Origin: a candidate division TA06 bacterium
GTDB taxonomy: Bacteria > Edwardsbacteria > AC1 > EtOH8
DNA length: 64,000 nucleotides
Assembly: GCA_016235665.1 (NCBI GenBank)
Contig: JACRJI010000010.1
Location: forward strand, 62,001 to 126,000
Direction of reading: 5' to 3'
Part shown: positions 1 to 64,000 of the stretch, piece by piece
How positions within the stretch are numbered: the first letter of the stretch is position 1
Layout: the number at the start of each line of letters is the position of its first letter
Notes under the pieces: model-generated
Databases searched by the model: none
Told to the model about the DNA's origin: nothing
The model's input: only the letters and a program-made list of their open reading frames with translations
Program-made: the position numbers and the translations under genes

Positions 1-1208
1 TTGATGATCCCGATCACCCGGTCGCGGAAGGCTTTTCGCTCCTTCTGCCAGTCCAGCCCCGATGTCTGGTTGGTCACCGGCACCAGCACGTAGACGGCGG
101 ATTTGCCCTTTGGTGCCAAAGTGGGGTCGGTGATGCTGGCGTTCTGGATATAGACCGAGGGATCGCTGGACAGGGCCTTGCGGCGGACGATGTCCTCTAC
201 GTTATTCCGGTAGTCATCGGCGAAGATCACGTTATGGTGCGGTATGTCGTACAGCTTGTCCAGGCCCAGGTAGAGCATGAAGGTGGAGCAGGAATATTCC
301 ATCCTGTCCAGTTTTTGATCGGTATATTTCTTCCTGTCCTGCGGAGCGACCAGATGCCGCATGGCCCAAGCGAAATCCGGGTTGATGATCACCGCATCGC
401 CCCGCACCTCGTTTCCATTTTCCAGGATGACCCCAGTCGTTTTGCCGTTTTCGACGATGATCCGCCTGACCGGGGTGTTCAGGTGGATCTTGCCGCCGTC
501 CTCCCGGATCACCCGGGCCATGGCTTCCGATATCTTATTGAGTCCGCCGATGGGGTGGTAGATGCCGAACTTGTGCTCGATGATCGAGAGTATGGTGAAG
601 GTGGCCGGGCACTGCCAGGGCGACATCCCCAGGTATTTGGCCTGGAAGGTCATGGCGATCCGCAGGTGCTCGTGCCTGAAATAACTGGACAGCCTGTCAT
701 ACACCGAGGCAAAGGGGTCCAGACGGGGAATGGCTTTAAGGAACCGGGGCTTGAGATAAGAGAGCAAACTGCCATAAGGCACCTTAAGGCAGGGATAGAC
801 CCGGTCGAACTTCTTGCCCTCGGTCTTTTTGAACCGCAGGTAATTCTGACCGTCTCCAGGGAAGGCCCGCTCGATCTCCGCCACCATCATTTTCTCGTCC
901 CCGGTGGGGAAGAAGTCCTTTGCCCCGTCAAAGCGCAGGCGGTACATGGGATCGATGCGCTTCAGATCCAGGTATTTGTTCAGGTCCCGGCCAGCGTCGG
1001 CGAAGGACTGCTCCAGCACTTCCAGCAGCATCAGAAAAGTGGGGCCGGTGTCAAAGGTAAAGCCGCCCAGCTTGATAGGAGCGTTGCGGCCGCCCACCAC
1101 GTCCTTCTTTTCAAAGATGTCCACCTGGTGCCCTTGGTGGGCCAGCAGCATGCCGGCGGTCAGCCCGCCAGGCCCGGCCCCGATGATGATCACTTTTTTC
1201 TTCGGCAT
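1..1208 (-). CDS. Phytoene desaturase-like FAD-dependent oxidoreductase (C-terminus outside window)
   Basis: Reading the minus strand from an ATG at 1208 gives an open frame of 402 codons that runs off the window. The protein starts MPKKKVIIIGAGPGGLTAG, the Rossmann GxGxxG dinucleotide-binding motif of FAD oxidoreductases, followed by an E-K acidic end of the second strand (VDIFEK). Later stretches (TGPTFLML near residue 55, YHPIGGLNKISEAMARVI near 220) are typical of the CrtI/CrtN desaturase family, which introduces double bonds into carotenoid precursors or acts on related isoprenoids. The family is usually about 490-510 residues, so roughly 100 are missing. The substrate cannot be told from this fragment. 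It is adjacent to, and on the same strand as, radC, 16 bases downstream of it. Confidence 0.85.
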   Translation of the reverse strand, partial: MPKKKVIIIGAGPGGLTAGMLLAHQGHQVDIFEKKDVVGGRNAPIKLGGFTFDTGPTFLMLLEVLEQSFADAGRDLNKYLDLKRIDPMYRLRFDGAKDFFPTGDEKMMVAEIERAFPGDGQNYLRFKKTEGKKFDRVYPCLKVPYGSLLSYLKPRFLKAIPRLDPFASVYDRLSSYFRHEHLRIAMTFQAKYLGMSPWQCPATFTILSIIEHKFGIYHPIGGLNKISEAMARVIREDGGKIHLNTPVRRIIVENGKTTGVILENGNEVRGDAVIINPDFAWAMRHLVAPQDRKKYTDQKLDRMEYSCSTFMLYLGLDKLYDIPHHNVIFADDYRNNVEDIVRRKALSSDPSVYIQNASITDPTLAPKGKSAVYVLVPVTNQTSGLDWQKERKAFRDRVIGII

Positions 1209-1224
1209 GACAGTATTGTTATTG

Positions 1225-1905
1225 TTACAATAATTTATTCTCGGCGAAACTATAGTAACCGGCCCTTCCCACTATCAGGTGGTCCAGCACCCGGATGTCC
1301 AGCGTCCTGGCCACGCTGATGATGGAATCGGTCAGCTGGCGGTCCTCCGGCGAGGGCTGGCAGTGCCCGCTGGGGTGGTTGTGCACCAGGATCAGCCCGG
1401 CGGCGTGCAGGTTCAAAGCCTCTTCGATGATCCGCCGGGGATAGACAGCCGCCTTGTCCACCGTGCCCTGATTGATGGTCTTGTATTTCAGCACTTCGTT
1501 CTTGGTGTTGAGATAGATGCAGAGGAAAGCCTCGTTGGGCAGTCCGGCCATCTTGGTCCGGGCGAAGGCCAGCACCGACTGGGGCGAGGAGAGGGCGTCC
1601 CTGGATATCATCCCGGCCGCCAGGTACTGCTCGGACAGGTGCTTGGCCAGCTTGATCAGCACCGCCGGGGAGTTTCCCAGGCCCTTGACCTTCTCCAGGT
1701 CTTCAGGCGAAGCGTCCAGCACTCCGGCCAGGCCGTTGAACCTGTCTATTAACACCTTGGCCAAAGGTTTCACGTCGCGGCGGGGCAAGGCGTAGGCCAG
1801 CAGCAGTTCCAGAAGCTCGTAGTCGTGAAGGCCTTCCCCGGCGGTCTGGCGGAATTTATCCCTCAGCCTCTGACGATGTCCCGATGTCTGTTCTTTCTTG
1901 TCCAC
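1225..1905 (-). CDS. radC: RadC family JAB/MPN-domain protein
   Basis: This 226-residue protein has the full RadC architecture: an N-terminal helix-hairpin-helix-like region (residues about 1-90, with YELLELLLAYALPRRD) and a C-terminal JAB1/MPN metalloprotease-like domain. The JAMM zinc signature is intact: HNHPSG followed by PSPEDRQLT around residues 175-190. RadC was named for DNA repair, but its biochemical role is unsettled. Length and motifs match ordinary chromosomal RadC and not the shorter plasmid versions. It is divergent from the response regulator gene; the roughly 100-base gap contains that gene's promoter. Confidence 0.93.
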   Translation of the reverse strand: MDKKEQTSGHRQRLRDKFRQTAGEGLHDYELLELLLAYALPRRDVKPLAKVLIDRFNGLAGVLDASPEDLEKVKGLGNSPAVLIKLAKHLSEQYLAAGMISRDALSSPQSVLAFARTKMAGLPNEAFLCIYLNTKNEVLKYKTINQGTVDKAAVYPRRIIEEALNLHAAGLILVHNHPSGHCQPSPEDRQLTDSIISVARTLDIRVLDHLIVGRAGYYSFAENKLL

Positions 1906-1948
1906 GTCTCGCCTTTGTTGTGTTCCCTTGCCTGAAAGAGAAACCGGC

Positions 1949-1977
1949 TTGCATATTTGCCTGGTTTGTTATACAAT
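1949..1977 (+). promoter_or_regulatory. Sigma-70-type promoter for the response regulator gene
   Basis: TTGCAT at 1949-1954 and TACAAT at 1972-1977 are separated by 17 bp. Transcription would start near 1984, leaving a leader of about 25 bases that carries the GGAGG ribosome site at 2001-2005. Prediction from sequence only. Confidence 0.6.
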
Positions 1978-2008
1978 TTATCTGAACCCTCTTTTAAAAC
2001 GGAGGCCT

Positions 2009-2647
2009 ATGGAAAAGTACACCATTCTGGTGGTAGAAGATGAAGCCAACATGGCCCGCCTGCTGGAATTTCAGCTGCGGAGCGCCGGCTATCAGGTGAT
2101 CCAGGCCCGGGACGGCCAGGACGGCCTGCAGGTGGCCAAAGAGAAGCATGTGGACCTGATCCTGACCGACATCATGATGCCGCTGATGGACGGCTACGAG
2201 CTGTGCCGGGCGGTCAAACAGAGCCCGGAGCTGTGGCACATTCCAGTGATCATGCTCTCGGCCAAGGCCGACCGGGCCAGCATCATCCACGGTTATGCGG
2301 TGGGGGCCGCCCGTTACCTGACCAAGCCCCTTAAGCGCGAAGAATTGTATAAGGGCATCGACCTGCGGCTTAAATACTCCTACAAGGCTAAGGTCATGCT
2401 GGACCGCAAGGCCAAGGAGTGGGCCGGCCAGCTTTCGGAGAACAACGTTTTTACTGTGCTGGAGCTTTTCTCCATAGGCGGATGGACCGGGCGGATAGAC
2501 ATCACCAATTCACTGGGCCAGCACGGCTGCCTGCACATAGCCGGGGGGGCCATCCTTAGCTGCAGCCTGGAAGGGCAGAGCAATAATTTCAACATCTTCC
2601 TGGTGCTGTCCTGGGAACAGGGCGAATTTACCGCCTTCCGGTACTGA
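2009..2647 (+). CDS. Response regulator: REC domain plus C-terminal DUF4388/PATAN-like domain
   Basis: A 212-residue protein. Residues 1-120 form a CheY-like receiver: VVEDE acidic pair near residue 8, the phospho-acceptor Asp in LILTDIMMP near 52, a Ser in MLSAKAD and the conserved Lys in TKPLKREE near 103. The rest (about 125-212) resembles the DUF4388/PATAN modules found in gliding and surface-motility regulators; it has no DNA-binding motif, so output is probably through protein contacts. The ATG at 2009 is chosen over an upstream in-frame start at 1898 because GGAGG lies 3 bases before it and a promoter lies just upstream. No histidine kinase is adjacent, so the gene is an orphan here. 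Its stop abuts the stop of the convergent alkD gene. Confidence 0.85.
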   Translation: MEKYTILVVEDEANMARLLEFQLRSAGYQVIQARDGQDGLQVAKEKHVDLILTDIMMPLMDGYELCRAVKQSPELWHIPVIMLSAKADRASIIHGYAVGAARYLTKPLKREELYKGIDLRLKYSYKAKVMLDRKAKEWAGQLSENNVFTVLELFSIGGWTGRIDITNSLGQHGCLHIAGGAILSCSLEGQSNNFNIFLVLSWEQGEFTAFRY

Positions 2648-3355
2648 TCATTTAACCATGGCTTTTTTGCGTAGTGTGACCGGCATCTTTTCTATGGCAT
2701 ATCTTAAGGCCGTCCGGGGCATCCGATCCTTGTTCTTCATCACATAGCCGAAAATATCACGGGGAAATTTGACGTAAGCCTCTTTAAGCAGCCAGCCATA
2801 TCCCTTTTGCACCAGGTAATGCTCATCGTTCATCAGAGTGTCCGATGTTCTAAGTATCTCCGGCAAGGCCCGGCCTAATTTGGCGGGAGAGATCAGGATC
2901 ACCGCCGCCGCCCGGCGCAGGTGCCATTCCCGGGATCTGGTCCAGCGGAACACCTGAGGCAGGAATTTTGGATAACGGCAGATGAAATATCCCAAGGCCC
3001 GCCGGCAAAGGTCGTCCACCCCACCCCAGTTGCTGACATGGTCCTTGAGCCAGCGCTCCAGTGTCTTGTAATCGGCTGGCTCGAACTGTCTGCGGAGCCG
3101 CCAGGCCCAGTCGAAGGCGATGGTGCGCTCCTCGGCGGTATCGCAGCTCAGCAGCTTGTCGCACAGGGCGAAGAGCACAGGTCTCTCCAAGCCCTTTACC
3201 TGCTGATAGTACTTGGCCGAGATGGCCCTGACCGCCGGAAGGCGCACTCCGTGCAGGACAATTCCTTCCTTGAAGTAGTTCTGAGCTCCCCGGCGGTAGA
3301 CGGGGTCAACATTCTGCAGCAGCTCGGCCCTGATCTGTTTGATGATATCATTCAT
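2648..3355 (-). CDS. AlkD-family DNA alkylation repair protein (HEAT-repeat glycosylase)
   Basis: A 235-residue all-helical protein of the AlkC/AlkD family, which removes bulky or cationic alkylated bases by stacking aromatic residues against the lesion without flipping it. The stretch HVSNWGGVDDLCRRALG near residues 106-122 corresponds to the family's Trp/Asp active-site segment; a further Trp occurs in REWHLRRAAA near 143. Length fits the family (about 230). Together with radC and the ATL gene at 6626-6961 it is one of three DNA-maintenance genes within 6 kb, although they are not in one operon. The gene converges on the response regulator with abutting stops. Confidence 0.88.
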   Translation of the reverse strand: MNDIIKQIRAELLQNVDPVYRRGAQNYFKEGIVLHGVRLPAVRAISAKYYQQVKGLERPVLFALCDKLLSCDTAEERTIAFDWAWRLRRQFEPADYKTLERWLKDHVSNWGGVDDLCRRALGYFICRYPKFLPQVFRWTRSREWHLRRAAAVILISPAKLGRALPEILRTSDTLMNDEHYLVQKGYGWLLKEAYVKFPRDIFGYVMKNKDRMPRTALRYAIEKMPVTLRKKAMVK

Positions 3356-3498
3356 GCTGATCTAATAATTTAAGCACAACGTCGCATAATATGCAACAAA
3401 ATAATGAAAATAATTTGATCTTTTTGCCGGCGTTTATCGTCGCCCGGACCAAATAACCCAGCCTTACATGATCCGGGGAATTATGATCAAAACAATTG

Positions 3499-3527
3499 TT
3501 GACATTTAAAGCTGCCATCACTATAAT
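3499..3527 (+). promoter_or_regulatory. Consensus promoter implying a leaderless transcript
   Basis: TTGACA at 3499-3504 and TATAAT at 3522-3527 are both perfect and are spaced 17 bp apart. The ATG of the downstream AAA+ gene begins at 3534, only 7 bases past the -10 box, where transcription would normally start. No Shine-Dalgarno sequence precedes this ATG, which agrees with a leaderless mRNA. Confidence 0.75.
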
Positions 3528-3533
3528 AATATT

Positions 3534-4655
3534 ATGAACGATCCCAAACGCCGCCTGTTCCCGTTCCCGGCCATCATCGGCCAGGAAAAGCTGAAGACCG
3601 CCTATCTAGCCAACGTGGTCAACCCCCGCATAGGCGGGCTGCTGATATCCGGACCCAAGGGAACCGGCAAGAGCACCGCCGTACATTCTATCGCGCAGGT
3701 GCTGCCGGAATATAGTGCGGTCCGGGGCTGTCCCTTCAACTGCGCCACGGCCGACCCCTCCCGGTTTTGCACCCTGTGCCGGGAGAAAAGCGATCACCAG
3801 GCCCAGAGCAGGCCGATGCGGATCATCAACCTGCCGCTGTCCTGCAGCGAAGACCGGCTGGTGGGCAGCATCGACGTGGAGAAACTGCTGAAGACCGGCG
3901 AGAAAGTTGTGCTGCCGGGCATTCTGGGCGCGGCCAACGGCAACATCCTTTACGTGGACGAGGTCAACCTGCTGTCCGACCACCTGGTGGACGACATCCT
4001 GGACGCGGCGGCCTCGCACTGGAACACCATCGAGCGCGAGGGGGTGTCCATCTCCCACCCGGCCGATTTCGTGCTGGTGGGCACCATGAACCCGGAGGAG
4101 GGCGACCTGAGGCCCCAGATACTGGACCGTTTTCCGCTCTGCGTCAGGATCGAGACGGTCAAGGACCCGGAACAGCGGGTGGAGATAGTGCGCACCAACC
4201 TGATGTTCGAGGACCATCCGGAGGAGTTCTTTCAGCGATACGGACCCCGGTCGGAAGAGCTCAAGACAGCCATCGTAACCGCCAGGGCAATGCTGCCGCA
4301 GGTGACGGCCGGGGATGAGGCGGTGGCGGCGGTGGCCTATTCCTGCGCCGAGCTGAAAGTGGACGGCCAGCGTCCGGACATCGTGATCATCAAGACCGCA
4401 CTGACCCTGGCGGCCCTCAACAACCGGACCCAGGCCGTCCGGGAGGATATCATGCTGGCGGCCGAGCTGGCTCTGGTGCACCGCACTCGGGACGGCGGCC
4501 TGCTGGAACCGCCCTCGCCCGAGGAGATTGCCCGCAGTTTCGGCAAACATGCGGCATCAGTGCCGGCCGCGGCCGAAATGCAGGCCCCGGAGAACGGAAA
4601 ACAGTCCTCGGGAAAAGAGGCTTCCGATGCCGACGGCGTAAAAAAAAACAAATAA
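3534..4655 (+). CDS. AAA+ ATPase of the magnesium-chelatase ChlI/BchI type
   Basis: A 373-residue protein starting with FPFPAIIGQEKLK, the signature opening of ChlI/BchI-type AAA+ ATPases. Walker A is GPKGTGKST near residue 40, Walker B is ILYVDEVNLL near 138, and sensor 1 is LVGTMNPEEGDLRPQ near 184. A four-Cys segment near residues 65-85 (CPFNCATA...FCTLC) is also seen in chelatase-like ATPases. The C-terminal tail after residue 330 is Ala/Glu/Lys-rich and probably disordered. With the VWA protein encoded next it forms the I/D pair that drives metal insertion in chlorophyll and cobalamin chelatases; no catalytic H/CobN subunit is in view, so its client is unknown. Confidence 0.88.
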   Translation: MNDPKRRLFPFPAIIGQEKLKTAYLANVVNPRIGGLLISGPKGTGKSTAVHSIAQVLPEYSAVRGCPFNCATADPSRFCTLCREKSDHQAQSRPMRIINLPLSCSEDRLVGSIDVEKLLKTGEKVVLPGILGAANGNILYVDEVNLLSDHLVDDILDAAASHWNTIEREGVSISHPADFVLVGTMNPEEGDLRPQILDRFPLCVRIETVKDPEQRVEIVRTNLMFEDHPEEFFQRYGPRSEELKTAIVTARAMLPQVTAGDEAVAAVAYSCAELKVDGQRPDIVIIKTALTLAALNNRTQAVREDIMLAAELALVHRTRDGGLLEPPSPEEIARSFGKHAASVPAAAEMQAPENGKQSSGKEASDADGVKKNK

Positions 4656-4780
4656 AGGCCAAGCTGCAGATACTCCGGCCGGCCAAGCTTAACGTTCAAC
4701 CCAGGAGCGCCGGCAAGAATATTTTCAGGAACCTCTTCAGCAAGATAAAACGCCGGTTCACCAAGCCCAGGCCGGCGGCA

Positions 4781-5779
4781 GTGCTTTCACCGGGGCAGCC
4801 GGTTCCGCTGTTCGATCCCTCCCGCAGTTTTACCGCCAGACTTAAGGGCGGTTTCCTGAAGTTCCTGAAAAAGATTGGCAAAACCAGAACCCGGTCGTTC
4901 AAGGGGAGCCCCCGGAGACGGACCGTGCTTACCGAACGTTCCGGGCGCAACGTCAAGGCGGTGCGCTACCAGCCGGGCGAGAACACCCTGGCCCCGGTGC
5001 AGACCATCATCGAAGCCGCGGGAAAAGGCCGGTACCAGCTGAACTCCCGGCGTTTCAGCATCGGGGGCCGGGACCTGGTGGGCTGGGAGAAGGCGGAGAG
5101 GCAGAGCCTGACCCTGGTGCTGCTGGCCGACGTCAGCCACTCCACCCATCCCTACATCAACGTGATGGCTGAGATCATCCGCTCGCTGACCGGATATTTC
5201 CGGATGCACAAGGACCGGATCGGCCTGATCTCGCTGTCCGGGGCCCAGGCCCGGATCCTGAATCATCCCACCCACAATTACCAGGTGGTCACCAAGAGCC
5301 TGCTGTCCCTGGCCGTTCACGGCCAGACCCCGCTGGCCGACGGGATGCAGAAGGCCCTGGCCATGATCCGGCTCCAGAAGCACCGTTCGTTGGGATCATC
5401 CAGCCTGGTGATCGCCCTGACCGACTGCTATCCCGAGCCGCTGACCCACCATTATCCAGATCCCTTCGACGAACCGGCCTACCGGGAATCGGTCCGGGCC
5501 GCCAAGCTCTTCCGCAAGGACAAGGTCCCGCTGCTGGTGATCAATCCCAGCTTTAAGCACCGGGAGGAAAAGGATTATTTCCCCGGGGAGAAGCTTTCGG
5601 CGGCGATAGAACGGGAAAGCGGGGGGAGACTGATAAAATTATACCGGGACGTGGAAATCGCCCAGACCCAGCCCCAGGGGATCCCGCCCAGCCAGAAGGA
5701 CATCCTCCGGATCATCACTGGGGTGGAGGACATGCTGGGCAACCGGAAACTGGGGGAGGACCGCAGAATGGCCGGATGA
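4781..5779 (+). CDS. VWA-domain partner of the AAA+ ATPase (ChlD/BchD C-terminal-like)
   Basis: A 332-residue protein with a very basic N-terminus and a von Willebrand A domain from about residue 105. The MIDAS metal site is intact: LLADVSHST (DxSxS), the Thr in GQTPLADGMQ and the Asp in ALTDCYPEP. This is the layout of the D subunit of AAA+ chelatase motors, which binds the I-type ATPase encoded just upstream. The GTG at 4781 is a conservative start: the same frame is open back through 4655, with no ATG but with a CTG at 4664 a few bases after an AAAGG, so about 39 more basic residues may be translated by coupling to the preceding gene. It ends just before a terminator. Confidence 0.82.
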   Translation: MLSPGQPVPLFDPSRSFTARLKGGFLKFLKKIGKTRTRSFKGSPRRRTVLTERSGRNVKAVRYQPGENTLAPVQTIIEAAGKGRYQLNSRRFSIGGRDLVGWEKAERQSLTLVLLADVSHSTHPYINVMAEIIRSLTGYFRMHKDRIGLISLSGAQARILNHPTHNYQVVTKSLLSLAVHGQTPLADGMQKALAMIRLQKHRSLGSSSLVIALTDCYPEPLTHHYPDPFDEPAYRESVRAAKLFRKDKVPLLVINPSFKHREEKDYFPGEKLSAAIERESGGRLIKLYRDVEIAQTQPQGIPPSQKDILRIITGVEDMLGNRKLGEDRRMAG

Positions 5780-5814
5780 TGGCTCCTTCCGGGAAAATGA
5801 AAGTATTCGGCAAT

Positions 5815-5845
5815 AAAAAGACCCCGCCTTTGGCGGGGTCTTTTT
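5815..5845. terminator. Bidirectional rho-independent terminator
   Basis: A perfect 14-bp stem (AAAAAGACCCCGCC with its complement) and a 3-base loop, with A/T runs on both sides, between the convergent VWA and lipoprotein genes. Confidence 0.92.
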
Positions 5846-5861
5846 ATTCGGGCAATCAGGA

Positions 5862-6419
5862 TCACTTGGCGGCTGTTTTCTCACCCAGGCTGGCTTCGAT
5901 CTTGGCAGCCTGTTGCTTGATCCCGGAGGCCCTGGTCACGGCCTCATACAATTTACCGGCCTTGAACTCTTCTTCTGCTTGTTTCCAGGCTTCGGGCATT
6001 CCGTCGACCGCGGTTTTGGCCTCGGCCAGAACTGTCTTGTCAACGCCCCGGGCCTTAGACACAGCTGACTTGACATTGGCGATCAGTTTTGGCATCTCGG
6101 TGCTCAGGGCCTGCCAGTCCTGGGGCAGAGCGGCCTTTTTGGCCTCGATGGCCGAGGCCAGGTCCTTGATCTTGGCCGGGATGTCCTTGGCGCTGGCCAG
6201 GGCGGCCTTGTAGTCGCCGGTTTCAAAAGACTGCTTGGCGCTTGCCAGGACGGCTTCCATGTCCGCCAGCTGTTCTGGCACGAACTTGGCGGCCTCGGCC
6301 CGAACAGTATTCATGGCCTCCTCGGCGGTTTTGATGGCCAGCTGGGCCGGGGCCTTGACCATGCTGCAGGACACAACCAGCAGCATCACGCAAAACAGAA
6401 CGGGCAATAGTTTTTTCAT
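5862..6419 (-). CDS. Predicted helical lipoprotein
   Basis: A 185-residue protein with a lipoprotein signal peptide: charged MKK, a hydrophobic stretch, then the lipobox VVSC at residue 18. The mature part is Ala/Lys/Glu-rich with regular heptad-like spacing (KTAEEAMNTVRAEAAKF and similar), so it should be almost wholly alpha-helical and perhaps coiled coil. It resembles DUF4398-type periplasmic helical lipoproteins, but I cannot assign a family with certainty. It would be anchored to the inner or outer membrane facing the periplasm. It stands alone between a terminator and a repeat-bearing spacer. Confidence 0.75.
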   Translation of the reverse strand: MKKLLPVLFCVMLLVVSCSMVKAPAQLAIKTAEEAMNTVRAEAAKFVPEQLADMEAVLASAKQSFETGDYKAALASAKDIPAKIKDLASAIEAKKAALPQDWQALSTEMPKLIANVKSAVSKARGVDKTVLAEAKTAVDGMPEAWKQAEEEFKAGKLYEAVTRASGIKQQAAKIEASLGEKTAAK

Positions 6420-6532
6420 GTTTTCTCCTGATTGGTTTTAGTTGGGGTTGATGTGGAAATAATTGTCCAGGCGCTGAACTCAACATCGCTTCGTTTGTAA
6501 AATGCTTGCATTTCTCAGTGCATGCTTTGCTT

Positions 6533-6579
6533 CCCCTTCTCTTACATCAGGCTTGTCCTAATTTATCCAAGAGAAGGGG
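6533..6579. repeat. Inverted repeat in a spacer (CCCCTTCTCTT type)
   Basis: An 11-bp arm CCCCTTCTCTT at 6533-6543 has its exact complement AAGAGAAGGGG at 6569-6579, with a 25-base loop. The right arm continues as GACAGAGGGGATGAG, a word common in dispersed bacterial spacer repeats. No T-tract follows, so it is not an obvious terminator. The rest of the 6420-6625 spacer shows nothing else. Confidence 0.6.
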
Positions 6580-6625
6580 ACAGAGGGGATGAGTTGGAAA
6601 GAAAAATATTATTGGTTTCTAACAA

Positions 6626-6961
6626 CTATTCTTTTTGGCCTTGTCTGTTACCCGGCCCCGGCCACTGGAATCTTTCAAGATCAATTTTCCCCTGCAGGCC
6701 GAATTCTACCCCTTCGCTCTCCAGCATGGCCCGCTGTTCTTCGTATCCCTGTCCGGGCGGCAATGAGATGGTTCCCCGGCTGTTGATCACCCGGTGCCAG
6801 GGGAGTTTTTCCCTGCCCGAGCTGGAATGCAGCAGCCAGATGACCGCCCGGGCGCCTCTGGGATTGCCGGCCAGGGCCGCGATCTGGCCGTAGCAGGCTA
6901 CTTTGCCGCGGGGGATGCGCTTGATGAGGGAGATTATTTGGGAGGAGAAGGTCATAGGCAA
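6626..6961 (-). CDS. atl: Alkyltransferase-like protein (ATL) with Trp in place of the acceptor Cys
   Basis: A 111-residue protein homologous to the C-terminal DNA-binding domain of O6-alkylguanine-DNA alkyltransferase: IPRGKVACYGQIAALAGNPRGARAV with the helix-turn-helix and arginine finger. The acceptor motif PCHR is PWHRV here, the Trp substitution that defines ATL proteins. These bind O6-alkylguanine without repairing it and hand the lesion to nucleotide excision repair. The call rests on the visible motif; the NER link is known from the family. The track length fits ATLs (100-120 residues). Confidence 0.9.
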   Translation of the reverse strand: MPMTFSSQIISLIKRIPRGKVACYGQIAALAGNPRGARAVIWLLHSSSGREKLPWHRVINSRGTISLPPGQGYEEQRAMLESEGVEFGLQGKIDLERFQWPGPGNRQGQKE

Positions 6962-7026
6962 ATGTGAATACTTACTTCAAACACTAAAGCGGCGGCCAAT
7001 ACAGGCCGCCGCTTCTCTTTGTCTGG

Positions 7027-7785
7027 TTATTTCTTGGCTTCCCGGTCAATGATCTGGGTGAAGTATTTCATGAACTCTATGGGCAAGGGGAAGATGATGG
7101 TGGAATTCTTTTCCACCGCGATCTCGGTCAGGGTCTGCAGGTAGCGCAGCTGCACGGTCACCGGCTCGCTGGCCATTACCGTGGCGGCGTCCTTGAGTTT
7201 GGCCGAAGCCTGGAACTCGCCGTCGGCGTGGATCACCTTGGCGCGGCGCTCGCGCTCGGCCTCGGCCTGCTTGGCCATGGCCCGTCTCATGCCCTCCGGC
7301 AGGTCCACGTCCTTGACCTCCACCGCCGAGACCTTGACGCCCCAGGGGTCGGTCCGCTCGTCGATTACCTTCTGCAGCATCTGGTTGATCTTCTCCCGGT
7401 TGGAAAGCAGGTCGTCCAGCTCGTGCTCGCCCAGGATGGAGCGCAGGGTAGTCTGGCCCATCTGGCTGGTGGCATACATGTAATCCTCCACCGCGATCAC
7501 CGCTTTGTCCGGAAGGAAGACCTGGAAGTACATCACGGCGTTGACCTTCACCGAGACGTTGTCCTTGGTGATCACCTCCTGGGGCGGTACGTCCAGGGCC
7601 ACAGTGCGCAGGGTCACTTTAACCATCTTCTCAAACAGTGGGATCAGAATGATCAGCCCCGGGCCGCGGGTGCCCACGTAGCGGCCCAACCGGAACACCA
7701 CGCCGCGCTCGTATTCCCGCAGGATCTTGAAGGTGTTGAGCACAATGAACAGGATAAAGATGATCAGAACTATGGTACCGGTCAT
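7027..7785 (-). CDS. Slipin / stomatin-like SPFH membrane protein
   Basis: A 252-residue protein with an N-terminal membrane segment (about residues 3-20) and the SPFH core: [28 protein letters not shown], then [21 protein letters not shown] and the [17 protein letters not shown] helix. Slipins form rings in the membrane and are normally co-transcribed with a membrane-bound NfeD ClpP-class protease that cleaves the slipin C-terminus. That partner (nfeD, 9985-11262) is present on the same strand, but 2.2 kb of inserted sequence now lies between the two. The ribosome site AGGAGG sits in a 31-base segment that is duplicated at 9397-9427. Confidence 0.92.
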
Positions 7786-7827
7786 GGCTGGTTCCTCCTT
7801 ATGTTGGGTTGAAATTTACTGAGCGTG

Positions 7828-8284
7828 AAGCGGATAGCGTCAAGCGTTAAGCATTACGAAGCAATTTCCTTCAGGCCAACGATCATTTTCCATAACATTC
7901 GGCCAACTTCCTGCGAAAGGGTATATAGCGTGTCAAAGTCGTCAGTCTTGAGATATCCAATGTCCTTGACTAACATTAATTGGGTTTGGAATTCTGCCAA
8001 GGATCCGTTCGCGGTATAAAGAAATTAAATATATTCTTTTCTGTTTTTCCGGCCATAACCTTCCGCAATGTTTGAAGGAATTGAAACCGAGCACCTTCTG
8101 ATCTGCGAGGTTAAACCATAATTTTCATTGGCTGGAAATAATTTGGTGATATGGTATACATCTACACATAATTTGTAGGACTTTTGCCATACAATCAGAT
8201 CGGCAAAGCTTTTTGTCGGTTGCATACAATCCTTATTCAATGCTCAAATAACGCTTTTCGCTAAACGCTTACCGCTATCCGCTT
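7828..8284. repeat. Inverted repeats bracketing four-helix-bundle cassette 1
   Basis: Arm 7828-7852 and the reverse complement of arm 8260-8284 match at 22 of 25 positions without gaps; both share AAGCGGATAGCG. The arms are made of repeated AGCG words about 7 bp apart. They enclose the S23-family pseudogene exactly, ending 1 base from its stop on one side and 20 bases from its start on the other. Paired, they would put the gene in the loop of a long stem. Confidence 0.7.
7854..8240 (-). pseudogene. Four-helix-bundle protein (S23/IVP family), nonsense-interrupted copy 1
   Basis: The frame from the ATG at 8240 to the TAA at 7854-7856 is 129 codons with no indel and reads as a full S23-type four-helix-bundle protein (SFADLIVWQKSYKL..., SQIRRCSVSIPSNIAEGYGR..., GYLKTDDFDTLYTLSQEVGRML...). 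One in-frame TAA at 8025-8027 interrupts it after RKEYI, where family members have Gln (RKEYIQFL), so a single CAA-to-TAA change explains it. The family was first met in intervening sequences of 23S rRNA and includes the Avd accessory protein of diversity-generating retroelements; its function elsewhere is unknown. It lies inside inverted repeats between slipin and the nfeD tail copy. Confidence 0.85.
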
Positions 8285-8402
8285 ATGGTGACTTTCAGTG
8301 TCATGCCCTTTACCGCCACTACCTTGATCTTGGTGCCTTCGGCGATCTCGGCATCCGACCAGGCTCTCCAGTGGGTTGTGGCCCCTGAGTTGATCAGGGT
8401 TT
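8275..8402 (-). pseudogene. Remnant copy A of the nfeD C-terminal (OB-fold) end
   Basis: On the minus strand this stretch encodes THWRAWSDAEIAEGTKIKVV followed by AVKGMTLKVTISG and a TAG. It matches the end of the intact NfeD (THWSAFSDEEIVQGSKIKVV...). It starts abruptly where the PD40 gene ends (the two overlap in different frames), so it is a detached tail and not a gene. The nucleotide sequence is close to copy B at 9428-9560. Confidence 0.8.
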
Positions 8403-9371
8403 GAACTGAGCGACGATGTCGCGGCTCACCCAATAGATATTCCCGTCGTCTCCGCAAAAAAAGATGTATTTGCCGTCCGGGGAAATGGAAGGAAACCTGG
8501 CTCCTTCCAGAAAACCAATTATTTTATTCATCTTTTGGGGTGAGGCCCAGGTCCCGTTCTCGTTCTTAAAGCTGATGCAAAGAGACATATCCTCTTTTGT
8601 TGAGGGACGGCTGGAAGAGAACAACAGGTAGTCGTCCTCCGGCGAAATATACGGCGTGTAGTCAATATAAGGAGAATTGATGACCGAGTCCAAAGGCTGG
8701 ATATCGCCGTATCCCTCTTCGGTGTAACGCGCGCAGTAAATGCCTATGTTCCAGACCTTGCCGTTAAGGGTCGCTAAAAAATAAACCAGACCTGATTTGG
8801 TGAACGAAGAGCTTGATTTAAGCAGGACGCCGTCGTTTTTCGGTTCGCTCCACCCGGAACAGGTTTTTTCAACGTACAATGTCTTTCTTCCCGACAGGCT
8901 GTTTTCGGAATAATTGAAAAACAGCTTCTTCCCGTCCGGGGAATACTGCGGACCGCCGGATATTCCGCCGGCAGCAAACGGAGGGACCCGGGGTTCCGTC
9001 CATTTTCCGTTTTCGAAGGACGTGTACATTAGAATGCTGGACCCCGGCTGGGACATGTCCGGGATGACCGTCCAAAACATCTCTTGGCCGTCGGGCGATA
9101 TTGTGAGCCTGCTGTGGGTGTTGCCTTTGGAGACGACCCCTTTTCCAAAAATCACCGCAGCGTTTCCGGGAGGGGTTTGGCCTAAATAGGACCATGAAGC
9201 TTCGTCTGTTCTGACAGCGCCATCTTTTTGGGACGGATTTGATTTAGTGCTTGGCATGGCCTTCTCCGCTTTGCATAAATAAATGGGTTGAGCATTGATG
9301 CCGGTGATGGTTATGGCCTGAAAAATTGCATGGCTCATCATTAAAAAAAGAATAAGGGGTCTTTTTAGCAT
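8394..9371 (-). CDS. Secreted PD40 (WD40-like) beta-propeller repeat protein
   Basis: A 325-residue protein with an N-terminal hydrophobic signal (MLKRPLILFLMMSHAIFQAI) and at least four PD40/TolB-type repeats recognisable by SPDGQEMFW, SPDGKKLFF, SPEDDYLLFSSSRP and SPDGKYIFF. Such propellers are periplasmic or surface binding scaffolds; the ligand is unknown. The gene is wedged between two nfeD tail remnants and starts just after a copied slipin ribosome site, so it looks like an insertion into the nfeD-slipin operon. Its start overlaps the end of an 11-codon mini-frame. Confidence 0.78.
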   Translation of the reverse strand: MLKRPLILFLMMSHAIFQAITITGINAQPIYLCKAEKAMPSTKSNPSQKDGAVRTDEASWSYLGQTPPGNAAVIFGKGVVSKGNTHSRLTISPDGQEMFWTVIPDMSQPGSSILMYTSFENGKWTEPRVPPFAAGGISGGPQYSPDGKKLFFNYSENSLSGRKTLYVEKTCSGWSEPKNDGVLLKSSSSFTKSGLVYFLATLNGKVWNIGIYCARYTEEGYGDIQPLDSVINSPYIDYTPYISPEDDYLLFSSSRPSTKEDMSLCISFKNENGTWASPQKMNKIIGFLEGARFPSISPDGKYIFFCGDDGNIYWVSRDIVAQFKP

Positions 9372-9400
9372 TTTACCGCCTGCTTGTAAAAAAGTTTCAT
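9365..9400 (-). CDS. Short leader frame overlapping the PD40 gene start
   Basis: ATG at 9400 opens an 11-residue frame (MKLFYKQAVKC) that stops at 9365-9367, overlapping the PD40 start codon (9371-9369) by 7 bases. It uses the duplicated slipin ribosome site (AGGAGG). It may serve translational coupling or be an accident of the duplication; there is no evidence that the peptide itself matters. Confidence 0.35.
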   Translation of the reverse strand: MKLFYKQAVKC

Positions 9401-9427
9401 GGCTGGTTCCTCCTTATGTTGGGTTGA
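9397..9427. repeat. 31-bp direct repeat of the slipin translation-start region
   Basis: Bases 9397-9427 are identical to 7782-7812, which contain the ribosome site and the start ATG of slipin. The copy here precedes the PD40 gene and directly follows nfeD tail copy B, preserving what was probably the original nfeD-slipin junction. Confidence 0.9.
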
Positions 9428-9560
9428 TTAGATAAGCTATTGGTTACTTTCAGCGTCATGCCTTTCACTTCCACTACCTTGATCTTAGTGCCCTCCGGTA
9501 TCTCAGTCTCCGACCAGGCGCTCCAGTGGGTCCCGGCCACGAACACCCGGCCGTCTGGTC
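9428..9560 (-). pseudogene. Remnant copy B of the nfeD C-terminal end
   Basis: The minus strand encodes DGRVFVAGTHWSAWSETEI and then PEGTKIKVVEVKGMTLKVTNS, aligned over about 40 residues with the last part of intact NfeD (DGGSVFVEGTHWSAFSDEEI...). There is no start and no proper stop before the copied slipin ribosome site. It abuts the stop of the lipoprotein gene at 9559. Confidence 0.8.
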
Positions 9561-9951
9561 AGTTATTGGTTTGAAGTGAGTCTTGAATTAGCTTACTTCT
9601 TGGCGGGGCGTCTTCCGCGTAAAAATCAACATAGGCCTTAAAGTGTGATATCTTCCAAAAAATAAGAAAAGGATCGCTGACATATTCAATGCTATAGACA
9701 TTAGCGGTATGTGCGGAGATGCGATGATATTCCTTCTTGATGATTTCTATGGCGTCATCAATTGTTAAGCGGCCATCAAAGGCCATTTGTTCAATCCTAT
9801 TATAACTGGTCAACCCTTTGCCATTGACAATGATCTTTGGTTCGGATAAAAGGGGTGTGTATGTCGTCTCGCGGTATCCGAATCGTTTGATGGCCGGGGC
9901 GCAAGAGATGGTTACTAAACAAGTAAGGAGGAGTAAAACAGTGTATTTCAT
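9559..9951 (-). CDS. Small predicted lipoprotein of unknown function
   Basis: A 130-residue protein with a lipoprotein signal (MKYTVLLLLTCLVTISC, lipobox TISC, Cys at 17). The mature part (RFGYRETTYTPLLSEPKIIV..., DDAIEIIKKEYHRIS) has no motif I recognise. The gene is AT-richer than its neighbours and lies between intact nfeD and nfeD tail copy B, so it appears to have been inserted downstream of nfeD with duplication of the nfeD end. Confidence 0.6.
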   Translation of the reverse strand: MKYTVLLLLTCLVTISCAPAIKRFGYRETTYTPLLSEPKIIVNGKGLTSYNRIEQMAFDGRLTIDDAIEIIKKEYHRISAHTANVYSIEYVSDPFLIFWKISHFKAYVDFYAEDAPPRSKLIQDSLQTNN

Positions 9952-9984
9952 TTATTCTCTCAATCAAAGTTATTCCTCTAAACG

Positions 9985-11262
9985 CTATGTAAGTTTTTCC
10001 ACCTTTAGCTTCATCCCTTTGACCTCAACGACCTTTATTTTTGAACCCTGCACTATCTCTTCGTCGGAAAAGGCCGACCAATGTGTGCCTTCCACAAACA
10101 CGCTTCCGCCGTCTTTGTTCACCAGGGTTCTAGCGTCGCCTTCCTGGCCCAGCAGGCCCTTGTCGCCGGAAAAGGGTTTGGTCCGCAGGGTCCTGATGGA
10201 CAGCCAGACCCCGATGATGAAGAAGGCCGCGGTCACCAGCACCACCGGGATTATCACCTGGAGCGAGGCCCGCATGGCCGGGTCCGGCGAGTTGAACAGC
10301 ATTACCGATCCCATGAACATGGCTACTATACCTCCTGTGGTCAGGACGCCGTGGGTGGCGGCCTTGACGTCTATGATGAAAAGGACTATGGACAGCAGTA
10401 TCAAAAGCATTCCGGCGTAATTCACCGAGAGAGTCTGAAAGGCGAAGAAGGCCAGGATCAGCGAGATGGCGCCCACCACCCCGGGTAGTATGGCCCCGGG
10501 ATTGGAGAACTCAAAGTACAGCCCCAGCAGTCCCAGCATGAAAAAGATGTAGGCCAGGTTGGGGTCGGAGATCACCGCCAGCAGACGGTCCCTCCAGTTC
10601 ATCTCCATTGTGATTACCCTGGCCGACCTGGTGCTTAGGGTCACAGTGTCCCGGTCCATCACGATCTTCCGGCCGTCCAATGAATCCAGCAGGGCGGAGG
10701 TGTTGGGCGCGATCAGGTCAATGACTTTGCGCTTTAAGGCCTCGGTCTCGGACAGCGAGACGCTGTGCCGGACGGCGGAGTCGGCCCAGGCTACGTTGCG
10801 GCCCCGCTTCTCGGCTATGGAGCGGATGTAGGCCGCGGCGTCGTTGGTGACCTTGCCGGACATGGTGCTGTCCATCTGTCCGCCGGTGCCGATGGAGACC
10901 GGGTGGGCCGCCCCGATGCTGGTGCCCGGCGCCATGGCGGCCAGGTGGGAGGATAAAGTGATGAAGGCCCCGGCCGAGGCCGCCCGCGATCCCTGGGGCG
11001 CCACGAAGACCACTACCGGCACCGGCGAGGCCATGATGGCCTTGATCACCTGGCGCATGGACTGATCCAGCCCGCCCGGGGTGTCCATTTCTATTATCAG
11101 GCATTCGGCCTGTTCCTTCTGGGTCCGATCAACGGCCTGGACCATGAACCTGGCCGAGGCCGGGCTGACGGCGCTCTCCACCCGGGCGACCAGGACCTGG
11201 GAGGCTTGGGCTATTCCACCGAGAGCCAGCAACCAAAAAACGATCATCAATCTTTTCATCAT
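9985..11262 (-). CDS. nfeD: Membrane-bound ClpP-class serine protease NfeD (long form)
   Basis: About 425 residues. After a signal peptide (to about 22) comes a ClpP-class protease domain with IIEMDTPGGLDQSMRQ, the catalytic Ser in RAASAGA (about residue 97) and the catalytic Lys in SGKVTND (about 138), the same Ser-Lys dyad positions as in the archaeal PH1510 protease. Four to five membrane helices (about 225-370) and a C-terminal OB-fold NfeD domain follow. The enzyme degrades or trims its partner slipin. Three start codons are in tandem (GTG 11265, ATG 11262, ATG 11259); 11262 has the best spacing to AGAGG. Two copies of the gene's last roughly 120 bases lie downstream. Confidence 0.92.
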   Translation of the reverse strand: MMKRLMIVFWLLALGGIAQASQVLVARVESAVSPASARFMVQAVDRTQKEQAECLIIEMDTPGGLDQSMRQVIKAIMASPVPVVVFVAPQGSRAASAGAFITLSSHLAAMAPGTSIGAAHPVSIGTGGQMDSTMSGKVTNDAAAYIRSIAEKRGRNVAWADSAVRHSVSLSETEALKRKVIDLIAPNTSALLDSLDGRKIVMDRDTVTLSTRSARVITMEMNWRDRLLAVISDPNLAYIFFMLGLLGLYFEFSNPGAILPGVVGAISLILAFFAFQTLSVNYAGMLLILLSIVLFIIDVKAATHGVLTTGGIVAMFMGSVMLFNSPDPAMRASLQVIIPVVLVTAAFFIIGVWLSIRTLRTKPFSGDKGLLGQEGDARTLVNKDGGSVFVEGTHWSAFSDEEIVQGSKIKVVEVKGMKLKVEKLT

Positions 11263-11278
11263 CACTCGCCTCTTTAGT

Positions 11279-11345
11279 GGATACTGACTACTGACTACTG
11301 ACTACTGGTTACACACAATAGTATCCAGTAGCCACTAACCAGTAT
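11279..11345. repeat. 7-bp tandem repeat spacer (TACTGAC units)
   Basis: The spacer holds four tandem ACTGACT-type units (ACTGACTACTGACTACTG), followed by partly inverted copies (CCAGTAGCCACTAACCAGTA). It separates the AMP nucleosidase gene from nfeD, both on the minus strand. Confidence 0.75.
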
Positions 11346-11350
11346 ACAGT

Positions 11351-12124
11351 TCAGTACTGAAAATGCTTGATCTTCTCGCCCATCTGGCCGATCTCGGTCA
11401 TGCTCTCGATGCCGATGTCCAGGTGCAGTTTGCTGAACTTCTTGGTGACCTCCCGGTCGCTGCGGTCGGTCTTGATGCCGTGGGGTACCATGGGAATGTC
11501 CGAGACCAGCAGCAGGGCGCCCCGGGCGATCTGGTTGGCGTGGCCCACTATGAACAGGGTGGCGGTCTCCATGTCGATGGCAATGGCCGTCAGCTTCTTC
11601 AAGTATCTTTTGAAGGGCTCGTCCCATTCCCAGACCCGGCGGTTGGCGGTGTAGATCACCCCGGTGCGGTAATCCAGATTCCGCTCCTTCAGCTTTTCCG
11701 AGACGAACTTGTGGAGCTTGAAGGAGGGCAGGGCCGGCACCTCGGGCGGCAGGTAGTCGTTGCCGGTGCCCTCGCCCCGGATGGCCCCGATGGGCAGGAT
11801 GAAGTGGCCCAGCTCGGTGGTCTTTTTAAGCCCCCCGCATTTTCCCAAAAACAGCACCCCCTTGGGATGCCGGGCCACCAGCAGGTCCATGATGGTGGCG
11901 ATGTTGGGGCTGCCCATCCCTAGATTCACGATCGACAGTCCCTTGTCGTTGGTGGCGGCCTGCATCGGCCGGCCTTTGCCCTTGATCTCGCAGTTGAACC
12001 GCTCGGCAAAGCGCTGCAGGTAGTCGTCGAAGTTGGTCAGCAGGATGTAATCGCCGAACTGGTCGATCTCCATCCCGGTGTAGCGGGGTAGCCAGTTGCG
12101 GGCTATGTCTAGTTTTGTTTTCAT
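11351..12124 (-). CDS. amn: AMP nucleosidase (short form)
   Basis: A 257-residue member of the nucleoside phosphorylase/AMN family. GMGSPNIATIMDLLVARHP, FLGKCGGLK, the purine/phosphate site IRGEGTGNDYLPPEVPA, and the ribose-binding DMETATLF plus VSDIPM match AMP nucleosidases, which split AMP into adenine and ribose 5-phosphate. The short form, lacking the N-terminal regulatory domain of E. coli Amn, is usual in Bacteroidetes and relatives. It acts in the cytoplasm in purine salvage. Both flanking spacers lack other genes. A general purine nucleosidase/phosphorylase is the less likely alternative. Confidence 0.85.
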   Translation of the reverse strand: MKTKLDIARNWLPRYTGMEIDQFGDYILLTNFDDYLQRFAERFNCEIKGKGRPMQAATNDKGLSIVNLGMGSPNIATIMDLLVARHPKGVLFLGKCGGLKKTTELGHFILPIGAIRGEGTGNDYLPPEVPALPSFKLHKFVSEKLKERNLDYRTGVIYTANRRVWEWDEPFKRYLKKLTAIAIDMETATLFIVGHANQIARGALLLVSDIPMVPHGIKTDRSDREVTKKFSKLHLDIGIESMTEIGQMGEKIKHFQY

Positions 12125-12232
12125 AAGTTTTACCTGAAGCTGAAAATCAGTTGTTTATGACGGATAACTGCGATCCCTGATGCTTATAATAACGCAAAAA
12201 AAGCCCCATATCAAGCATTAATTATAAAAAAA

Positions 12233-13987
12233 TCAAGCTGTTTCCATTTTGGAATAAAGTTCCCGGTACAAGGGGCAGGATTCGTAAAGGTCCTCATGCC
12301 GGCCTCTGGCAATTATCCGGCCTTGGTCCAGCACCACTGTCATATCTGCCTCGCGAACCGTAGAGAGCCGGTGGGCTATTATGATCACTGCCCGGTTATG
12401 CCCCAGATCATTCAAGGTTTGCCGGATATCGCGTTCCGACTGGGAATCGATCTGTGATGTGGCCTCGTCCATTATCAGTATCTTCGGATCTTTCAAAAGC
12501 GCCCGGGCAATGGCGATCCTCTGGCGCTGCCCACCGGAAAGGGTGCATCCCCTTTCGCCCACTTTGGTCTGATATCCCTGGGACAGATTTTCTATGAAAC
12601 CGTGGGCCGATGCCTGCCGGGCCGCTTCCATCACCTCCCGGTCGGCGGCCTGGGGCCGGCCGAAGCGGATGTTCTCCATTACCGTGCCGGAAAACAGGAA
12701 CGTATCTTGTGAAACCCAGCCGATCTCCTGGCGCAGGGAGGTCAGACTTACCCCGGCGATATCCTGGCCGTCCACCAGGATCCTCCCGGCGGTGGGCTCG
12801 TATAACCTTAAAAGCAGGGACATCAAAGTTGTTTTGCCGGCACCGGATCTGCCCACCAGAGCCACGGTCTGTCCTGGTTCGATCCGGAGATCAAGATCTT
12901 TCAGTATGATTTCAGGGTCTTCCATTTCCGGGGAACCGGCTCTTTTTCCGTAGCTGAAACCCACTCCTTCAAAGCAGACGCTGCCCTTGACGATCTTCAG
13001 GCGAGGCCCCCGGTAATTTTCCCGGGATACCGACAATATTTCAAATATCCGTTCCACCGCCGGGAGGGACCGTTGTATCCCCAGATTAAGATCGTATAAA
13101 ACCCTGACCGGGCCGAACAGGTATCCGATGAAGTTGACAAATGCCAGCAGTCCTCCCACGGTCAGATTCCCCCGCATTATTTCGGCCGAGCCGTACCATA
13201 AAAGAGCCAGGGGGCTGATGTTGGAAATCACCATAGAAGTAAGTCCGGCTCCCATGCTTACCATATCCAGCTTGACCTCGTTTTTTATGGCAGCCTTGAT
13301 CACTGAAATATATTTCAATCCGGCGCGGTTCTCGGCGGTATACGCCTTGACCAAGGTCACTCCCGACAGAAGTTCCTGCAGCTCCTGCTGGACTGCGGCC
13401 GCCAGTTCCCGGTTTTGAGCGCTCAAGCTGCGAATTCTCTTATTGAATACGATCAGCGATAAAAGATAAAAAGGCAGCAAAGCCAGGGAAAACAATGCAA
13501 GTTTGGAGTGGATGTATAGAACCGCGATAGTGCCGCCCAAAAAAAGCAGAACGTTTTGAAAGCCGGTAACCATGGCGTCGGCCAACAGACCTTGGACCGA
13601 ATCCACATCGCCGGAAAGCCGGGACATCAGATAACCGGTCTCCCTGCCGTGGAAAAATGAAACCGGAGCCTTTAGCACATGGACAAAAAGCGAACGGCGG
13701 ATATCGAAAATGACCCGGGCCTTAAAAGTTGTAAGCAGGTAAGTTTGAAAAAAGTAGGAAGCGACCCTGATAACTATAACGCCAATAGTGGCCCACCCTA
13801 TGATGTTTAACAGGTCATAGGAGCGGGACGGAATGACCTTGTCAATCAGGTATCCGGTTATAAAGGGCATGGGCAGCTGCAGGGCAGCTGTCAAGAGCAT
13901 CAGCATAAAGGCAAACAAGCCCTTTTTCCAGTACGGTCTTAAATAGGACAAAAACCTGAAAATTGTTTTAAGCGAATTTTTATCCAT
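12233..13987 (-). CDS. ABC exporter, fused membrane and ATPase domains (MsbA/peptide-exporter type)
   Basis: A 584-residue half-transporter. Residues 1-310 hold six membrane helices; the ATPase has Walker A GRSGAGKTT (about 382), the signature LSGGQRQRIAIARAL (about 486), Walker B ILIMDEATSQID and the switch His in IIIAHRLSTV. There is no N-terminal C39 peptidase domain. It is divergent from the first radical SAM gene across a 275-bp AT-rich region, so the likely cargo is the peptide product of that cluster, either after leader removal elsewhere or with the leader attached. Lipid or drug export cannot be excluded from sequence alone. Confidence 0.88.
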   Translation of the reverse strand: MDKNSLKTIFRFLSYLRPYWKKGLFAFMLMLLTAALQLPMPFITGYLIDKVIPSRSYDLLNIIGWATIGVIVIRVASYFFQTYLLTTFKARVIFDIRRSLFVHVLKAPVSFFHGRETGYLMSRLSGDVDSVQGLLADAMVTGFQNVLLFLGGTIAVLYIHSKLALFSLALLPFYLLSLIVFNKRIRSLSAQNRELAAAVQQELQELLSGVTLVKAYTAENRAGLKYISVIKAAIKNEVKLDMVSMGAGLTSMVISNISPLALLWYGSAEIMRGNLTVGGLLAFVNFIGYLFGPVRVLYDLNLGIQRSLPAVERIFEILSVSRENYRGPRLKIVKGSVCFEGVGFSYGKRAGSPEMEDPEIILKDLDLRIEPGQTVALVGRSGAGKTTLMSLLLRLYEPTAGRILVDGQDIAGVSLTSLRQEIGWVSQDTFLFSGTVMENIRFGRPQAADREVMEAARQASAHGFIENLSQGYQTKVGERGCTLSGGQRQRIAIARALLKDPKILIMDEATSQIDSQSERDIRQTLNDLGHNRAVIIIAHRLSTVREADMTVVLDQGRIIARGRHEDLYESCPLYRELYSKMETA

Positions 13988-14104
13988 GATAACCTTATAT
14001 AATATAAATAGTTTGATGTTTTATGCTACAATTACAGTATTGTGTAAAAATTTTATCAATAAATAACGTGACAGTAAATATATAAAAAAAAAGAAATAAT
14101 ATCA

Positions 14105-14133
14105 TTGACTTTTAAGACGAAAATCATTACAAT
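14105..14133 (+). promoter_or_regulatory. Promoter candidate for the radical SAM/precursor operon
   Basis: TTGACT at 14105-14110 and TACAAT at 14128-14133 with a 17-bp spacer lie in the AT-rich divergent region 13988-14262. Transcription from here would give a leader of about 120 bases before the first radical SAM gene, which has AAGGAAAGG as ribosome site. Nothing else recognisable lies in the region. Confidence 0.5.
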
Positions 14134-14262
14134 ATTATATAATGGCAAAAATAACTTTATTTGATAAAAACAATTCTATCATATTGTAAGTTGATATTCA
14201 AATAAAATAATTGAACTGGAAAAACGCTAATCAAATGTAATAATATAAAGGAAAGGAATAGC

Positions 14263-15321
14263 ATGGAGACCAAGCAGGAACAAAAATATAGGCCTCAAAT
14301 CGTGGTCTGGGAAACAACCTTCAATTGTAATATGAACTGTCTCCATTGCGGCACTGCGGCCGGAAATGTCCGGACCAAAGAGTTGACCACCGAAGAAGCT
14401 TTAGGCGTTTGCGATGAACTGGCCAGGCTGGGCTGCGAGGTCGTGGTCCTTTCCGGAGGCGAGCCTTTGCTGCGGCAAGATTGGCCGGAGCTGGCCCGGC
14501 GGCTTAAAAAGAACGGGATCAAACCGCGCCTGATAACCAACGGCTACCTGCTGACCCCGGAGGTGGCGCGTCAAATGAAAGAATGCGGGCTTGGCGTGGT
14601 GGGAGTCAGCTTTGACGGCGATGAGGCGGCCCATAACAAGATCAGGCGCAATCCGCAATCCTACCAAAAAGCGTTACAGGCTTTCGGCTTTTTGAAGGAC
14701 GCCGGAGTTGAGGCATGCGCTGTCACCCAGATCTCCAAGCATAATTTTCATACTTTGGAGAATATCCGCTGTACTTTGATAGAACATAAGGTGCCGGCAT
14801 GGCAGATACAAATGACAACTTTGACCGGCCGGATGAAAGAAGAACCAGGCAGCCCGGTGCTGGATGAGGACCAGTTCATGCATCTGGCAGAATACACAGC
14901 CAAGATAATGGATCAGAAGGAACTTGCAGTGTATGCCGGCGAAAACATAGGTTATTTCAATCACCTGGAGGGAATATTCCGCAAGGGCGGTACATTCATG
15001 GGATGCAATGCGGGCTTAAGAGTGCTGGGGATCGAAAGCAACGGAAACATCAAAGGCTGCCTGTCCATGCCCGAGGAATTCGTCGAGGGCAACATCCGGG
15101 AAAGGAGCCTGACCGAAATATGGAACGATCCCAATGCTTTTGCCTATAACCGGTCGTTCTCAGCGGATGCCGGCGAAGGCAGCTGCAAGATCTGCAAATT
15201 TTTTGAAAAGTGCCGGGGCGGCTGCGGAAACACAGCGATCTCCTCGACCGGACACAGGCACAATAATCCGTATTGCGTATTGGCGATAGAAAAGAAAAGG
15301 GAGGCCAACCTGTCACGGTGA
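14263..15321 (+). CDS. Radical SAM/SPASM peptide-modifying enzyme 1
   Basis: A 352-residue radical SAM protein. The [4Fe-4S]/SAM motif is CNMNCLHC (CX3CX2C, near residue 22), followed by VVLSGGEPLL, the SAM-binding GGEP. The C-terminal SPASM region has Cys at CNAG, CLSMPEE and CKICKFFEKCRGGCGN, fitting extra Fe-S clusters. Related proteins (PqqE, MftC and others) modify ribosomally made peptides. It is the first gene of the rightward operon ahead of a second radical SAM enzyme and three precursor-like peptides. Without the context, a heme or cofactor enzyme such as an NirJ/AhbD relative would be an alternative. Confidence 0.85.
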   Translation: METKQEQKYRPQIVVWETTFNCNMNCLHCGTAAGNVRTKELTTEEALGVCDELARLGCEVVVLSGGEPLLRQDWPELARRLKKNGIKPRLITNGYLLTPEVARQMKECGLGVVGVSFDGDEAAHNKIRRNPQSYQKALQAFGFLKDAGVEACAVTQISKHNFHTLENIRCTLIEHKVPAWQIQMTTLTGRMKEEPGSPVLDEDQFMHLAEYTAKIMDQKELAVYAGENIGYFNHLEGIFRKGGTFMGCNAGLRVLGIESNGNIKGCLSMPEEFVEGNIRERSLTEIWNDPNAFAYNRSFSADAGEGSCKICKFFEKCRGGCGNTAISSTGHRHNNPYCVLAIEKKREANLSR

Positions 15322-15458
15322 CACGACAGTTGTAAAGCGGTAAGAATATGAAAAAGCGGCTGGCCGGATAGTGTCTGGGTGATAAATTATATTACTAAAA
15401 AAAATATAACCATTCCGAATCACATAATAACGGTTTTACAAACCACTATGATAGGGGA

Positions 15459-16808
15459 ATGATGGGACATAAAGCCTCTAAATACAATTATTTTTTTAAA
15501 GCCCAGGATGGAACCTCCCTGGCTTTTAACGCCACCACGTCCGGCCTGGCCAAGCTGGCCCCGGATAAGGCGGTGGTAGTTGATGGCATATTGAAAGATC
15601 CAAACGGTTATGATTACTGCACCGCAGAAAAAAAGGATATCAAAGAAAAACTGTTGCAGGGCCGTTTTTTGGTGGATGAAAAGGAGGACGAGGTCGGCCG
15701 GCTTAAGGTTAACAACCGGATCGGCCGTTTCAATACTCAAAACCTGGGGTTGACCATTGCCCCCACTCTGTCCTGCAATTTCAAATGCCGGTACTGTTAC
15801 GAGACAGCCAAGCCTGGTGTGATGAAGCCTGAAGTGGAGAAGGCTCTGGTAAAGATGGTCCAGGAGAAGATGAAACATTGCCGGAACCTGTCTGTAACCT
15901 GGTTCGGTGGTGAGCCTTTGCTGGCCCTGATAAACATCGGACGCCTGACCGCCCGGTTCAAAACCATTTGTAAAAAGTCCAAAGCCGGATATTCCGCCGA
16001 CATAATCAGCAACGGCTATCTGTGGGATAGAAAAACGGCCCAGAAACTTAAACGCTGGGGCGTTAAGTCGGTTCAGATCACATTGGACGGTCCCAGGGAT
16101 ATTCATGATCAGCGCCGGCCGCTGGCGGGCGGCAAAGGCAGTTTTGATAGGATATTGGACAATATAACCAAGACCCATGATGTGATACCGATCAGGGTCC
16201 GGGTGAACACCGATAAAACCAATTCATCAAAAGTACTGGAATTGCTGGATGAGATCTCATCCAGGGGGCTAAGAGATAAGATTAAAGTGTACTTTGCCCA
16301 GGTAGAAAACTACACCGATGCATGCAGTAATATCATCGGCAGCTGTTACAGCAGCCAGGAATATTCGTCCCTGGAAGTGGATCTGTATCAAAAAGCAATA
16401 ATGAAGGGGTTTCCCATAGGAAGATACCCGGGTCCCATCGGCGGAGGATATTGCGGCGCCGATCACCTGTCATCCTTTGTAGTGGCCCCCAGCGGACTGC
16501 TTTTCAAATGCTGGAATGAGATCTCGGGAGATGAAAATATTGCCGTGGGCAGCGTCTTGAAAGATAAACCCGACGGCGGACAGCAAGCCAACCTGGAAAA
16601 CTGGCTGAGCTGGGATCCTTTCGAAAAAAAGGACTGCCGGAGCTGCAATATCCTTCCGATCTGTATGGGCGGATGCCCATATAATGCCAAACGTTTCAAT
16701 AATAACGATAACGCAGGACATTGCGCCAATTGGAAGTACCATTTGCTGGATATGCTTAAGCTGACCTACTTTGGGCATACAAAGGGATCGGACGATAGAA
16801 CACCCTAA
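15459..16808 (+). CDS. Radical SAM/SPASM RiPP maturase with N-terminal peptide-binding-like region
   Basis: A 449-residue protein. Its N-terminus (SKYNYFFKAQDGTSLAFNAT..., about residues 5-90) resembles the region before the radical SAM core in maturases of Cys-rich peptides (SCIFF and ranthipeptide types), where it acts as a leader-recognition domain. The core motif CNFKCRYC is near residue 106, with FGGEPLL after it; the SPASM part has CWNE, then CRSCNILPICMGGCPYNA and a final Cys. Thioether formation from Cys to a backbone carbon is the usual chemistry of this group, but the reaction here is inference. The first precursor gene starts 28 bases downstream. Start codons at 15459 and 15462 are both possible. 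Confidence 0.87.
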   Translation: MMGHKASKYNYFFKAQDGTSLAFNATTSGLAKLAPDKAVVVDGILKDPNGYDYCTAEKKDIKEKLLQGRFLVDEKEDEVGRLKVNNRIGRFNTQNLGLTIAPTLSCNFKCRYCYETAKPGVMKPEVEKALVKMVQEKMKHCRNLSVTWFGGEPLLALINIGRLTARFKTICKKSKAGYSADIISNGYLWDRKTAQKLKRWGVKSVQITLDGPRDIHDQRRPLAGGKGSFDRILDNITKTHDVIPIRVRVNTDKTNSSKVLELLDEISSRGLRDKIKVYFAQVENYTDACSNIIGSCYSSQEYSSLEVDLYQKAIMKGFPIGRYPGPIGGGYCGADHLSSFVVAPSGLLFKCWNEISGDENIAVGSVLKDKPDGGQQANLENWLSWDPFEKKDCRSCNILPICMGGCPYNAKRFNNNDNAGHCANWKYHLLDMLKLTYFGHTKGSDDRTP

Positions 16809-16835
16809 TTAGTAACCGAAAGGAGGTGAATCTTA

Positions 16836-16970
16836 GTGGAGTTTATCATCAATCCAGTGGAGCCGCAACAGGGTCCTGGAGGATGTACAACGAAAATTGG
16901 ATGTCCGAGCCAGACATGTCCCCAGGTAATACCGCTTTACGGTGTACCGTGCCGCGTGGAGCCTTACTAG
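16836..16970 (+). CDS. RiPP precursor peptide 1
   Basis: A 44-residue frame from a GTG with an excellent ribosome site (AAGGAGGTGA, 16820-16829). The product begins MEFIINPVEPQQGPGG and ends in a core with Cys residues in GGCTTKIGCPSQTCPQV and VPC. It shares with peptide 2 the same length, the (I/F)I(N/K)PVE leader, QGPGGC and PLYGV(P/V)C; the ribosome-site region is shared by all three. The MxYIxKP-like leader recalls Clo7bot/CLI_3235-type Cys-rich peptides that pair with radical SAM enzymes; that likeness is from memory, not a search. Position right after the maturase and the similarity of the three frames support a precursor role. Confidence 0.78.
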   Translation: MEFIINPVEPQQGPGGCTTKIGCPSQTCPQVIPLYGVPCRVEPY

Positions 16971-16983
16971 CATGCTAAAATGC

Positions 16984-17007
16984 CCCGCAATCCGTAAGGG
17001 TTGCGGG
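16984..17007 (+). terminator. Intercistronic hairpin after precursor 1
   Basis: CCCGCAATCC pairs with GGGTTGCGGG (one G-T wobble) around a GTAA tetraloop. No T-run follows, so it is more likely a stability or processing hairpin, or a partial terminator, than a full stop. A near-identical hairpin follows precursor 2. Confidence 0.7.
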
Positions 17008-17089
17008 ACAACAATTGAAACAACTGTAAACCGGAATACGAACCGGTTGTAAAAAATATAAATTATGTTATGAAAGGAGGTGAATCTTA

Positions 17090-17224
17090 GTGGAGTATAT
17101 CATCAAACCGGTGGAATCACAGCAGGGCCCGGGCGGCTGCGTATGTCAGGGAGGCGGATATCAGGGATGTCTAGACCTTTGGGTACCGCTTTATGGCGTA
17201 GTGTGCACTACGGAGGGTCAATAA
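17090..17224 (+). CDS. RiPP precursor peptide 2
   Basis: A 44-residue frame from GTG with ribosome site AAAGGAGGTGA (17073-17083). The product begins MEYIIKPVESQQGPGG and continues CVCQGGGYQGCLDLWVPLYG, ending GVVCTTEGQ, giving four Cys residues. It is the same length as peptide 1 and the alignment is gap-free at both ends, while the middle of the core differs. Conserved leader with variable core is the expected pattern for RiPP precursors and argues that these are real genes. Confidence 0.8.
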   Translation: MEYIIKPVESQQGPGGCVCQGGGYQGCLDLWVPLYGVVCTTEGQ

Positions 17225-17240
17225 CAGCAGGCTAAAAAAT

Positions 17241-17268
17241 GCCCCGCAATCCTTAGGGGTTGCGGGGC
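17241..17268 (+). terminator. Intercistronic hairpin after precursor 2
   Basis: GCCCCGCAATCC pairs with GGGTTGCGGGGC (one wobble) around TTAG. It is nearly the same sequence as the hairpin after precursor 1, so gene, ribosome site and hairpin were duplicated as a unit. Confidence 0.75.
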
Positions 17269-17348
17269 GGCATATGAAATATTAAAACAGTAAAAGATCC
17301 GGTCTATTTAATGATAGAACACCCCAAAAATGAAAGGAGGTGAATATA

Positions 17349-17456
17349 ATGGAGTATTTGGTAAAACCCAATAGCGGCGATACAAAGTCTGGATGCCCGA
17401 CAGTATGCACCGAGGTGATCTATATCATCAGCACCTGTCCGCCTAACCGGCATTGA
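17349..17456 (+). CDS. RiPP precursor peptide 3 (divergent, shorter)
   Basis: A 35-residue frame from ATG with the same strong ribosome site (AAAGGAGGTGA at 17333-17343). The product is MEYLVKPNSGDTKSGCPTVC followed by TEVIYIISTCPPNRH, three Cys in all. It keeps the MEY(L/I)(V/I)KP start of peptides 1 and 2 but has a different core, so it is a third, diverged precursor, possibly handled by the third radical SAM enzyme encoded directly after it. Confidence 0.75.
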   Translation: MEYLVKPNSGDTKSGCPTVCTEVIYIISTCPPNRH

Positions 17457-17475
17457 TCAACCAAGGCGATTTCAG

Positions 17476-17509
17476 GTACTACCCTCGCCGTCAAAAGCGG
17501 GGGTAGTAC
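17476..17509 (+). terminator. Intercistronic hairpin after precursor 3
   Basis: A 13-bp stem, GTACTACCCTCGC with GCGGGGGTAGTAC (one T-G wobble), and an 8-base loop. No T-tract follows. Its sequence is unrelated to the other two hairpins, yet its position is the same. Confidence 0.7.
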
Positions 17510-17536
17510 GATCCAAGAAACAATTTCGGGGCTGTA

Positions 17537-18568
17537 ATGCAAGAAACATTAAGAGTGGTTGCCCTGGAGGCCACCAGGCAATGCAATTTGAATTGTCCTC
17601 ATTGTTTTACCAACGCCGGCAAAGCCGTTTCCGACGAGCTTTCGACCAAAGAATGGCATGGGATCATAGACCAGATAGCTGGATTCAAGCCGAAAATCAT
17701 AGGGTGGTCCGGTGGGGAGCCTTTGTTGCGGCCGGATTTTCTGGATATCTTTTGCTATGCTTATCAAAAACACGGTCTGGAAGCGTCTCTGGTAAGTAAC
17801 GGACTGACCCTTACCCCGGAGAACCTGACGGTTTTAAAGAATAACGGGCTGTTGAATGTTCAGATCAGCCTGGATGGTTCTACCCACGAGGTCAACTCCA
17901 TGATCCGGGGCGGCACCGATGAAATATTTCAGAGGATCCTGAAATCATTCGATTATTGCCGGGAGGTAGGAGTACCGACGGTCATCGGAGTGATGCCACA
18001 TCCCAGCAATATTGACGACATTCCTAACATAATAAAGCTGGCGGAAAGCTATGGCATAAAGTACCTGCGCTTTTGCACTTTCGTGCCTTTCGGCCGGGGC
18101 CAGCATGAGGCCGTTAAATCACAATACTTCCTTAGCCACCAGGATTTCAAGCGGTTCCTTAAGATGACCGGAGAATATCCTCACCTGAATCTGATGATCG
18201 ATCCGGTCTCCGGGCCCTTGCCGCCAGATTTTACTTTCAACTGCCGTAACGAAGACGGATGCCCGGCCGGAAAAGACATACTATACATAACCGCCAATGG
18301 CGACGTGTACCCCTGTACCGCCTTGTGGGGGGATGGTTTTAAAGTTGACTCCCTGCGTTCAAGAACGCTTAAAGACATCTACCATTCGCCGGCCCTGACC
18401 AAGGTGGGCAGCCACTCAAAAAGCAAAATCAAGGGGGCCTGCCGGGCTTGCGATAATTTCTCGGCCTGCGGTGGAGCCTGCCGGGGAACGGCCTACAGCA
18501 TGACCGGCGATCTTTCGGCCTCGCTGCCGTATTGCTACTACCGGGAGGAAAGAAGGGCCGGCGGGTAG
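17537..18568 (+). CDS. Radical SAM/SPASM peptide-modifying enzyme 3
   Basis: A 343-residue protein with CNLNCPHC near residue 17, WSGGEPLLRPD, and a SPASM C-terminus (CRNEDGCPAGKD, YPCTALWGD, CRACDNFSACGGACRG). The ladder of motifs is that of PqqE-like and sactipeptide/thioether enzymes. It lies 80 bases after precursor 3 and closes the operon before a bidirectional terminator. It differs clearly from enzymes 1 and 2, so the cluster holds three non-identical radical SAM proteins. Confidence 0.86.
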   Translation: MQETLRVVALEATRQCNLNCPHCFTNAGKAVSDELSTKEWHGIIDQIAGFKPKIIGWSGGEPLLRPDFLDIFCYAYQKHGLEASLVSNGLTLTPENLTVLKNNGLLNVQISLDGSTHEVNSMIRGGTDEIFQRILKSFDYCREVGVPTVIGVMPHPSNIDDIPNIIKLAESYGIKYLRFCTFVPFGRGQHEAVKSQYFLSHQDFKRFLKMTGEYPHLNLMIDPVSGPLPPDFTFNCRNEDGCPAGKDILYITANGDVYPCTALWGDGFKVDSLRSRTLKDIYHSPALTKVGSHSKSKIKGACRACDNFSACGGACRGTAYSMTGDLSASLPYCYYREERRAGG

Positions 18569-18579
18569 ATAGATGAAAT

Positions 18580-18613
18580 AAAAGCCCCTTGCCGTTAAAG
18601 GCAAGGGGCTTTT
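18580..18613. terminator. Bidirectional rho-independent terminator
   Basis: AAAAGCCCCTTGCC pairs perfectly with GGCAAGGGGCTTTT around a 6-base loop, between convergent genes (radical SAM enzyme 3 and lpxA). Confidence 0.92.
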
Positions 18614-18629
18614 ATGTTTTAGCAGAGGT

Positions 18630-19406
18630 TTATTTGGTGATTCCCCGTTCCGAGGCTTCTATGAACTCCACCATGTGCTTGATCTCCGAGGTCATCTCCA
18701 TTTCTTCCTTTATCCGGGTCAGGGCCTGGGTGGTGTTCAGGTTTGAACGAAAGATGATGCGGTAGGCCTTTTCCATCATGTCACGTTGCTCCTGGGTAAA
18801 GCCCCGCCGGGACAGCCCCAGGGTGTTCAGGCCGTACATCTTCAGCGGATTGCCGAAGGCCTTGGAGTAGGGCAGGACGTCCTTCTGGACCGCCGAAGCC
18901 CCGCCCACGATGGTGTGGCAGCCCACCCGGGAGAACTGGTGGACCGGGGTCAGCCCGCCGATGATGGCGAAGTCCTCTATTATGGTATGCCCGGCCAAAG
19001 TGGCCGAGTTGGCCAGGATCACGCTGTCGCCAACGGTGCATTCGTGGGCCACATGTGAGTAGGCCATCAGCAGGCAGTTGCCGCCGATCTTGGTCACCTG
19101 GCCCTCGATGGTGGAAAGGGTGATGGTGGCGAACTCCCGCACCACGGTCTTGTCGCCGATGACCACCCTGGTCTTTGCTCCCCGGTATTTCAGGTCCTGG
19201 GTGTCGCTTCCTATTGAGGCCCCATGCCAGACCTTGCAGCCGGCGCCCAGCTCGGTCCATTTGTGGATAGCCACCGAGTCGCCGATCTGGCAGTTGTCTC
19301 CGATGACGCACTCCGGGCCGATGATGGTGAAGGGGCCGACCGTGACGTTGTCGCCCAGGCGGGCGGTGGGGTCGATGATGGCGGTGGGGTGGATATGATT
19401 AGGCAT
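18630..19406 (-). CDS. lpxA: UDP-N-acetylglucosamine acyltransferase LpxA
   Basis: A 258-residue left-handed beta-helix protein with hexapeptide repeats from residue 3 (HPTAIIDPTARLGDNVTVGPF) to about 185 and a helical C-terminus. The catalytic His is in LLMAYSHVAHECTVGD and the GGAS/FGNPLK segments fit LpxA. It transfers a 3-hydroxyacyl chain to UDP-GlcNAc, the first step of lipid A synthesis, in the cytoplasm. In FCB bacteria it normally follows lpxC-fabZ directly; here AT-rich insertions separate them, and the first 55 bases of the gene occur again at 21204-21258. Confidence 0.95.
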   Translation of the reverse strand: MPNHIHPTAIIDPTARLGDNVTVGPFTIIGPECVIGDNCQIGDSVAIHKWTELGAGCKVWHGASIGSDTQDLKYRGAKTRVVIGDKTVVREFATITLSTIEGQVTKIGGNCLLMAYSHVAHECTVGDSVILANSATLAGHTIIEDFAIIGGLTPVHQFSRVGCHTIVGGASAVQKDVLPYSKAFGNPLKMYGLNTLGLSRRGFTQEQRDMMEKAYRIIFRSNLNTTQALTRIKEEMEMTSEIKHMVEFIEASERGITK

Positions 19407-19502
19407 GGGCTAAATGAAGTAAAGGTTGTAAATGTGGTAAAGGAAGAAAAGGTTGTAAAAGAAATAATATGAACGTCAGGTTTGTTTGATCCTCAGTATG
19501 CA

Positions 19503-20397
19503 CTATACCAGGCGTTGTGCGCTGTAGGTTTTTAAGTCTTTTCCTCTCGCTTTCAAGTCATTTGGCAGAATACAACTATATACAAATCTATTGATTGGAG
19601 TATCAATTCCATATTTCTTCCCAAGCTGAACAACGATTCCGTTCTGATATTCAATCTCCGAAGGCTTGTTTTCCCATACATCTCTGGTCAAGGAAGAGGT
19701 TGAGTCATAGGGAAAAGAATCAATGAAGGAAACGGTGTTTTTGATAAAATCAGATTCAATATTTATTCCGATCTTTTGTGACAATAAATATATCTCTGTG
19801 AGCAGATCGATCATTAGTTGCCGGGTCTCTTTTAATTCTCTCAATTCTCAATAGGTTGTCTTTGTAACAGCCAATAAACCGCTTACACAAATAGAAATGA
19901 ATTTTTCCCATAAATCAGCCTCGATATCTTCCGATATTTTTGATTCGATGCCGGCTGTTTCCAAGATTTTTTTAACCTCAAAGATCCTTTTGGTTTTCGA
20001 CCGGTCAAGTTCGCCAAAAACAACAGTTGGTGTTATCCCAAAATGATTAATGACCCCGGGTGATTCTATTTTACTGATTATCCGGCACAATCCACCCAAT
20101 ATATTTTGCTTATCTATCCTCTGGGATAACTCTGTTGCAGCCAAAACGCCATTTTGAAGGGGTAAGATCATGGTATCCGAATGCAAAATCCGGTTTATCT
20201 ATTTCGGTGATCTTATCGGTAGCTCTTAATTTCTCTACTTTAAAATCACCGAGAATACTCTTGATGGTCAGCCCGTTGTTTGATGGGGCATTAAGATGTT
20301 TTCCCCGTGCTAAAAAAGTCACGTCAAGTCCAGCTTTGGCCAATTTAGCACCAAAGTATCCACCTACTCCACCTGCTCCAATGACTGCTATTTTCAT
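19503..20397 (-). pseudogene. panE: Ketopantoate reductase (2-dehydropantoate 2-reductase) pseudogene
   Basis: Three consecutive minus-strand pieces make up one PanE-like protein. The N-terminus (MKIAVIGAGGVGGYFGAKLA) has the NADPH-binding GxGxxG; the middle has TMILPLQNGV and LWEKFISICVSGLLAVTKTTY; the C-terminus starts ELRELKETRQLMIDL. A short deletion with frameshift near 20190 removes part of the Rossmann domain (KPDFAF runs into another frame), and a TGA at about 19855 stands where Gly is expected (GGA to TGA). Two independent lesions make it a pseudogene. Its base composition is well below the local GC, so it was acquired. Confidence 0.85.
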
Positions 20398-20439
20398 TTT
20401 AATCCATCATGTTTGTTCGGGGCTTTACCCTTGAAACAT

Positions 20440-20985
20440 CTACTGTCGAACTGGTGTCAAGTAAAATACTAAACTACCGTTAATGCTCATATTGAAAAAC
20501 TTATAATTACTATTTGACGTTTTAAGCCAAAACAATTGTGGCCCAACCCGAATTCCCAATCTTTTTGCAACAAACCATTCTTTATCTACGCTCATATTAA
20601 ATCCTAAGCCATTTCCTCCATCGTCACCTTCGGCCGCACTCCATTTGTGCGCCAATGAAACTTTACTATATGCACCTAAAACAGACACTTTAATGGCAGC
20701 CGGCGTTTTGTAACAAAATCCTAATCCAAAAGCATCAAGATTAATATAATCATAGGTTCCAACTTTTAGTTTATTCAAACCTCCGAATTCGCCAATTTGA
20801 ACTGCAAAATTATCTGTAATACCCCAACCAAAAGAATGATTCTTGGTTACAATTGAAAATACAGTTTTATTAATGTTTGAATATTCCGTTGTAAATCCCG
20901 GACCAACACTAAACTTCAAGAACAAGCCTTGTTGCGCCTTGGCAGGAGACAATGTGAATAAAAGGAATACAAGCAATAAAATCAT
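20440..20985 (-). CDS. Secreted/outer-membrane beta-strand protein, unknown function
   Basis: From the ATG at 20985 the protein starts with a signal peptide, MILLLVFLLFTLSPAKAQ (cleavage after AKA likely), and continues as an aromatic, Gly-rich, alternating-strand protein (FLKFSVGPGFTTEYS, FGLGFCYKTPAAIKVSVLGAYS, RLGIRVGPQLFWLKT, INGSLVFYLTPV), like the small outer-membrane barrels of Bacteroidetes. The frame is open back to 21072 with other possible starts. The gene is AT-rich and sits inside the block bounded by lpxA 5' repeats, so transfer from a Bacteroidetes-like donor is likely. Confidence 0.6.
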   Translation of the reverse strand: MILLLVFLLFTLSPAKAQQGLFLKFSVGPGFTTEYSNINKTVFSIVTKNHSFGWGITDNFAVQIGEFGGLNKLKVGTYDYINLDAFGLGFCYKTPAAIKVSVLGAYSKVSLAHKWSAAEGDDGGNGLGFNMSVDKEWFVAKRLGIRVGPQLFWLKTSNSNYKFFNMSINGSLVFYLTPVRQ

Positions 20986-21203
20986 TTTATTGCAAAGACC
21001 AGCACTTGCCTTTTCTAAAACGATCATCTTTTTCAACAAAAGATGATGGTGGATACATCTATGATAGTTCATAAAATCAATTTTGCTTTAGACGCTTATG
21101 CTAATCATTTTGTTACTGTGCGCGGGTTTGCAAAGGTGGCAGTTAAATGGCATTGCGCTTGCGGTACCAGTTCTCTTTACTCAGCCTGTACGCCGCAACA
21201 ACA

Positions 21204-21258
21204 GCCCAGGCGGGCGGTGGGGTCGATGATGGCGGTTGGATGGATCTGATTAGGCATG
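21204..21258 (-). pseudogene. Truncated duplicate of the lpxA start
   Basis: The minus strand from the ATG at 21258 encodes MPNQIHPTAIIDPTARLG and then departs into unrelated sequence. It is almost identical to the start of intact lpxA at 19406. Confidence 0.85.
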
Positions 21259-21401
21259 TTTAGATACAGTAAAGATTGTTTTTATGTTTAATAAACGGGG
21301 CATAATGTTTTGTACTTGGCGAAGCGGCTGATCCAGATGCTCTTAATTTCAGGATAACATTGCTGCCGTTAGCAATTCTTTGTTTTTTGTTCAGTCAAAT
21401 A

Positions 21402-21956
21402 TTACGGTTTTCTTTCGTCCCAATCTCGTTTCAACATTGCGTATTGGAATTCACTTCCCCATTTTCCTTTAAAAAATATGTTTTCAATGAAGTGTCCTTC
21501 TTGTTTAAATCCGGTGCCTTTTAGTAAATTAATTGAAGCAATGTTTTCAGCGTCCACGGTTTCAACTACTCGGTGTATTTCTTTTGTGTCAAATAGAAAG
21601 GTCAAAATGCCATGCAGAACTTCTTTTGCATACCCCTTTTTTTGTTCAAGGTGTGAAATCGTAATTCCAATCTCTGCAATCCTTGTATCGTGCCGGTCAA
21701 GTTTAATTGCACAATCGCCAATAAGTTTTCCGGTTTCACTGTTTTCAATTCCATACTGCACCCATTCTCCCGCTTTGCCAAAACGTTTTGTCGAGTTATT
21801 TTTAATAAACTCTTCGGCTTGTTCAATTGTCATCACGTCAAAACCTTGATATTTTGTAACTTCCGGGTTTGAACGATAAACATGAAAGTCAGATAGATCT
21901 GATAATTCGAGATGTCGGATGGTAAGTCGCGTCGTTGGTATATTTAATATTTCCAT
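21402..21956 (-). CDS. GNAT acetyltransferase (RimJ/RimL-like)
   Basis: A 184-residue protein of the Acetyltransf_3 type: TTRLTIRHLELSD at the start, GKLIGDCAIKLDRHDTRIAEIGITIS in the middle and the acetyl-CoA loop QKKGYAKEVLHGILTFLF, then IHRVVETVDAENIASINLLKGTGF. It would acetylate an amine on a small molecule or protein N-terminus. An in-frame start at 21971 is also possible. The gene is AT-rich, without an obvious promoter of its own, and lies between the truncated lpxA copy and lpxC-fabZ, with short palindromic stretches on both sides (near 21355 and 22040). Confidence 0.8.
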   Translation of the reverse strand: MEILNIPTTRLTIRHLELSDLSDFHVYRSNPEVTKYQGFDVMTIEQAEEFIKNNSTKRFGKAGEWVQYGIENSETGKLIGDCAIKLDRHDTRIAEIGITISHLEQKKGYAKEVLHGILTFLFDTKEIHRVVETVDAENIASINLLKGTGFKQEGHFIENIFFKGKWGSEFQYAMLKRDWDERKP

Positions 21957-22086
21957 TGTCAAAAATTCCACCGTTTGTGATTTTATTGGTTGTCTTTTAC
22001 AATGAACAACGGCTTTTCGGTTTGCGAAGGCATTGCGCGAACCTGCCGCCAGAGGTAGGATTTACACAACAGTTACATATAATTTA

Positions 22087-23400
22087 TCAGTTAAGTTTTC
22101 GGTCCACCACCGCCGCGGTCAGCTCAGCCTCGCAGACCACCTGGCCGTCCACCAGGGCCCGGCCCTCCATCTTGCAGATGCCCCGCTTGAAAGAGGCCAG
22201 GGTCAATTCGAACCTCAGCTGGTCGCCGGGCATCACCGGCTTGCGGAACCGCACCTTGTCTATGGCCGCAAAGTACAGCAGTTTCTGGTGGTAGTTCTCC
22301 ACCGAATGCAGCACCATGAACGCCCCGGTCTGGGCCAGGGCCTCCACTATAAGCACCCCGGGGAACACCGGGTGGTCCGGGAAATGCCCCTGAAAGAAGG
22401 GCTCGTTGATGGTGACGTTCTTCAATCCCACCACCCGTTTGCCTTCCTCCAGCTCGATTATCCGGTCCACCATCAGGAAGGGGTAGCGGTGGGGCAGCAT
22501 CCCGGCGATGGCGTTGATGTCGAACACCGGGCCCTTCTTCTGGCGCTCCACCTCGTCGTAAACCTTCTTCAGTTCCTGCACCAGCTTCACATTGGAGCGG
22601 TGGCCGGATTTAATGGAGATGACGTGGGCCCGCAGCGGCCGGCCCAGCAGGGTCAGGTCGCCCAGCAGGTCCAGGATCTTGTGCCGCACGAATTCGTCGG
22701 GGTAGCGCAGGGGCTCCTTGTTCTCGATCCCCTTTTCCCCGATCACCACCGCCGACTGCAGGCTGCCGCCCTTGATCAGGCCCTGGGCCCTCAAATGTTC
22801 TACGTCCCGGGCCAGGCAGAAGGTCCGGGCGTCGGCCAGCTCCTTGTCAAAGGTCTCCCCGCTGATGGGGAAGGAGGCGTACTGGCTGCGCAGGATATGG
22901 TGCTCAAAGTCTATGGTAAAGCTGATCCGCAGCTCGTTGCTGGGGCTGGCCACCAGCTGGACGCTGCCGTCGTTGACCGAGACCACCTTGGGCAGGTCAA
23001 AGTAATGCCGGGGGGCGTCCAGCTCCACCGTGCCGGCCTGTTTCAGGATGTCCAAAAAGGGGCGGGAGGAGCCGTCGCCGATGGGCGGCTCGTTGTTGTC
23101 CATCTCCACCCGGATGTTGTCTATCTCCAGCGAGGCGATGGCCGCCAGCACGTGCTCCACGGTGTGGGCCTTCACCATCTGGCCGTTAAAGTCCCTGCCC
23201 AAAGTGGTGCCCCGGGCGGTCTCCACCACGTACTCGATCAGGGCCGGGATCTCCGGGCAGTCCGGGATGTCGGTGCGGATGAAGCGGATCCCGGTATCGG
23301 CCGGGGCCGGCTTAAAGGTGAGGTTGGTCATGTTTCCGGTGTGGACCCCGACCCCGGAAAAACGGACCTCGCTGACTATTGTTTTCTGCAGTTTGGGCAT
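22087..23400 (-). CDS. lpxC-fabZ: Bifunctional LpxC-FabZ fusion
   Basis: A 437-residue fusion. Residues 1-285 are LpxC, the zinc deacetylase of UDP-3-O-acyl-GlcNAc (committed step of lipid A synthesis): zinc ligands in AHTVEHVLAA (about 78) and in FVRHKILDLLGDL (about 235), with the catalytic His in IKSGHRSN. Residues about 290-437 are FabZ, the 3-hydroxyacyl-ACP dehydratase: LPHRYPFLMVDR with the catalytic His, and PGVLIVEALAQTGAF with the catalytic Glu. The fusion is typical of Bacteroidetes and some other FCB groups and is the best taxonomic marker in the window. It is followed on the same strand, after insertions, by lpxA. Confidence 0.96.
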   Translation of the reverse strand: MPKLQKTIVSEVRFSGVGVHTGNMTNLTFKPAPADTGIRFIRTDIPDCPEIPALIEYVVETARGTTLGRDFNGQMVKAHTVEHVLAAIASLEIDNIRVEMDNNEPPIGDGSSRPFLDILKQAGTVELDAPRHYFDLPKVVSVNDGSVQLVASPSNELRISFTIDFEHHILRSQYASFPISGETFDKELADARTFCLARDVEHLRAQGLIKGGSLQSAVVIGEKGIENKEPLRYPDEFVRHKILDLLGDLTLLGRPLRAHVISIKSGHRSNVKLVQELKKVYDEVERQKKGPVFDINAIAGMLPHRYPFLMVDRIIELEEGKRVVGLKNVTINEPFFQGHFPDHPVFPGVLIVEALAQTGAFMVLHSVENYHQKLLYFAAIDKVRFRKPVMPGDQLRFELTLASFKRGICKMEGRALVDGQVVCEAELTAAVVDRKLN

Positions 23401-23515
23401 TAAAAATCATCTCCTAAAATGGATGGTGTAAAATATAATAATACCCCAAAACCAGGGGGTTGTCAAATGATTTTAGGGGTTTATTAAGCCTGTTTCTGGT
23501 TTAAATAGAAGACAA

Positions 23516-23547
23516 AAAAACGGGGCTGCAAATGCAGCCCCGTTTTT
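23516..23547. terminator. Bidirectional rho-independent terminator
   Basis: A perfect 15-bp stem, AAAAACGGGGCTGCA with its complement, and a 2-base AA loop (a slightly shorter stem with a larger loop is more realistic). It ends the Bor-like lipoprotein gene on the minus strand, upstream of lpxC-fabZ. Confidence 0.9.
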
Positions 23548-23563
23548 ATAAACTTAACTGTGG

Positions 23564-23878
23564 TTATTTTACCTGATATACTTCCGCAGTTTTTGTTTGT
23601 ATTGTTAAAACACCAAGAAGACCGCTCAATAGAAAATCGACAACAGACATTTTAGTCTCGACCCGCACCTTGGAATTTGCCGGAACAATGCTATCTGTTG
23701 AATTGTCGCCAATGGGAACTAAACCCCACAAAACATACCAACAGCGTTTTGCGGCAATTTTCTCACCAGTCGATGTGGTTGGAGCCAACTGGGCATTGCC
23801 CCCAACTTTGATAGTTGCGCAACCGATGAAGGAAAGGCAAAAGACCACCAGAAAGAAAGAAGCAAATAGTTTTTTCAT
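23564..23878 (-). CDS. Bor-like small lipoprotein
   Basis: A 104-residue protein with a lipoprotein signal (MKKLFASFFLVVFCLSFIGC, lipobox FIGC). The mature part WYVLWGLVPIGDNSTDSIVP and VRVETKMSVVDFLLSGLLGVLTIQTKTAEVY resembles the Bor family (lambda Bor ends similarly in VKTETQQTFVNGLLGFITLGIYTP), outer-membrane lipoproteins linked with serum resistance in phage lysogens. The likeness is by eye. It is divergent from an XRE repressor-like gene, an arrangement that could reflect a phage- or plasmid-derived pair. Confidence 0.6.
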   Translation of the reverse strand: MKKLFASFFLVVFCLSFIGCATIKVGGNAQLAPTTSTGEKIAAKRCWYVLWGLVPIGDNSTDSIVPANSKVRVETKMSVVDFLLSGLLGVLTIQTKTAEVYQVK

Positions 23879-23918
23879 ACCAGATCTCCTTTATTATGTG
23901 GAGTTAATGATTTGTAAT

Positions 23919-23980
23919 AAAATACCACATATAACTATACATGTCAAGTAAAAAGTATATATATAATATGGTATATTTTA
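23919..23980. promoter_or_regulatory. Divergent promoter region with inverted ATACCA/TGGTAT half-sites
   Basis: On the minus strand TTGACA (23947-23942), 17 bp, TATTTT (23924-23919) form a promoter for the lipoprotein gene. AAAATACCA near 23919-23927 and TGGTATATTTT near 23969-23979 are inverted half-sites on either side of it, a plausible operator for the XRE protein encoded to the right. Inference from layout only. Confidence 0.45.
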
Positions 23981-24022
23981 AACGGCAGTAGTGATACTAT
24001 AATCAAAACAAAGGATCATTAT

Positions 24023-24346
24023 ATGCCGGAAAAGGAACTAAAGCTTATCGGCCAGCGTATAAAGGATATTCGCAAAGCGGCAGGGTTAACCCAAGATGCC
24101 TTGGCCGAGAAAGCTTGGATGCATTCAAAATATGTAGGTCAGATCGAACGTGGTGAAATAAACAGCACGATCGAAACATTGATAAAAATAGCAAACGCGT
24201 TGAATATGCCTTTGCAAGAGCTCTTTTATGTTAGCGATAACAAAGGCAAGGAATTAGTGGTTAAGCGTATTTCTGATAGGCTAAGGATGCAAAAACTAAA
24301 AACGCTGGAGTTGTTGGAAAAAATGGTAAAAGCGTTAGAAAAATAA
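24023..24346 (+). CDS. XRE-family HTH transcriptional regulator
   Basis: A 107-residue protein. Residues 6-65 are an HTH_3 domain: LIGQRIKDIRKAAGLTQDAL, then AEKAWMHSKYVGQIERGEINSTIETLIKIANAL. The C-terminal third is charged and helical, perhaps for dimerisation. It is divergent from the Bor-like lipoprotein gene and probably regulates the intervening promoter region. A terminator follows immediately. Confidence 0.9.
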   Translation: MPEKELKLIGQRIKDIRKAAGLTQDALAEKAWMHSKYVGQIERGEINSTIETLIKIANALNMPLQELFYVSDNKGKELVVKRISDRLRMQKLKTLELLEKMVKALEK

Positions 24347-24369
24347 AGCCGCCCCGAAAGGGCGGCTTT
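24345..24369 (+). terminator. Rho-independent terminator of the XRE gene
   Basis: AAAGCCGCCC pairs with GGGCGGCTTT around CGAAA; it begins within the stop codon of the XRE gene. Confidence 0.88.
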
Positions 24370-24393
24370 AAAATTTTGGTTAGTGCTAATTCC

Positions 24394-24422
24394 TTGACAA
24401 AATATGACCTATTGCTTATAAT
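24394..24422 (+). promoter_or_regulatory. Consensus promoter of the zinc-type ABC operon (near-leaderless)
   Basis: TTGACA at 24394-24399 and TATAAT at 24417-24422 are perfect with a 17-bp spacer. The first in-frame ATG (24421) lies inside the -10 box and cannot be translated from this promoter. The next, at 24433, is about 3-4 bases past the expected start point, so the transcript would be nearly leaderless. Confidence 0.75.
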
Positions 24423-24432
24423 GAAAATTCTG

Positions 24433-25263
24433 ATGGTAGAAATAACTATACAAAATACCCCCTCCTGCGGCTCCTGTTGCACCAAGCTGGTGCGGGTGGG
24501 GGTCAAGCTGGGCAATAACGTGGTGCTGGAGGACATCAACCTGCACCTGCACTGCGGCCAGCTGACGGCCATCGTCGGCCCCAACGGAGCCGGCAAGAGC
24601 ACTTTGCTCAGGACCATTCTGGGCGAGGTTCCCCATGCCGGGCACGTCCATTTCCTGGACTTCGGCAAAAAACGCCCCGACAAGCCCTTCATCGGCTACG
24701 TGCCCCAGCGGCTGGAGTTCGACCCCTCGGCCCCGCTGACGGTGGCCGACCTGTTCGGCGCGGCCCTGCTAAAGCGCCCGGCCTGGATGGGCCTTTCCCG
24801 CGGCCAGCGTAATGTTGTCGGGGAGGCGCTGGACACGGCCGGGGCCGGGCACCTGTTTAACCGCAAGCTGGGCCAGCTTTCGGGCGGCGAACTGCAGCGG
24901 GTGATGCTGGCTTTGGCCTTGACCCCGCTGCCCGATCTGCTGCTTTTAGACGAGCCGGTCTCCGGGGTGGACATGGCCGGGGTGGACGCCTTCTATGAAA
25001 TGGTCTCGCATCTCCGGGAGCGCTACCATCTGTCCATCATCCTGGTCACCCACGACCTGGCGGCGGTGGCAGGGTTCGCCGACCGGATGATATTCCTGAA
25101 CAAGAAGATGATCGCCCAGGGCTCGCCGGCCCAGGTGCTTGGCCATCATTTGGTCCAGCAGATCTTCGGGCGGCTGAAACCGGAGTTGAAGCAGGCGGTC
25201 CCGGAAACTCCCGAAAGTATTCCCCATGACTGCATCGCCTGCGAGCTGGAGGTGAAGCCATGA
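24433..25263 (+). CDS. znuC: Zinc/manganese-type ABC transporter ATP-binding protein
   Basis: A 276-residue ABC ATPase: Walker A GPNGAGKST, signature LSGGELQRVMLALAL, Walker B LLLLDEPVSGVD and the switch His in ILVTHDLAAV. Coupling (ATGA overlap) to an ABC-3 family permease assigns it to the zinc/manganese/iron uptake class (ZnuC-like). Unusual for the family, it has Cys clusters at both ends: CGSCC near residue 10 and CIAC near the C-terminus, which could bind metal. The start at 24433 is set by the promoter. No substrate-binding protein (ZnuA) is adjacent. Confidence 0.85.
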   Translation: MVEITIQNTPSCGSCCTKLVRVGVKLGNNVVLEDINLHLHCGQLTAIVGPNGAGKSTLLRTILGEVPHAGHVHFLDFGKKRPDKPFIGYVPQRLEFDPSAPLTVADLFGAALLKRPAWMGLSRGQRNVVGEALDTAGAGHLFNRKLGQLSGGELQRVMLALALTPLPDLLLLDEPVSGVDMAGVDAFYEMVSHLRERYHLSIILVTHDLAAVAGFADRMIFLNKKMIAQGSPAQVLGHHLVQQIFGRLKPELKQAVPETPESIPHDCIACELEVKP

Positions 25264-26093
25264 TGAGTTTCTGGCAGCAAATGATAGGGCTGCTGCCCTT
25301 TGAATGGGCAAAATTCGCCTTCATGCAGAACGCCTTGCTGGCGGCCCTGCTGGCCTCGCTGCTTTTGGGGGTGCTGGGAACCATGGTCATCAGCCGCCAG
25401 ATGGCCTTCTTCTCCGACGCCGTGGGGCACGCCGCCCTGACCGGGGTGGCCATCGGCGCGCTGCTGGGGCTGGGCGACCCGCTGTGGGCCATGCTGGTCT
25501 TCTCCGCCCTGCTGGCTCTGTCCTTCAGCTTTTTAAGGCAGCGCACCAAGGCCTCGGCCGACACCGTGATCGGGCTGATCATGTCCTTTGCCGTGGCCTT
25601 GGGCATAGTCATCCTTTCCCGGCGGGGCGGGTTCAGCCGCTACTCCCAGTACCTGATCGGGGACATCTTGAGCGTGGGCCCGGCCGATATCGTCAAACTT
25701 ATGGTCCTGCTGGCGGCGGTGGCCGGGTTCTGGGTGTTCTATTTCAACCAGATAATGCTGCTGAGCCTAAGCCCCTCGCTGGCCAAAAGCCGCCGGATCA
25801 ACACCGGACTGGCCGAGGCGGCCTTCTCGGTGATGACCGCCCTGGTGGTGACCGTGGCCATCCAGTGGGTGGGCCTGCTGGTGATCAACGCCCTGCTGAT
25901 ACTGCCGGCGGCGGCCGCCCGCAACCTGGCCGGAAACATGAGGCAGTACCTGTGGCTCTCGGCGGGCTTCGGCCTGGCGGCCTCGCTGACCGGGCTGGTC
26001 GCCTCGTACTACTGGGCCACCGCCTCCGGCGCCACCATGGTGCTGGCGGCCATGGCGATCTATCTGGCGACCCTGGCGTTCAAAAGGAAATAA
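25260..26093 (+). CDS. znuB: Zinc/manganese-type ABC transporter permease (ABC-3 family)
   Basis: A 277-residue permease with about eight membrane helices. SRQMAFFSDAVGHAALTGVAI is the ABC-3 signature around the third helix, and VIQWVG-like VAIQWVGLLVINALLILPAA the conserved late helix. It overlaps the ATPase gene by 4 bases (ATGA). With ZnuC it would import Zn2+ or Mn2+ across the inner membrane, using a binding protein encoded elsewhere. The next gene encodes a secreted zinc-finger peptidase, hinting at a zinc-related operon. Confidence 0.9.
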   Translation: MMSFWQQMIGLLPFEWAKFAFMQNALLAALLASLLLGVLGTMVISRQMAFFSDAVGHAALTGVAIGALLGLGDPLWAMLVFSALLALSFSFLRQRTKASADTVIGLIMSFAVALGIVILSRRGGFSRYSQYLIGDILSVGPADIVKLMVLLAAVAGFWVFYFNQIMLLSLSPSLAKSRRINTGLAEAAFSVMTALVVTVAIQWVGLLVINALLILPAAAARNLAGNMRQYLWLSAGFGLAASLTGLVASYYWATASGATMVLAAMAIYLATLAFKRK

Positions 26094-26120
26094 AAATCAA
26101 CAAAACAATACTGGATATCA

Positions 26121-27215
26121 ATGAATAAAATATTCTTTTCGCTCCTGTTCCTGCTGCCGCTGCTTTGGACTTCCCCGGCCCTGGCCGGCGATCAATGCAC
26201 CCAATGCCGGAAGTTGATCACCGCCAAGGACAGTTATATCGAACACGAGGGCAAGGTCTACTGCTCCCAAAAGTGCTTTGCCCAGGCCATGCCCAAGTGC
26301 GCCACCTGCGGGAAATCCATCGCCGAGGGCAAGGGGCTGGCCGGCGGCTATGTCTACACCAAGGACAAACACTACTGTTCCGACGAGTGCTTCCAAAAAT
26401 CACTGCCCGCCTGCGCCGTCTGCGGAAAACGTACCCAGGGGGGCTTAAGGGACCAGCAGGACAAGAGCAAATTTTACTGCTCCCAGGAATGCTACCGGAC
26501 CACCCTGCCCAAATGCGCCCTATGCGGGGATGTGATGCAGGCCTGGACCGAGATCGAGGGCGCAAAGTTCTGCAATCATTGCGCCCAGCTGCCGGAATGC
26601 TTCAACTGCCAGATGCCCGGGGCCGGCCGGGAATCCGGGGACGGGCGCCGCTGGTGCGATTCCTGCATGGCCCTGGCGGTGATGGATCAGGCTGAGGCCC
26701 AAAAAATGTTTGACCAGGTGCGCCGGGACATCAAGCAGCACCTGAATACCTTCACCGGTGACACCATCGCCTTTCATATGGTGGACGCCGACAGCCTGGC
26801 CCTTTTATTGGGACACAAGAATTTTGCCGAAAGGGGCTTTTACAAATACAATGTCCGGTACACGGTCAATAAAAAGAAACAGAAAAAAGTGACCCGGGAA
26901 CTGTTCGACATTTACATCCTCTCCGGTCTCTCGCCCGAGAATTTCCGGGACGTGGCGGCCCACGAGCTGGCCCACGACATCAACTACCGCTATTTCCCCA
27001 AGGTCCAGGGCCAAAGGGAGGTGGAGGGCTTTGCCGAGTACATTTCGGCTTTGATGAACAAATACTGGGGCCAGGAAAAAGCCAACGAAAGCAAGATCAG
27101 AAACCAGCAAAAGGAATATGCCGAGGCCTACAAGTATTTTCTAAAACTAGGAGAAAAGGGCGGACTGAATGCGGTGTGGGAACACATGGAAAGGAAGAAC
27201 AAAGCCGGCAGGTAA
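26121..27215 (+). CDS. Secreted LIM-like zinc-finger protein with DA1-like metallopeptidase domain
   Basis: A 364-residue protein with a signal peptide (to about residue 23, ALAG). Residues 26-185 carry a series of Cys-rich LIM-like modules: CTQCRKLI...YCSQKCF, CATCGKSI...YCSDECF, CAVCGKR...YCSQECY, CALCG...FCNHC, CFNC...WCDSC. The C-terminal half ends with a gluzincin motif: AAHELAHDINYR (HExxH, near 280) and VEGFAEYIS with the third ligand Glu near 302. This order, LIM then HExxH peptidase, is that of DA1, known from plants with bacterial relatives. It should act in the periplasm or outside. It follows the zinc-type ABC genes by 27 bases in the same direction. Confidence 0.82.
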   Translation: MNKIFFSLLFLLPLLWTSPALAGDQCTQCRKLITAKDSYIEHEGKVYCSQKCFAQAMPKCATCGKSIAEGKGLAGGYVYTKDKHYCSDECFQKSLPACAVCGKRTQGGLRDQQDKSKFYCSQECYRTTLPKCALCGDVMQAWTEIEGAKFCNHCAQLPECFNCQMPGAGRESGDGRRWCDSCMALAVMDQAEAQKMFDQVRRDIKQHLNTFTGDTIAFHMVDADSLALLLGHKNFAERGFYKYNVRYTVNKKKQKKVTRELFDIYILSGLSPENFRDVAAHELAHDINYRYFPKVQGQREVEGFAEYISALMNKYWGQEKANESKIRNQQKEYAEAYKYFLKLGEKGGLNAVWEHMERKNKAGR

Positions 27216-27234
27216 ACGGAGAATAAGAAAAAAG

Positions 27235-27261
27235 AAAAGCCCCGCCAGCGGCGGGGCTTTT
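27235..27261 (+). terminator. Rho-independent terminator of the zinc/LIM-peptidase operon
   Basis: AAAAGCCCCGCC pairs with GGCGGGGCTTTT around AGC, followed by TT. Confidence 0.92.
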
Positions 27262-27294
27262 TCAATGTCTAAGTGATCTGGTCCGGCACAAAAC

Positions 27295-27319
27295 AAAAGC
27301 GCCCCGAGGGGGCGCTTTT
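27295..27319. terminator. Second rho-independent terminator, serving the leftward mini-genes
   Basis: AAAAGCGCCCC pairs with GGGGCGCTTTT around GAG. It lies just past the stop of the leftward Lys-rich mini-gene at 27343-27384. Confidence 0.88.
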
Positions 27320-27342
27320 GAAACTGTGTTAAGAAAACTCAG

Positions 27343-27384
27343 TTATTTCTTTTTCTTCTTGGCGGCTTTCTTCTTGGCTGGCAT
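27343..27384 (-). CDS. Lys-rich mini-protein 1 (13 residues)
   Basis: ATG at 27384 opens MPAKKKAAKKKKK and a TAA. A strong ribosome site (AAAGGAGG) lies 7-8 bases upstream and a terminator follows the stop, so the frame looks like a real transcription and translation unit despite its size. The composition resembles the tails of histone H1-like and other nucleic-acid-binding proteins. Function unknown. Confidence 0.5.
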   Translation of the reverse strand: MPAKKKAAKKKKK

Positions 27385-27473
27385 GATTAAACCTCCTTTC
27401 TCACCGGAATTCCTCCGGTACTTAAAATTGTGGTTTGTTCTGTTAGCGAGCCAGTAAATTTATGCCGATCTTT

Positions 27474-27557
27474 TTACTTTTTCTTAGCGGTCTTCTTGAC
27501 GACCTTCTTCACTGCCTTCTTGACGACCTTCTTGGCGGGTTTTTTTGCGCAAGCCAT
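27474..27557 (-). CDS. Lys-rich mini-protein 2 (27 residues)
   Basis: ATG at 27557 opens MACAKKPAKKVVKKAVKKVV, then KKTAKKK and TAA. A perfect ribosome site (AAAGGAGGTGA) precedes it. The repeated VVKKAVKK/AKK pattern is that of bacterial histone H1-like (Hc1/AlgP-type) tails, here without any globular domain. It is about 90 bases upstream of mini-protein 1 on the same strand, probably in one operon driven from the AT-rich region at 27560-28010. Confidence 0.55.
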   Translation of the reverse strand: MACAKKPAKKVVKKAVKKVVKKTAKKK

Positions 27558-28015
27558 TATTTTCACCTCCTTTAAGATAAAATAATTTGAATCTTGTATT
27601 AAGTATGTATAAATATACAACATATTGTATATTTGTCAAGAAAAAAAATAAAAATATTTTTCGGTGGATAACTTTTACCGTATTGCAAAAAAATGAAAGT
27701 ATTGTAAAACCCTTTAAAATCAATGGTCTTAGAGAACAATAAAATATATTTTAATGAATAGTAAAAAAAATATCCACAACACAATGGGTAGTGTTGTGGA
27801 TAACTATTCTATGGTTTTTTCAAAGATTTTTTGGGAAATGGGCTGAAAACAGGAAAAGACAAGGGTTTCAAAGAATCCACTTCCAAAAAAATTGTACAAA
27901 CCGCATAATTACTATTGTTTTCGGATCTCATTTATTTTTTTAAAAGTAAAAAAACATTTTTTCATTCCCAATTCGAGCCGCAGCAAAAACCGGTTTTCGG
28001 GAACAGGAAACCGGA
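27558..28015. other. AT-rich non-coding region upstream of the Lys-rich mini-genes
   Basis: About 458 bases with no convincing gene. It holds several A/T tracts and three copies of a GTGGATAAC/TATCCAC word (near 27664, at 27771 and at 27794). The leftward promoter of the mini-genes must lie at its left end; TATACAACATATTGTATA at 27614-27631 is a palindrome there. No terminator for the leftward mscS gene is needed, because that gene ends here. Confidence 0.55.
27771..27802. promoter_or_regulatory. Palindrome made of two DnaA-box-like sequences
   Basis: TATCCACAACAC at 27771-27782 and its exact complement GTGTTGTGGATA at 27791-27802 with an 8-base loop. The right arm contains TGTGGATAA, the perfect complement of the DnaA box TTATCCACA; the left arm has an 8/9 match. 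Whether DnaA binds is unknown; a simple hairpin is the alternative. Confidence 0.45.
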
Positions 28016-28810
28016 TTAATTTTTACTGATGATCTCCCGGTGGGGAAAGGCTGGGCGTATCCCGCGCCCCAGCAGCACCCGCTGGATATTTTCATTCAGG
28101 TCGGAAAGGCTTTGCAGATAAGCCTCGCCCTTGACCCACAGGAAAAGATCCAGGCTGGTGCCGCTTTCCCCGAAACCCTGCACCACTATGAAGGGGTGGG
28201 GATCGGGCAGGGCGTGCTGGTAGCCGCGGGCCTCGTCCAGGATTATTTTCTTGGCCAGGGCGGTGTCGGCTTCCGGGCCCAGCTTAAAGTTCAGGCAGAG
28301 GCGCCGGGTCTTGTAGCGGGTGAGGTTCACTATTTTGTTTTTGATCAGGTTCTCGTTGGGTATCCGGACGTAGAGATTGTCGAAGGTCCGCAGCTTGGTG
28401 GACAGCAGGTCGATGGAGGTGACCGTGCCCATCTGGCCGTCGAAGTCGATCACGTCGTCGATCTCGAAGGGCCGGTCCATCAGCAGGAAGAAGCCGGAGA
28501 CGATGTTGGCCACCGAGGTCTGGGCGGCGAAGCCCAAAGCCACCGACATGATGCCGGCCGCCGCCAGGATGGCAGTCAGCTTGACGTCAAAGATGTCCAG
28601 CACCGCCACCAGCACCAGCACGATCACCGCATAGTAGACCACCTTGCCGATCATCATGGCGGTGTGCTTCTCCGATCTTTTGGCGGCGGCCTTCTCGGTC
28701 ATTTTGGCCAGGGCCTTGGCCGCGAAGAAACCGATGGCCAGCGTGATCAGGCCCTTGACGGCCATGCCGGACCTGAGCCACTCGGGAAGTTGTTGGATAA
28801 GGTCTTTCAT
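28016..28810 (-). CDS. mscS: Small-conductance mechanosensitive channel, MscS family
   Basis: A 264-residue protein with three N-terminal membrane helices (to about 105) and the MscS beta domain. The pore-lining third helix is Ala/Gly-rich (AGIMSVALGFAAQTSVANIVSG), followed by FLLMDRPFEIDDVIDFDGQMGTV and VRIPNENLIKNKIVNLTRY. It opens under membrane tension to release solutes. ATG 28810 is preferred to an upstream start because of the AAAGGAA just before it; the sequence upstream is a CACAGAGACAC-type spacer repeat. Confidence 0.93.
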   Translation of the reverse strand: MKDLIQQLPEWLRSGMAVKGLITLAIGFFAAKALAKMTEKAAAKRSEKHTAMMIGKVVYYAVIVLVLVAVLDIFDVKLTAILAAAGIMSVALGFAAQTSVANIVSGFFLLMDRPFEIDDVIDFDGQMGTVTSIDLLSTKLRTFDNLYVRIPNENLIKNKIVNLTRYKTRRLCLNFKLGPEADTALAKKIILDEARGYQHALPDPHPFIVVQGFGESGTSLDLFLWVKGEAYLQSLSDLNENIQRVLLGRGIRPAFPHREIISKN

Positions 28811-28920
28811 GAAAAGTTCCTTTCCCTTGCCACAGAGACACTGAGACACCCTTCGATATACTCAGGGTAAACTCCGGCACGGAGACTCGTTATTTTTAAT
28901 TTTTGATTTACTGTTATAAT

Positions 28921-29799
28921 CTATCGTTTCATGACCCTCTTGGCCAGGGCCGTGCCGCCGGCGCACCAGTTCACCAGGCGGCTCCACAGGTCCTGCAGCC
29001 AGAACCAGGCGGAATCGTGGTCCACCTTGTGCTTGATGTCCCACAGTAGATCCGTGACATAGACCCCGCAGCGGCGCAGGGCGTAATAATCGATGTCGCT
29101 GTTCTTCTTCCCGGGCGAAAGACTGCAGGCCGAGAGGTAGCCGGCATCCCGGGCGGCCTGCTTTACCGCTTCATTGTAAAGACCGAAGGGATAGGACAGG
29201 GTGGTCACCGGCAGGCCCAGGTTCTGCTCCATCACTTGGCGGGATCCCGCCAGCTCTTCCCGCAACTGCTCCGGGCTTAATGAACGCAGGTCCCGGTGGG
29301 TTTTGCCGTGGGAGCCGAACTCGATCCCGCAGGACTGCATCTCCCTCATCTGTTCCCAGTTTAGGTGCCCGAACTTCAATCCGCCCCAGTTGATGTCCCA
29401 GTCATTCATTTTCCCCGCGTAATCCGTGACCACAAAGACTGTGGCGGTGAAGCCGTATTCCTTAAGCAGGGGAAAGGCGTGCTGGTAAAGACCGGCGTAG
29501 GCGTCGTCAAAGGTCAGGCAGAGGTATTTCTTTCCGCCGCTTTCACCCTGCCGCATCAGTTCCACGGCCCGGGACAGGGTAACGCTTTGGTAGCCGTTCC
29601 GCTTGAAATAATCCAGATGCCCGGCAAAACGCCTTGGGCTGATCATGGTTCCGCCCAACTCCAGCCGGGTATCCACCTTGTGATAGGCCAGGATGGGAAT
29701 GGAACCGTTGGCCGGCGGGCCGAAGCGAAACCGCCAGAACAGATAGAGCAAAGCCCAGACCAGAGAGGCCGACAGCATAAATACAATCAATGTCTGCAT
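28921..29799 (-). CDS. Membrane-anchored polysaccharide deacetylase (NodB homology)
   Basis: A 292-residue protein with one N-terminal membrane anchor (to about 24) and a carbohydrate esterase 4 domain: ILAYHKV at the start, catalytic base motif LTFDDAYAG (near residue 97), the metal-binding HGKTH (near 158), and LSYPFGLYNEAVKQAA. Metal-dependent removal of N-acetyl groups from cell-envelope polysaccharide is the expected reaction, in the periplasm. It is transcribed away from the hydrogenase operon. Between it and mscS there is a repeat-bearing spacer. Confidence 0.9.
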   Translation of the reverse strand: MQTLIVFMLSASLVWALLYLFWRFRFGPPANGSIPILAYHKVDTRLELGGTMISPRRFAGHLDYFKRNGYQSVTLSRAVELMRQGESGGKKYLCLTFDDAYAGLYQHAFPLLKEYGFTATVFVVTDYAGKMNDWDINWGGLKFGHLNWEQMREMQSCGIEFGSHGKTHRDLRSLSPEQLREELAGSRQVMEQNLGLPVTTLSYPFGLYNEAVKQAARDAGYLSACSLSPGKKNSDIDYYALRRCGVYVTDLLWDIKHKVDHDSAWFWLQDLWSRLVNWCAGGTALAKRVMKR

Positions 29800-29869
29800 G
29801 GCCTGAATTTTACAGCCTAATGGCTCCGGTTGTCAATTAAAATATGGGTTATAATTTTTGGCAAAACCC

Positions 29870-29898
29870 TTGACTTTTTATGTTCTTTGTGAAATAAT
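29870..29898 (+). promoter_or_regulatory. Promoter candidate for the hydrogenase operon
   Basis: TTGACT at 29870-29875, 17 bp, AATAAT at 29893-29898. It would give a leader of about 110 bases before the first gene at 30017. The leader has no riboswitch that I recognise. Confidence 0.5.
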
Positions 29899-30016
29899 TC
29901 ACTTTCTGTGCCCCGAATATATCCGAACGGTCAACGGTTATCTTGTGACCCCGGGTTTAAGGGGCCATTGTCCCATTATCCGCAATCATTTCAATCATAC
30001 TTAAGGCAATAAAAAT

Positions 30017-31102
30017 ATGCCGGAAAAGACGGTTTATTCGCTGGCCAAGGCCCAGGTGCCGGAGCTGATCGCCAAACTGCTGAAATCCCGGAACGAGGTA
30101 TGGGCTCCGGTAAAGGGTGAGGGCGGCGACACCTTTTTGGCGCAGATCGACTCGGCCAAGCAGATAGCCCCCGAATACGTCAACGGATTCCTGGGGGCCA
30201 AGCGCTATGTGTTTCCGCAGCTGGAGGAGCTGTTCCGTTTCAAGAAGGGCAAGAACGGCACCACTCTGGAAACGGAATTCGACCAACCCCGGGCGGTGAT
30301 CTGGGGCATCCGGCCCTGCGACATGTCGGCGGTCAACTATTTCGACAGTTTCTTCGGGCAGGGCGCCAAGTCCGGCCCCGGCTGGAAATCGGGCGATCCA
30401 TTACCTGATCCGTTATACGAAAAGCGGCGGGAGCGGGCGGTGTTCATCACCCTGGCCTGCAACCAGGCCGGGCCCAAGTGTTTCTGCGTCTGCACCGATT
30501 CTGGGCCGTTCCTCTCCAAGGGTTTTGACATCCAGCTGACCGACCTGGGAACATATTATCTGGTTGAGGTGGGGAGCCCCAAGGGAGGGGAGTTCGTCAA
30601 GGAATTCAAGACCCTGTTCGGGACCGGGAACGAGAACGATATGAAGCTCCGCCGGAAGCTGGAAACGGAGGCCGAGAAGACCTTCCAGCAGCCGGTCAGT
30701 TTCTTCGCCAAGGCCATGCGCAAGCTGGACGGCGGCAAGGTGGACCAGAAGTTCTGGGAGAAGGTGGCCGGGTACTGCATCGGCTGCGGCGGATGCATCT
30801 ATGTCTGCCCCATGTGCAGCTGCTTTGACGTGGACGACAAGATGGAATCCGACACCGAGGGCCTGCGCTACCGGGCCTGGGACACCTGCGACTTTGCCGG
30901 GTTCACCCGCGAGGTCTCGGGACACAACCCCCGGGCCTCCAGGGCCGACCGCCGGAAGCGTTGGTTCTACCACAAGCTGTCCATGGACTATCTGGAAAAG
31001 AACCCGGTGATCGGCTGCGTGGGCTGCGGACGCTGCGTGGTCACCTGCCCCGGCGAGGTGGACATGGCCACCGTGGTGAGGTGGATGAGGAAGGTTGAGT
31101 GA
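30017..31102 (+). CDS. Iron-sulfur electron-transfer subunit (sulfhydrogenase beta / AsrA-like)
   Basis: A 361-residue protein of the HydB/AsrA type. The C-terminal half carries two ferredoxin-like [4Fe-4S] motifs, CIGCGGCIYVCPMC (near 255) and CVGCGRCVVTCP (near 337); further Cys occur in CNQAGPKCFCVCTDSGP (near 155). The N-terminal part matches the family (VIWGIRPCDMSAVNYFD). In sulfhydrogenases and anaerobic sulfite reductases this subunit passes electrons between the flavin subunit, encoded next, and the catalytic unit. Here it opens a group 4 hydrogenase locus. Confidence 0.87.
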   Translation: MPEKTVYSLAKAQVPELIAKLLKSRNEVWAPVKGEGGDTFLAQIDSAKQIAPEYVNGFLGAKRYVFPQLEELFRFKKGKNGTTLETEFDQPRAVIWGIRPCDMSAVNYFDSFFGQGAKSGPGWKSGDPLPDPLYEKRRERAVFITLACNQAGPKCFCVCTDSGPFLSKGFDIQLTDLGTYYLVEVGSPKGGEFVKEFKTLFGTGNENDMKLRRKLETEAEKTFQQPVSFFAKAMRKLDGGKVDQKFWEKVAGYCIGCGGCIYVCPMCSCFDVDDKMESDTEGLRYRAWDTCDFAGFTREVSGHNPRASRADRRKRWFYHKLSMDYLEKNPVIGCVGCGRCVVTCPGEVDMATVVRWMRKVE

Positions 31103-31208
31103 CCTCACCCGCCCGGACTGCCCGCGAAAAACGCGAAAGATCACGAAAAATATTTTGAAGTTGTTTGGGTTTTAGAAATTAGAATTTAGAAATTTAGCAA
31201 GAAAAGTT

Positions 31209-32045
31209 ATGAATCCCAATATCTATGTTCCTTATATAGCCGAGATCACCGACATCAAGCAGGAGACCGGCGACACCCGGACCTACGATGTCAGGATAAA
31301 GAACAGGGACGAGGCCAAGCTGTTCGTCTCCCGGCCCGGCCAGTTCGTGGAGGCCTCGGTGTTCGGGGCCGGCGAGGCCCCCTTTGGGCTGACCACATCG
31401 CCCAAAGAGCCGGGGGTGATGACCTTCACCGTGCGGGCCTGCGGCAAGGTGACCAACGCCCTGGCCGAATTGAAGAAGGGCGACGAGATAGGCATCAAAG
31501 GCCCCCTGGGCAACAGCTTTTTGGACAAGATAGATTCCAAGGGCAAGGACATCCTGGTGATCGGGGGCGGCATATGGCTTCCGCCGCTGCGCTCCATGAT
31601 AGACCACATCTTCAATAATCGTTCAGATTACCGGGAGTTCACCATCCTCTACGGAGCCAGGACGCCGGCCGACCGGGTCTACAAATATCAGCTAAGCGAC
31701 TGGGAAAAGAAGACCGACCTCAAGCTGATCCAGACGGTGGACGTTGCCGACAAGGACTGGACCGGCAACGTGGGGGTGGTCACCACTTTGTTCCCCAAGC
31801 TCAAGCTGGACATCCCCAACACCGTGGTCTACACCTGCGGCCCGCCCATCATGATCAAGTTCGTGATCATCGAACTGCTGAAGCTGGGCCTGCCGGAGAA
31901 GCAGATAGTGTCCACTTTGGAGCGCTACATGAAGTGCGGAGTGGGGAAATGCGGGCACTGCTGCATCGGGAACAAGTACGTCTGCACCGACGGGCCGGTG
32001 TTCGATTACACCGAGATCAAGGGGCTGGCAGAAGAGGCGTTCTAA
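31209..32045 (+). CDS. FAD/NAD(P)-binding oxidoreductase subunit (sulfhydrogenase gamma / AsrB-like)
   Basis: A 278-residue ferredoxin-NADP reductase-like protein: FAD-binding RPGQFVEASVFG and FGLTTSPKEPG, NAD(P)-binding ILVIGGGIWLPPLRSMI, YTCGPPIMIKFV near the end, and a C-terminal [2Fe-2S] Cys set, MKCGVGKCGHCCIGNKYVC. This matches HydG/AsrB/PyrK-type subunits that link NAD(P)H to the iron-sulfur subunit encoded upstream. It suggests that the hydrogenase complex can exchange electrons with a nicotinamide pool. Confidence 0.88.
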   Translation: MNPNIYVPYIAEITDIKQETGDTRTYDVRIKNRDEAKLFVSRPGQFVEASVFGAGEAPFGLTTSPKEPGVMTFTVRACGKVTNALAELKKGDEIGIKGPLGNSFLDKIDSKGKDILVIGGGIWLPPLRSMIDHIFNNRSDYREFTILYGARTPADRVYKYQLSDWEKKTDLKLIQTVDVADKDWTGNVGVVTTLFPKLKLDIPNTVVYTCGPPIMIKFVIIELLKLGLPEKQIVSTLERYMKCGVGKCGHCCIGNKYVCTDGPVFDYTEIKGLAEEAF

Positions 32046-32181
32046 CGACCGGGCAACTATCGTTACACAATGGTGATGCGATGGGAATACAATTGTCATG
32101 CAATGGGGATACCCTTGGAATACTGGGGTGTGACAATGATTGGTCAATAGTATCACCACGGTATAAACGGGGAGGGCAGTC

Positions 32182-32646
32182 GTGATTGACCTGATAGAGT
32201 ACCTGCGTTCCCTGAACCAAAACTCCCTGATCATAGGGGTGGGGAATCCGTTGCGGGGCGACGATGGATTCGGCCCGGCGCTGATAGCAGGACTTAACGG
32301 CAAGACCGGCATAAAACTCCTGGACGCCGAGGAAATCCCGGAAGCCTTTCTGGACCAGGCGGTGAAAATGGCCCCGGACAAACTGCTGATCGCCGACGCG
32401 GTGGCCCTGGGCGGCCTGCCGGGGGAAGCGGCCCTGATGCCGCCGGAATCGCTGGGGCAGAAGATAGCCATCTCCACCCACAACCTACCGCTGTTGATGT
32501 TCATAAAATTCTTCAGAGAGCAAAGCCCCAACACCGAGGTGATGCTGCTGGGGGTCCAGCCCAAGGGCATAGAGTTCGGAAAAGAGCTGAGCCCGGAGAT
32601 AAGGAAGACCATAGACAGCCTGGTGAATATCATCGTGTCAAAATAA
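32182..32646 (+). CDS. hycI: Hydrogenase maturation endopeptidase (HycI-like)
   Basis: A 154-residue protein with the M52 signature IIGVGNPLRGDDGFGPAL and the second metal-ligand region LLIADAVALGG; the third ligand is the His of STHNLPL. These nickel-dependent proteases cut the C-terminal tail off the hydrogenase large subunit after metal insertion. The large subunit encoded downstream (37438-39117) has such a tail after DPCFSCTER. Start is GTG at 32182, preceded by GGGGAGGG. The 136-base spacer before it consists of related GATGGGAATAC/AATGGGGATAC words. Confidence 0.88.
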   Translation: MIDLIEYLRSLNQNSLIIGVGNPLRGDDGFGPALIAGLNGKTGIKLLDAEEIPEAFLDQAVKMAPDKLLIADAVALGGLPGEAALMPPESLGQKIAISTHNLPLLMFIKFFREQSPNTEVMLLGVQPKGIEFGKELSPEIRKTIDSLVNIIVSK

Positions 32647-32674
32647 AATATCAAATATCAAAGATAAAAAATAT

Positions 32675-34129
32675 ATGCTGTTACCAATTTTATTATTCAC
32701 CATGCTGCTGCTGCCCTTTGCCGGGGCGCTGGTCTCGCAATGGCTGCCGGAGAAGAGGCAGGACGGCTTTGCCGCCGTCATAGTCAGCCTGGTGACCGCG
32801 GCCTCGCTGTGGGCGGTGTTCCTGGGCCTGAACCAAAGGGTGGACATCAACATCCTGCCCTGGCCCTGGCTGCCCCAGGGAACCCAGGTGCTGGGGATCC
32901 ATCTGGACCCGCTGTCCATCGTCCTGCTTTTGGTGACCACCATCATCGGGCTGGCGGTGACCTTCTATGCCCGGGACTATCTGACACCCCAGAACAAGTA
33001 TCATCCCGTTACGGGCGGCAAGCGGCGCTTTTACCTGTGGCACCTGCTGTTCGTGGGGGCCATGGTGGGGGTGGCCCTGTCCCCGAACTTTTTGCAGATG
33101 TTCATCTTTTGGGAGCTGACCACCATCTGTTCCTGGGCTCTGATCTCCTATTACCATAATAATGAATCCCTGGAGGCCGGGTTCGAGGCCCTGATCAAGA
33201 CCTTCTTCGGGGGCATCTTCTTCCTGATCGCTTTGATCGTGATCTTCGTCAACACCGGCAGTTTCGGCTTTGACGCCATCAATCTTTTGACCCCCCAGCT
33301 GAAGACGGCGGTCTTCATCCTGTTCCTGATAGCGGCCTGGGCCAAGTCCTCCCAGATCGTATTTTTCGCCTGGCTGCCCAACGCCATGGCCGCGCCCACC
33401 CCGGTCAGCTGCTACCTGCACGCGGCCGCCATGGTCAAGGCCGGAGTATATTTGATGGCCCGGGTGGCCATATCCACCGTGGGCTTCTCCTACGGGCTGG
33501 GCCTTTTAGTCGCGGTGTTTGCGGTGTTCACCATGCTGGCCGCGCTGTTTTTGTTCTTCTTTCAGACCGATCTCAAAAAATTCCTGGCCTATTCCACCAT
33601 CGCCCACCTGGGATACATCTTCCTGGGGATCGGGCTGGGGGTGATGGGCAGCTACTACGGCTACCAGGGCGCCATCCTCCACATCATCTGCCACGCCCCG
33701 GCCAAGGCCCTGCTGTTCATCTGCGTGGGGGCCATTGCCTATGCCACCGGCACCCGCAACATGGACGAGCTGGGCGGCCTGACCAAGACAATGCCTTTGA
33801 CCTCCATCGCCTTCATAGTGGGAACTTTGGGCGTCACCGGCATCGCCCCGCTGTCCTGCTACTGGTCAAAGCTGTTCCTGATGGAGGGCGTGATAGAGAT
33901 GGGCGGCAAGACGGCCGTCTTCCTGATCATCCCCTTCGTGGCCGAGATCATCATCGCCTTCGCCTGGTATTTCTTCATCGCTCACAAGGTGTTCTTCGGC
34001 GAGGCCTCGCCCCGGGTGAACCAGGCCCTTAAACTGCCCATGAACACCAAGGTCATTTTGATAGTGCTGATGGTGCTGACCGTGATCGCCCCGCTGGTGG
34101 GTTTGCCGCTGGTGAAGCTGATCAGGTAA
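32675..34129 (+). CDS. hyfD: Proton-translocating antiporter-like hydrogenase subunit (HyfD/NuoN-M type)
   Basis: A 484-residue protein with about 14 membrane helices of the Mrp/NuoL-M-N family: conserved Glu in FIFWELTTICSWALISY, Lys in the broken-helix segment WAKSSQIVFFAWLPNAMAAP followed by TPVSCYLHAAAMVKAGVYL, and LKKFLAYSTIAHLGYI. Length matches HyfD-like subunits. It would couple electron flow in the hydrogenase to ion translocation across the inner membrane. Confidence 0.85.
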   Translation: MLLPILLFTMLLLPFAGALVSQWLPEKRQDGFAAVIVSLVTAASLWAVFLGLNQRVDINILPWPWLPQGTQVLGIHLDPLSIVLLLVTTIIGLAVTFYARDYLTPQNKYHPVTGGKRRFYLWHLLFVGAMVGVALSPNFLQMFIFWELTTICSWALISYYHNNESLEAGFEALIKTFFGGIFFLIALIVIFVNTGSFGFDAINLLTPQLKTAVFILFLIAAWAKSSQIVFFAWLPNAMAAPTPVSCYLHAAAMVKAGVYLMARVAISTVGFSYGLGLLVAVFAVFTMLAALFLFFFQTDLKKFLAYSTIAHLGYIFLGIGLGVMGSYYGYQGAILHIICHAPAKALLFICVGAIAYATGTRNMDELGGLTKTMPLTSIAFIVGTLGVTGIAPLSCYWSKLFLMEGVIEMGGKTAVFLIIPFVAEIIIAFAWYFFIAHKVFFGEASPRVNQALKLPMNTKVILIVLMVLTVIAPLVGLPLVKLIR

Positions 34130-34197
34130 CTAACGGGACGCGGATTGACGCAGATTTTCGCGGATATTATTTAAAGATATTTTATCACATAAACATA

Positions 34198-34842
34198 ATG
34201 TGCATAAATAAAGAACACGATATTACCTCGGTGTATTTACCGACAAACGAACCTTATTTAGGTAGGGAACTGGTTTTTCATTTTGACCAAACTATAATAT
34301 CTTGTTTAGAAATTAATGCGGATATCGCAGCTTACACGCATAATGCTAAACTATCGGATATTCAGAAAGCAGCTTGTCAAATCATTCCGCAAGGAATAAA
34401 TCTGTCTCTAACGATACGAGAATTAGTTCGACAGGGTTACCTTTTTGGTGCAATAGTATTAATGCGCCCGCTAATTGAGAGAGCAGCAATCATCTCCTAT
34501 TTACATGCAAACCCCGACAAAGTTAATGTTTGGCAAAGAGGATGGCAGTATGGAGAGAGACCCCCTCTTTCAACAATGCTTGAAACAATGAGCGGCAATG
34601 CAGACATTAAACTTGCTAAACAGATATGTGAAGATTTTAATCATATTGTGCATGGTGACCCTGTTGGTTCACAATGGAATTTAGTTAACCTTAGTAATGG
34701 TGGATTAGGTTACTCTGTTGGGAAAGTAATAAATGATCCTGACTTATGTGATTTTATTTGTGCACAGTCTTATTGTTACCTGATAGTTTTAATGGGCAGA
34801 ATGGCAGGGATCTTTCCTGAGGTTAATAGCAAAAAACTTTAA
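34198..34842 (+). CDS. AT-rich hypothetical protein inserted in the hydrogenase locus (DUF5677-like)
   Basis: A 214-residue soluble helical protein. FGAIVLMRPLIERAAIISYL near residue 85 is like the core of DUF5677-type proteins; a later DFNHIVHGDP has an H-x-x-H pair. Function unknown. Its GC content (under 40%) is far below the flanking subunit genes, so it is an insertion between hyfD and hyfB. The spacer before it carries an ACGCGGATTGACGCAGATTT repeat and the spacer after it is TAATTT-repetitive. Confidence 0.65.
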   Translation: MCINKEHDITSVYLPTNEPYLGRELVFHFDQTIISCLEINADIAAYTHNAKLSDIQKAACQIIPQGINLSLTIRELVRQGYLFGAIVLMRPLIERAAIISYLHANPDKVNVWQRGWQYGERPPLSTMLETMSGNADIKLAKQICEDFNHIVHGDPVGSQWNLVNLSNGGLGYSVGKVINDPDLCDFICAQSYCYLIVLMGRMAGIFPEVNSKKL

Positions 34843-34878
34843 TGTTGTAATTTATAATTCGTAATTTCAGATAAAGAT

Positions 34879-36927
34879 ATGAGCCTTCAATTCATCATAC
34901 TCCTTTCCATGGGCTGGCTGCTGGCCGGCGCGGCCGTGACCCTGGCCATGCCCTACTCCCGGCGGACCATCGGCTGGGTCTCGCTCTTCTTCCAGACCCT
35001 GGCGGCGGGCGGATTCGGCTACGTGGCCATCCAGGTGCTGGCCAACGGGACCTTCAGCCTAGACAAGCCGCTGTTCTCGGTGGCGGGGCTGGGGGCGGCC
35101 TTCCTGCTTAAGGTGGACGCGCTGTCGGCCATTTTCCTGCTGGCCATCACCATCGTCTCCTGGGCGGCCGGGCTGTACTCGGTGCAGTACATCAAGCACT
35201 ACAAGGAATCGCTGGGCCGCTACTATCCGCTGTTCCTGCTGTTCCTGCTGGGGATGTACGGGGTGGTGGTGGTGCGCGACCTGTTCTTCTTCATCGTCTT
35301 CTGGGAATTCATGACCCTGACCAGCTACGGCCTGGTGGTGTTCGAATGGGGCAACAAGCAAAGCGTCAACGCCGGGTTCAAGTATTTTTTAATGACCCAC
35401 ATCGGCACCGCCGGCATCATCATCGCCGCCAACACGCTGTACCACTATTCGCAGTCCTTTGATTTTGAGGCCCTGCGCCCGGTGATGGCCCTTTTAAGCA
35501 CCGAGAACCCGGCCCTGCTGCACACCATCTTACTGCTGTTCTTCGTGGGCTTCGCCACCAAGGCCGGCGTCTTTCCCTTCGGCGACTGGTTGCCCGACGC
35601 CCACCCGGCGGCCCCGGCCCCGGTCAGCGCCATCCTCTCCGGGGTGATGATCAAGATGGGCATCTACGGAATACTTCGTATCTTTTTGGGGATGCTCCCG
35701 GTTTCCGAGTTCTCCTACATCTGGGGCAACATCTTCGTGATCTTCGGCACGGTCTCGCTGTTCATCGGCACCATGACCGCCATGTTCCAGCACGACGCCA
35801 AGCGGGTGCTGGCCTTCCACTCCATTGGCCAGAACGGTTACATCATGCTGGCTCTGGGGGCTGGCCTGATGCTGGCCCGGATCTCGCCGGCTTTGGCCAC
35901 GGTGGCCGTCATAGCCGGGCTGTTCCATTTGATAAACCACGCCGCCTTCAAGTCGCTGCTGTTCCTGACGGCCGGCTCGCTGCAATACCAGACCGGCCAC
36001 CGCGACCTGGACAAGATGGGGGGCCTGGCTAAATACATGCCCTGGACCGCGGCCGTGGCCCTGATAGCCGCCATGGGCATCTCCGGCATCCCGCCCTTCA
36101 ACGGCTTCGCCAGCAAGTGGCTGATCTACCAGTCCACCATCAACGCCGGGTTCAACACACCCATCCTGCTGCTGTGCGGACTGATCGCGCTGTTCACCAG
36201 TCTTTTGACCCTGGCCAGCGTGATGATCAAGTACATCGGCCTGGCCTTTCTGGGTCAGCGCCTGCCCAACAATAAAGAGGTCAACAGCGACGTGCCCCGC
36301 TCCATGATCTGGGCCCAGGCCGTCCTGGCGGCAGTGGTGGTCTTGGAAGGGGTGCTGGCCGGGTTCATCGTCCGCGGCCTGTACACCGCTGCTTCCGGGC
36401 TTTTGACCCCGGATTACTGGCCCCAGTTCTCTTCGCTGTTCCACACGGCCTTCCTTGGCCTGCGCCTCAACTTCGGCGAGGGGCTGGTGGGCTTCTATAA
36501 TCCCCTGTTCCTGCTGATCATATTAACAGGGCTGGCGTTGATCGCAGTACTGTTCTGGTGGTCGGGCGGGGCCAAGCGCAGGGTGGTCTCCGAGCTCTGG
36601 TACTCGGGCGAACTGCAATCCCCAGCCTCGGTTCGCTATTCCTCTTACAGCTATTTCAAGACCTTCAAGCAGAATTTCAACATCCGGATCGGCAAGTACA
36701 CCCAGGAGGGCGTTTATCCCAAGTGGCCGTCGGTCAAGTTCAAAAGGCCGTTCAAGATCAAATACCTGCTGGACGTGGACAGCTGGCTTTACCGGCCGCT
36801 GGCTTTCATTGGTCACAAGGCGCTGGAGATCTTCGCCGGAACGCACAGTGGGTTCCCCCAATGGTATCTGCTGTGGATGGTGATCGGGGCGGCGGCGGCC
36901 ATGCTGGTGATGTTTTTGGTGAGGTAA
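34879..36927 (+). CDS. hyfB: Large proton-translocating hydrogenase subunit (HyfB/HycC/NuoL type)
   Basis: A 682-residue membrane protein with about 16 helices: FFFIVFWEFMTLTSYGLVVF (conserved Glu), KAGVFPFGDWLPDAHPAAPAP followed by VSAILSGVMIKMGIYGI, DAKRVLAFHSIGQNGYIML and the late AMGISGIPPFNGFASKWLIY. Length and the C-terminal extension with soluble segment (SELWYSGELQSPASVRYSSY) match HyfB/HycC. It anchors and drives ion pumping in group 4 hydrogenases. Confidence 0.9.
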   Translation: MSLQFIILLSMGWLLAGAAVTLAMPYSRRTIGWVSLFFQTLAAGGFGYVAIQVLANGTFSLDKPLFSVAGLGAAFLLKVDALSAIFLLAITIVSWAAGLYSVQYIKHYKESLGRYYPLFLLFLLGMYGVVVVRDLFFFIVFWEFMTLTSYGLVVFEWGNKQSVNAGFKYFLMTHIGTAGIIIAANTLYHYSQSFDFEALRPVMALLSTENPALLHTILLLFFVGFATKAGVFPFGDWLPDAHPAAPAPVSAILSGVMIKMGIYGILRIFLGMLPVSEFSYIWGNIFVIFGTVSLFIGTMTAMFQHDAKRVLAFHSIGQNGYIMLALGAGLMLARISPALATVAVIAGLFHLINHAAFKSLLFLTAGSLQYQTGHRDLDKMGGLAKYMPWTAAVALIAAMGISGIPPFNGFASKWLIYQSTINAGFNTPILLLCGLIALFTSLLTLASVMIKYIGLAFLGQRLPNNKEVNSDVPRSMIWAQAVLAAVVVLEGVLAGFIVRGLYTAASGLLTPDYWPQFSSLFHTAFLGLRLNFGEGLVGFYNPLFLLIILTGLALIAVLFWWSGGAKRRVVSELWYSGELQSPASVRYSSYSYFKTFKQNFNIRIGKYTQEGVYPKWPSVKFKRPFKIKYLLDVDSWLYRPLAFIGHKALEIFAGTHSGFPQWYLLWMVIGAAAAMLVMFLVR

Positions 36928-36939
36928 ACCGGGAAACCG

Positions 36940-37420
36940 GTTGAAGAGGTTGAACGAACATACGGTTGAAGATGTTGAAAAAGTTGAAGTGATTGAAAAT
37001 ATATGACGGTCAAGAGATTTGAGGATCTGAAAATCTGGCAACAGGCCAAAGAGTTAGCCAACTTAATTTACGATTTAACCGGAACCAATGCTTTTAAAGG
37101 CGACAGGAGCCTTACAGATCAAACCCGACGGGCGGCAGTTTCGGTAATGGCCAATATTGCCGAGGGATTTTAGAGAGGCAGCAACAAAGAATTCATTCAG
37201 TTTTTGTTTATTGCAAAAGGTTCGTGCGGAGAATTGAGAAGCCACCTGATATTTGCTCAAGAACGCGGTTATATATCCCCGGCACAACATACGCAAGCCA
37301 GAGAAATGGCTTTAGGGATTTCCACGATGGTGTATAACTTCATCATATATTTACAAAACACTAAAGTTAAAGGCAAGAGGTGCCAAACCTCTTCAACAAT
37401 TTCAAAAAAAGCAACATCTT
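36940..37420. repeat. 9-bp-periodic inverted repeats bracketing four-helix-bundle cassette 2
   Basis: The left side (36940-37000) is a run of GTTGAAnnn units (GTTGAAGAGGTTGAA, GTTGAAGATGTTGAA, GTTGAAGTG). GTTGAAGAGGTT at 36940-36951 has its exact complement at 37386-37397, and CAACATCTT at 37412-37420 complements AAGATGTTG at 36969-36977. Because the units repeat, several pairing registers are possible. The arms enclose the pseudogene, whose last codons run into the right arm. Confidence 0.65.
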
Positions 37421-37422
37421 AA
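37003..37422 (+). pseudogene. Four-helix-bundle protein (S23/IVP family), nonsense-interrupted copy 2
   Basis: The frame from ATG 37003 to TAA 37420-37422 has 140 codons: FEDLKIWQQAKELANLIYDL, DQTRRAAVSVMANIAEGF, then a TAG at 37171-37173, then RGSNKEFIQFLFIAKGSCGE and onward. Relatives have Glu or Asp at the stop position (copy 3 has AEGFDRGGRKEFIQFL), so one base change (GAG to TAG) explains it. No other damage is seen. It sits between hyfB and the large-subunit gene within inverted repeats. Confidence 0.85.
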
Positions 37423-37437
37423 ACATTCAGGGATACA

Positions 37438-39117
37438 ATGACCAAACAGGAAATCCTCTCTTTACTAAAGGCCAAGCTGGGCACCGGATTCATAGCCCAC
37501 ACCGAGCCTATCCCCGACCAGCTGTGGGTGGAGGTCAAGCCCCAGGCTTCGGTCCAGGCCGTGGAGCTGCTGCACCGCACCACCAAGGCCCGCTACTTAG
37601 TGAGCGTGGGCTCGGACGAACGGGAGCTCAAAAAGCGCTTCGGGGTCTACCACCTTTTCAGCTTTGACAAGGAGCACTTCTTCGTCACCATCGACGTCTC
37701 GGCCGACCCCCACAAGCCGGTGCTGCCCTCCATCACTAACGTCCTGGCCGGGGCCAACTGGTCGGAGCGGGAGATCCGCGATCTTTTGGGAGTGCAGTTC
37801 GAGGGCCATCCCGATCCCCGGCGCCTGGTGCTGGCCGACGACTGGCCGAACGAGGTCTATCCGCTGCGCCGCGATTTTGACTACAGTTCCAAGCCGCCCT
37901 CCAACCCGGAGAACGCCTATCCCTTCAAGGACAACCCGCCCAACACCACGGTGGTGGCCATGGGCCCCTATTTTCCTGTCTTTGAAGAGGCCACATACTT
38001 CCGTCTCTACGTCGAGGGCGAGAAGGTGGTGGACGTTGACTACCGCGGCTTTTACGCCCACCGGGGGATAGAAAAGCTGGGCGACGCCTCGCTGACCTAC
38101 AACCAGATTCCCTTCATCGCCGAGCGGATCTGCGGCATCTGCGGCTTCGTTCACAACGTCTCCTTCTGCAAATTAGTGGAGCACGCGGCCGGGATCAAGG
38201 TCCCGCGCCGGGCCGACTATATAAGAACCATCATGCTAGAGCTGGAGAGGATCCATTCCCACGCTTTGTGGCTGGGGGTGGCCGGGCACATCATCGGCTT
38301 TGACACGGTGCTGATGCAGACCTGGCGGATGCGGGAGCCCATCATGTGGCTGTGCGAAAAACTTACCGGCAACCGCAAGACCTACGGCATGAACCTGATC
38401 GGCGGGGTGCGCCGGGACATCACCAAAGCCCAGGTGCCCGAGGTCCGCAAAAAGATAGACGCCATGGACAAGGAATGGCAGGCGGTGCTGGATGCCGTCA
38501 AGGACGACACCACATTAAGAATGAGATTAGAGAAGGTGGGGATCCTAAACCGCGAGCAGAGCCACGAGTGGGCGGCGGTGGGCCCGGTGGCCCGGGCGGC
38601 CGACATCGACATGGACTCCCGCAAGGACCATCCCTACTGCGCCTACGACGCGGTGGACTTCAAGGTGATCACCGCCGACACCAACGACGTCTGGGGACGG
38701 ACCGTGGTCCGGATCCTGGAAACAATCGAATCGTTCAAGATCGTCCGCCAGTGCCTGGACGCTTTAATGGAACTGCCGGAGGGCGACATCATCACCGAGA
38801 TCCGGGACGAGATCCCGGCCGGGCGGATAGCCATTTCCGCTGTCGAAGCGCCCCGGGGCGAGGACGTCCACTTCCTTTTGACCGGCGGCGACAACCGGCC
38901 CTACCGCTGGCGGGTGCGGTGCCCAACCTACCCCAACCTGCCCACCGTGCAGGTGATGGTCAAGGGCGAGCAGGTGGCCGACGTGCCGATCATACTGGGC
39001 TCCATAGATCCCTGCTTCAGCTGCACCGAGCGGATGGAGGTGGCGGACGTTAACACCGGGAAGATCAGGGTTTATTCACAGGAAGAACTGGCGAACTGGA
39101 CCACCAAGCGCAGTTAG
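37438..39117 (+). CDS. hyfG: Group 4 [NiFe]-hydrogenase large subunit, NuoC-NuoD fusion (HyfG/HycE type)
   Basis: A 559-residue protein. The N-terminal third is NuoC-like (RYLVSVGSDERELKKRFGVY...). The NuoD-like part has both metal-binding Cys pairs: ERICGICGFVHN near residue 223 and DPCFSCTER near residue 520, the ligands of the Ni-Fe site, so this is a hydrogenase and not a complex I subunit. The tail after CTER (about 28 residues, MEVADVNTG...) matches the peptide removed by HycI in HycE. It catalyses H2 formation or oxidation on the cytoplasmic side. Confidence 0.95.
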   Translation: MTKQEILSLLKAKLGTGFIAHTEPIPDQLWVEVKPQASVQAVELLHRTTKARYLVSVGSDERELKKRFGVYHLFSFDKEHFFVTIDVSADPHKPVLPSITNVLAGANWSEREIRDLLGVQFEGHPDPRRLVLADDWPNEVYPLRRDFDYSSKPPSNPENAYPFKDNPPNTTVVAMGPYFPVFEEATYFRLYVEGEKVVDVDYRGFYAHRGIEKLGDASLTYNQIPFIAERICGICGFVHNVSFCKLVEHAAGIKVPRRADYIRTIMLELERIHSHALWLGVAGHIIGFDTVLMQTWRMREPIMWLCEKLTGNRKTYGMNLIGGVRRDITKAQVPEVRKKIDAMDKEWQAVLDAVKDDTTLRMRLEKVGILNREQSHEWAAVGPVARAADIDMDSRKDHPYCAYDAVDFKVITADTNDVWGRTVVRILETIESFKIVRQCLDALMELPEGDIITEIRDEIPAGRIAISAVEAPRGEDVHFLLTGGDNRPYRWRVRCPTYPNLPTVQVMVKGEQVADVPIILGSIDPCFSCTERMEVADVNTGKIRVYSQEELANWTTKRS

Positions 39118-39182
39118 AAACGGTTGGAAACTGTTGGAAATGGAAGAGTTTTCATTCAAAACAATATTAAGTTAATAGCGAT

Positions 39183-40082
39183 ATGCAGTCATTAGTAAAA
39201 ATGATCATCATGGTGGCGCTGCTGCTCTTCGTCTCGCCGCTGCTGGAGGGCGTCCTGCGCAAGTTCAAGGCGCTGGTGCATTCCCGGCTGGGGCCGCCGT
39301 TGCTGCAGCCGTACTGGGACATCCTTAAGCTTTTGGGCAAGGACGACGTCCGCTCGCCCCACGCTTTCCTGGGACCGCTGCCGGCCTTTCTAGGACTGGC
39401 CGCCATCCTGGCCGCCGGCCTGCTGGTGCCGCTGGGCAACAGCGCGCCCTTCGCCAGCGGAGACCTGTTCCTGTTCCTGTACCTGATCGGCTTCGCCTCG
39501 GTCTGTGTGATGCTGGCCGGCATGGACTCCGGCTCTCCCTACGGCTTTCTGGGCACCGCCCGGGAGATGATGACCTCGTTCGTGGTGGAGCCGGTGCTGT
39601 TCATCGCCCTGATCACGGTGGCCATCAAGACCCGTAACTTCCGCTTCTCGGACATGGCGGCCTGGCAGCAGATCTCCGGAACCTCGCTTTCCACCATCAT
39701 CTCCGGCCTGGCCCTATTCCTTGGTATCCAGGCCCAGCTTTCCAAACTGCCGTTCGACATCCCCGAAGCCGAGGGCGAGCTGATGGGCGGCACCTTTGCC
39801 GAGATGTCCGGACCGACCTTCGCCCTGTACCGCTGGGGCTTCATAGCCAAGCAGGTGATATTCTCCATGATCCTGGCCCAGTTGTTCTTCCCCTGGCCGC
39901 TGGGTTTGGTTGGCCTGTGGGCGGTGGTGGCCCAGATAGTCAAGGTGGTTCTGATCGTGGTGCTGGTGGGCCTGATCGATGTGGTCAATCCACGCTTGCG
40001 GATAGACCAGGCGCTCATCTATTATTTTGGTGTGATATTGATGGCGATCGTCGGGCTGGTCTTCGCACTGGTCGGAGCTTGA
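39183..40082 (+). CDS. hyfC: Hydrogenase membrane subunit, NuoH/HyfC type
   Basis: A 299-residue protein with about eight helices. HSRLGPPLLQPYWDILKLL matches the cytoplasmic loop 1 of NuoH/HycD, FLGTAREMMTSFVVEPVLFI and LPFDIPEAEGELMGGTFAEM are the family signatures with conserved acidic residues. It links the hydrophilic arm to the antiporter subunits. Confidence 0.92.
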   Translation: MQSLVKMIIMVALLLFVSPLLEGVLRKFKALVHSRLGPPLLQPYWDILKLLGKDDVRSPHAFLGPLPAFLGLAAILAAGLLVPLGNSAPFASGDLFLFLYLIGFASVCVMLAGMDSGSPYGFLGTAREMMTSFVVEPVLFIALITVAIKTRNFRFSDMAAWQQISGTSLSTIISGLALFLGIQAQLSKLPFDIPEAEGELMGGTFAEMSGPTFALYRWGFIAKQVIFSMILAQLFFPWPLGLVGLWAVVAQIVKVVLIVVLVGLIDVVNPRLRIDQALIYYFGVILMAIVGLVFALVGA

Positions 40083-40095
40083 TATTGAACAGATA

Positions 40096-40566
40096 GTTTA
40101 CAATTTACAGTTTAAAAGTTTGTTTGAATAACGCAAGGAGGTTTGTATGGGTACGTTCAGAAAGTTTGAAGACATTACCGCTTGGCAAAAAGCGCGCGAG
40201 TTGACAAAGTTGGTTTACGAGATCACTAAGGACGGAAGTTTTTCAAAGGATTTTGGCCTGCGAGATCAAATAAGAAGAGCCGCTATTTCTATGATGTCCA
40301 ACATTGCAGAAGGGTTTGACAGGGGCGGCAGAAAAGAATTTATTCAGTTTTTATCAATAGCCAAAGGCTCCACTGGCGAGGTCAAAAGCCAATTGTATAT
40401 CGCAGTGGACCAAAATTACATTACCAAAGATTTATTTGATAAAACATTTTCCTTGGCAGAGGAAGTTAATCGTTTGATTTTTAGCCTGATAAAGTACCTG
40501 AGCAATACTGAAATTAAGGGAATAAAATATAAAGTTAACTGATTACAAAAACTGTAAATTGTAAAC
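40096..40566. repeat. Perfect 18-bp inverted repeats bracketing four-helix-bundle cassette 3
   Basis: GTTTACAATTTACAGTTT at 40096-40113 and its exact reverse complement at 40549-40566. The enclosed 435 bases hold only the intact four-helix-bundle gene. A partial third copy (AACTGTAAACTG) follows the right arm. Arms of this length by chance at both sides of a small gene are improbable. Confidence 0.8.
40147..40542 (+). CDS. Four-helix-bundle protein (S23/IVP family), intact copy 3
   Basis: A 131-residue protein: FEDITAWQKARELTKLVYEI, RDQIRRAAISMMSNIAEGFD, RGGRKEFIQFLSIAKGSTGE, and LAEEVNRLIFSLIKYL. It matches the 23S rRNA intervening-sequence protein (S23) family over its whole length (usual size 115-135). 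Ribosome site AAGGAGG lies 7 bases before the ATG. The family forms four-helix bundles that oligomerise and bind nucleic acid in the related Avd protein; the role of stand-alone copies is unknown. It separates hyfC from hyfH. Confidence 0.88.
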   Translation: MGTFRKFEDITAWQKARELTKLVYEITKDGSFSKDFGLRDQIRRAAISMMSNIAEGFDRGGRKEFIQFLSIAKGSTGEVKSQLYIAVDQNYITKDLFDKTFSLAEEVNRLIFSLIKYLSNTEIKGIKYKVN

Positions 40567-40585
40567 AATACAACTGTAAACTGAT

Positions 40586-41038
40586 ATGATACTATCAAAG
40601 ATAAAAGAAGCCATCATCTGCTTCAAGAACCTGAGGGTCACCTTCCCCTATCCCCTGAAGAGGAACATTGAGGCCCTGCCGGTGGAAGGTTTTAGGGGCA
40701 AGCTGACCATAGACGTGTCCAAGTGCATCGGCTGCGCTGGCTGCGCCAATGTCTGCCCCTCGCGGCTGATCATCGTCACCGACAAGAAGGCGGTGCGCCG
40801 GCTGGACTTTTACCTGGAGCGCTGCACCTACTGCGGGCGCTGCGCCGACGTCTGCCCGGAGAAGGCCATCACCATGACCCAGGAGTTCGAGACCGCCACC
40901 AACGACGTCCACAACGACATGCACATCAGCGCCGAGGTCTACATGGGCACCTGCCAGCGCTGCGGAAGATGCTTCGAGACCCAGACCATCCTGGACAAGA
41001 TGATGACAGTGGGGTTCAGGAACAATCAAGCCGAGTAA
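40586..41038 (+). CDS. hyfH: Hydrogenase ferredoxin-like subunit (NuoI/HyfH type)
   Basis: A 150-residue protein with two [4Fe-4S] motifs, CIGCAGCANVCP (near 50) and CTYCGRCADVCP (near 82), as in NuoI and HycF/HyfH, and a third CQRCGRC stretch near the C-terminus (about 130). It relays electrons between the electron-input subunits and the small subunit. Confidence 0.92.
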   Translation: MILSKIKEAIICFKNLRVTFPYPLKRNIEALPVEGFRGKLTIDVSKCIGCAGCANVCPSRLIIVTDKKAVRRLDFYLERCTYCGRCADVCPEKAITMTQEFETATNDVHNDMHISAEVYMGTCQRCGRCFETQTILDKMMTVGFRNNQAE

Positions 41039-41131
41039 CTGCCACAGAGACACAGAGACGCAGAAGATTAATGTAGGCTTAAAGTAATATCCGATCCATC
41101 AAACCCAATTTATTAGCTTATAGGTCAAAGT

Positions 41132-41794
41132 ATGGGCGACTTAATCACAACTTTAATGGTCTGCCACTTCATAGCCTCGGTGGGCGCGGCCGAGATCAGA
41201 AACCTGAAAACCTCCACCATCTTTCTGATGCTGCAGTCCCTGCTGCTGGCCCTGATCATCGCGGCCTTTGCCGGGCGCAGCCAGAACTACTCGCTTTACT
41301 GGTGGGTGGCCCTGACCGTGATAACCAAGGTCATCATCATCCCCTGGCTGCTGTGGGTCCACATCAAGAAGACCCAGGTGATGGAGATAAAACCCCTGGT
41401 CAGCTTCGTGGTCTCGTTCATCGTGCTGGCCATCTTCCTGGTGGCCTTCTACCAGATGATCCACACCTACGCCGGCTTCGTGGCCCCCACCGCGGCGGCG
41501 GCGGTGGAACCGGCCCGCTCGGCCCTGGCCCTTTCCTTCACCATCTTCGTGCTGGGGCTTTACGTGCTGGTGATCCACCGGGACGCGGTCAAGATAATCA
41601 TCGGCCTGCACCTGATAGAGAACGGAGTGCACCTGGCCCTGGTCACTTTGGTTCCCCAGCTGCCGGTGACCACGGTCCTGGGCATCGTTTCCAACGTGGT
41701 GGTGGCCGCGGTGATGCTGCTGTTCCTGACGGATAACATTTACAAAACCTTTGGGTCTTCGGACACCATGAAGCTTTCCAGCCTGAAGGGCTGA
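41132..41794 (+). CDS. hyfE: Hydrogenase membrane subunit HyfE
   Basis: A 220-residue protein with about seven helices; the C-terminal part (FVLGLYVLVIHRDAVKIIIG, LHLIENGVHLALVTLVPQLP) resembles NuoK/MnhC subunits with a membrane-embedded Glu. Length equals HyfE. It lies between hyfH and, after a cNMP-binding protein gene, hyfF. Confidence 0.85.
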   Translation: MGDLITTLMVCHFIASVGAAEIRNLKTSTIFLMLQSLLLALIIAAFAGRSQNYSLYWWVALTVITKVIIIPWLLWVHIKKTQVMEIKPLVSFVVSFIVLAIFLVAFYQMIHTYAGFVAPTAAAAVEPARSALALSFTIFVLGLYVLVIHRDAVKIIIGLHLIENGVHLALVTLVPQLPVTTVLGIVSNVVVAAVMLLFLTDNIYKTFGSSDTMKLSSLKG

Positions 41795-41863
41795 TCCGGT
41801 TACCGCTGGATGGTCCGGCCTGGGTCAATAAAGAACGTTTAACGTTTGAAAGGAGCCCGGCAA

Positions 41864-42340
41864 ATGACAGACAAAAATATCCTTAAAAGCATCTCGCTGT
41901 TTTCCGATTTTTCGGACAAGGAGATCGAGAAGATGGCGGTCCTGTTCTCCGATAGGTCCTTCAAGGAAAACGAGGTGCTTATACCGGAACAGTCCGAGAA
42001 CCGGGAACTGATGATTCTTTTGGAAGGCAGCGTGGCGGTGGAGGTGGGGTTGAGCCTTTCGGCCAGCGCCGAAAAACTGATGTTGACCTCCGAGGACTCC
42101 CCGGGCCGGATCATCGAATGGTCCTCGGCCATCGACACCACCAAAAGCGGCGGCACCGCCTCGGCCCGGGCCTTAAAGCCCACCAAAGTGCTGGTGGCCG
42201 ACGGGCAGGCTTTGGTCAGCCTTTTTAAGTCCGAGAAGGAACTGGGTTACAAAATGATGCACAAGATCCTGCTGGTGATCGCCTCCCGGTTGAAGGACAC
42301 CAGGTTGCAGTTGATCAGCATGGCGGCGCAGTGCCGGTAA
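41864..42340 (+). CDS. Cyclic-nucleotide-binding (CAP_ED) domain protein without DNA-binding domain
   Basis: A 158-residue protein. LKSISLFSDFSDKEIEKMAV and FSDRSFKENEVLIPEQSENR are the start of a CAP effector domain, and LMILLEGSVAVEVGL the following strands. There is no C-terminal helix-turn-helix. The phosphate-binding cassette is poorly conserved, so ligand binding is uncertain. It sits inside the hydrogenase operon between hyfE and hyfF and might sense a nucleotide made by one of the two class III cyclases in this window; that link is inference. ATG 41864 is chosen for the AAAGGAG 8 bases upstream. Confidence 0.75.
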   Translation: MTDKNILKSISLFSDFSDKEIEKMAVLFSDRSFKENEVLIPEQSENRELMILLEGSVAVEVGLSLSASAEKLMLTSEDSPGRIIEWSSAIDTTKSGGTASARALKPTKVLVADGQALVSLFKSEKELGYKMMHKILLVIASRLKDTRLQLISMAAQCR

Positions 42341-42546
42341 CTGAAAATATCATCGCGAGAAGGACAGGCATAAAGACGAACGAAGCGATCCAACTGTAAA
42401 CAAGTCAGATTGCTTCACTTCAACCGCAAAGCACGAGGCAATTCTCAGTGCAGGCGTCTGCAAGGCAAGTTATCATACTCGCAATTACATGGGGCAATGG
42501 CAATAGTTTTGAAAACAGTACAAAAGCAATAAAATAGAGATATCAT
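42341..42546. repeat. Spacer with degenerate dispersed repeat (GAAGCGATCC/GATTGCTTC type)
   Basis: Stretches such as ATCATCGCGAGAAGGACAGG, CGAACGAAGCGATCC, CAGATTGCTTCACTTC and ACTCGCAATTACATGG form a decayed copy of a spacer repeat found in many bacterial phyla, with inverted GAAGCGAT/ATTGCTTC parts. No gene is visible. Confidence 0.6.
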
Positions 42547-44073
42547 ATGGTCGTTACTATCAATCCCACCGCGGTCTCAATCCTGCCGTTCCTGGTGTTC
42601 ATGGTTCCCCTATTCTTCGGGGGCCTGATCTTCGCCCTGGGGCGCTACGGCAAATTCTTCCGGCAGGGGCTGGCCCTGATCGGGATCTTCGCCACCTTGG
42701 CCATCTCGGTGATGATGACCGGCCGGGTGCTGGGCGGCGAGGTGCTGACCTGGTGGAACAACAATTTCTACATCGACGGCCTGGCCACCCTGATGGAACT
42801 GGCGGCCAGCGGGCTGGGGGCCATCGTGGTGGTCTACTCCATCTACTATTTTTCGGAGAAGACCGAGGCCGCCGAGGCCCACCCCTACACCAGCATGACC
42901 AGCTACTACGGGCAGATCATGGTCTTTTTGGGGCTGATGAACTGGACCTGCGCCACCAACAATATCATCATGATGTACGTCTCGCTGGAGTTCACCACCC
43001 TGGCCACGGTCTTTTTGGTGACCTTCCACTGGAACAAACAGGCCTTGGAAGCCGGTTACAAGTACCTCCTCCTGGTCACTGTGGGGGTGATCTTCGCCCT
43101 GCTGGGCTCGGTGTTACTCTACGCGGCGGCTATTCCCTACCTGCCGGTGTCAAGGGTCCTGCTTTTGACCGAGCTGGGGACAATTGCCACCAAGATACCC
43201 ACCAACATCGTGCTTTTGGCCTCAGCCTTCCTGGTGGTCGGCTTCGGCACCAAGGCCGGGCTGGTGCCCTTCCACGCCTGGCTGCCGGACGCCCATGCCG
43301 AGGCCCCGGCCCCGGTAAGCGCCCTGCTTTCCGGCATCGTCATCAAAGTGGGGGCCTACGCTTTGGCCCGGACCATCTCGGTCTTCGCCCCGCACTACGG
43401 GACCATCCCGCTGTTCATCGCCATACTCTGCTCCATCTCCATGATCGTGGGGATGATGATGGCCATGATCCAGGACGACCTGAAACGGATGCTGGCCTAC
43501 TCGTCAGTCGCCCAGATCGCCTATGTGATCGAGGGCCTGGGAATGGGCACCTACCTGGGGATCTACGGAGGCCTGATGCACCTGCTGAACCACTCCATCG
43601 TCAAGGGCCTGCTGTTCCTGGCGGTGGGGGCGCTGATCTACGCCACCGGCAAGCGCAAGGTGTCCGAGCTGTCCAGGACCAATTTAAAGATGCCGATCAC
43701 GGCCTTCGCCTTTTTCGTGGGCATCTTCGCCCTGTCCGGGATGCCGCCCTTCAACGGCTTCGTCTCAAAATTCACCCTGTTTTTGGCGGTGGGCCAGGCC
43801 AATCTGCTATGGGCGGCCATCATCGGCATCATCACCTCGCTGTTCACTTTGGTCTGCTTCTTCAGGGCCGGTTACAAGATATTCTGGTCGCCCAAGGAGG
43901 TGCACGCGGTGGGCGCGGAAGCCACCACCGCCACCGAGGTCCCGGCTGGGATGTGGGTGGGCATGGTGATCCTGGCCGCAGCGGCCATTGTGCTGGGCGT
44001 GTTCCCCCAGGTAGTTCATCCGCTGATAGATAGTGCCACCAAGTGCATTCTGAGGATCCTCATTGGAGGCTAA
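42547..44073 (+). CDS. hyfF: Proton-translocating antiporter-like hydrogenase subunit (HyfF type)
   Basis: A 508-residue membrane protein with about 14 helices of the NuoL/M/N family: MMYVSLEFTTLATVFLVTFH, KAGLVPFHAWLPDAHAEAPA, PVSALLSGIVIKVGAYALAR, LKRMLAYSSVAQIAYVIEGL and FALSGMPPFNGFVSKFTLF. Order and length fit HyfF. It is the third such subunit in the locus, as in Hyf. Confidence 0.88.
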   Translation: MVVTINPTAVSILPFLVFMVPLFFGGLIFALGRYGKFFRQGLALIGIFATLAISVMMTGRVLGGEVLTWWNNNFYIDGLATLMELAASGLGAIVVVYSIYYFSEKTEAAEAHPYTSMTSYYGQIMVFLGLMNWTCATNNIIMMYVSLEFTTLATVFLVTFHWNKQALEAGYKYLLLVTVGVIFALLGSVLLYAAAIPYLPVSRVLLLTELGTIATKIPTNIVLLASAFLVVGFGTKAGLVPFHAWLPDAHAEAPAPVSALLSGIVIKVGAYALARTISVFAPHYGTIPLFIAILCSISMIVGMMMAMIQDDLKRMLAYSSVAQIAYVIEGLGMGTYLGIYGGLMHLLNHSIVKGLLFLAVGALIYATGKRKVSELSRTNLKMPITAFAFFVGIFALSGMPPFNGFVSKFTLFLAVGQANLLWAAIIGIITSLFTLVCFFRAGYKIFWSPKEVHAVGAEATTATEVPAGMWVGMVILAAAAIVLGVFPQVVHPLIDSATKCILRILIGG

Positions 44074-44083
44074 TACTGGTTGT

Positions 44084-44136
44084 CCGGCAAAGTTGAAAAA
44101 GTTTGAAATGTTTGAAAAGTTTAAGATGGTTGGAAC
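44084..44136. repeat. 9-bp-periodic tandem repeat spacer (GTTTGAAAn units)
   Basis: The spacer reads AAAGTTGAAAAAGTTTGAAA, then TGTTTGAAAAGTTTAAGATG, a run of imperfect 9-base units; two GTAGCACGA words follow at about 44144 and 44164. No gene is visible. Confidence 0.7.
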
Positions 44137-44212
44137 AAACATAGTAGCACGATTTTAGTATTCGTAGCACGAAATAAATCCAAATACAACCAATATACAA
44201 TGGACAGATGAT

Positions 44213-45376
44213 ATGAAGAAGACAACGGCAATTCTATTAACGGCAGGCGTCCTGGCCTCGCTGGTGTTCTCGGGATGCGGGCCGGGCGGACAGCAGATCA
44301 AGATCGGGGTGGCCGGCCCCTTGACCGGCGAGCAGGGCAAGGCCGGGCAGGACCTGCTGCACGGGGTGCAGCTGGCGGTCTCGGAGTGCAACGCCAGGGG
44401 CGGGGTGCTGGGCAAGCGGGTGGTGATCATCGCCGGGGACGACCGGGCCGATGACCGTGAGGCCAATGCCATCGCCCAGCGCCTGTGCGACCAGGGAGTG
44501 GCCGGGGTGGTGGGGCACTACAACAGCCACTGCTCCATAGCCGGCAGCCGGATTTACAACCAGAGGATGATCCCCCAGATCACCCCTTCCTCCACCAATC
44601 CCAAGTTCACCGAACAGGGCTTTGCCAACGTCTTCCGCACCTGCGGCCGCGACGACCAGCAGGGCAGGATAGCCGCCGATTACGCCTTCAATGTCATGAA
44701 AGTCAAAAAAGTGGCCATCTTCTCCGACGGCACCACCTACGGGCTGGGCCTGGCCGAAGAGTTCAAAAAATCGATCCTGTCGTACAATCAACCCAGAAAA
44801 ATCGAAGTGACCATTGTCGCCGACGCCCAGATCCAGATGATCACAGAGGGCAAGTCCCCGGACTACGGCCCGCTGCTGGATCCCCTGATCAGCTACCAAC
44901 CCGACCTGATCTATTTCGGCGGCAGTTACCCCGAGGGGGCCATGCTGATCCGGCAGATCAAGGAACGCCGGCTGGCGGCGGCCTTCATGTCCGGCGACGC
45001 CATCGCCAATTCGGAGCTGATCAAGCGGGGCGGGGTGGCCACCGAGGGAATATACTTCACCTTCGGCCCGGCGGTAGAGGACATGCCCCAGGCCGGCAGG
45101 TTCTACGATTCCTTCAAGGCCCGCTACGGCGAGCTTGGGCCGTACTCGGTCTATGCCTACGACGCTGCCAACGTGCTGCTGAAGAGCATAGAGCTGGCAG
45201 GGACCACCAGCGGGGATTCCCTGGTCAAGGTTATCCATTCCGCCAAATTCGCCGGAGCCATGGGCGAGCTGGAGTTCGACGGGAACGGCGACATCAAGGC
45301 CGCGCCCTATGTGCTGTGGACGGTGAAGGGCGGGGAGTTCGGGCCGGTCAAGGCGGAGGCTTCCAACGAACAATAA
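44213..45376 (+). CDS. Branched-chain amino acid-type (LivJ-like) binding lipoprotein
   Basis: A 387-residue periplasmic binding protein. The signal ends in the lipobox VFSGC (Cys 23). The mature part is a type I periplasmic binding fold: IKIGVAGPLTGEQGKAGQDL, ITPSSTNPKFTEQGFANVFR, and the late YAYDAANVLLKSIELAG. These usually feed amino acids or amides to Liv ABC transporters, but no permease or ATPase is adjacent. Its place between hyfF and hyfI in the hydrogenase locus suggests an inserted or re-used receptor. Confidence 0.85.
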   Translation: MKKTTAILLTAGVLASLVFSGCGPGGQQIKIGVAGPLTGEQGKAGQDLLHGVQLAVSECNARGGVLGKRVVIIAGDDRADDREANAIAQRLCDQGVAGVVGHYNSHCSIAGSRIYNQRMIPQITPSSTNPKFTEQGFANVFRTCGRDDQQGRIAADYAFNVMKVKKVAIFSDGTTYGLGLAEEFKKSILSYNQPRKIEVTIVADAQIQMITEGKSPDYGPLLDPLISYQPDLIYFGGSYPEGAMLIRQIKERRLAAAFMSGDAIANSELIKRGGVATEGIYFTFGPAVEDMPQAGRFYDSFKARYGELGPYSVYAYDAANVLLKSIELAGTTSGDSLVKVIHSAKFAGAMGELEFDGNGDIKAAPYVLWTVKGGEFGPVKAEASNEQ

Positions 45377-45438
45377 CCACAAAGTCACAAAGACACAAAG
45401 GATGAATATTCTATTTGGTGCCTTAGTGTCTTGGTGGT
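45376..45438. repeat. 8-bp-periodic CACAAAGn repeat with inverted second arm
   Basis: CCACAAAGTCACAAAGACAC at 45377-45396 and, inverted, CCTTAGTGTCTTGGTGGT at 45421-45438. The same type occurs as CACAGAGACAC words at about 28833 and 41043 and in 60509-60760. Confidence 0.65.
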
Positions 45439-45462
45439 AAATGTAATTCATAGAGTAATAAT

Positions 45463-45945
45463 ATGTTTCTAAAGAAACTTTGCGCCAAGGCCTTTCCCAA
45501 GTCGCTGTGGATCTACCACGTCAATACCGGGTCCTGCAACGGATGCGACATCGAGATCGTGGACGTGATCACCCCCTACTACGACGCCGAGCGCTTTGGC
45601 ATCAAGCTGGCCGGAAGCCCACGCCACGCCGACATCATGCTGGTGTCCGGGCCGGTGACCCGGCAGGCCCTGCCGTCATTAAAGCGGGCCTACGAGGCCA
45701 TCCCCGACCCCAAGATCGTGATCGTGGTGGGCTCCTGCGGGGCCGGCGGCAACCTGTGGTTCGATACCTACAACGTCACCGGCGGGGTGGACAAGGTGAT
45801 CCCGGTCAACTACTACATCCCGGGCTGTCCGCCCCGGCCCGAGGCCATCCTCTACGGGGTGGCGGTGGCCCTGGGGCTGGCCCCCAAGAAGGTCAAGGCC
45901 GAGGAATCGGTGGAAGGCCCGATAAGGGAGGGAATGTGGAAATGA
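45463..45945 (+). CDS. hyfI: [NiFe]-hydrogenase small subunit, NuoB/HyfI type
   Basis: A 160-residue protein with the four Cys ligands of the proximal [4Fe-4S] cluster: NTGSCNGCDIEIVD, VVGSCGAGGNLW and IPGCPPRPEAILYG. It is shorter than E. coli HyfI (about 250) but complete for a NuoB-like subunit. It hands electrons to the large subunit. The gene overlaps the following PhnD-like gene by 4 bases (ATGA). Confidence 0.93.
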   Translation: MFLKKLCAKAFPKSLWIYHVNTGSCNGCDIEIVDVITPYYDAERFGIKLAGSPRHADIMLVSGPVTRQALPSLKRAYEAIPDPKIVIVVGSCGAGGNLWFDTYNVTGGVDKVIPVNYYIPGCPPRPEAILYGVAVALGLAPKKVKAEESVEGPIREGMWK

Positions 45946-46859
45946 TGAGACCAAAATCAAAAATCAAAAACCAAAAACCTGGCGGGCCGACCAAGGCGGG
46001 TTTTTGTATTTTATATTTTATATTTTATATTTTATATTTAGTTTTTAGTATCCCAGGTTGCGGCAACATTTCCCGGGGCAGCCTCAGCCAGGAAGCGGTC
46101 AAGATGGCGGTGCTGCCGGCCTATTCCACCGCCCTGACCAGCCAGAAGTACCTGCCGCTGCTTAACTACCTCTCCCGGGAGACCGGATACGAGGTCCAGT
46201 ACATCTGGGGCCAGAGCTACTCCGGCCTTGGCGCTGCCATCGAGACCTCGGGGGCGGACTTCGTGATCTGCGATCCGCTGGCCTATCTGACCCTGCAAAA
46301 GACCCACCGGGCAAAATTGCTGGTGATCAGCGTGGGGGCAAACAGCCAGACCGGGGCGCCGGGAATGATATTCGTTCCGCAAGGTTCACGGATCACTGAT
46401 CCCCGGTCACTGAAAGGGAAGCTGGTGGCCTGCGCCTCCCTGCAGTCTTCCGAGGGTTTCATATCCCAGGCCGTTTACCTGAAGTCAATGGGGCTTTTGG
46501 CCGGGCGGGATTACCGCCTGCTGGTCTGCGGCACCATGGACGAGGCGGTCAAAATAGTTGCCGAAGGCAAGGCCCAGGCCGGCTTCGGGGGACCGGGCTG
46601 CCTGGATCCGGCAATGACCGGCAAACTGATCCCGCTGGCCAGCACCGATCCGGTGCCGGGCTGGCTGTGCCTGAGCCTGAAGGGCGACAATTACGAGGTG
46701 GAAGAAAAACTGACCCAGGCCTTCTTGAGGCTCGGCCTTGAAAACACGGAGCATAAAAAACTGCTGGAAGGTCTGGGATATAACGGTTTTGCCATTCCCC
46801 AAGGTACCGGTTTCCAGGGTCTGGCGGAAATGGCCCGGAGCCTGAACGTTCCGTTTTAA
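45942..46859 (+). CDS. PhnD-like phosphate/phosphonate-type binding lipoprotein
   Basis: A 305-residue protein. The ATG overlaps the hyfI stop (ATGA). An N-terminal polar stretch (MMRPKSKIKNQKPGGPTKAG) is followed by FCILYFIFYILYLVFSIPGC, a signal with lipobox IPGC. The mature part is a type II periplasmic binding fold of the PhnD/TAXI type: VKMAVLPAYSTALTSQKYLP, ADFVICDPLAYLTLQKTH, LKGKLVACASLQSSEGFISQ. No transporter genes are near. The signal region is encoded by a low-complexity TTTTATAT tandem repeat, continuous with the spacer-type repeats of this genome. Confidence 0.8.
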   Translation: MMRPKSKIKNQKPGGPTKAGFCILYFIFYILYLVFSIPGCGNISRGSLSQEAVKMAVLPAYSTALTSQKYLPLLNYLSRETGYEVQYIWGQSYSGLGAAIETSGADFVICDPLAYLTLQKTHRAKLLVISVGANSQTGAPGMIFVPQGSRITDPRSLKGKLVACASLQSSEGFISQAVYLKSMGLLAGRDYRLLVCGTMDEAVKIVAEGKAQAGFGGPGCLDPAMTGKLIPLASTDPVPGWLCLSLKGDNYEVEEKLTQAFLRLGLENTEHKKLLEGLGYNGFAIPQGTGFQGLAEMARSLNVPF

Positions 46860-46897
46860 ACTGACCCAAATACTCCGACCAATAACATAAAGATGAT

Positions 46898-48685
46898 ATG
46901 AAACAGACCTTTACCATTTGCCCCCATTGCGGCTGCGGCTGCGGCCTTTACCTGGTGCAGCAGGACGGCAGGACCGGCGGGGTCACCGCCAGCCAGGAGC
47001 ATTATTTTTCGGCCGGGCAGCTTTGCGCCCGGGGCTGGACCGGATACCAGCTTTTGTGGTCGCCGCTGCGGATAAAGACCCCGCTCTATAAAAAGAACGG
47101 CGGGCTGGCCCCCATCGGCTATGACAAGGGGCTGGAGTCAGCGGCCAAGAAACTTAAGTCCATCAAGGAAAAGCACGGGCCCCAGAGCATAGGGGTCATC
47201 GCTTCCTCACGGTTGACGGTGGAGGAGGCCCAGGCCCTGCGCTCGTTTGCCAAAGACATCCTGGAAACCCCCAATTGCGACAGCGCCGCCCGGCTGGGCT
47301 ACCTGCCGGTGGAGTTCCCCAAAACAGCCGCCACCACGGACATTCCCGGGGCCGACCTGATCCTGGTGCTGGGTGCAAACCTGATGGAAGAGAACCCCAT
47401 GCTGGGGGCCCGGGTGGTCTCGGCCTGCAAGCCGGAGGCCGACCGGCCCTATCAGTCGGCCGATCTGAGCCACATCATTGCAGGCAAGCCCGCCCGGCTG
47501 GCGGTGATGGACAGCCGCAAGAGCGCGCTGGCGGATGCGGCGGAATTGTTCCTGAAGACCGTTCCCGGCAATGAGGCCGGGGCGCTTTTAGCCCTGCTTA
47601 AAGTATTGATCGAAAAATACCAGCTGGAAGCCAAGGATCCGGCTTTCCGCAAGGTCAGGGAAGCCTTGGCCAAGATGACCTGGGAGAACCTGTTGTCCAA
47701 CACCGGGCTGGTGCTGCCGAACCTGGAACAGCTGGGGGCCATGATAACCTCCGCCAAAGCGCCGCTTTTGATATTCGGGCGCAGCCTGTTCACCGGACAT
47801 GATGCGGCGGCGGCCCGCTCGGCTCTGACCGGCCTGTCGCTGCTGCTGCCGGAAAAACTTTCGGTGCTACAGCCCACCGCCGCCGCCAACGACTGGGGAT
47901 GCGCCCGGATCCTGCATCCGGACAAGGGCCAAGGCTATCTGGAGATGATGGAATCGCTGGCCTCCGGGAAACTAAAAGCCCTGGTGCTGGCGGGCGAGGA
48001 TCCCCTGAAGACGCTGGGCGGAAAAGAGGGGGTGGCCCAGGCCCTGGCCCAGGCCGAACTGGTGGTGGCCTTTGATCATTTTGTCTCCGACAGCCATCAG
48101 TACGCCGAGGCGGTGTTCCCGCTGGCCCTGTCATTTGAAAAGGAAGGCTCGTTCTGCAACCTGGACGGAAAACGGCAGAAATTAGAGCAGGCCCTCAAAC
48201 CGGATCTTGATATCAAGTCACTGGAAGAGTCATTAAAGACCATGGCTTCGGTGATCGGCGGAAAGCTGGATCCCAGGGACGAGTTCACCCAGCCGGCCAG
48301 GGCCGGGTGGGATGCGGCCTTTGACCTGTCCAAGGCGGCCCCCCAGGGCTATGTGCTGGAACTGGGCACGGCCTATCCCCATCTTTACGGGGACGACCAG
48401 CTGACCTTCAACAGCTACCACCTGACCCGGGAATTTGCCGGCGGCTTTGTGGAAATGCATCCCGATGACATAAAGGAACTTGGGGTCAGGGCGGGATGGA
48501 AGGTCAAGGTCACTTCTGCGACCGGAAGCCTGGTGGCCACGGCCCGAGCCAACCCCGATCTGGTCAAGAAGACCGTCTTCATGCCGGTCCACTTCGGCGG
48601 CAACCTGCTGGCCCCAGCCAAGCCCAACCACCACCTGAAGACCCCGCAGTTGAGGGGCATTGCGGTCAAGATAGAAAAGACCTGA
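46898..48685 (+). CDS. FdhF-like molybdopterin oxidoreductase, metal ligand lost
   Basis: A 595-residue member of the formate dehydrogenase H/NuoG family. The N-terminal [4Fe-4S] Cys set is intact: CPHCGCGCGLYLVQ (8-16) and AGQLCARGW (near 46). The domain order fits FdhF (Molybdopterin, then MoCo-dinucleotide-binding C-terminus, VEMHPDDIKELGVRAGWKVK). At the position of the catalytic Sec/Cys (FdhF CCARVUH) the protein has SAARLGY, with Gly near residue 134, and the neighbouring His is Tyr. It is therefore unlikely to be an active formate dehydrogenase and may be an electron-transfer or structural subunit like NuoG. It closes the hydrogenase locus. Confidence 0.85.
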   Translation: MKQTFTICPHCGCGCGLYLVQQDGRTGGVTASQEHYFSAGQLCARGWTGYQLLWSPLRIKTPLYKKNGGLAPIGYDKGLESAAKKLKSIKEKHGPQSIGVIASSRLTVEEAQALRSFAKDILETPNCDSAARLGYLPVEFPKTAATTDIPGADLILVLGANLMEENPMLGARVVSACKPEADRPYQSADLSHIIAGKPARLAVMDSRKSALADAAELFLKTVPGNEAGALLALLKVLIEKYQLEAKDPAFRKVREALAKMTWENLLSNTGLVLPNLEQLGAMITSAKAPLLIFGRSLFTGHDAAAARSALTGLSLLLPEKLSVLQPTAAANDWGCARILHPDKGQGYLEMMESLASGKLKALVLAGEDPLKTLGGKEGVAQALAQAELVVAFDHFVSDSHQYAEAVFPLALSFEKEGSFCNLDGKRQKLEQALKPDLDIKSLEESLKTMASVIGGKLDPRDEFTQPARAGWDAAFDLSKAAPQGYVLELGTAYPHLYGDDQLTFNSYHLTREFAGGFVEMHPDDIKELGVRAGWKVKVTSATGSLVATARANPDLVKKTVFMPVHFGGNLLAPAKPNHHLKTPQLRGIAVKIEKT

Positions 48686-49229
48686 GGCATCGGTATGCCA
48701 CAGCCTCCCGGTCTTGAAACATAGCCACCGTCAATAATTTATCATTTGGTGCGGGCAGCTTAAAAAAGGCAAGCCTGTCCGCACCGTTTCTATACCCTTA
48801 AGGGAACCAGGCATTTTTCCTGGTTGACATGAGGGCTTATTTGTATTATCCTTATGGTTCACAATGATAAGATGGTGTGCCAAGGAAACATGGATTTCAC
48901 TCAGGTATGTTCTTTTTCTTTTTTGTGCCGTCAACTAAGAAAAAGAACCAAAAAGAAAAAAGCTCGTCGCAAAATACTATCCGGGCGTTGCGCTTCTCGC
49001 TGACGGCGGGCTTGTCTGAACTCGGGCTTTTGCCAAGCCCTCAAACAGGCGCAGACAAGCTATTAACCGCCGTCAACTGCGATGCTCACTGATAGTGATT
49101 CGATAAACTCATCACAAGTTTTTAACGCGACAACCAGGGTTGGTCCCGGGTGATCAACGGATTACATGAGATAATCGGATAATCATTTGGTTCATCTATA
49201 AATCACTATTAAGCTAAATAAACATTTTC
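48686..49229. other. 544-base spacer with structured repeats, no gene
   Basis: No coding frame is credible. It contains TTCTTTTTCTTTTTTGTGCC and, nearby, AAGAAAAAGAACCAAAAAG in inverted sense (about 48905-48960), then a nested hairpin at 49001-49075. The left third (48690-48850) has a GTGCGG...CCGCAC pair and nothing else I recognise. The whole block looks like an imported dispersed repeat resembling those of Bacteroidetes. Confidence 0.55.
49001..49075. repeat. Nested three-stem hairpin element
   Basis: Three coaxial stems: TGACGGCGG 49001-49009 with CCGCCGTCA 49067-49075; GCTTGTCTG 49010-49018 with CAGACAAGC 49052-49060; GGGCTT 49024-49029 with AAGCCC 49035-49040. All are perfect. It could be a structured RNA or a mobile DNA hairpin; no polymerase signals tell which. 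Confidence 0.65.
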
Positions 49230-51197
49230 ATGAGCTCAAAGTTAAATCCGCAGGATAACTACCGGGCCACCCTGGCCTCCACCGGCTATGTTCCGATCAG
49301 GGAGGCCACCCAGGCCACCTACGACGCCATCGGCTTCATGTCGGGGCTGGAGGTGCACCAGCAGCTGCTGACCGATCAGAAGCTGTTCTGCCGCTGCCCG
49401 GCCGGGCGGTTCCAGAAGTCAGACGACTACGATGCCGAGATAGTCCGCCACATGCGGCCCACCCTGTCGGAACTGGGGGAATACGACGGCACCGCCCTGA
49501 TGGAATTCCGGACCCGGAAGAACATCGTCTACCGCATCAAGAGCCCCACCGCCTGTACCTACGAGGTGGACGACACCCCGCCCTTTCCCCTGAACCGCCA
49601 GGCGCTGGAGATCGCCATCGAGATCGCCCTGCTTTCCAAGCTGAACCTGGTGGGAGAGGTTCACATCGCCCGCAAGCAGTACCTGGACGGCAGCATCCCC
49701 ACCGGGTTCCAGCGCACCGCCATCATCGGGGTGGAGGGCTCGATCCCGCTGAAGCACAAGAAGGTCCGCCTGATCCAGCTTTCGCTGGAGGAGGACTCCT
49801 GCCGCGAGGTCTCCGACATCGGCCACCTCCGGATCTACCGCACCGACCGGCTGGGGATGCCGCTGATAGAGACCGTGACCTATCCCGACATGAAGAATCC
49901 GGACGAGGTGAAGGAGGCCTGCGACTACATCCGCTTTTTGAACCGCAGCACCGGCAAGGTCCGCACCGGCATCGGGGCGGCCCGCCAGGATGTCAACGTC
50001 TCCTGCACCGGCGGCACCCGGGTGGAGCTGAAGGGGGTCTCCCACACCAAGTGGATACCGCTTTTGACCCACAACGAATGCTTCCGCCAGTGGGCCCTGC
50101 TGAAGATCCGGGATCTGCTCAAAAACAAGGTAAAACAGCCCAAGGATTGGAAGATGGTTTCCGAGCCGCTGAAATCCTTGTCCGGAAAGCTGGAGAGCCC
50201 CCGGGTCCGGGAGCTTTTCAGCAACGGGAACAAGGTGATGGCGGTGAACCTGCCGGGGTTCCAAGGCATCCTGTCGCATTTTACCCAGCCCGGCAAATGC
50301 TTCGCCGACGATTTCTCGGAACGACTGAAGGTGATCGCCTGCATCGAGAGACCGAACATGACCAGCTCCGAAGCCCTGGATCCGCTTCTTACCGACAAAG
50401 ACTGGGACCAGGTCCGGACCCTGCTCCGCTCCTCAGAAGGCGACGCCCAGCTGGTCTTCTGGGGCCCGGAGGCGGACATCAAGACCGGGCTGGAGACCAT
50501 TGACGAACGCTGCCGGCTGGCCTTTGCCGGGGTGCCCAACGAGACCAGAAAAACATTTGAGGACGGGACCACCATCTTCGAGCGGGTGCTGCCCGGGGCC
50601 GACCGGATGTACCCCGACACCGATTCCAAGCCGATCCCGCTGGAGGACTCCCGGATAGAGGAGATCAGGAAGATAGTGCCCAGCGAGGTGTCCGACCGCT
50701 ACCGGCAGCTAAAGGACTGGGGCGTGCCGGAGGATTGCTACACTTACCTTTTCGTCCGGAATTTGTATCCGGTGATCGAGAAGATAATCAAAGAACTGGG
50801 GCAGGATCCCAAGACCGTGGGCGGAGTTTTCGGACATCTTTTGAAGAATATCGAGGGGCATTACAAAAAATCACCGGACTTCACTTGCGACCGCATCTAC
50901 GATCTCTATAAATACGTGGTTGACGGCAAGCTGGATGGGGAGATAGTCAAAACCATGCTGCCGGTGGTGTACCAGTATCCCAAGATGGACTTTGACTCGG
51001 TGCTGGTGAACCTTGAATTCAAGCGGTTCTCCAGGGAAGAGATAGTTTCCAAGGTACCATTCCTTAAGGATAAGTACAAGAGCATCAGGACCTCGAAACT
51101 TCCGGCATCAGAAAAACACTGGATCATGGGGCAGTTGAGGAAGATGGCAGTAGGCAACATCAAACTGGCAGAACTTTGGACGGTGATCAAAAGTTGA
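49230..51197 (+). CDS. gatE: Glutamyl-tRNA(Gln) amidotransferase subunit E (archaeal type)
   Basis: A 655-residue GatB/GatE-family protein. IGFMSGLEVHQQLLTDQKLFC opens the kinase-like domain; KSPTACTYEVDDTPPFPLNR, HIARKQYLDGSIPTGFQRT and TGIGAARQDVNVSC are the family core. An inserted GAD-like domain near residues 300-420 and the large size mark GatE and separate it from GatB (about 475). The C-terminal YqeY-like tail binds tRNA. With GatD it converts Glu-tRNA(Gln) to Gln-tRNA(Gln). GatDE is described as an archaeal enzyme, so its presence beside lpx-type bacterial genes is notable. Confidence 0.92.
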   Translation: MSSKLNPQDNYRATLASTGYVPIREATQATYDAIGFMSGLEVHQQLLTDQKLFCRCPAGRFQKSDDYDAEIVRHMRPTLSELGEYDGTALMEFRTRKNIVYRIKSPTACTYEVDDTPPFPLNRQALEIAIEIALLSKLNLVGEVHIARKQYLDGSIPTGFQRTAIIGVEGSIPLKHKKVRLIQLSLEEDSCREVSDIGHLRIYRTDRLGMPLIETVTYPDMKNPDEVKEACDYIRFLNRSTGKVRTGIGAARQDVNVSCTGGTRVELKGVSHTKWIPLLTHNECFRQWALLKIRDLLKNKVKQPKDWKMVSEPLKSLSGKLESPRVRELFSNGNKVMAVNLPGFQGILSHFTQPGKCFADDFSERLKVIACIERPNMTSSEALDPLLTDKDWDQVRTLLRSSEGDAQLVFWGPEADIKTGLETIDERCRLAFAGVPNETRKTFEDGTTIFERVLPGADRMYPDTDSKPIPLEDSRIEEIRKIVPSEVSDRYRQLKDWGVPEDCYTYLFVRNLYPVIEKIIKELGQDPKTVGGVFGHLLKNIEGHYKKSPDFTCDRIYDLYKYVVDGKLDGEIVKTMLPVVYQYPKMDFDSVLVNLEFKRFSREEIVSKVPFLKDKYKSIRTSKLPASEKHWIMGQLRKMAVGNIKLAELWTVIKS

Positions 51198-51282
51198 CCT
51201 CACCCCAACCCCTCTCCTAAAGCATTAGGCGAGGGATGGTATGGATAAAAGAATTAACACTGCATAACGGATAATTAGATAT

Positions 51283-52668
51283 ATGACAGACGACATCTTC
51301 CAAGGCTACAAAGGCGGGGGGCTGGAGGTCCTCAAGAAATACAACGTCCGGGTGTGGGGCCAGGCCGAGGTGCTCACCAGCCGCGGGCCTTTCAAGGGAA
51401 CGGTGCTGCCCCGGGCCGACCAGGACGACGACCAGCACATCGTGCTGAAGATCGCCACCGGCTACAACGTGGGCATCGACATCAAGACCATCACCGGGAT
51501 GACCGAGACCGGCTACAAGAAGGCCAACTACAAGATCCCGGAGAAGGAATTCCCGGTCACCCAGGGCCTGCCCAGGGTCAAACTGCTGGGGACCGGGGGC
51601 ACCATCGCCAGCCGGCTGGACTACCGCACCGGGGCGGTGATCCCGGCCTTTACCCCGGGCGAGCTCTACGGCGCGGTGCCGGAGCTGGCCGACATCTGCA
51701 ACCTGAGCACCGAAAAACTGTTCGCGGTCTTTTCCGAGAACATGGGGCCGGAGCAGTACAAGAAGCTGGCGGTGGCCATCGGCAAGGAGATAGAGAACGG
51801 GATCGACGGCATCGTGATCGGCCACGGCACCGACACCCTGCACTACACCGCGGCCGCCCTGACCTACATGGTTCAGAACCCGCCGGTGCCCATCGTTTTG
51901 GTAGGCTCCCAGCGCTCCTCCGACCGCCCCAGCTCCGACGCCGCCCTGAACCTGATGCACGCCACCACCGCCGCCGGGCACGGGGACATCGCCGAGGTTA
52001 TGGTCTGCATGTTCGGCCCCACTTCGGACGAATACGGCTTTTTGCACCGGGGCACCCGGGTCCGCAAGATGCATTCCTCCTACCGTTCAACCTTCCGCAC
52101 CATCGGGGACACCCCGCTGGCCACCGTCACCCGCCAGGGGGTCAAGCCCATCAAGCAGGATTACCATCCCCGGCGCAAGGACCGGAACGTAAAGATCATG
52201 CCCTACTTCGAGGAGAAGGTGGGGATGATCTACTATTACACCAACATGCAGCCGGACATGATAGATTCCATGGTGGACAACGGCTACAAGGGGATCATTA
52301 TCATCGGCACCGGGCTGGGGCACGTCAACAAGCCGCTGTACCCGGCCATCGAGCGGGCGGTGAAAAAAGGCGTAGCCATTTACATGACGGTCCAGACCCT
52401 GTGGGGCTATGTCCACATGTTCGTCTACGACACCGGGCGCGACCTGATGGCCCAGGGGGTGGTGCCGGCCCAGAACATGCTGCCCGAGGCGGCCTACATC
52501 AAGCTGGGCTGGGCGCTGGGGCAGACCTCGGACATGGAGAAGGTCCGGGAGATAATGATGACGCCCATCAACGACGAGACCACGCCCCGGGAGCCCTATA
52601 ACGGGTATTTGATCTACCAGGGCGGGGTGCCCGAGGTGGAGGAGTTCATCAAAAAAGTGCACAAGTAA
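51283..52668 (+). CDS. gatD: Glutamyl-tRNA(Gln) amidotransferase subunit D (asparaginase-type)
   Basis: A 461-residue protein. Residues 1-95 form the GatD-specific N-terminal domain; the asparaginase domain follows with LLGTGGTIASRLDYRTGAV (first catalytic Thr), VIGHGTDTLHYTAAALTYM (second Thr-Asp pair) and VLVGSQRSSDRPSSDAALNL. GatD releases ammonia from Asn or Gln and channels it to GatE. It lies 85 bases after gatE; the gap carries a CTCACCCCAACCCCTCTCC spacer repeat. Length fits archaeal GatD (about 430-460) and exceeds L-asparaginase (about 330). Confidence 0.93.
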   Translation: MTDDIFQGYKGGGLEVLKKYNVRVWGQAEVLTSRGPFKGTVLPRADQDDDQHIVLKIATGYNVGIDIKTITGMTETGYKKANYKIPEKEFPVTQGLPRVKLLGTGGTIASRLDYRTGAVIPAFTPGELYGAVPELADICNLSTEKLFAVFSENMGPEQYKKLAVAIGKEIENGIDGIVIGHGTDTLHYTAAALTYMVQNPPVPIVLVGSQRSSDRPSSDAALNLMHATTAAGHGDIAEVMVCMFGPTSDEYGFLHRGTRVRKMHSSYRSTFRTIGDTPLATVTRQGVKPIKQDYHPRRKDRNVKIMPYFEEKVGMIYYYTNMQPDMIDSMVDNGYKGIIIIGTGLGHVNKPLYPAIERAVKKGVAIYMTVQTLWGYVHMFVYDTGRDLMAQGVVPAQNMLPEAAYIKLGWALGQTSDMEKVREIMMTPINDETTPREPYNGYLIYQGGVPEVEEFIKKVHK

Positions 52669-52676
52669 AAACACCG

Positions 52677-52700
52677 GAAGCCCCGTGAGAACGGGGCTTC
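52677..52700 (+). terminator. Hairpin terminator after gatD
   Basis: GAAGCCCCGT pairs with ACGGGGCTTC around a GAGA tetraloop, 8 bases after the gatD stop. The T-run is weak. Confidence 0.75.
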
Positions 52701-52725
52701 TGTTGCAAGTGGTACGACCCCCATG

Positions 52726-52753
52726 GTAGGGATATGGTGAGCCATGTCCCTAC
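52726..52753. repeat. REP-like palindrome upstream of the RAYT gene
   Basis: GTAGGGATATGG and CCATGTCCCTAC (one mismatch) around TGAG. Related palindromes occur inside and just after the RAYT gene. Confidence 0.75.
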
Positions 52754-52771
52754 AAGTATTGCGACAATATT

Positions 52772-53377
52772 ATGAATAACGTTTGTTTGCCTGCCAACAA
52801 AACAAAACACCACCGGCGCTCCATCCGTCTGCCGGAATACGATTATTCCCTGGAAGGGGCGTATTACATTACAATGTGTACCCAGGGGAGAAAATGTTTG
52901 TTTGGTGATATTATCGATGGATGCATGGTATTGAATCCCTATGGAGAAATTGTTAGACAGGAACTATTGCGGACCCCGGAAATCCGCCGGGAAATAACAT
53001 TGGGTGAATGGGTGATAATGCCCAATCACGTTCATGTCATCGTATTGATAAATGATCATTATGACAATGTAGGGGCGACCGGCCGGTCGCCCCTACCGTG
53101 CCGGGCCAAACCCTGTGGACCCAAACCCCATTCGTTGGCAGCATTCATTGCCGGGTTTAAATCGGGGGCCGCCAAACGGATAAATGAAATACGTAAAACA
53201 ACAGGATGCCCTGTCTGGCAGAGGAATTATTTCGAACACGTCATTCGCAGGGAAAAGGCCTACGACAGGATCAGGCAATACATCATCGAAAACCCTTTGT
53301 ACTGGGCTCTGGACGACGAAAATCCTCAAAGATTGAATAAATGCCAAAACAACAGCCCGAAAAACAATCTAAATTAA
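52772..53377 (+). CDS. REP-associated tyrosine transposase (RAYT, Y1_Tnp/HUH)
   Basis: A 201-residue HUH single-strand DNA transposase: RRSIRLPEYDYSLEGAYYIT at the start, the metal-binding HUH motif in VIMPNHVHVIVL (near residue 90), and WQRNYFEHVIRREKAYDRIR (near 155) with the catalytic Tyr. RAYTs are domesticated relatives of IS200/IS605 transposases that process REP hairpins. In this gene the 10 residues VGATGRSPLP are encoded by a perfect REP palindrome inserted in frame. Palindromes also flank the gene, and the downstream one includes the start codon of the next gene. Confidence 0.9.
   Translation: MNNVCLPANKTKHHRRSIRLPEYDYSLEGAYYITMCTQGRKCLFGDIIDGCMVLNPYGEIVRQELLRTPEIRREITLGEWVIMPNHVHVIVLINDHYDNVGATGRSPLPCRAKPCGPKPHSLAAFIAGFKSGAAKRINEIRKTTGCPVWQRNYFEHVIRREKAYDRIRQYIIENPLYWALDDENPQRLNKCQNNSPKNNLN
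53069..53096. repeat. Perfect 28-bp REP palindrome inside the RAYT gene
   Basis: GTAGGGGCGACCGG followed directly by its exact complement CCGGTCGCCCCTAC. It is in frame with the RAYT protein. Confidence 0.92.
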
Positions 53378-53378
53378 T

Positions 53379-53402
53379 AGGGACATGGCACACAATGTCC
53401 CT
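53379..53402. repeat. REP-like hairpin overlapping the next gene's start
   Basis: AGGGACAT at 53379-53386 and ATGTCCCT at 53395-53402 around an 8-base loop. The ATG at 53395 is the likely start of the following gene, so the stem could mask it. Confidence 0.65.
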
Positions 53403-55026
53403 GCTGCTCCTGGATAGCTGGCATCCCTATGCCTGGCTGGCGGCGGCGGGCTTTGCGCTGTACGCCCAGACCCTGTTCTTCGGTCTGAGCGGCTACGACG
53501 ACACCCTGCTGATCACCAAACATTTTTACCTGATAAAGGACATCACCAAGGTCCCGGCAGCCTTCCTGAACGACGTAGCCTGGGGCCAAAGCCAGCAGTT
53601 CTACCGGCCGGTGCTGACCCTGTCCTTCATGTTCAACGCCATCCTGGGCGGAAAGAACGTCTGGTTCTACCACCTGACCAATGTCCTGATGCACCTGGGT
53701 TCCATCCTGCTGGTATTCTGGCTACTCAAAAAACTGACCGGGGAGCGCGGTTCTTCTTTTGCCCTGGCGCTGCTTTTTGCCGCCCATCCGGCCCTTTCCC
53801 TGGCCGTGGCCTGGCTGCCGGGGCGCAACGACCCCCTGCTGGGGCTTTTCGTCTTTAGCTCGCTGGCGGCTTTGATCAGTAACCGGGAAAGTAACAAATG
53901 GCAGTGGTACATCCTGCACCTTTTCCTGTTTCTGGGCGCATTGTTCACCAAGGAGACCTCGACGGCCATCCCGGCGGTTTTCATCGTGTTTCTTTGGCTG
54001 GTCTATGGCAAGCAGAAGGCAAAACCATACATTTATCTGGCCGCCGGCTGGCTGGCCTGTCTGGCCGGGTATTTCAGCTTAAGGCTCTCGGTGCTGCCCC
54101 GGGTGCCCCCGGTGATGAACACCGCCTCCGAGAACGCGCTGGGACTGCTGGGTTACATCGGCAAGCTGATATTTCCTGCAAATCTTTCGGTTATGCCCAT
54201 GCCCCAGGATACCCACTGGTTCTTTGGAACGACGGCCCTGGTTTTGTTCATCGCCCTGTTCGCGCTGAAAGGCATCCGGAGCAAGAGGATATTCCTGGCC
54301 GGGCTGGTCTGGTTCGCGGTGTTCCTGGTCCCCACCGTCTTCAGGATCACAGATTTTGCCAACATGCTGGAACACAGGCTGTACGTGCCTTTCCTGGGCT
54401 TGCTGCTGATGGTGTCCCAGGCGGAAGCAATTTACCATTACAAAAAAACCTTTTTGTCCTTGGCCGCCGTACTTTTCATAGTCTTCAGTTTATTCTCCGT
54501 CTGGCACAGCCGGGACTTTAAGGACCCGTGGTCCTTCTGGCAGAACGCGGTGAAGACCTCGCCGCACTGTTCGCTGGCCCATCGGTCACTGGGAATGATG
54601 TACCTTAACCAGAAGGATCCGGCCGGGGCGGCTGCCCGGTTCCAGGCGGGCTTAAGATACGACCCCCAAAACCCCGGGTTGTTGAACGGCCTGGCGCTGT
54701 CTTATTTGGACATGGGAAAGGGCGAACTTGCTATACAGTTATTCAAGGAAGCTATAAAGACAGATCCCGGCAATCCCTTCAGCCACGACAATCTGGGCAC
54801 CGCCTGGCTTAAGGCCGGGAACACGGCGGAAGCCGGGAGGGAATACCGGCAGGCGTTCCTGCTAAAACCCGATGATCCGATGATAATGCTCAACTGTTCG
54901 TATGCCCATTATCTGCTGAAGGACATTGATTCGGCGGGGTATTATTACGAATTGGCTTTGAGGAACGGGCTGACCAGGGATGCGGGGATAGAGAAAAGGT
55001 TGAAAGAATCTGGCGGTGCAAAATAA
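53395..55026 (+). CDS. Polytopic membrane protein with C-terminal TPR repeats (TMTC/O-mannosyltransferase-like)
   Basis: A 543-residue protein. Residues about 1-380 hold 9-11 membrane helices with a loop YDDTLLITKHFYLIKDITKV and FYRPVLTLSFMFNAILGGKN, H-L-T-N-VLMH, as in TMTC/DUF1736-type glycosyltransferases; an acidic pair (YDD) at the first loop fits the GT-C fold. The last 150 residues carry TPR repeats (SLGMMYLNQKDPAGAAARFQ, LSYLDMGKGELAIQLFKEAI, LGTAWLKAGNTAEAGREYRQ). The frame is open to an ATG at 53341 inside the RAYT gene; 53395 is preferred because 53341 would overlap it. No strong ribosome site is visible. Confidence 0.75.
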   Translation: MSLLLLDSWHPYAWLAAAGFALYAQTLFFGLSGYDDTLLITKHFYLIKDITKVPAAFLNDVAWGQSQQFYRPVLTLSFMFNAILGGKNVWFYHLTNVLMHLGSILLVFWLLKKLTGERGSSFALALLFAAHPALSLAVAWLPGRNDPLLGLFVFSSLAALISNRESNKWQWYILHLFLFLGALFTKETSTAIPAVFIVFLWLVYGKQKAKPYIYLAAGWLACLAGYFSLRLSVLPRVPPVMNTASENALGLLGYIGKLIFPANLSVMPMPQDTHWFFGTTALVLFIALFALKGIRSKRIFLAGLVWFAVFLVPTVFRITDFANMLEHRLYVPFLGLLLMVSQAEAIYHYKKTFLSLAAVLFIVFSLFSVWHSRDFKDPWSFWQNAVKTSPHCSLAHRSLGMMYLNQKDPAGAAARFQAGLRYDPQNPGLLNGLALSYLDMGKGELAIQLFKEAIKTDPGNPFSHDNLGTAWLKAGNTAEAGREYRQAFLLKPDDPMIMLNCSYAHYLLKDIDSAGYYYELALRNGLTRDAGIEKRLKESGGAK

Positions 55027-55042
55027 ATGCTGTCATTAAATG

Positions 55043-55064
55043 AAGCCGGTCTAACGACCGGCTT
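55043..55064 (+). terminator. Rho-independent terminator
   Basis: AAGCCGGTC pairs with GACCGGCTT around TAAC, followed by TTGTTCTTTT. Confidence 0.85.
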
Positions 55065-55205
55065 TGTTCTTTTCCTCAGCTCCTTAAAAATATCTTCAAT
55101 AAAGTCCTTGCTTTAAACAACTTATTGATATAAAATATACTGTTAGACTCCGTAACTCCGTCTGCATAAAAATCCCAAAATATACTCCAAACAAGGAGGT
55201 ATCCC

Positions 55206-56876
55206 ATGCCGCCAGCCAGGAAAAAGTCAGGGCTTTTGCCGGCCCGGCCCGCCAGGGCCGCCCTGCTGCCCACCGCCAAGAGCGAGCTCTCCAGCCTTAA
55301 GATGAAGCTCAAGGTGCTGCAAAGGGTCAACGAGATCGCCGCCAGCACCTTCGACGTCCAGCCGCTGCTGGACCGGGCCATGGACCTGGTGACCGAGATC
55401 GCGCCTTCCGAGGCCGGCTCTTTGCTGTTGCTGTCCTCCGACCGCACCTATCTGAAATTCTCCATCGTCAAGGGACCGGCCGCCCACAAGCTGGAGGGGC
55501 TGGAGATACCAATAGGGCAGGGCATCGCCGGCTGGGTGGCCAAGACCGGGATCCCGCTGACGGTCAACGACGTCCAGAACGAGCCCAAGTGGAAGAAGGA
55601 GATCGCCGACAACGTGGAGTTCCCCACCCGGAGCATCCTCTGCGTGCCCCTGAAATCCAGGGCCGAGGTCATCGGGGTGGTGGAGTTGATCAACAAGCTT
55701 AGGGGCGAGGACTACAACGACGACGACCTGGAGATCATAGAACTCCTGGGAGCCCACCTTTCCACTTTGATCGAGAACAGCCGGCTCTATTCCGAGGCCC
55801 GGGAGAAGGTGGAGAGGATCACCGCCATGGCCGAGACCAGCGCCCTGATCTCCTCCTCGCTGGACGTCAAACGGGTGCTGGAGACTGTGATGACGGTGGC
55901 CAAGGACGTGATAGACGCCGAGGCCTCCTCGATATTCTTATACGACGAGGAGAAGCACGAGTTCTTCTTTGAGATCGCCACCGGCGACGCCGGCGATGCG
56001 GTCAAGCAGATCCGCGTTCCCTGGGGCAAGGGGATGGTGGGCTGGGCGGCCGAGCACATGCAGACCCTGCTGGTCCCCGACGTCACCAAGGACCCCCGGT
56101 TCTATTCCAAGGTGGACGAGAAATCAAAATTCCAGACCCGCAACGCCATCACCGTTCCCTTAAAGCCCAAGAACAAGCTGATCGGGGTGGCCCAGGTGCT
56201 TAACAAGAAGGGCGGGCTGTTCACCCGCGAGGACGTGGAGCTGTTCGAGACTTTGGCCCGCCAGGCGGCGGTGGCCATCGAGAACGCCAGCCTGTACACC
56301 GACCTCCAGGAGCTGTTCCTGAACTCCATCCGGACCGTGGTCAGCCTGATCGACGCCAAGGACGACTACACCGCCGGCCACTCCTCCCGGGTCACCAAGT
56401 ATTCCATGATGATCGCCGACCAGCTGGGCTTTTCCCCCGAGGACCGCAAGCGGCTGGAGCTGGCGGCCCTCCTCCACGACGTGGGCAAGATCGGGATGCC
56501 GGACGCCATTCTCAAGAAGCCGTCGGGCCTGACCCCGGAGGAGTTCGCCATCGTCAAGGACCACCCCAACACGGGGGCCGAGGCCCTGGAGCCCATCAAG
56601 CAGATGAAGGACATCATCCCCGGGGTGCGCCACCACCACGAGAAGCTGGACGGACGGGGCTACCCGGCCGGGCTGGCCGGCGACCAGGTGCCAATGGACG
56701 CCCAGATCATCTGCGTGGGGGATTCCTACGACGCCATGAACTCCGACCGTCCCTACCGCAAGGGTTTGGGGATGGAGGAATCGGTCAAACGCCTGCGCCA
56801 GGACAGCGGGACCCAGTTCAACCCGGCCCTGGTGGAGGCCTTCGTCAAAGCTTTGGAGAAGGAGGCTAAGAAATGA
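55206..56876 (+). CDS. GAF-GAF-HD-GYP cyclic-di-GMP phosphodiesterase
   Basis: A 556-residue cytoplasmic protein. Two GAF domains (about 35-185 and 205-360; EIPIGQGIAGWVAKTGIPLT and VPWGKGMVGWAAEHMQTLLV) precede an HD-GYP domain (about 370-550) with HSSRVTKYS, LLHDVGKIGMPDAILKKPSG and HHHEKLDGRGYPAGLAGDQV. The metal-binding HD and the GYP triplet are intact, so degradation of c-di-GMP under control of GAF ligands is likely. Ribosome site AAGGAGG lies 8 bases before the ATG. It overlaps the next cyclase gene by 4 bases (ATGA), so two nucleotide-second-messenger enzymes are co-translated. Confidence 0.92.
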   Translation: MPPARKKSGLLPARPARAALLPTAKSELSSLKMKLKVLQRVNEIAASTFDVQPLLDRAMDLVTEIAPSEAGSLLLLSSDRTYLKFSIVKGPAAHKLEGLEIPIGQGIAGWVAKTGIPLTVNDVQNEPKWKKEIADNVEFPTRSILCVPLKSRAEVIGVVELINKLRGEDYNDDDLEIIELLGAHLSTLIENSRLYSEAREKVERITAMAETSALISSSLDVKRVLETVMTVAKDVIDAEASSIFLYDEEKHEFFFEIATGDAGDAVKQIRVPWGKGMVGWAAEHMQTLLVPDVTKDPRFYSKVDEKSKFQTRNAITVPLKPKNKLIGVAQVLNKKGGLFTREDVELFETLARQAAVAIENASLYTDLQELFLNSIRTVVSLIDAKDDYTAGHSSRVTKYSMMIADQLGFSPEDRKRLELAALLHDVGKIGMPDAILKKPSGLTPEEFAIVKDHPNTGAEALEPIKQMKDIIPGVRHHHEKLDGRGYPAGLAGDQVPMDAQIICVGDSYDAMNSDRPYRKGLGMEESVKRLRQDSGTQFNPALVEAFVKALEKEAKK

Positions 56877-59149
56877 GCGAGGCCAATCGCAGCAAAAAAT
56901 CAGTGGGGGCCCTGGTGGGGATCGGGGTGGTGGCCGCGGTGCTGGCCATCTCCTATCTGGTGCCGGGGTTGTTCCAGGGGATGGAGAGCAAAAGCTATGA
57001 TCTGCGCTACCGCCTGCGGGTGGGACAGACCAACGAGCAGGACATTGAGGACGTGGTGATCGTGGACATAGACGACGCCTCGCTTTACCAACTGGGCCGG
57101 TTCCAAAACTGGCCCCGGCTGTACCACGCCAAGGTGGCCGATTACCTGGCCCAGGGCGGGGCGGCGGCGGTGGCCTTCGACATCTTCTTTGTGGAGAGCG
57201 ACAGCCTGAAGCCGGAGATGGTCCAGCTGTATCAGGACGCCAAGGGGGAACAGATCAAGGAAAAACTTTTACAGAGCAAACCCTTTAAGCCAGCGGCCGA
57301 AAATACCCAGGAGCTGATCAGTGCTGTGCTGGAGAGCTGGGGTTACGACCAGGATTTCGGGGCGGCCACCGCCCAGGCGGGTATAGCCTACTTCCCGTTC
57401 TATTTCACCACCGGCAAACTTAAGGACAGCTCGGACATTACGGCCAGGAACTGGTCTTACGCACTGCCTCCGGCGGTTACCGAAAAATACCAGTACATCA
57501 AATCTCAAAGCGACCTTTACCAGGTGGGGCAGATGACCGCGCCGATACCGGTTCTGCTGGGGTCGGCCCGGGGAACGGGATACTACAACATCGAGCCCGA
57601 TGACGACGGGGTGGCAAGGCGGCAGCCATTTTTCCTGGCCCTGGGCGACCGCTCTTACCCTTCGATGGACTTTCAGATAGTGCTGGACAAACTGGGGATC
57701 AAAAAGGAAGAGGTGACGGTGGAACTGGGCAAGTATATCAAGGCCGGGGATAAGCTGAAAGTCCCGGTGGATAAGGATGGGCGGACCCTGATCACCTATT
57801 TCGGACAGTTTAAGAAATTCCGCTACATCTCTTATTCTGACGTGCTGACCGAGCAGGTGCCGGCCGAGTATTTTAAGGACAAGATAGTGATCGTCGGCGC
57901 AACTGCCGCCGGTCTGATGGACCTGCGGGTGGTGCCGTTCTCCAACGTCTTTCCCGGTCCGGAGATCCATGCCAACATCATGCAGACCCTGTTGACCGGA
58001 AAATTCGTTCAAGTTGTTCCCTGGCACATCCAGCTGATCATCCTGGTTCTGATCGGGCTACTGACGGTGTTCGTCTCCCTGCGCTTCAAACCGCTGGTGG
58101 CTGGATTGGTCCTGTTCGGGATGGTGGTGGCCTATTTCGTCACCGCCACCGTGATGTTCGACAAATCGCTGATATGGGTGGAGATGGTGAGGCCCCTAGC
58201 AGTGGTGCTGTTCACCAACATGGCCATCCTGGGCTACCGTTACCTGACCGAGGAAAAACAGAAGGTCTGGATAAAGAACATGTTCCAGGGCTACATGTCA
58301 AAGGACCTGGTGGACAAGATCATGGCCAACCCCGAGATGCTGCTGATGGGCGGCGACAAAAAAGAGGTCACCGTTTTTTTCTCCGACATCAAGGGTTTCT
58401 CAAGCTTCTCCGAGAAACTGGGAACGCCGGAACGGTTGATCGCCCTGATCAACGAATACCTGGGAGCCATGTCCGACGTGGTGCTGGAATACGGCGGGTA
58501 CATCAGCAAATACGAGGGCGACGCCATCATGGCATTCTGGGGCGCCCCCACCGAAGATCCCAAGCACGCCGAGACCTGCATCAAGTGCGTTTGGGCCATG
58601 AACCAGCGGCTGCAGATACTGAACGCCGACCTGGCCAAACGCAGCATGCCCAACCTGTTCACACGGTTCGGCATCAACACCGGCCTGGTGACGGTGGGCA
58701 ACGTGGGCTCGGAAAAGAAGAAGAGCTACACCGCCATGGGCGACTCCATCAACCTGGGCTCGCGGCTGGAGGGAGCCAACAAGGAATACGGCACGGCCAT
58801 CATGATGTCCGAATTCACCTACGCCAAGGTCCAGGGCCTGTACCCGGTGCGGGAACTGGACATGCTGAGGGTGGTGGGCAAGGAACAGCCGGTAAGGGTC
58901 TACGAACTGCTGGGAATTTCCGAGGCCGATGTCAGCGAAAAGAAAAAAAAGGCGGTGGAGATCTACCTGAAGGGCCTGGAGCTCTATCGTTCCAAGCAGT
59001 GGGACCAGGCCGAGGCCGTCTTCCGGCAGGCCTTGGAAGTGGACCCCGAAGACGGGCCCAGCAAGGCTTACATCGACCGTTGCGAGGACTTCAAGGTGCT
59101 GCCGCCGCCGGAGAACTGGGACGGCGTGTTCGTGATGAAGACGAAATAA
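56873..59149 (+). CDS. CHASE2-domain class III adenylate/guanylate cyclase with TPR tail
   Basis: A 758-residue protein. One N-terminal helix, a periplasmic CHASE2 sensor (about 40-370, YDLRYRLRVGQTNEQDI), then three membrane helices (about 375-460). The class III cyclase domain (about 500-690) has both metal Asp residues (FFSDIKGFS and YEGDAIMAFWG), and MGDSINLGSRLEGA with the Asp, Asn and Arg that bind substrate, so it looks active. A short TPR segment (VEIYLKGLELYRSKQWDQAE) ends the protein. It probably makes cAMP in response to an external cue; cGMP cannot be excluded. Confidence 0.92.
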   Translation: MSEANRSKKSVGALVGIGVVAAVLAISYLVPGLFQGMESKSYDLRYRLRVGQTNEQDIEDVVIVDIDDASLYQLGRFQNWPRLYHAKVADYLAQGGAAAVAFDIFFVESDSLKPEMVQLYQDAKGEQIKEKLLQSKPFKPAAENTQELISAVLESWGYDQDFGAATAQAGIAYFPFYFTTGKLKDSSDITARNWSYALPPAVTEKYQYIKSQSDLYQVGQMTAPIPVLLGSARGTGYYNIEPDDDGVARRQPFFLALGDRSYPSMDFQIVLDKLGIKKEEVTVELGKYIKAGDKLKVPVDKDGRTLITYFGQFKKFRYISYSDVLTEQVPAEYFKDKIVIVGATAAGLMDLRVVPFSNVFPGPEIHANIMQTLLTGKFVQVVPWHIQLIILVLIGLLTVFVSLRFKPLVAGLVLFGMVVAYFVTATVMFDKSLIWVEMVRPLAVVLFTNMAILGYRYLTEEKQKVWIKNMFQGYMSKDLVDKIMANPEMLLMGGDKKEVTVFFSDIKGFSSFSEKLGTPERLIALINEYLGAMSDVVLEYGGYISKYEGDAIMAFWGAPTEDPKHAETCIKCVWAMNQRLQILNADLAKRSMPNLFTRFGINTGLVTVGNVGSEKKKSYTAMGDSINLGSRLEGANKEYGTAIMMSEFTYAKVQGLYPVRELDMLRVVGKEQPVRVYELLGISEADVSEKKKKAVEIYLKGLELYRSKQWDQAEAVFRQALEVDPEDGPSKAYIDRCEDFKVLPPPENWDGVFVMKTK

Positions 59150-59162
59150 GTTCCGTTAACAT

Positions 59163-59224
59163 TTATAGCCCAGCCCTTCCTCCTACGCTAAAACTACGGC
59201 GGATAAATTAGGACTGGGCTATAA
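59163..59224. repeat. Dispersed-repeat hairpin between cyclase and MFS genes
   Basis: TTATAGCCCAG at 59163-59173 pairs perfectly with CTGGGCTATAA at 59214-59224; the loop contains TCCTACGCTAAAACTACGGC, a word of a known kind of dispersed repeat. No T-run follows the right arm. Confidence 0.7.
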
Positions 59225-59251
59225 AGAACGATCATATCAATTTAATAATTA

Positions 59252-60505
59252 ATGACCAACAACGCCAGGGCTTACGACGTACTTAAAATAGCCGACTTCC
59301 GGAAATTCATGGCCGGACGGTTCTTTGTGATCGTCTCCATCCAGATGGTGTCGGTGATCGTGGGCTGGCAGGTCTACGAGCTGACCCGGGACCCGCTGGC
59401 CCTGGGGATGATAGGTCTGGCCGAGGCCCTGGCCTTCATTTCGGTGGCCCTGTTCGGCGGGCATTACGCCGACAGCCACGACCGCCAGCGGACCATGGCC
59501 GTGACCTCCGCCCTGTTGACACTGTGCGCCGGGGCTCTGCTGTGGCTTTCCTGGTGCTGCGGGGTCCTTCTTACCAGAACAACCCTTCCGATCTACGGGG
59601 TGATAGCCCTGATGGGGCTGATCAGGGCTTACCTGGCGCCTTCCACCATGGCCCTGTCGGCCCAGATAGTCCCCCGCGAGCTTTACGCCAGGATGTCGGC
59701 CTACAACAGCCTGGTGTTCCAGATCGGGGCGGTGGGCGGCCCGGCCATGGCGGGACTGATCTACGGATTCTTCGGGGTGAGGGCGGCCTACGCCACCGCC
59801 CTGGCCATGGGGATCACCGGCTCGGCCGCGGTGGCTTTGATCAAATCGCATGGCGTGCCCCGCCGCAACCTGGAGGAACCGGTGATGACCAGCCTGGCCA
59901 GCGGGGTGAAGTTCGTATTCGGCAACCCAATAGTTCTGCCGGCCATGAGCCTGGACATGTTCGCGGTGCTGTTCGGCGGCGCCACCGCCATGCTGCCGAT
60001 GGTGGCCGACACCATTTTGCACGTCGGGCCCAAGGGGCTGGGCTTCCTGCGGGCGGCACCGGCCGCCGGGGCGGCGGTGATGGCCCTGGCTTTGGCCCAC
60101 CGGCCTCCGTTGCATAATGCTGGCAAAAAACTGCTGTGGGTGGTGGCCGGCTTCGGGGCCTGCATGATGATCTTCGCCCTGTCCCGCAATTTCTGGCTGT
60201 CTATGGCGGCCCTGGCCCTATCCGGCGCGGTGGACAACATCAGCGTGGTGATCCGCCAGACCATCGTCCAGCTTTACACCCCGGACGAGATGCGGGGGCG
60301 GGTGTCGGCGGTCAACAGCGTGTTCATAGGCTCCTCCAACGAGATCGGGTCCTTCGAGTCCGGAGTGGCGGCCAAGCTGATGGGCCTGGTGCCTTCGCTG
60401 GTGTTCAACAGCGGGATGACCTTCGTCATCGCGGGCGCGGTGGCCTGGGCGGCACCGAAGCTGAGGAGGCTGGACCTGAGTCAGCACATGGAACAGAAAA
60501 AATAA
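59252..60505 (+). CDS. MFS transporter (drug/siderophore exporter type)
   Basis: A 417-residue protein with 12 predicted helices. FMAGRFFVIVSIQMVSVIVG at the start, GGHYADSHDRQRTMAVTSAL (loop 2-3 motif A) and VQLYTPDEMRGRVSAVNSVF in the C-terminal half match the EntS/MFS_3 group of efflux proteins. Substrate unknown. The genes on both sides are unrelated. Confidence 0.87.
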   Translation: MTNNARAYDVLKIADFRKFMAGRFFVIVSIQMVSVIVGWQVYELTRDPLALGMIGLAEALAFISVALFGGHYADSHDRQRTMAVTSALLTLCAGALLWLSWCCGVLLTRTTLPIYGVIALMGLIRAYLAPSTMALSAQIVPRELYARMSAYNSLVFQIGAVGGPAMAGLIYGFFGVRAAYATALAMGITGSAAVALIKSHGVPRRNLEEPVMTSLASGVKFVFGNPIVLPAMSLDMFAVLFGGATAMLPMVADTILHVGPKGLGFLRAAPAAGAAVMALALAHRPPLHNAGKKLLWVVAGFGACMMIFALSRNFWLSMAALALSGAVDNISVVIRQTIVQLYTPDEMRGRVSAVNSVFIGSSNEIGSFESGVAAKLMGLVPSLVFNSGMTFVIAGAVAWAAPKLRRLDLSQHMEQKK

Positions 60506-60508
60506 TTT

Positions 60509-60760
60509 CGCCACGGAGGCACAGAGACACTGAGCATAACAATATTGTTTAGCACAGGGGAGTAGTTGTATCATTAACCAGGTCTCTTAATTTGAAACGT
60601 AGTACTCTAAGGAAAAGAATTTATTTTATAAGGAAGCCAGAAAAGCAGGAATCAACCCTGGTTCCCACAGTTTAGTATTCATGGCTTCCCAATAAAAATT
60701 GTTAATTATTTATTGACCCCATTAATATTAAGCCCTCTGTGCCTCTGAGTCTCTGTGGCG
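60509..60760. repeat. Inverted CACAGAGAC-type repeats bounding a 200-base non-coding block
   Basis: 60509-60534 and the reverse complement of 60735-60760 agree at 21 of 26 positions (CGCCAC, GAG, CAGAG, CAC shared). The enclosed sequence (60535-60734) is AT-rich with no gene; GGAAGCCAGAAAAGCAGGAA and TTCATGGCTTCC are partly inverted within it. The whole resembles a small non-autonomous element. Confidence 0.65.
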
Positions 60761-60804
60761 ATCTGGGGTAAAATCTAAAAACCAAAAGGAGCAGACATAC
60801 TTAA

Positions 60805-61554
<750 letters not shown>

Positions 61555-61627
61555 GGAGCGCGGCATTACATGATGAGGGTCCCGGCTTGGGAAGATCAGG
61601 ATATTTCAGGGAAGCATTTGTGAACTG

Positions 61628-62818
61628 ATGCACTTTGGACGAACCAAACATATCATTCTTATCCTGGCCTTGCTCTGGTCCGGCTACCTTTCTCCGGCCT
61701 TAAGCCAGGAGACGGACTCCCAGGAAGGCCAGCTCAAGGCCATCCGCCAGAAGCTGGCCGAGGCCCGGGAGCGGGCCCAGGAACTGAAGGGCCAGGAGAA
61801 GAACATTCTGGGCCAGATGGAACGGATGGCCGAGCAGATCAACCTGACCCGGCAGGTGCTGAACGCCCTGAGGGAAAAAGAGGCCCGGCTGAACAGCGAG
61901 ATCAAGAAGCTGGACGGCCAGATGCTGAAGGCCGAATCCCAGATGAGCCGGCGCCAGGCCCTGATGGAGACCCGGGTCCGGCAGATGTACAAACAGGGGC
62001 GGCTCTACGAATGGGAGGTGCTGGTGACCCGGGCCAGTTTCGCCGACATCGTCAAACGCTACAAATATCTCCGGCTGTTCTCGCTTCAGGACCGGAGGCT
62101 TTACGACGCCATCAAGGAGGAACGGACCCAGATTTCCCGGGACAAGGCCGACCGCCAGGAACGGCTGATCACCCTGGCCCAGGTCAAGGGCGAGACTGAG
62201 CTGGAGATGGCCAACCTGAAGGAGGACGAGCAGCAGCAGAAAAAACTGCTGGACAAGGTCCGCCAGGAGAAAGCCTCCAAGGAAGCTTTGGTAAAAGAGC
62301 TGGCGGCGGCCGCCAAAAAACTGCAAAGCCTGATAGACGATCTGGAACGGCAGCGCAAGGCCGAGCTCCAGAAACGCCGGAAGACGGTCCCGGCCCCCGG
62401 CACTACCGTGCTGGAACGCAAGCAGGGCGGCCTGTTATGGCCGGCCGAGGGAAAGCTTTATTCCAGTTTCGGGCTGAAGAAGCACTCCAAGTACAACACC
62501 TACATCCAGAACAACGGCATCGACATCTATTCCTCCTACGGCTCGGCGGTGGTGGCGGTGGCCGCGGGCAAGGTGGTCTACGCCGAGCGGTTTCTGGGTT
62601 ACGGCAACGTCATCCTGGTGGACCACGACGGCGGATATTACACCTTATACGGCAACCTGACCGACATGCTGGTCTTCACCGGCTCTTCCGTGGCCGAGGG
62701 CCAGGTGATAGCCAAGGTGGGCGGCAGCGTGGACGGACCGATCATGCACTTCGAGGTCCGCAAGGGCGGCAAACCGGTGGACCCGGTCCAATGGCTTAAA
62801 AGAAAAAAGGGGAGCTAA
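61628..62818 (+). CDS. envC: EnvC-like coiled-coil LytM protein (murein hydrolase activator)
   Basis: A 396-residue protein: signal peptide to about residue 27, a long coiled coil (about 30-255; QLKAIRQKLAEARERAQELK and onward), a short linker and a C-terminal M23/LytM domain (about 270-392). The metal site is degenerate: NNGIDIYS lacks the usual His of HxGID, YTLYGNL lacks the HxH-type His, while HFEVRKGG remains. Such degenerate LytM proteins (EnvC, NlpD) activate amidases rather than cut peptidoglycan. It acts in the periplasm at division. Confidence 0.9.
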   Translation: MHFGRTKHIILILALLWSGYLSPALSQETDSQEGQLKAIRQKLAEARERAQELKGQEKNILGQMERMAEQINLTRQVLNALREKEARLNSEIKKLDGQMLKAESQMSRRQALMETRVRQMYKQGRLYEWEVLVTRASFADIVKRYKYLRLFSLQDRRLYDAIKEERTQISRDKADRQERLITLAQVKGETELEMANLKEDEQQQKKLLDKVRQEKASKEALVKELAAAAKKLQSLIDDLERQRKAELQKRRKTVPAPGTTVLERKQGGLLWPAEGKLYSSFGLKKHSKYNTYIQNNGIDIYSSYGSAVVAVAAGKVVYAERFLGYGNVILVDHDGGYYTLYGNLTDMLVFTGSSVAEGQVIAKVGGSVDGPIMHFEVRKGGKPVDPVQWLKRKKGS

Positions 62819-64000
62819 GTGAACAAGTGCCGGAAATGCGGGTTTGAGAACCCGGATAACATGAAATTCTGCGGGGACTGCGGGACCCGGCTGGAACAGG
62901 AGTCCTCCCAGCTGCAGGCCGAGCGCCGGACGGTGGTGATCCTGTTCGGGGACATCGCCGGCTATACCGCCATGTCGGAAAAGATGGACCCTGAGCAGGT
63001 CCGGGACATTTTGAACAAGTGTTTTTCCCGGGTGGCCGGCATCGTCAAAAAATACGAGGGGACCATTGACAAATACGTGGGCGACGAGGTGATGGCCCTG
63101 TTCGGCGTACCGGTGGCCCACGAGAACGACGCCGAGCGAGCCCTGCGCTCGGCCCTGGAGATCAAGGAGGCCTTTAAGGACCTGAGCCGGCAGACGGGGC
63201 TGGAGCTGGCCATGCGCCAGGGCCTGAACATCGGGGAGGTGGTCACCGGCTCGGTGGGCGGCGACAAGCAGTCCGCCCACACCGTGATCGGGGACGCTGT
63301 TAACGTGGCCTCCCGGCTGGAGAGCCTGGCCAAGCCCGGAGAGATAGCTGTTTCCGAGGAACTGGCCTGGATGGGTAAGCACGTCTTTGACTTCAGCGAT
63401 CTGGGCGAGCACCAGATGAAGGGCAAGGCCGAGACCGTCCACGCTTACCGGCTGGAAAAAGTGCTGGCCGAAAGGGGCAAGGTCCGGGGCATCGGCGGCC
63501 TGTGGTCGCCGATGGTGGGCCGGGACCGGGAGCTGAAGGTCCTGATGGACGCCTACGACACCGCCATCCGGGAGAAGAAGCCCCGGGCGGTCTTCGTGAT
63601 CGCCGATCCGGGCGGCGGGAAATCACGACTGTTGCAGGAGTTCACCGCTTCGCTCAAGGAGCGGGCCGTCCGGCAGAAGGCTGATTTCGGGCTGGCCTTC
63701 GGGCGCTGCCTGCCTTTCGGCGGGGCCAGCTTGGGCCCGGTGATAGAGATGTTGCGGGGGGTATTTGGAATAAAGGAGAACGAGGAGCCCCAGGCCATGA
63801 GGGAAAAGATCAGCACCGTAACGGCCCGTCACTTCGGGGACCGGCAGGTGGGGCTGTTCGGTCCGGCCCGGGTCTTTAACGTGATGCTGGGCCTGGACCC
63901 CGAAGGGTCCCTGGGACAGAACCTCAGCGCCGAGCAGCTGCAGAAGCAGATCAAGCTGGTGCTGGTGGAATTTTGCGGGCTGATGGCCGCCCAGGCCCCG
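62819..64000 (+). CDS. Class III cyclase with zinc-ribbon N-terminus and AAA ATPase region (cut by window end)
   Basis: The frame starts with GTG at 62819, directly after the envC stop, with GGGGAG upstream, and is open to the window end (394 codons). A zinc ribbon, CRKCGFENPDNMKFCGDCG, is followed by a class III cyclase domain (about 35-200) with both metal Asp residues (LFGDIAGYT, YVGDEVMALFG) and VIGDAVNVASRLE. From about 225 a P-loop NTPase begins (MVGRDRELKVL, VIADPGGGKSRLLQEF), as in large cyclase-AAA-TPR signalling proteins. The third to half of the protein is missing from the window. Confidence 0.9.
   Translation, partial: MNKCRKCGFENPDNMKFCGDCGTRLEQESSQLQAERRTVVILFGDIAGYTAMSEKMDPEQVRDILNKCFSRVAGIVKKYEGTIDKYVGDEVMALFGVPVAHENDAERALRSALEIKEAFKDLSRQTGLELAMRQGLNIGEVVTGSVGGDKQSAHTVIGDAVNVASRLESLAKPGEIAVSEELAWMGKHVFDFSDLGEHQMKGKAETVHAYRLEKVLAERGKVRGIGGLWSPMVGRDRELKVLMDAYDTAIREKKPRAVFVIADPGGGKSRLLQEFTASLKERAVRQKADFGLAFGRCLPFGGASLGPVIEMLRGVFGIKENEEPQAMREKISTVTARHFGDRQVGLFGPARVFNVMLGLDPEGSLGQNLSAEQLQKQIKLVLVEFCGLMAAQAP

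Follow-up and report, generated by a model that had tools for sequence, protein, structure and literature searches.

The 64-kb window (the whole stretch of 64,000 nucleotides that was analysed) encodes a GatE-GatD pair, which raises the question of what this amidotransferase is doing in a bacterium. A review describes GatDE as now found only in archaea, which are without GlnRS (PMC9499178), and according to a 2014 paper no bacterium with genes for both of the pathways to Gln-tRNAGln was known (PMC4206432). A literature search, which for the most part covered papers outside subscription, found no paper on bacterial GatDE. The locus comprises the following features:

49230..51197, + strand: gatE, 655 aa, with a GatB/GatE catalytic (kinase/transamidase) core, an inserted domain at about residues 309-440, and helical and tail regions at about 473-655 (from the ORF list, curated models, Pfam and structure matches)
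51198..51282, + strand: gap of 85 bp between gatE and gatD, which lie on the same strand
51283..52668, + strand: gatD, 461 aa, with the GatD N-terminal domain and an asparaginase-type amidase (from curated models and Pfam)

GatE scored 401 bits with the NCBIfam model gatE_arch (cut-off 320) and fell narrowly below the cut-off of a second GatE model (455.4 versus 456 bits); GatB models gave at most 114 bits, far under their cut-offs. Pfam recognizes the GatB/GatE catalytic domain, and its GAD and tail models gave no score. Among proteins of solved structure, the archaeal GatE entries 2D6F (E 2e-88) and 1ZQ1 (E 2e-84) are closest in sequence, with 33-34% identity over the aligned part. The alignment runs through the AspRS-like inserted domain, which AlphaFold2 models with high confidence. 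The best PDB matches of the AlphaFold2 model (mean pLDDT 80; residues 62-117 of the core poorly modelled) are again 1ZQ1 and 2D6F, ahead of every GatB structure. Residues E13, H15, E157 and E184, which we take to be the catalytic ones in this numbering, are kept in 84-85 of the 85 aligned bacterial sequences (one has a gap at E13 and H15). Family scores, trees and fold together rule out that GatE is a misannotated GatB.

GatD scored 496 bits with gatD_arch (cut-off 324) and contains GatD_N (residues 37-70) and both asparaginase domains in Pfam. Its closest solved sequences are likewise those of the archaeal GatDE complexes 2D6F and 1ZQ1, and T101, T177, D178 and K254, presumably the catalytic residues, are conserved in all 67 bacterial sequences compared. 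Family scores and trees exclude a misannotated asparaginase. The initial annotation had described a complete pair, with the inserted domain of GatE and the N-terminal domain of GatD; both proteins are indeed full length, both domains are present, and the checked catalytic residues are intact.

The host assembly (G000; 2.71 Mb, 16 contigs, 100% complete, 0.21% contaminated) belongs to a small phylum of 10 genomes, which make up one family and four genera. GatE occurs in nine of the 10 (frameshifted in G006), with gatD beside it wherever the contig continues; in G002 neither GatE nor GatD was found. A contaminating archaeal contig is unlikely, given these nine occurrences and the single clean clade that the phylum forms. 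The GC contents of gatE (0.59) and gatD (0.63) lie inside the range of nearby genes, and the neighbours, which the initial annotation had called clearly bacterial, are of ordinary bacterial types: a periplasmic binding protein, a Nuo-20kD-like protein, a molybdopterin oxidoreductase, an IS200-like transposase, a TPR protein, and GAF-HD and CHASE2-cyclase proteins. The IS200-like (Y1) transposase-family ORF (52772-53377) lies directly 3' of gatD.

Whether GatCAB or GlnRS accompanies GatDE was the key question at the outset. GlnRS is present in the host genome, full length and with 699 bits in the glnS model (cut-off 426). GatB was not detected in G000, a search of the phylum's 10 genomes yielded no GatA, and GatCAB, defined as a GatB above cut-off together with GatA, was thus not found in the host. 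Matches to the GluRS/GlnRS family occur in all 10 genomes, most of which have two complete copies; in G000 the bacterial GluRS and GlnRS genes adjoin each other on contig 13. As AsnRS is present too, along with a bacterial AspRS, this genome already encodes direct charging with glutamine as well as with asparagine. The host GluRS retains an arginine aligned with Arg358 of T. thermophilus, a discriminating feature, which suggests, without amounting to proof, a discriminating enzyme; this residue is not a predictor of GluRS specificity in every phylum (PMC3927822). The GluRS of G000 (L047) is nearer to that of G001, from another genus (77%), than to its congeneric counterparts (70-72%; compared loci L049, L058 and L045), which may reflect an exchange of gltX inside the phylum. 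Unlike gltX, gatE follows kinship there.

To which lineage the pair belongs was addressed with a GatE tree (GatB as outgroup, three archaeal GatE sequences) and a GatD tree (two archaeal sequences). In both trees the host proteins group with GatE and GatD and fall outside the bacterial GatB and L-asparaginase clades. The bacterial GatE sequences cluster together, separately from the three archaeal ones (support 97/82), and GatD agrees (98/98). Support for the GatE group falls to 75/69 when two long rows are removed, and an alternative tree that joins archaea with bacterial subclade B was not rejected (p 0.16); we therefore do not claim monophyly of all bacterial GatE relative to archaea. The host phylum is a 100/99 clade nested among Bacteroidota copies (94/97), and its placement outside the other subclade A sequences was rejected (p 0.0075, for a grouping named after the tree had been seen). 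This nesting points to spread from bacterium to bacterium, and transfer of gatED among bacteria is well supported. The host GatDE belongs to a broad bacterial branch that includes Bacteroidota, Ignavibacteria, Aminicenantes, Zixibacteria, Clostridium and others. Of the archaeal transfer suggested by the initial annotation, the occurrence of GatDE in a bacterium stands; a stand-alone transfer from archaea into this genome does not, since the copies belong to a large bacterial branch, beside those of Bacteroidota.

How far this branch extends can be seen from a genome scan limited to the 80 best, and hence closest, GatE loci. None of them is titled archaeal; they come from Bacteroidales and other Bacteroidota, Ignavibacteria, Aminicenantes, Zixibacteria, Calditrichota, Cloacimonadota, Marinimicrobia, an Acidobacteriota MAG and Clostridium tagluense. 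No GatE was found in viral contigs, and a plasmid search returned one archaeal relative and otherwise weak GatB-like matches. All 38 bacterial sequences that were scanned are hit by NCBI GatE models, and such proteins may therefore be labelled GatE in databases already. Among 50 of the GatDE-bearing genomes behind these loci, GlnRS scored above cut-off in 46 (22 of the 24 outside Bacteroidota), seven have GatA, and one further genome (G059) has a good GatB. The association of GatDE with GlnRS is partly one of lineage, because the 50 genomes are non-independent and GlnRS without GatCAB may be the general state in Bacteroidota. Three of the 17 genomes in the C. tagluense genus have GatE, which lies in a gene order common to the three, and GatB occurs in none of the 17. 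GatDE is accessory there, and its absence from the other 14 genomes, as from G002, makes it non-essential in these organisms. Beside GlnRS, GatDE is an accessory system.

Such absences could mean that GatDE is a decaying remnant of transfer that no longer serves a purpose, and the frameshifted gatE of G006 and the lack of the gene in G002 fit that account. The frameshift may reflect poor assembly (G006 is 88% complete), and within the host phylum dN/dS values, calculated with the simple NG86 method, are 0.11-0.33 for gatE and gatD and 0.13-0.26 for glnS and gltX. GatDE is under purifying selection, similar to glnS and gltX. Because dN/dS is far below 1, the catalytic residues are conserved and the pair is broadly retained, we regard a relic as highly improbable.

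Locus comparison shows gatD adjoining gatE in nearly all bacterial loci long enough to show gatD. Small unrelated ORFs lie between the two genes in some relatives (L253, L255) and beside gatE in others (L252, L254), so that the genes are adjacent yet not always tightly linked. In one unclassified bacterium (G044; L159, L219) a divergent glnS is next to gatE, and in G009, a relative of the host genome, gltX lies about 3 kb from gatE (L218). No T-box or other Rfam element was found in 12 gatED loci, including that of C. tagluense. These surroundings bear on the idea that GatDE has been repurposed for a task outside protein synthesis, with the glutamate amidated on a specialized tRNA or some other carrier. 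Its redundancy with GlnRS, its patchy occurrence, its movement between phyla and its absence from most of the C. tagluense genus would be explained in this way; against this, the active sites are conserved, no third gene recurs beside gatED across phyla, and the 64-kb window contains no tRNA gene. We consider repurposing unlikely.

If the substrate is Glu-tRNAGln, recognition must differ from that in archaea. A review describes archaeal GatDE as recognizing the A1:U72 pair and archaeal tRNAGln as carrying A73 (PMC9499178). Both host tRNAGln genes have U1:A72 and G73, which is the bacterial type; the archaeal A1:U72 identity, a trait of archaeal hosts and not of the GatDE sequence, is absent. 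Bacterial GatDE must therefore have shifted its recognition or act elsewhere. The host tRNAGln(TTG) carries C2:G71, whereas E. coli tRNAGln has G2:C71, and this difference could be taken to mean that GlnRS is weak or silent and that GatDE is the main glutamine route. Two MAGs, G049 (Marinimicrobia) and G031 (Bacteroidales), in which GatE but neither GlnRS nor GatA was detected, appear to rely on GatDE alone, as expected if GatDE can make Gln-tRNAGln by itself, although these assemblies may be incomplete. In the host, the full-length, high-scoring GlnRS is under purifying selection, and G002, which has GlnRS and no GatDE, keeps tRNAGln(TTG) at 97% identity; a main route through GatDE is thus very doubtful. 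The same comparison leaves tRNAGln(TTG) unsupported as a special GatDE substrate.

In L199 (G001), L200 (G002) and L198 (G009), at approximately 1500-1970, a second copy of the 5' part of tRNAGln(TTG) precedes the intact gene by about 400 bp. Between duplicate and gene lie a hairpin-rich segment and a short ORF resembling a GIY-YIG nuclease, and Rfam gave no match in L198 and L199 other than the tRNA. We speculate that the duplicate and the GIY-YIG-like ORF may form an element that targets and restores the tRNAGln(TTG) gene.

The strongest rival account is that a relaxed AspRS makes Asp-tRNAAsn, which bacterial GatDE then amidates as a tRNA-dependent supply of asparagine. The host AspRS has His and Gly at positions that we take to be non-discriminating in P. 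aeruginosa, the host tRNAAsn has U1:A72, and E. coli protein queries found no AsnA or AsnB homologue in the 2.06 of 2.71 Mb of the host genome searched (76%, or about three quarters). There is also a precedent for an amidotransferase tied to asparagine, in Bdellovibrio with GatCAB (PMC4206432). However, AsnRS is present in the host, archaeal GatDE is described as acting on Glu-tRNAGln only, and the AspRS determinants fail as a marker, since they do not track GatDE: G002, which is without GatDE, has the same residues, and G005, a GatDE carrier, differs at the first of them. Asparagine supply is, on balance, improbable.

We hypothesize, with even confidence for and against, that GatDE is a working amidotransferase of the bacterial GatDE lineage with a correcting or backup role on Glu-tRNAGln. 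GatD would hydrolyse glutamine (or asparagine) to give ammonia, and GatE would use ATP to phosphorylate the glutamate of Glu-tRNAGln and would then amidate it to Gln-tRNAGln. The pair would thereby correct tRNAGln mischarged by GluRS, or would provide Gln-tRNAGln under limitation of GlnRS or of free glutamine, having presumably adapted to bacterial tRNAGln (U1:A72, G73). Since GlnRS is present, GatDE is most likely a second, auxiliary route. Counting against a role on Glu-tRNAGln are the bacterial type of the host tRNAGln, the Arg358-aligned arginine in GluRS and the absences of GatDE, and no partner gene points to translation, except glnS in L159 and gltX in G009. A wider proposal is more tentative and falls somewhat short of evenly balanced: the widespread bacterial GatDE beside GlnRS would provide an indirect route to Gln-tRNAGln alongside the direct one, with recognition changed to bacterial tRNAGln, as a fidelity or supply system. 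Bacteria may thus make one and the same charged tRNA in two ways.

A bacterial GatDE branch beside GlnRS alters the distribution used in last-common-ancestor arguments and affects the prediction of GluRS specificity from gene content. It also offers a testable system for asking why a mischarge-and-repair route is kept next to a direct synthetase, and its presence in a named strain, Clostridium tagluense A121, may make experiments possible.

The system resembles archaeal GatDE, as known from M. thermautotrophicus (2D6F) and P. abyssi (1ZQ1), in having both subunits and in domain order, catalytic residues and fold. It differs in its bacterial host with GlnRS and bacterial-type tRNAGln, in its separate branch in both trees, and in an N terminus that is about 28 residues longer than in the archaeal sequences. 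With bacterial GatCAB it has in common the chemistry and the catalytic core, which GatE shares with GatB; in contrast to GatCAB, ammonia would come from the asparaginase-type GatD and not from the amidase-type GatA. The closest parallel in gene content is GatCAB beside GlnRS and AsnRS in Bdellovibrio, Thermus and Deinococcus, where an amidotransferase is likewise retained despite both direct synthetases, but that amidotransferase is GatCAB, with a link to asparagine, whereas here it is GatDE.
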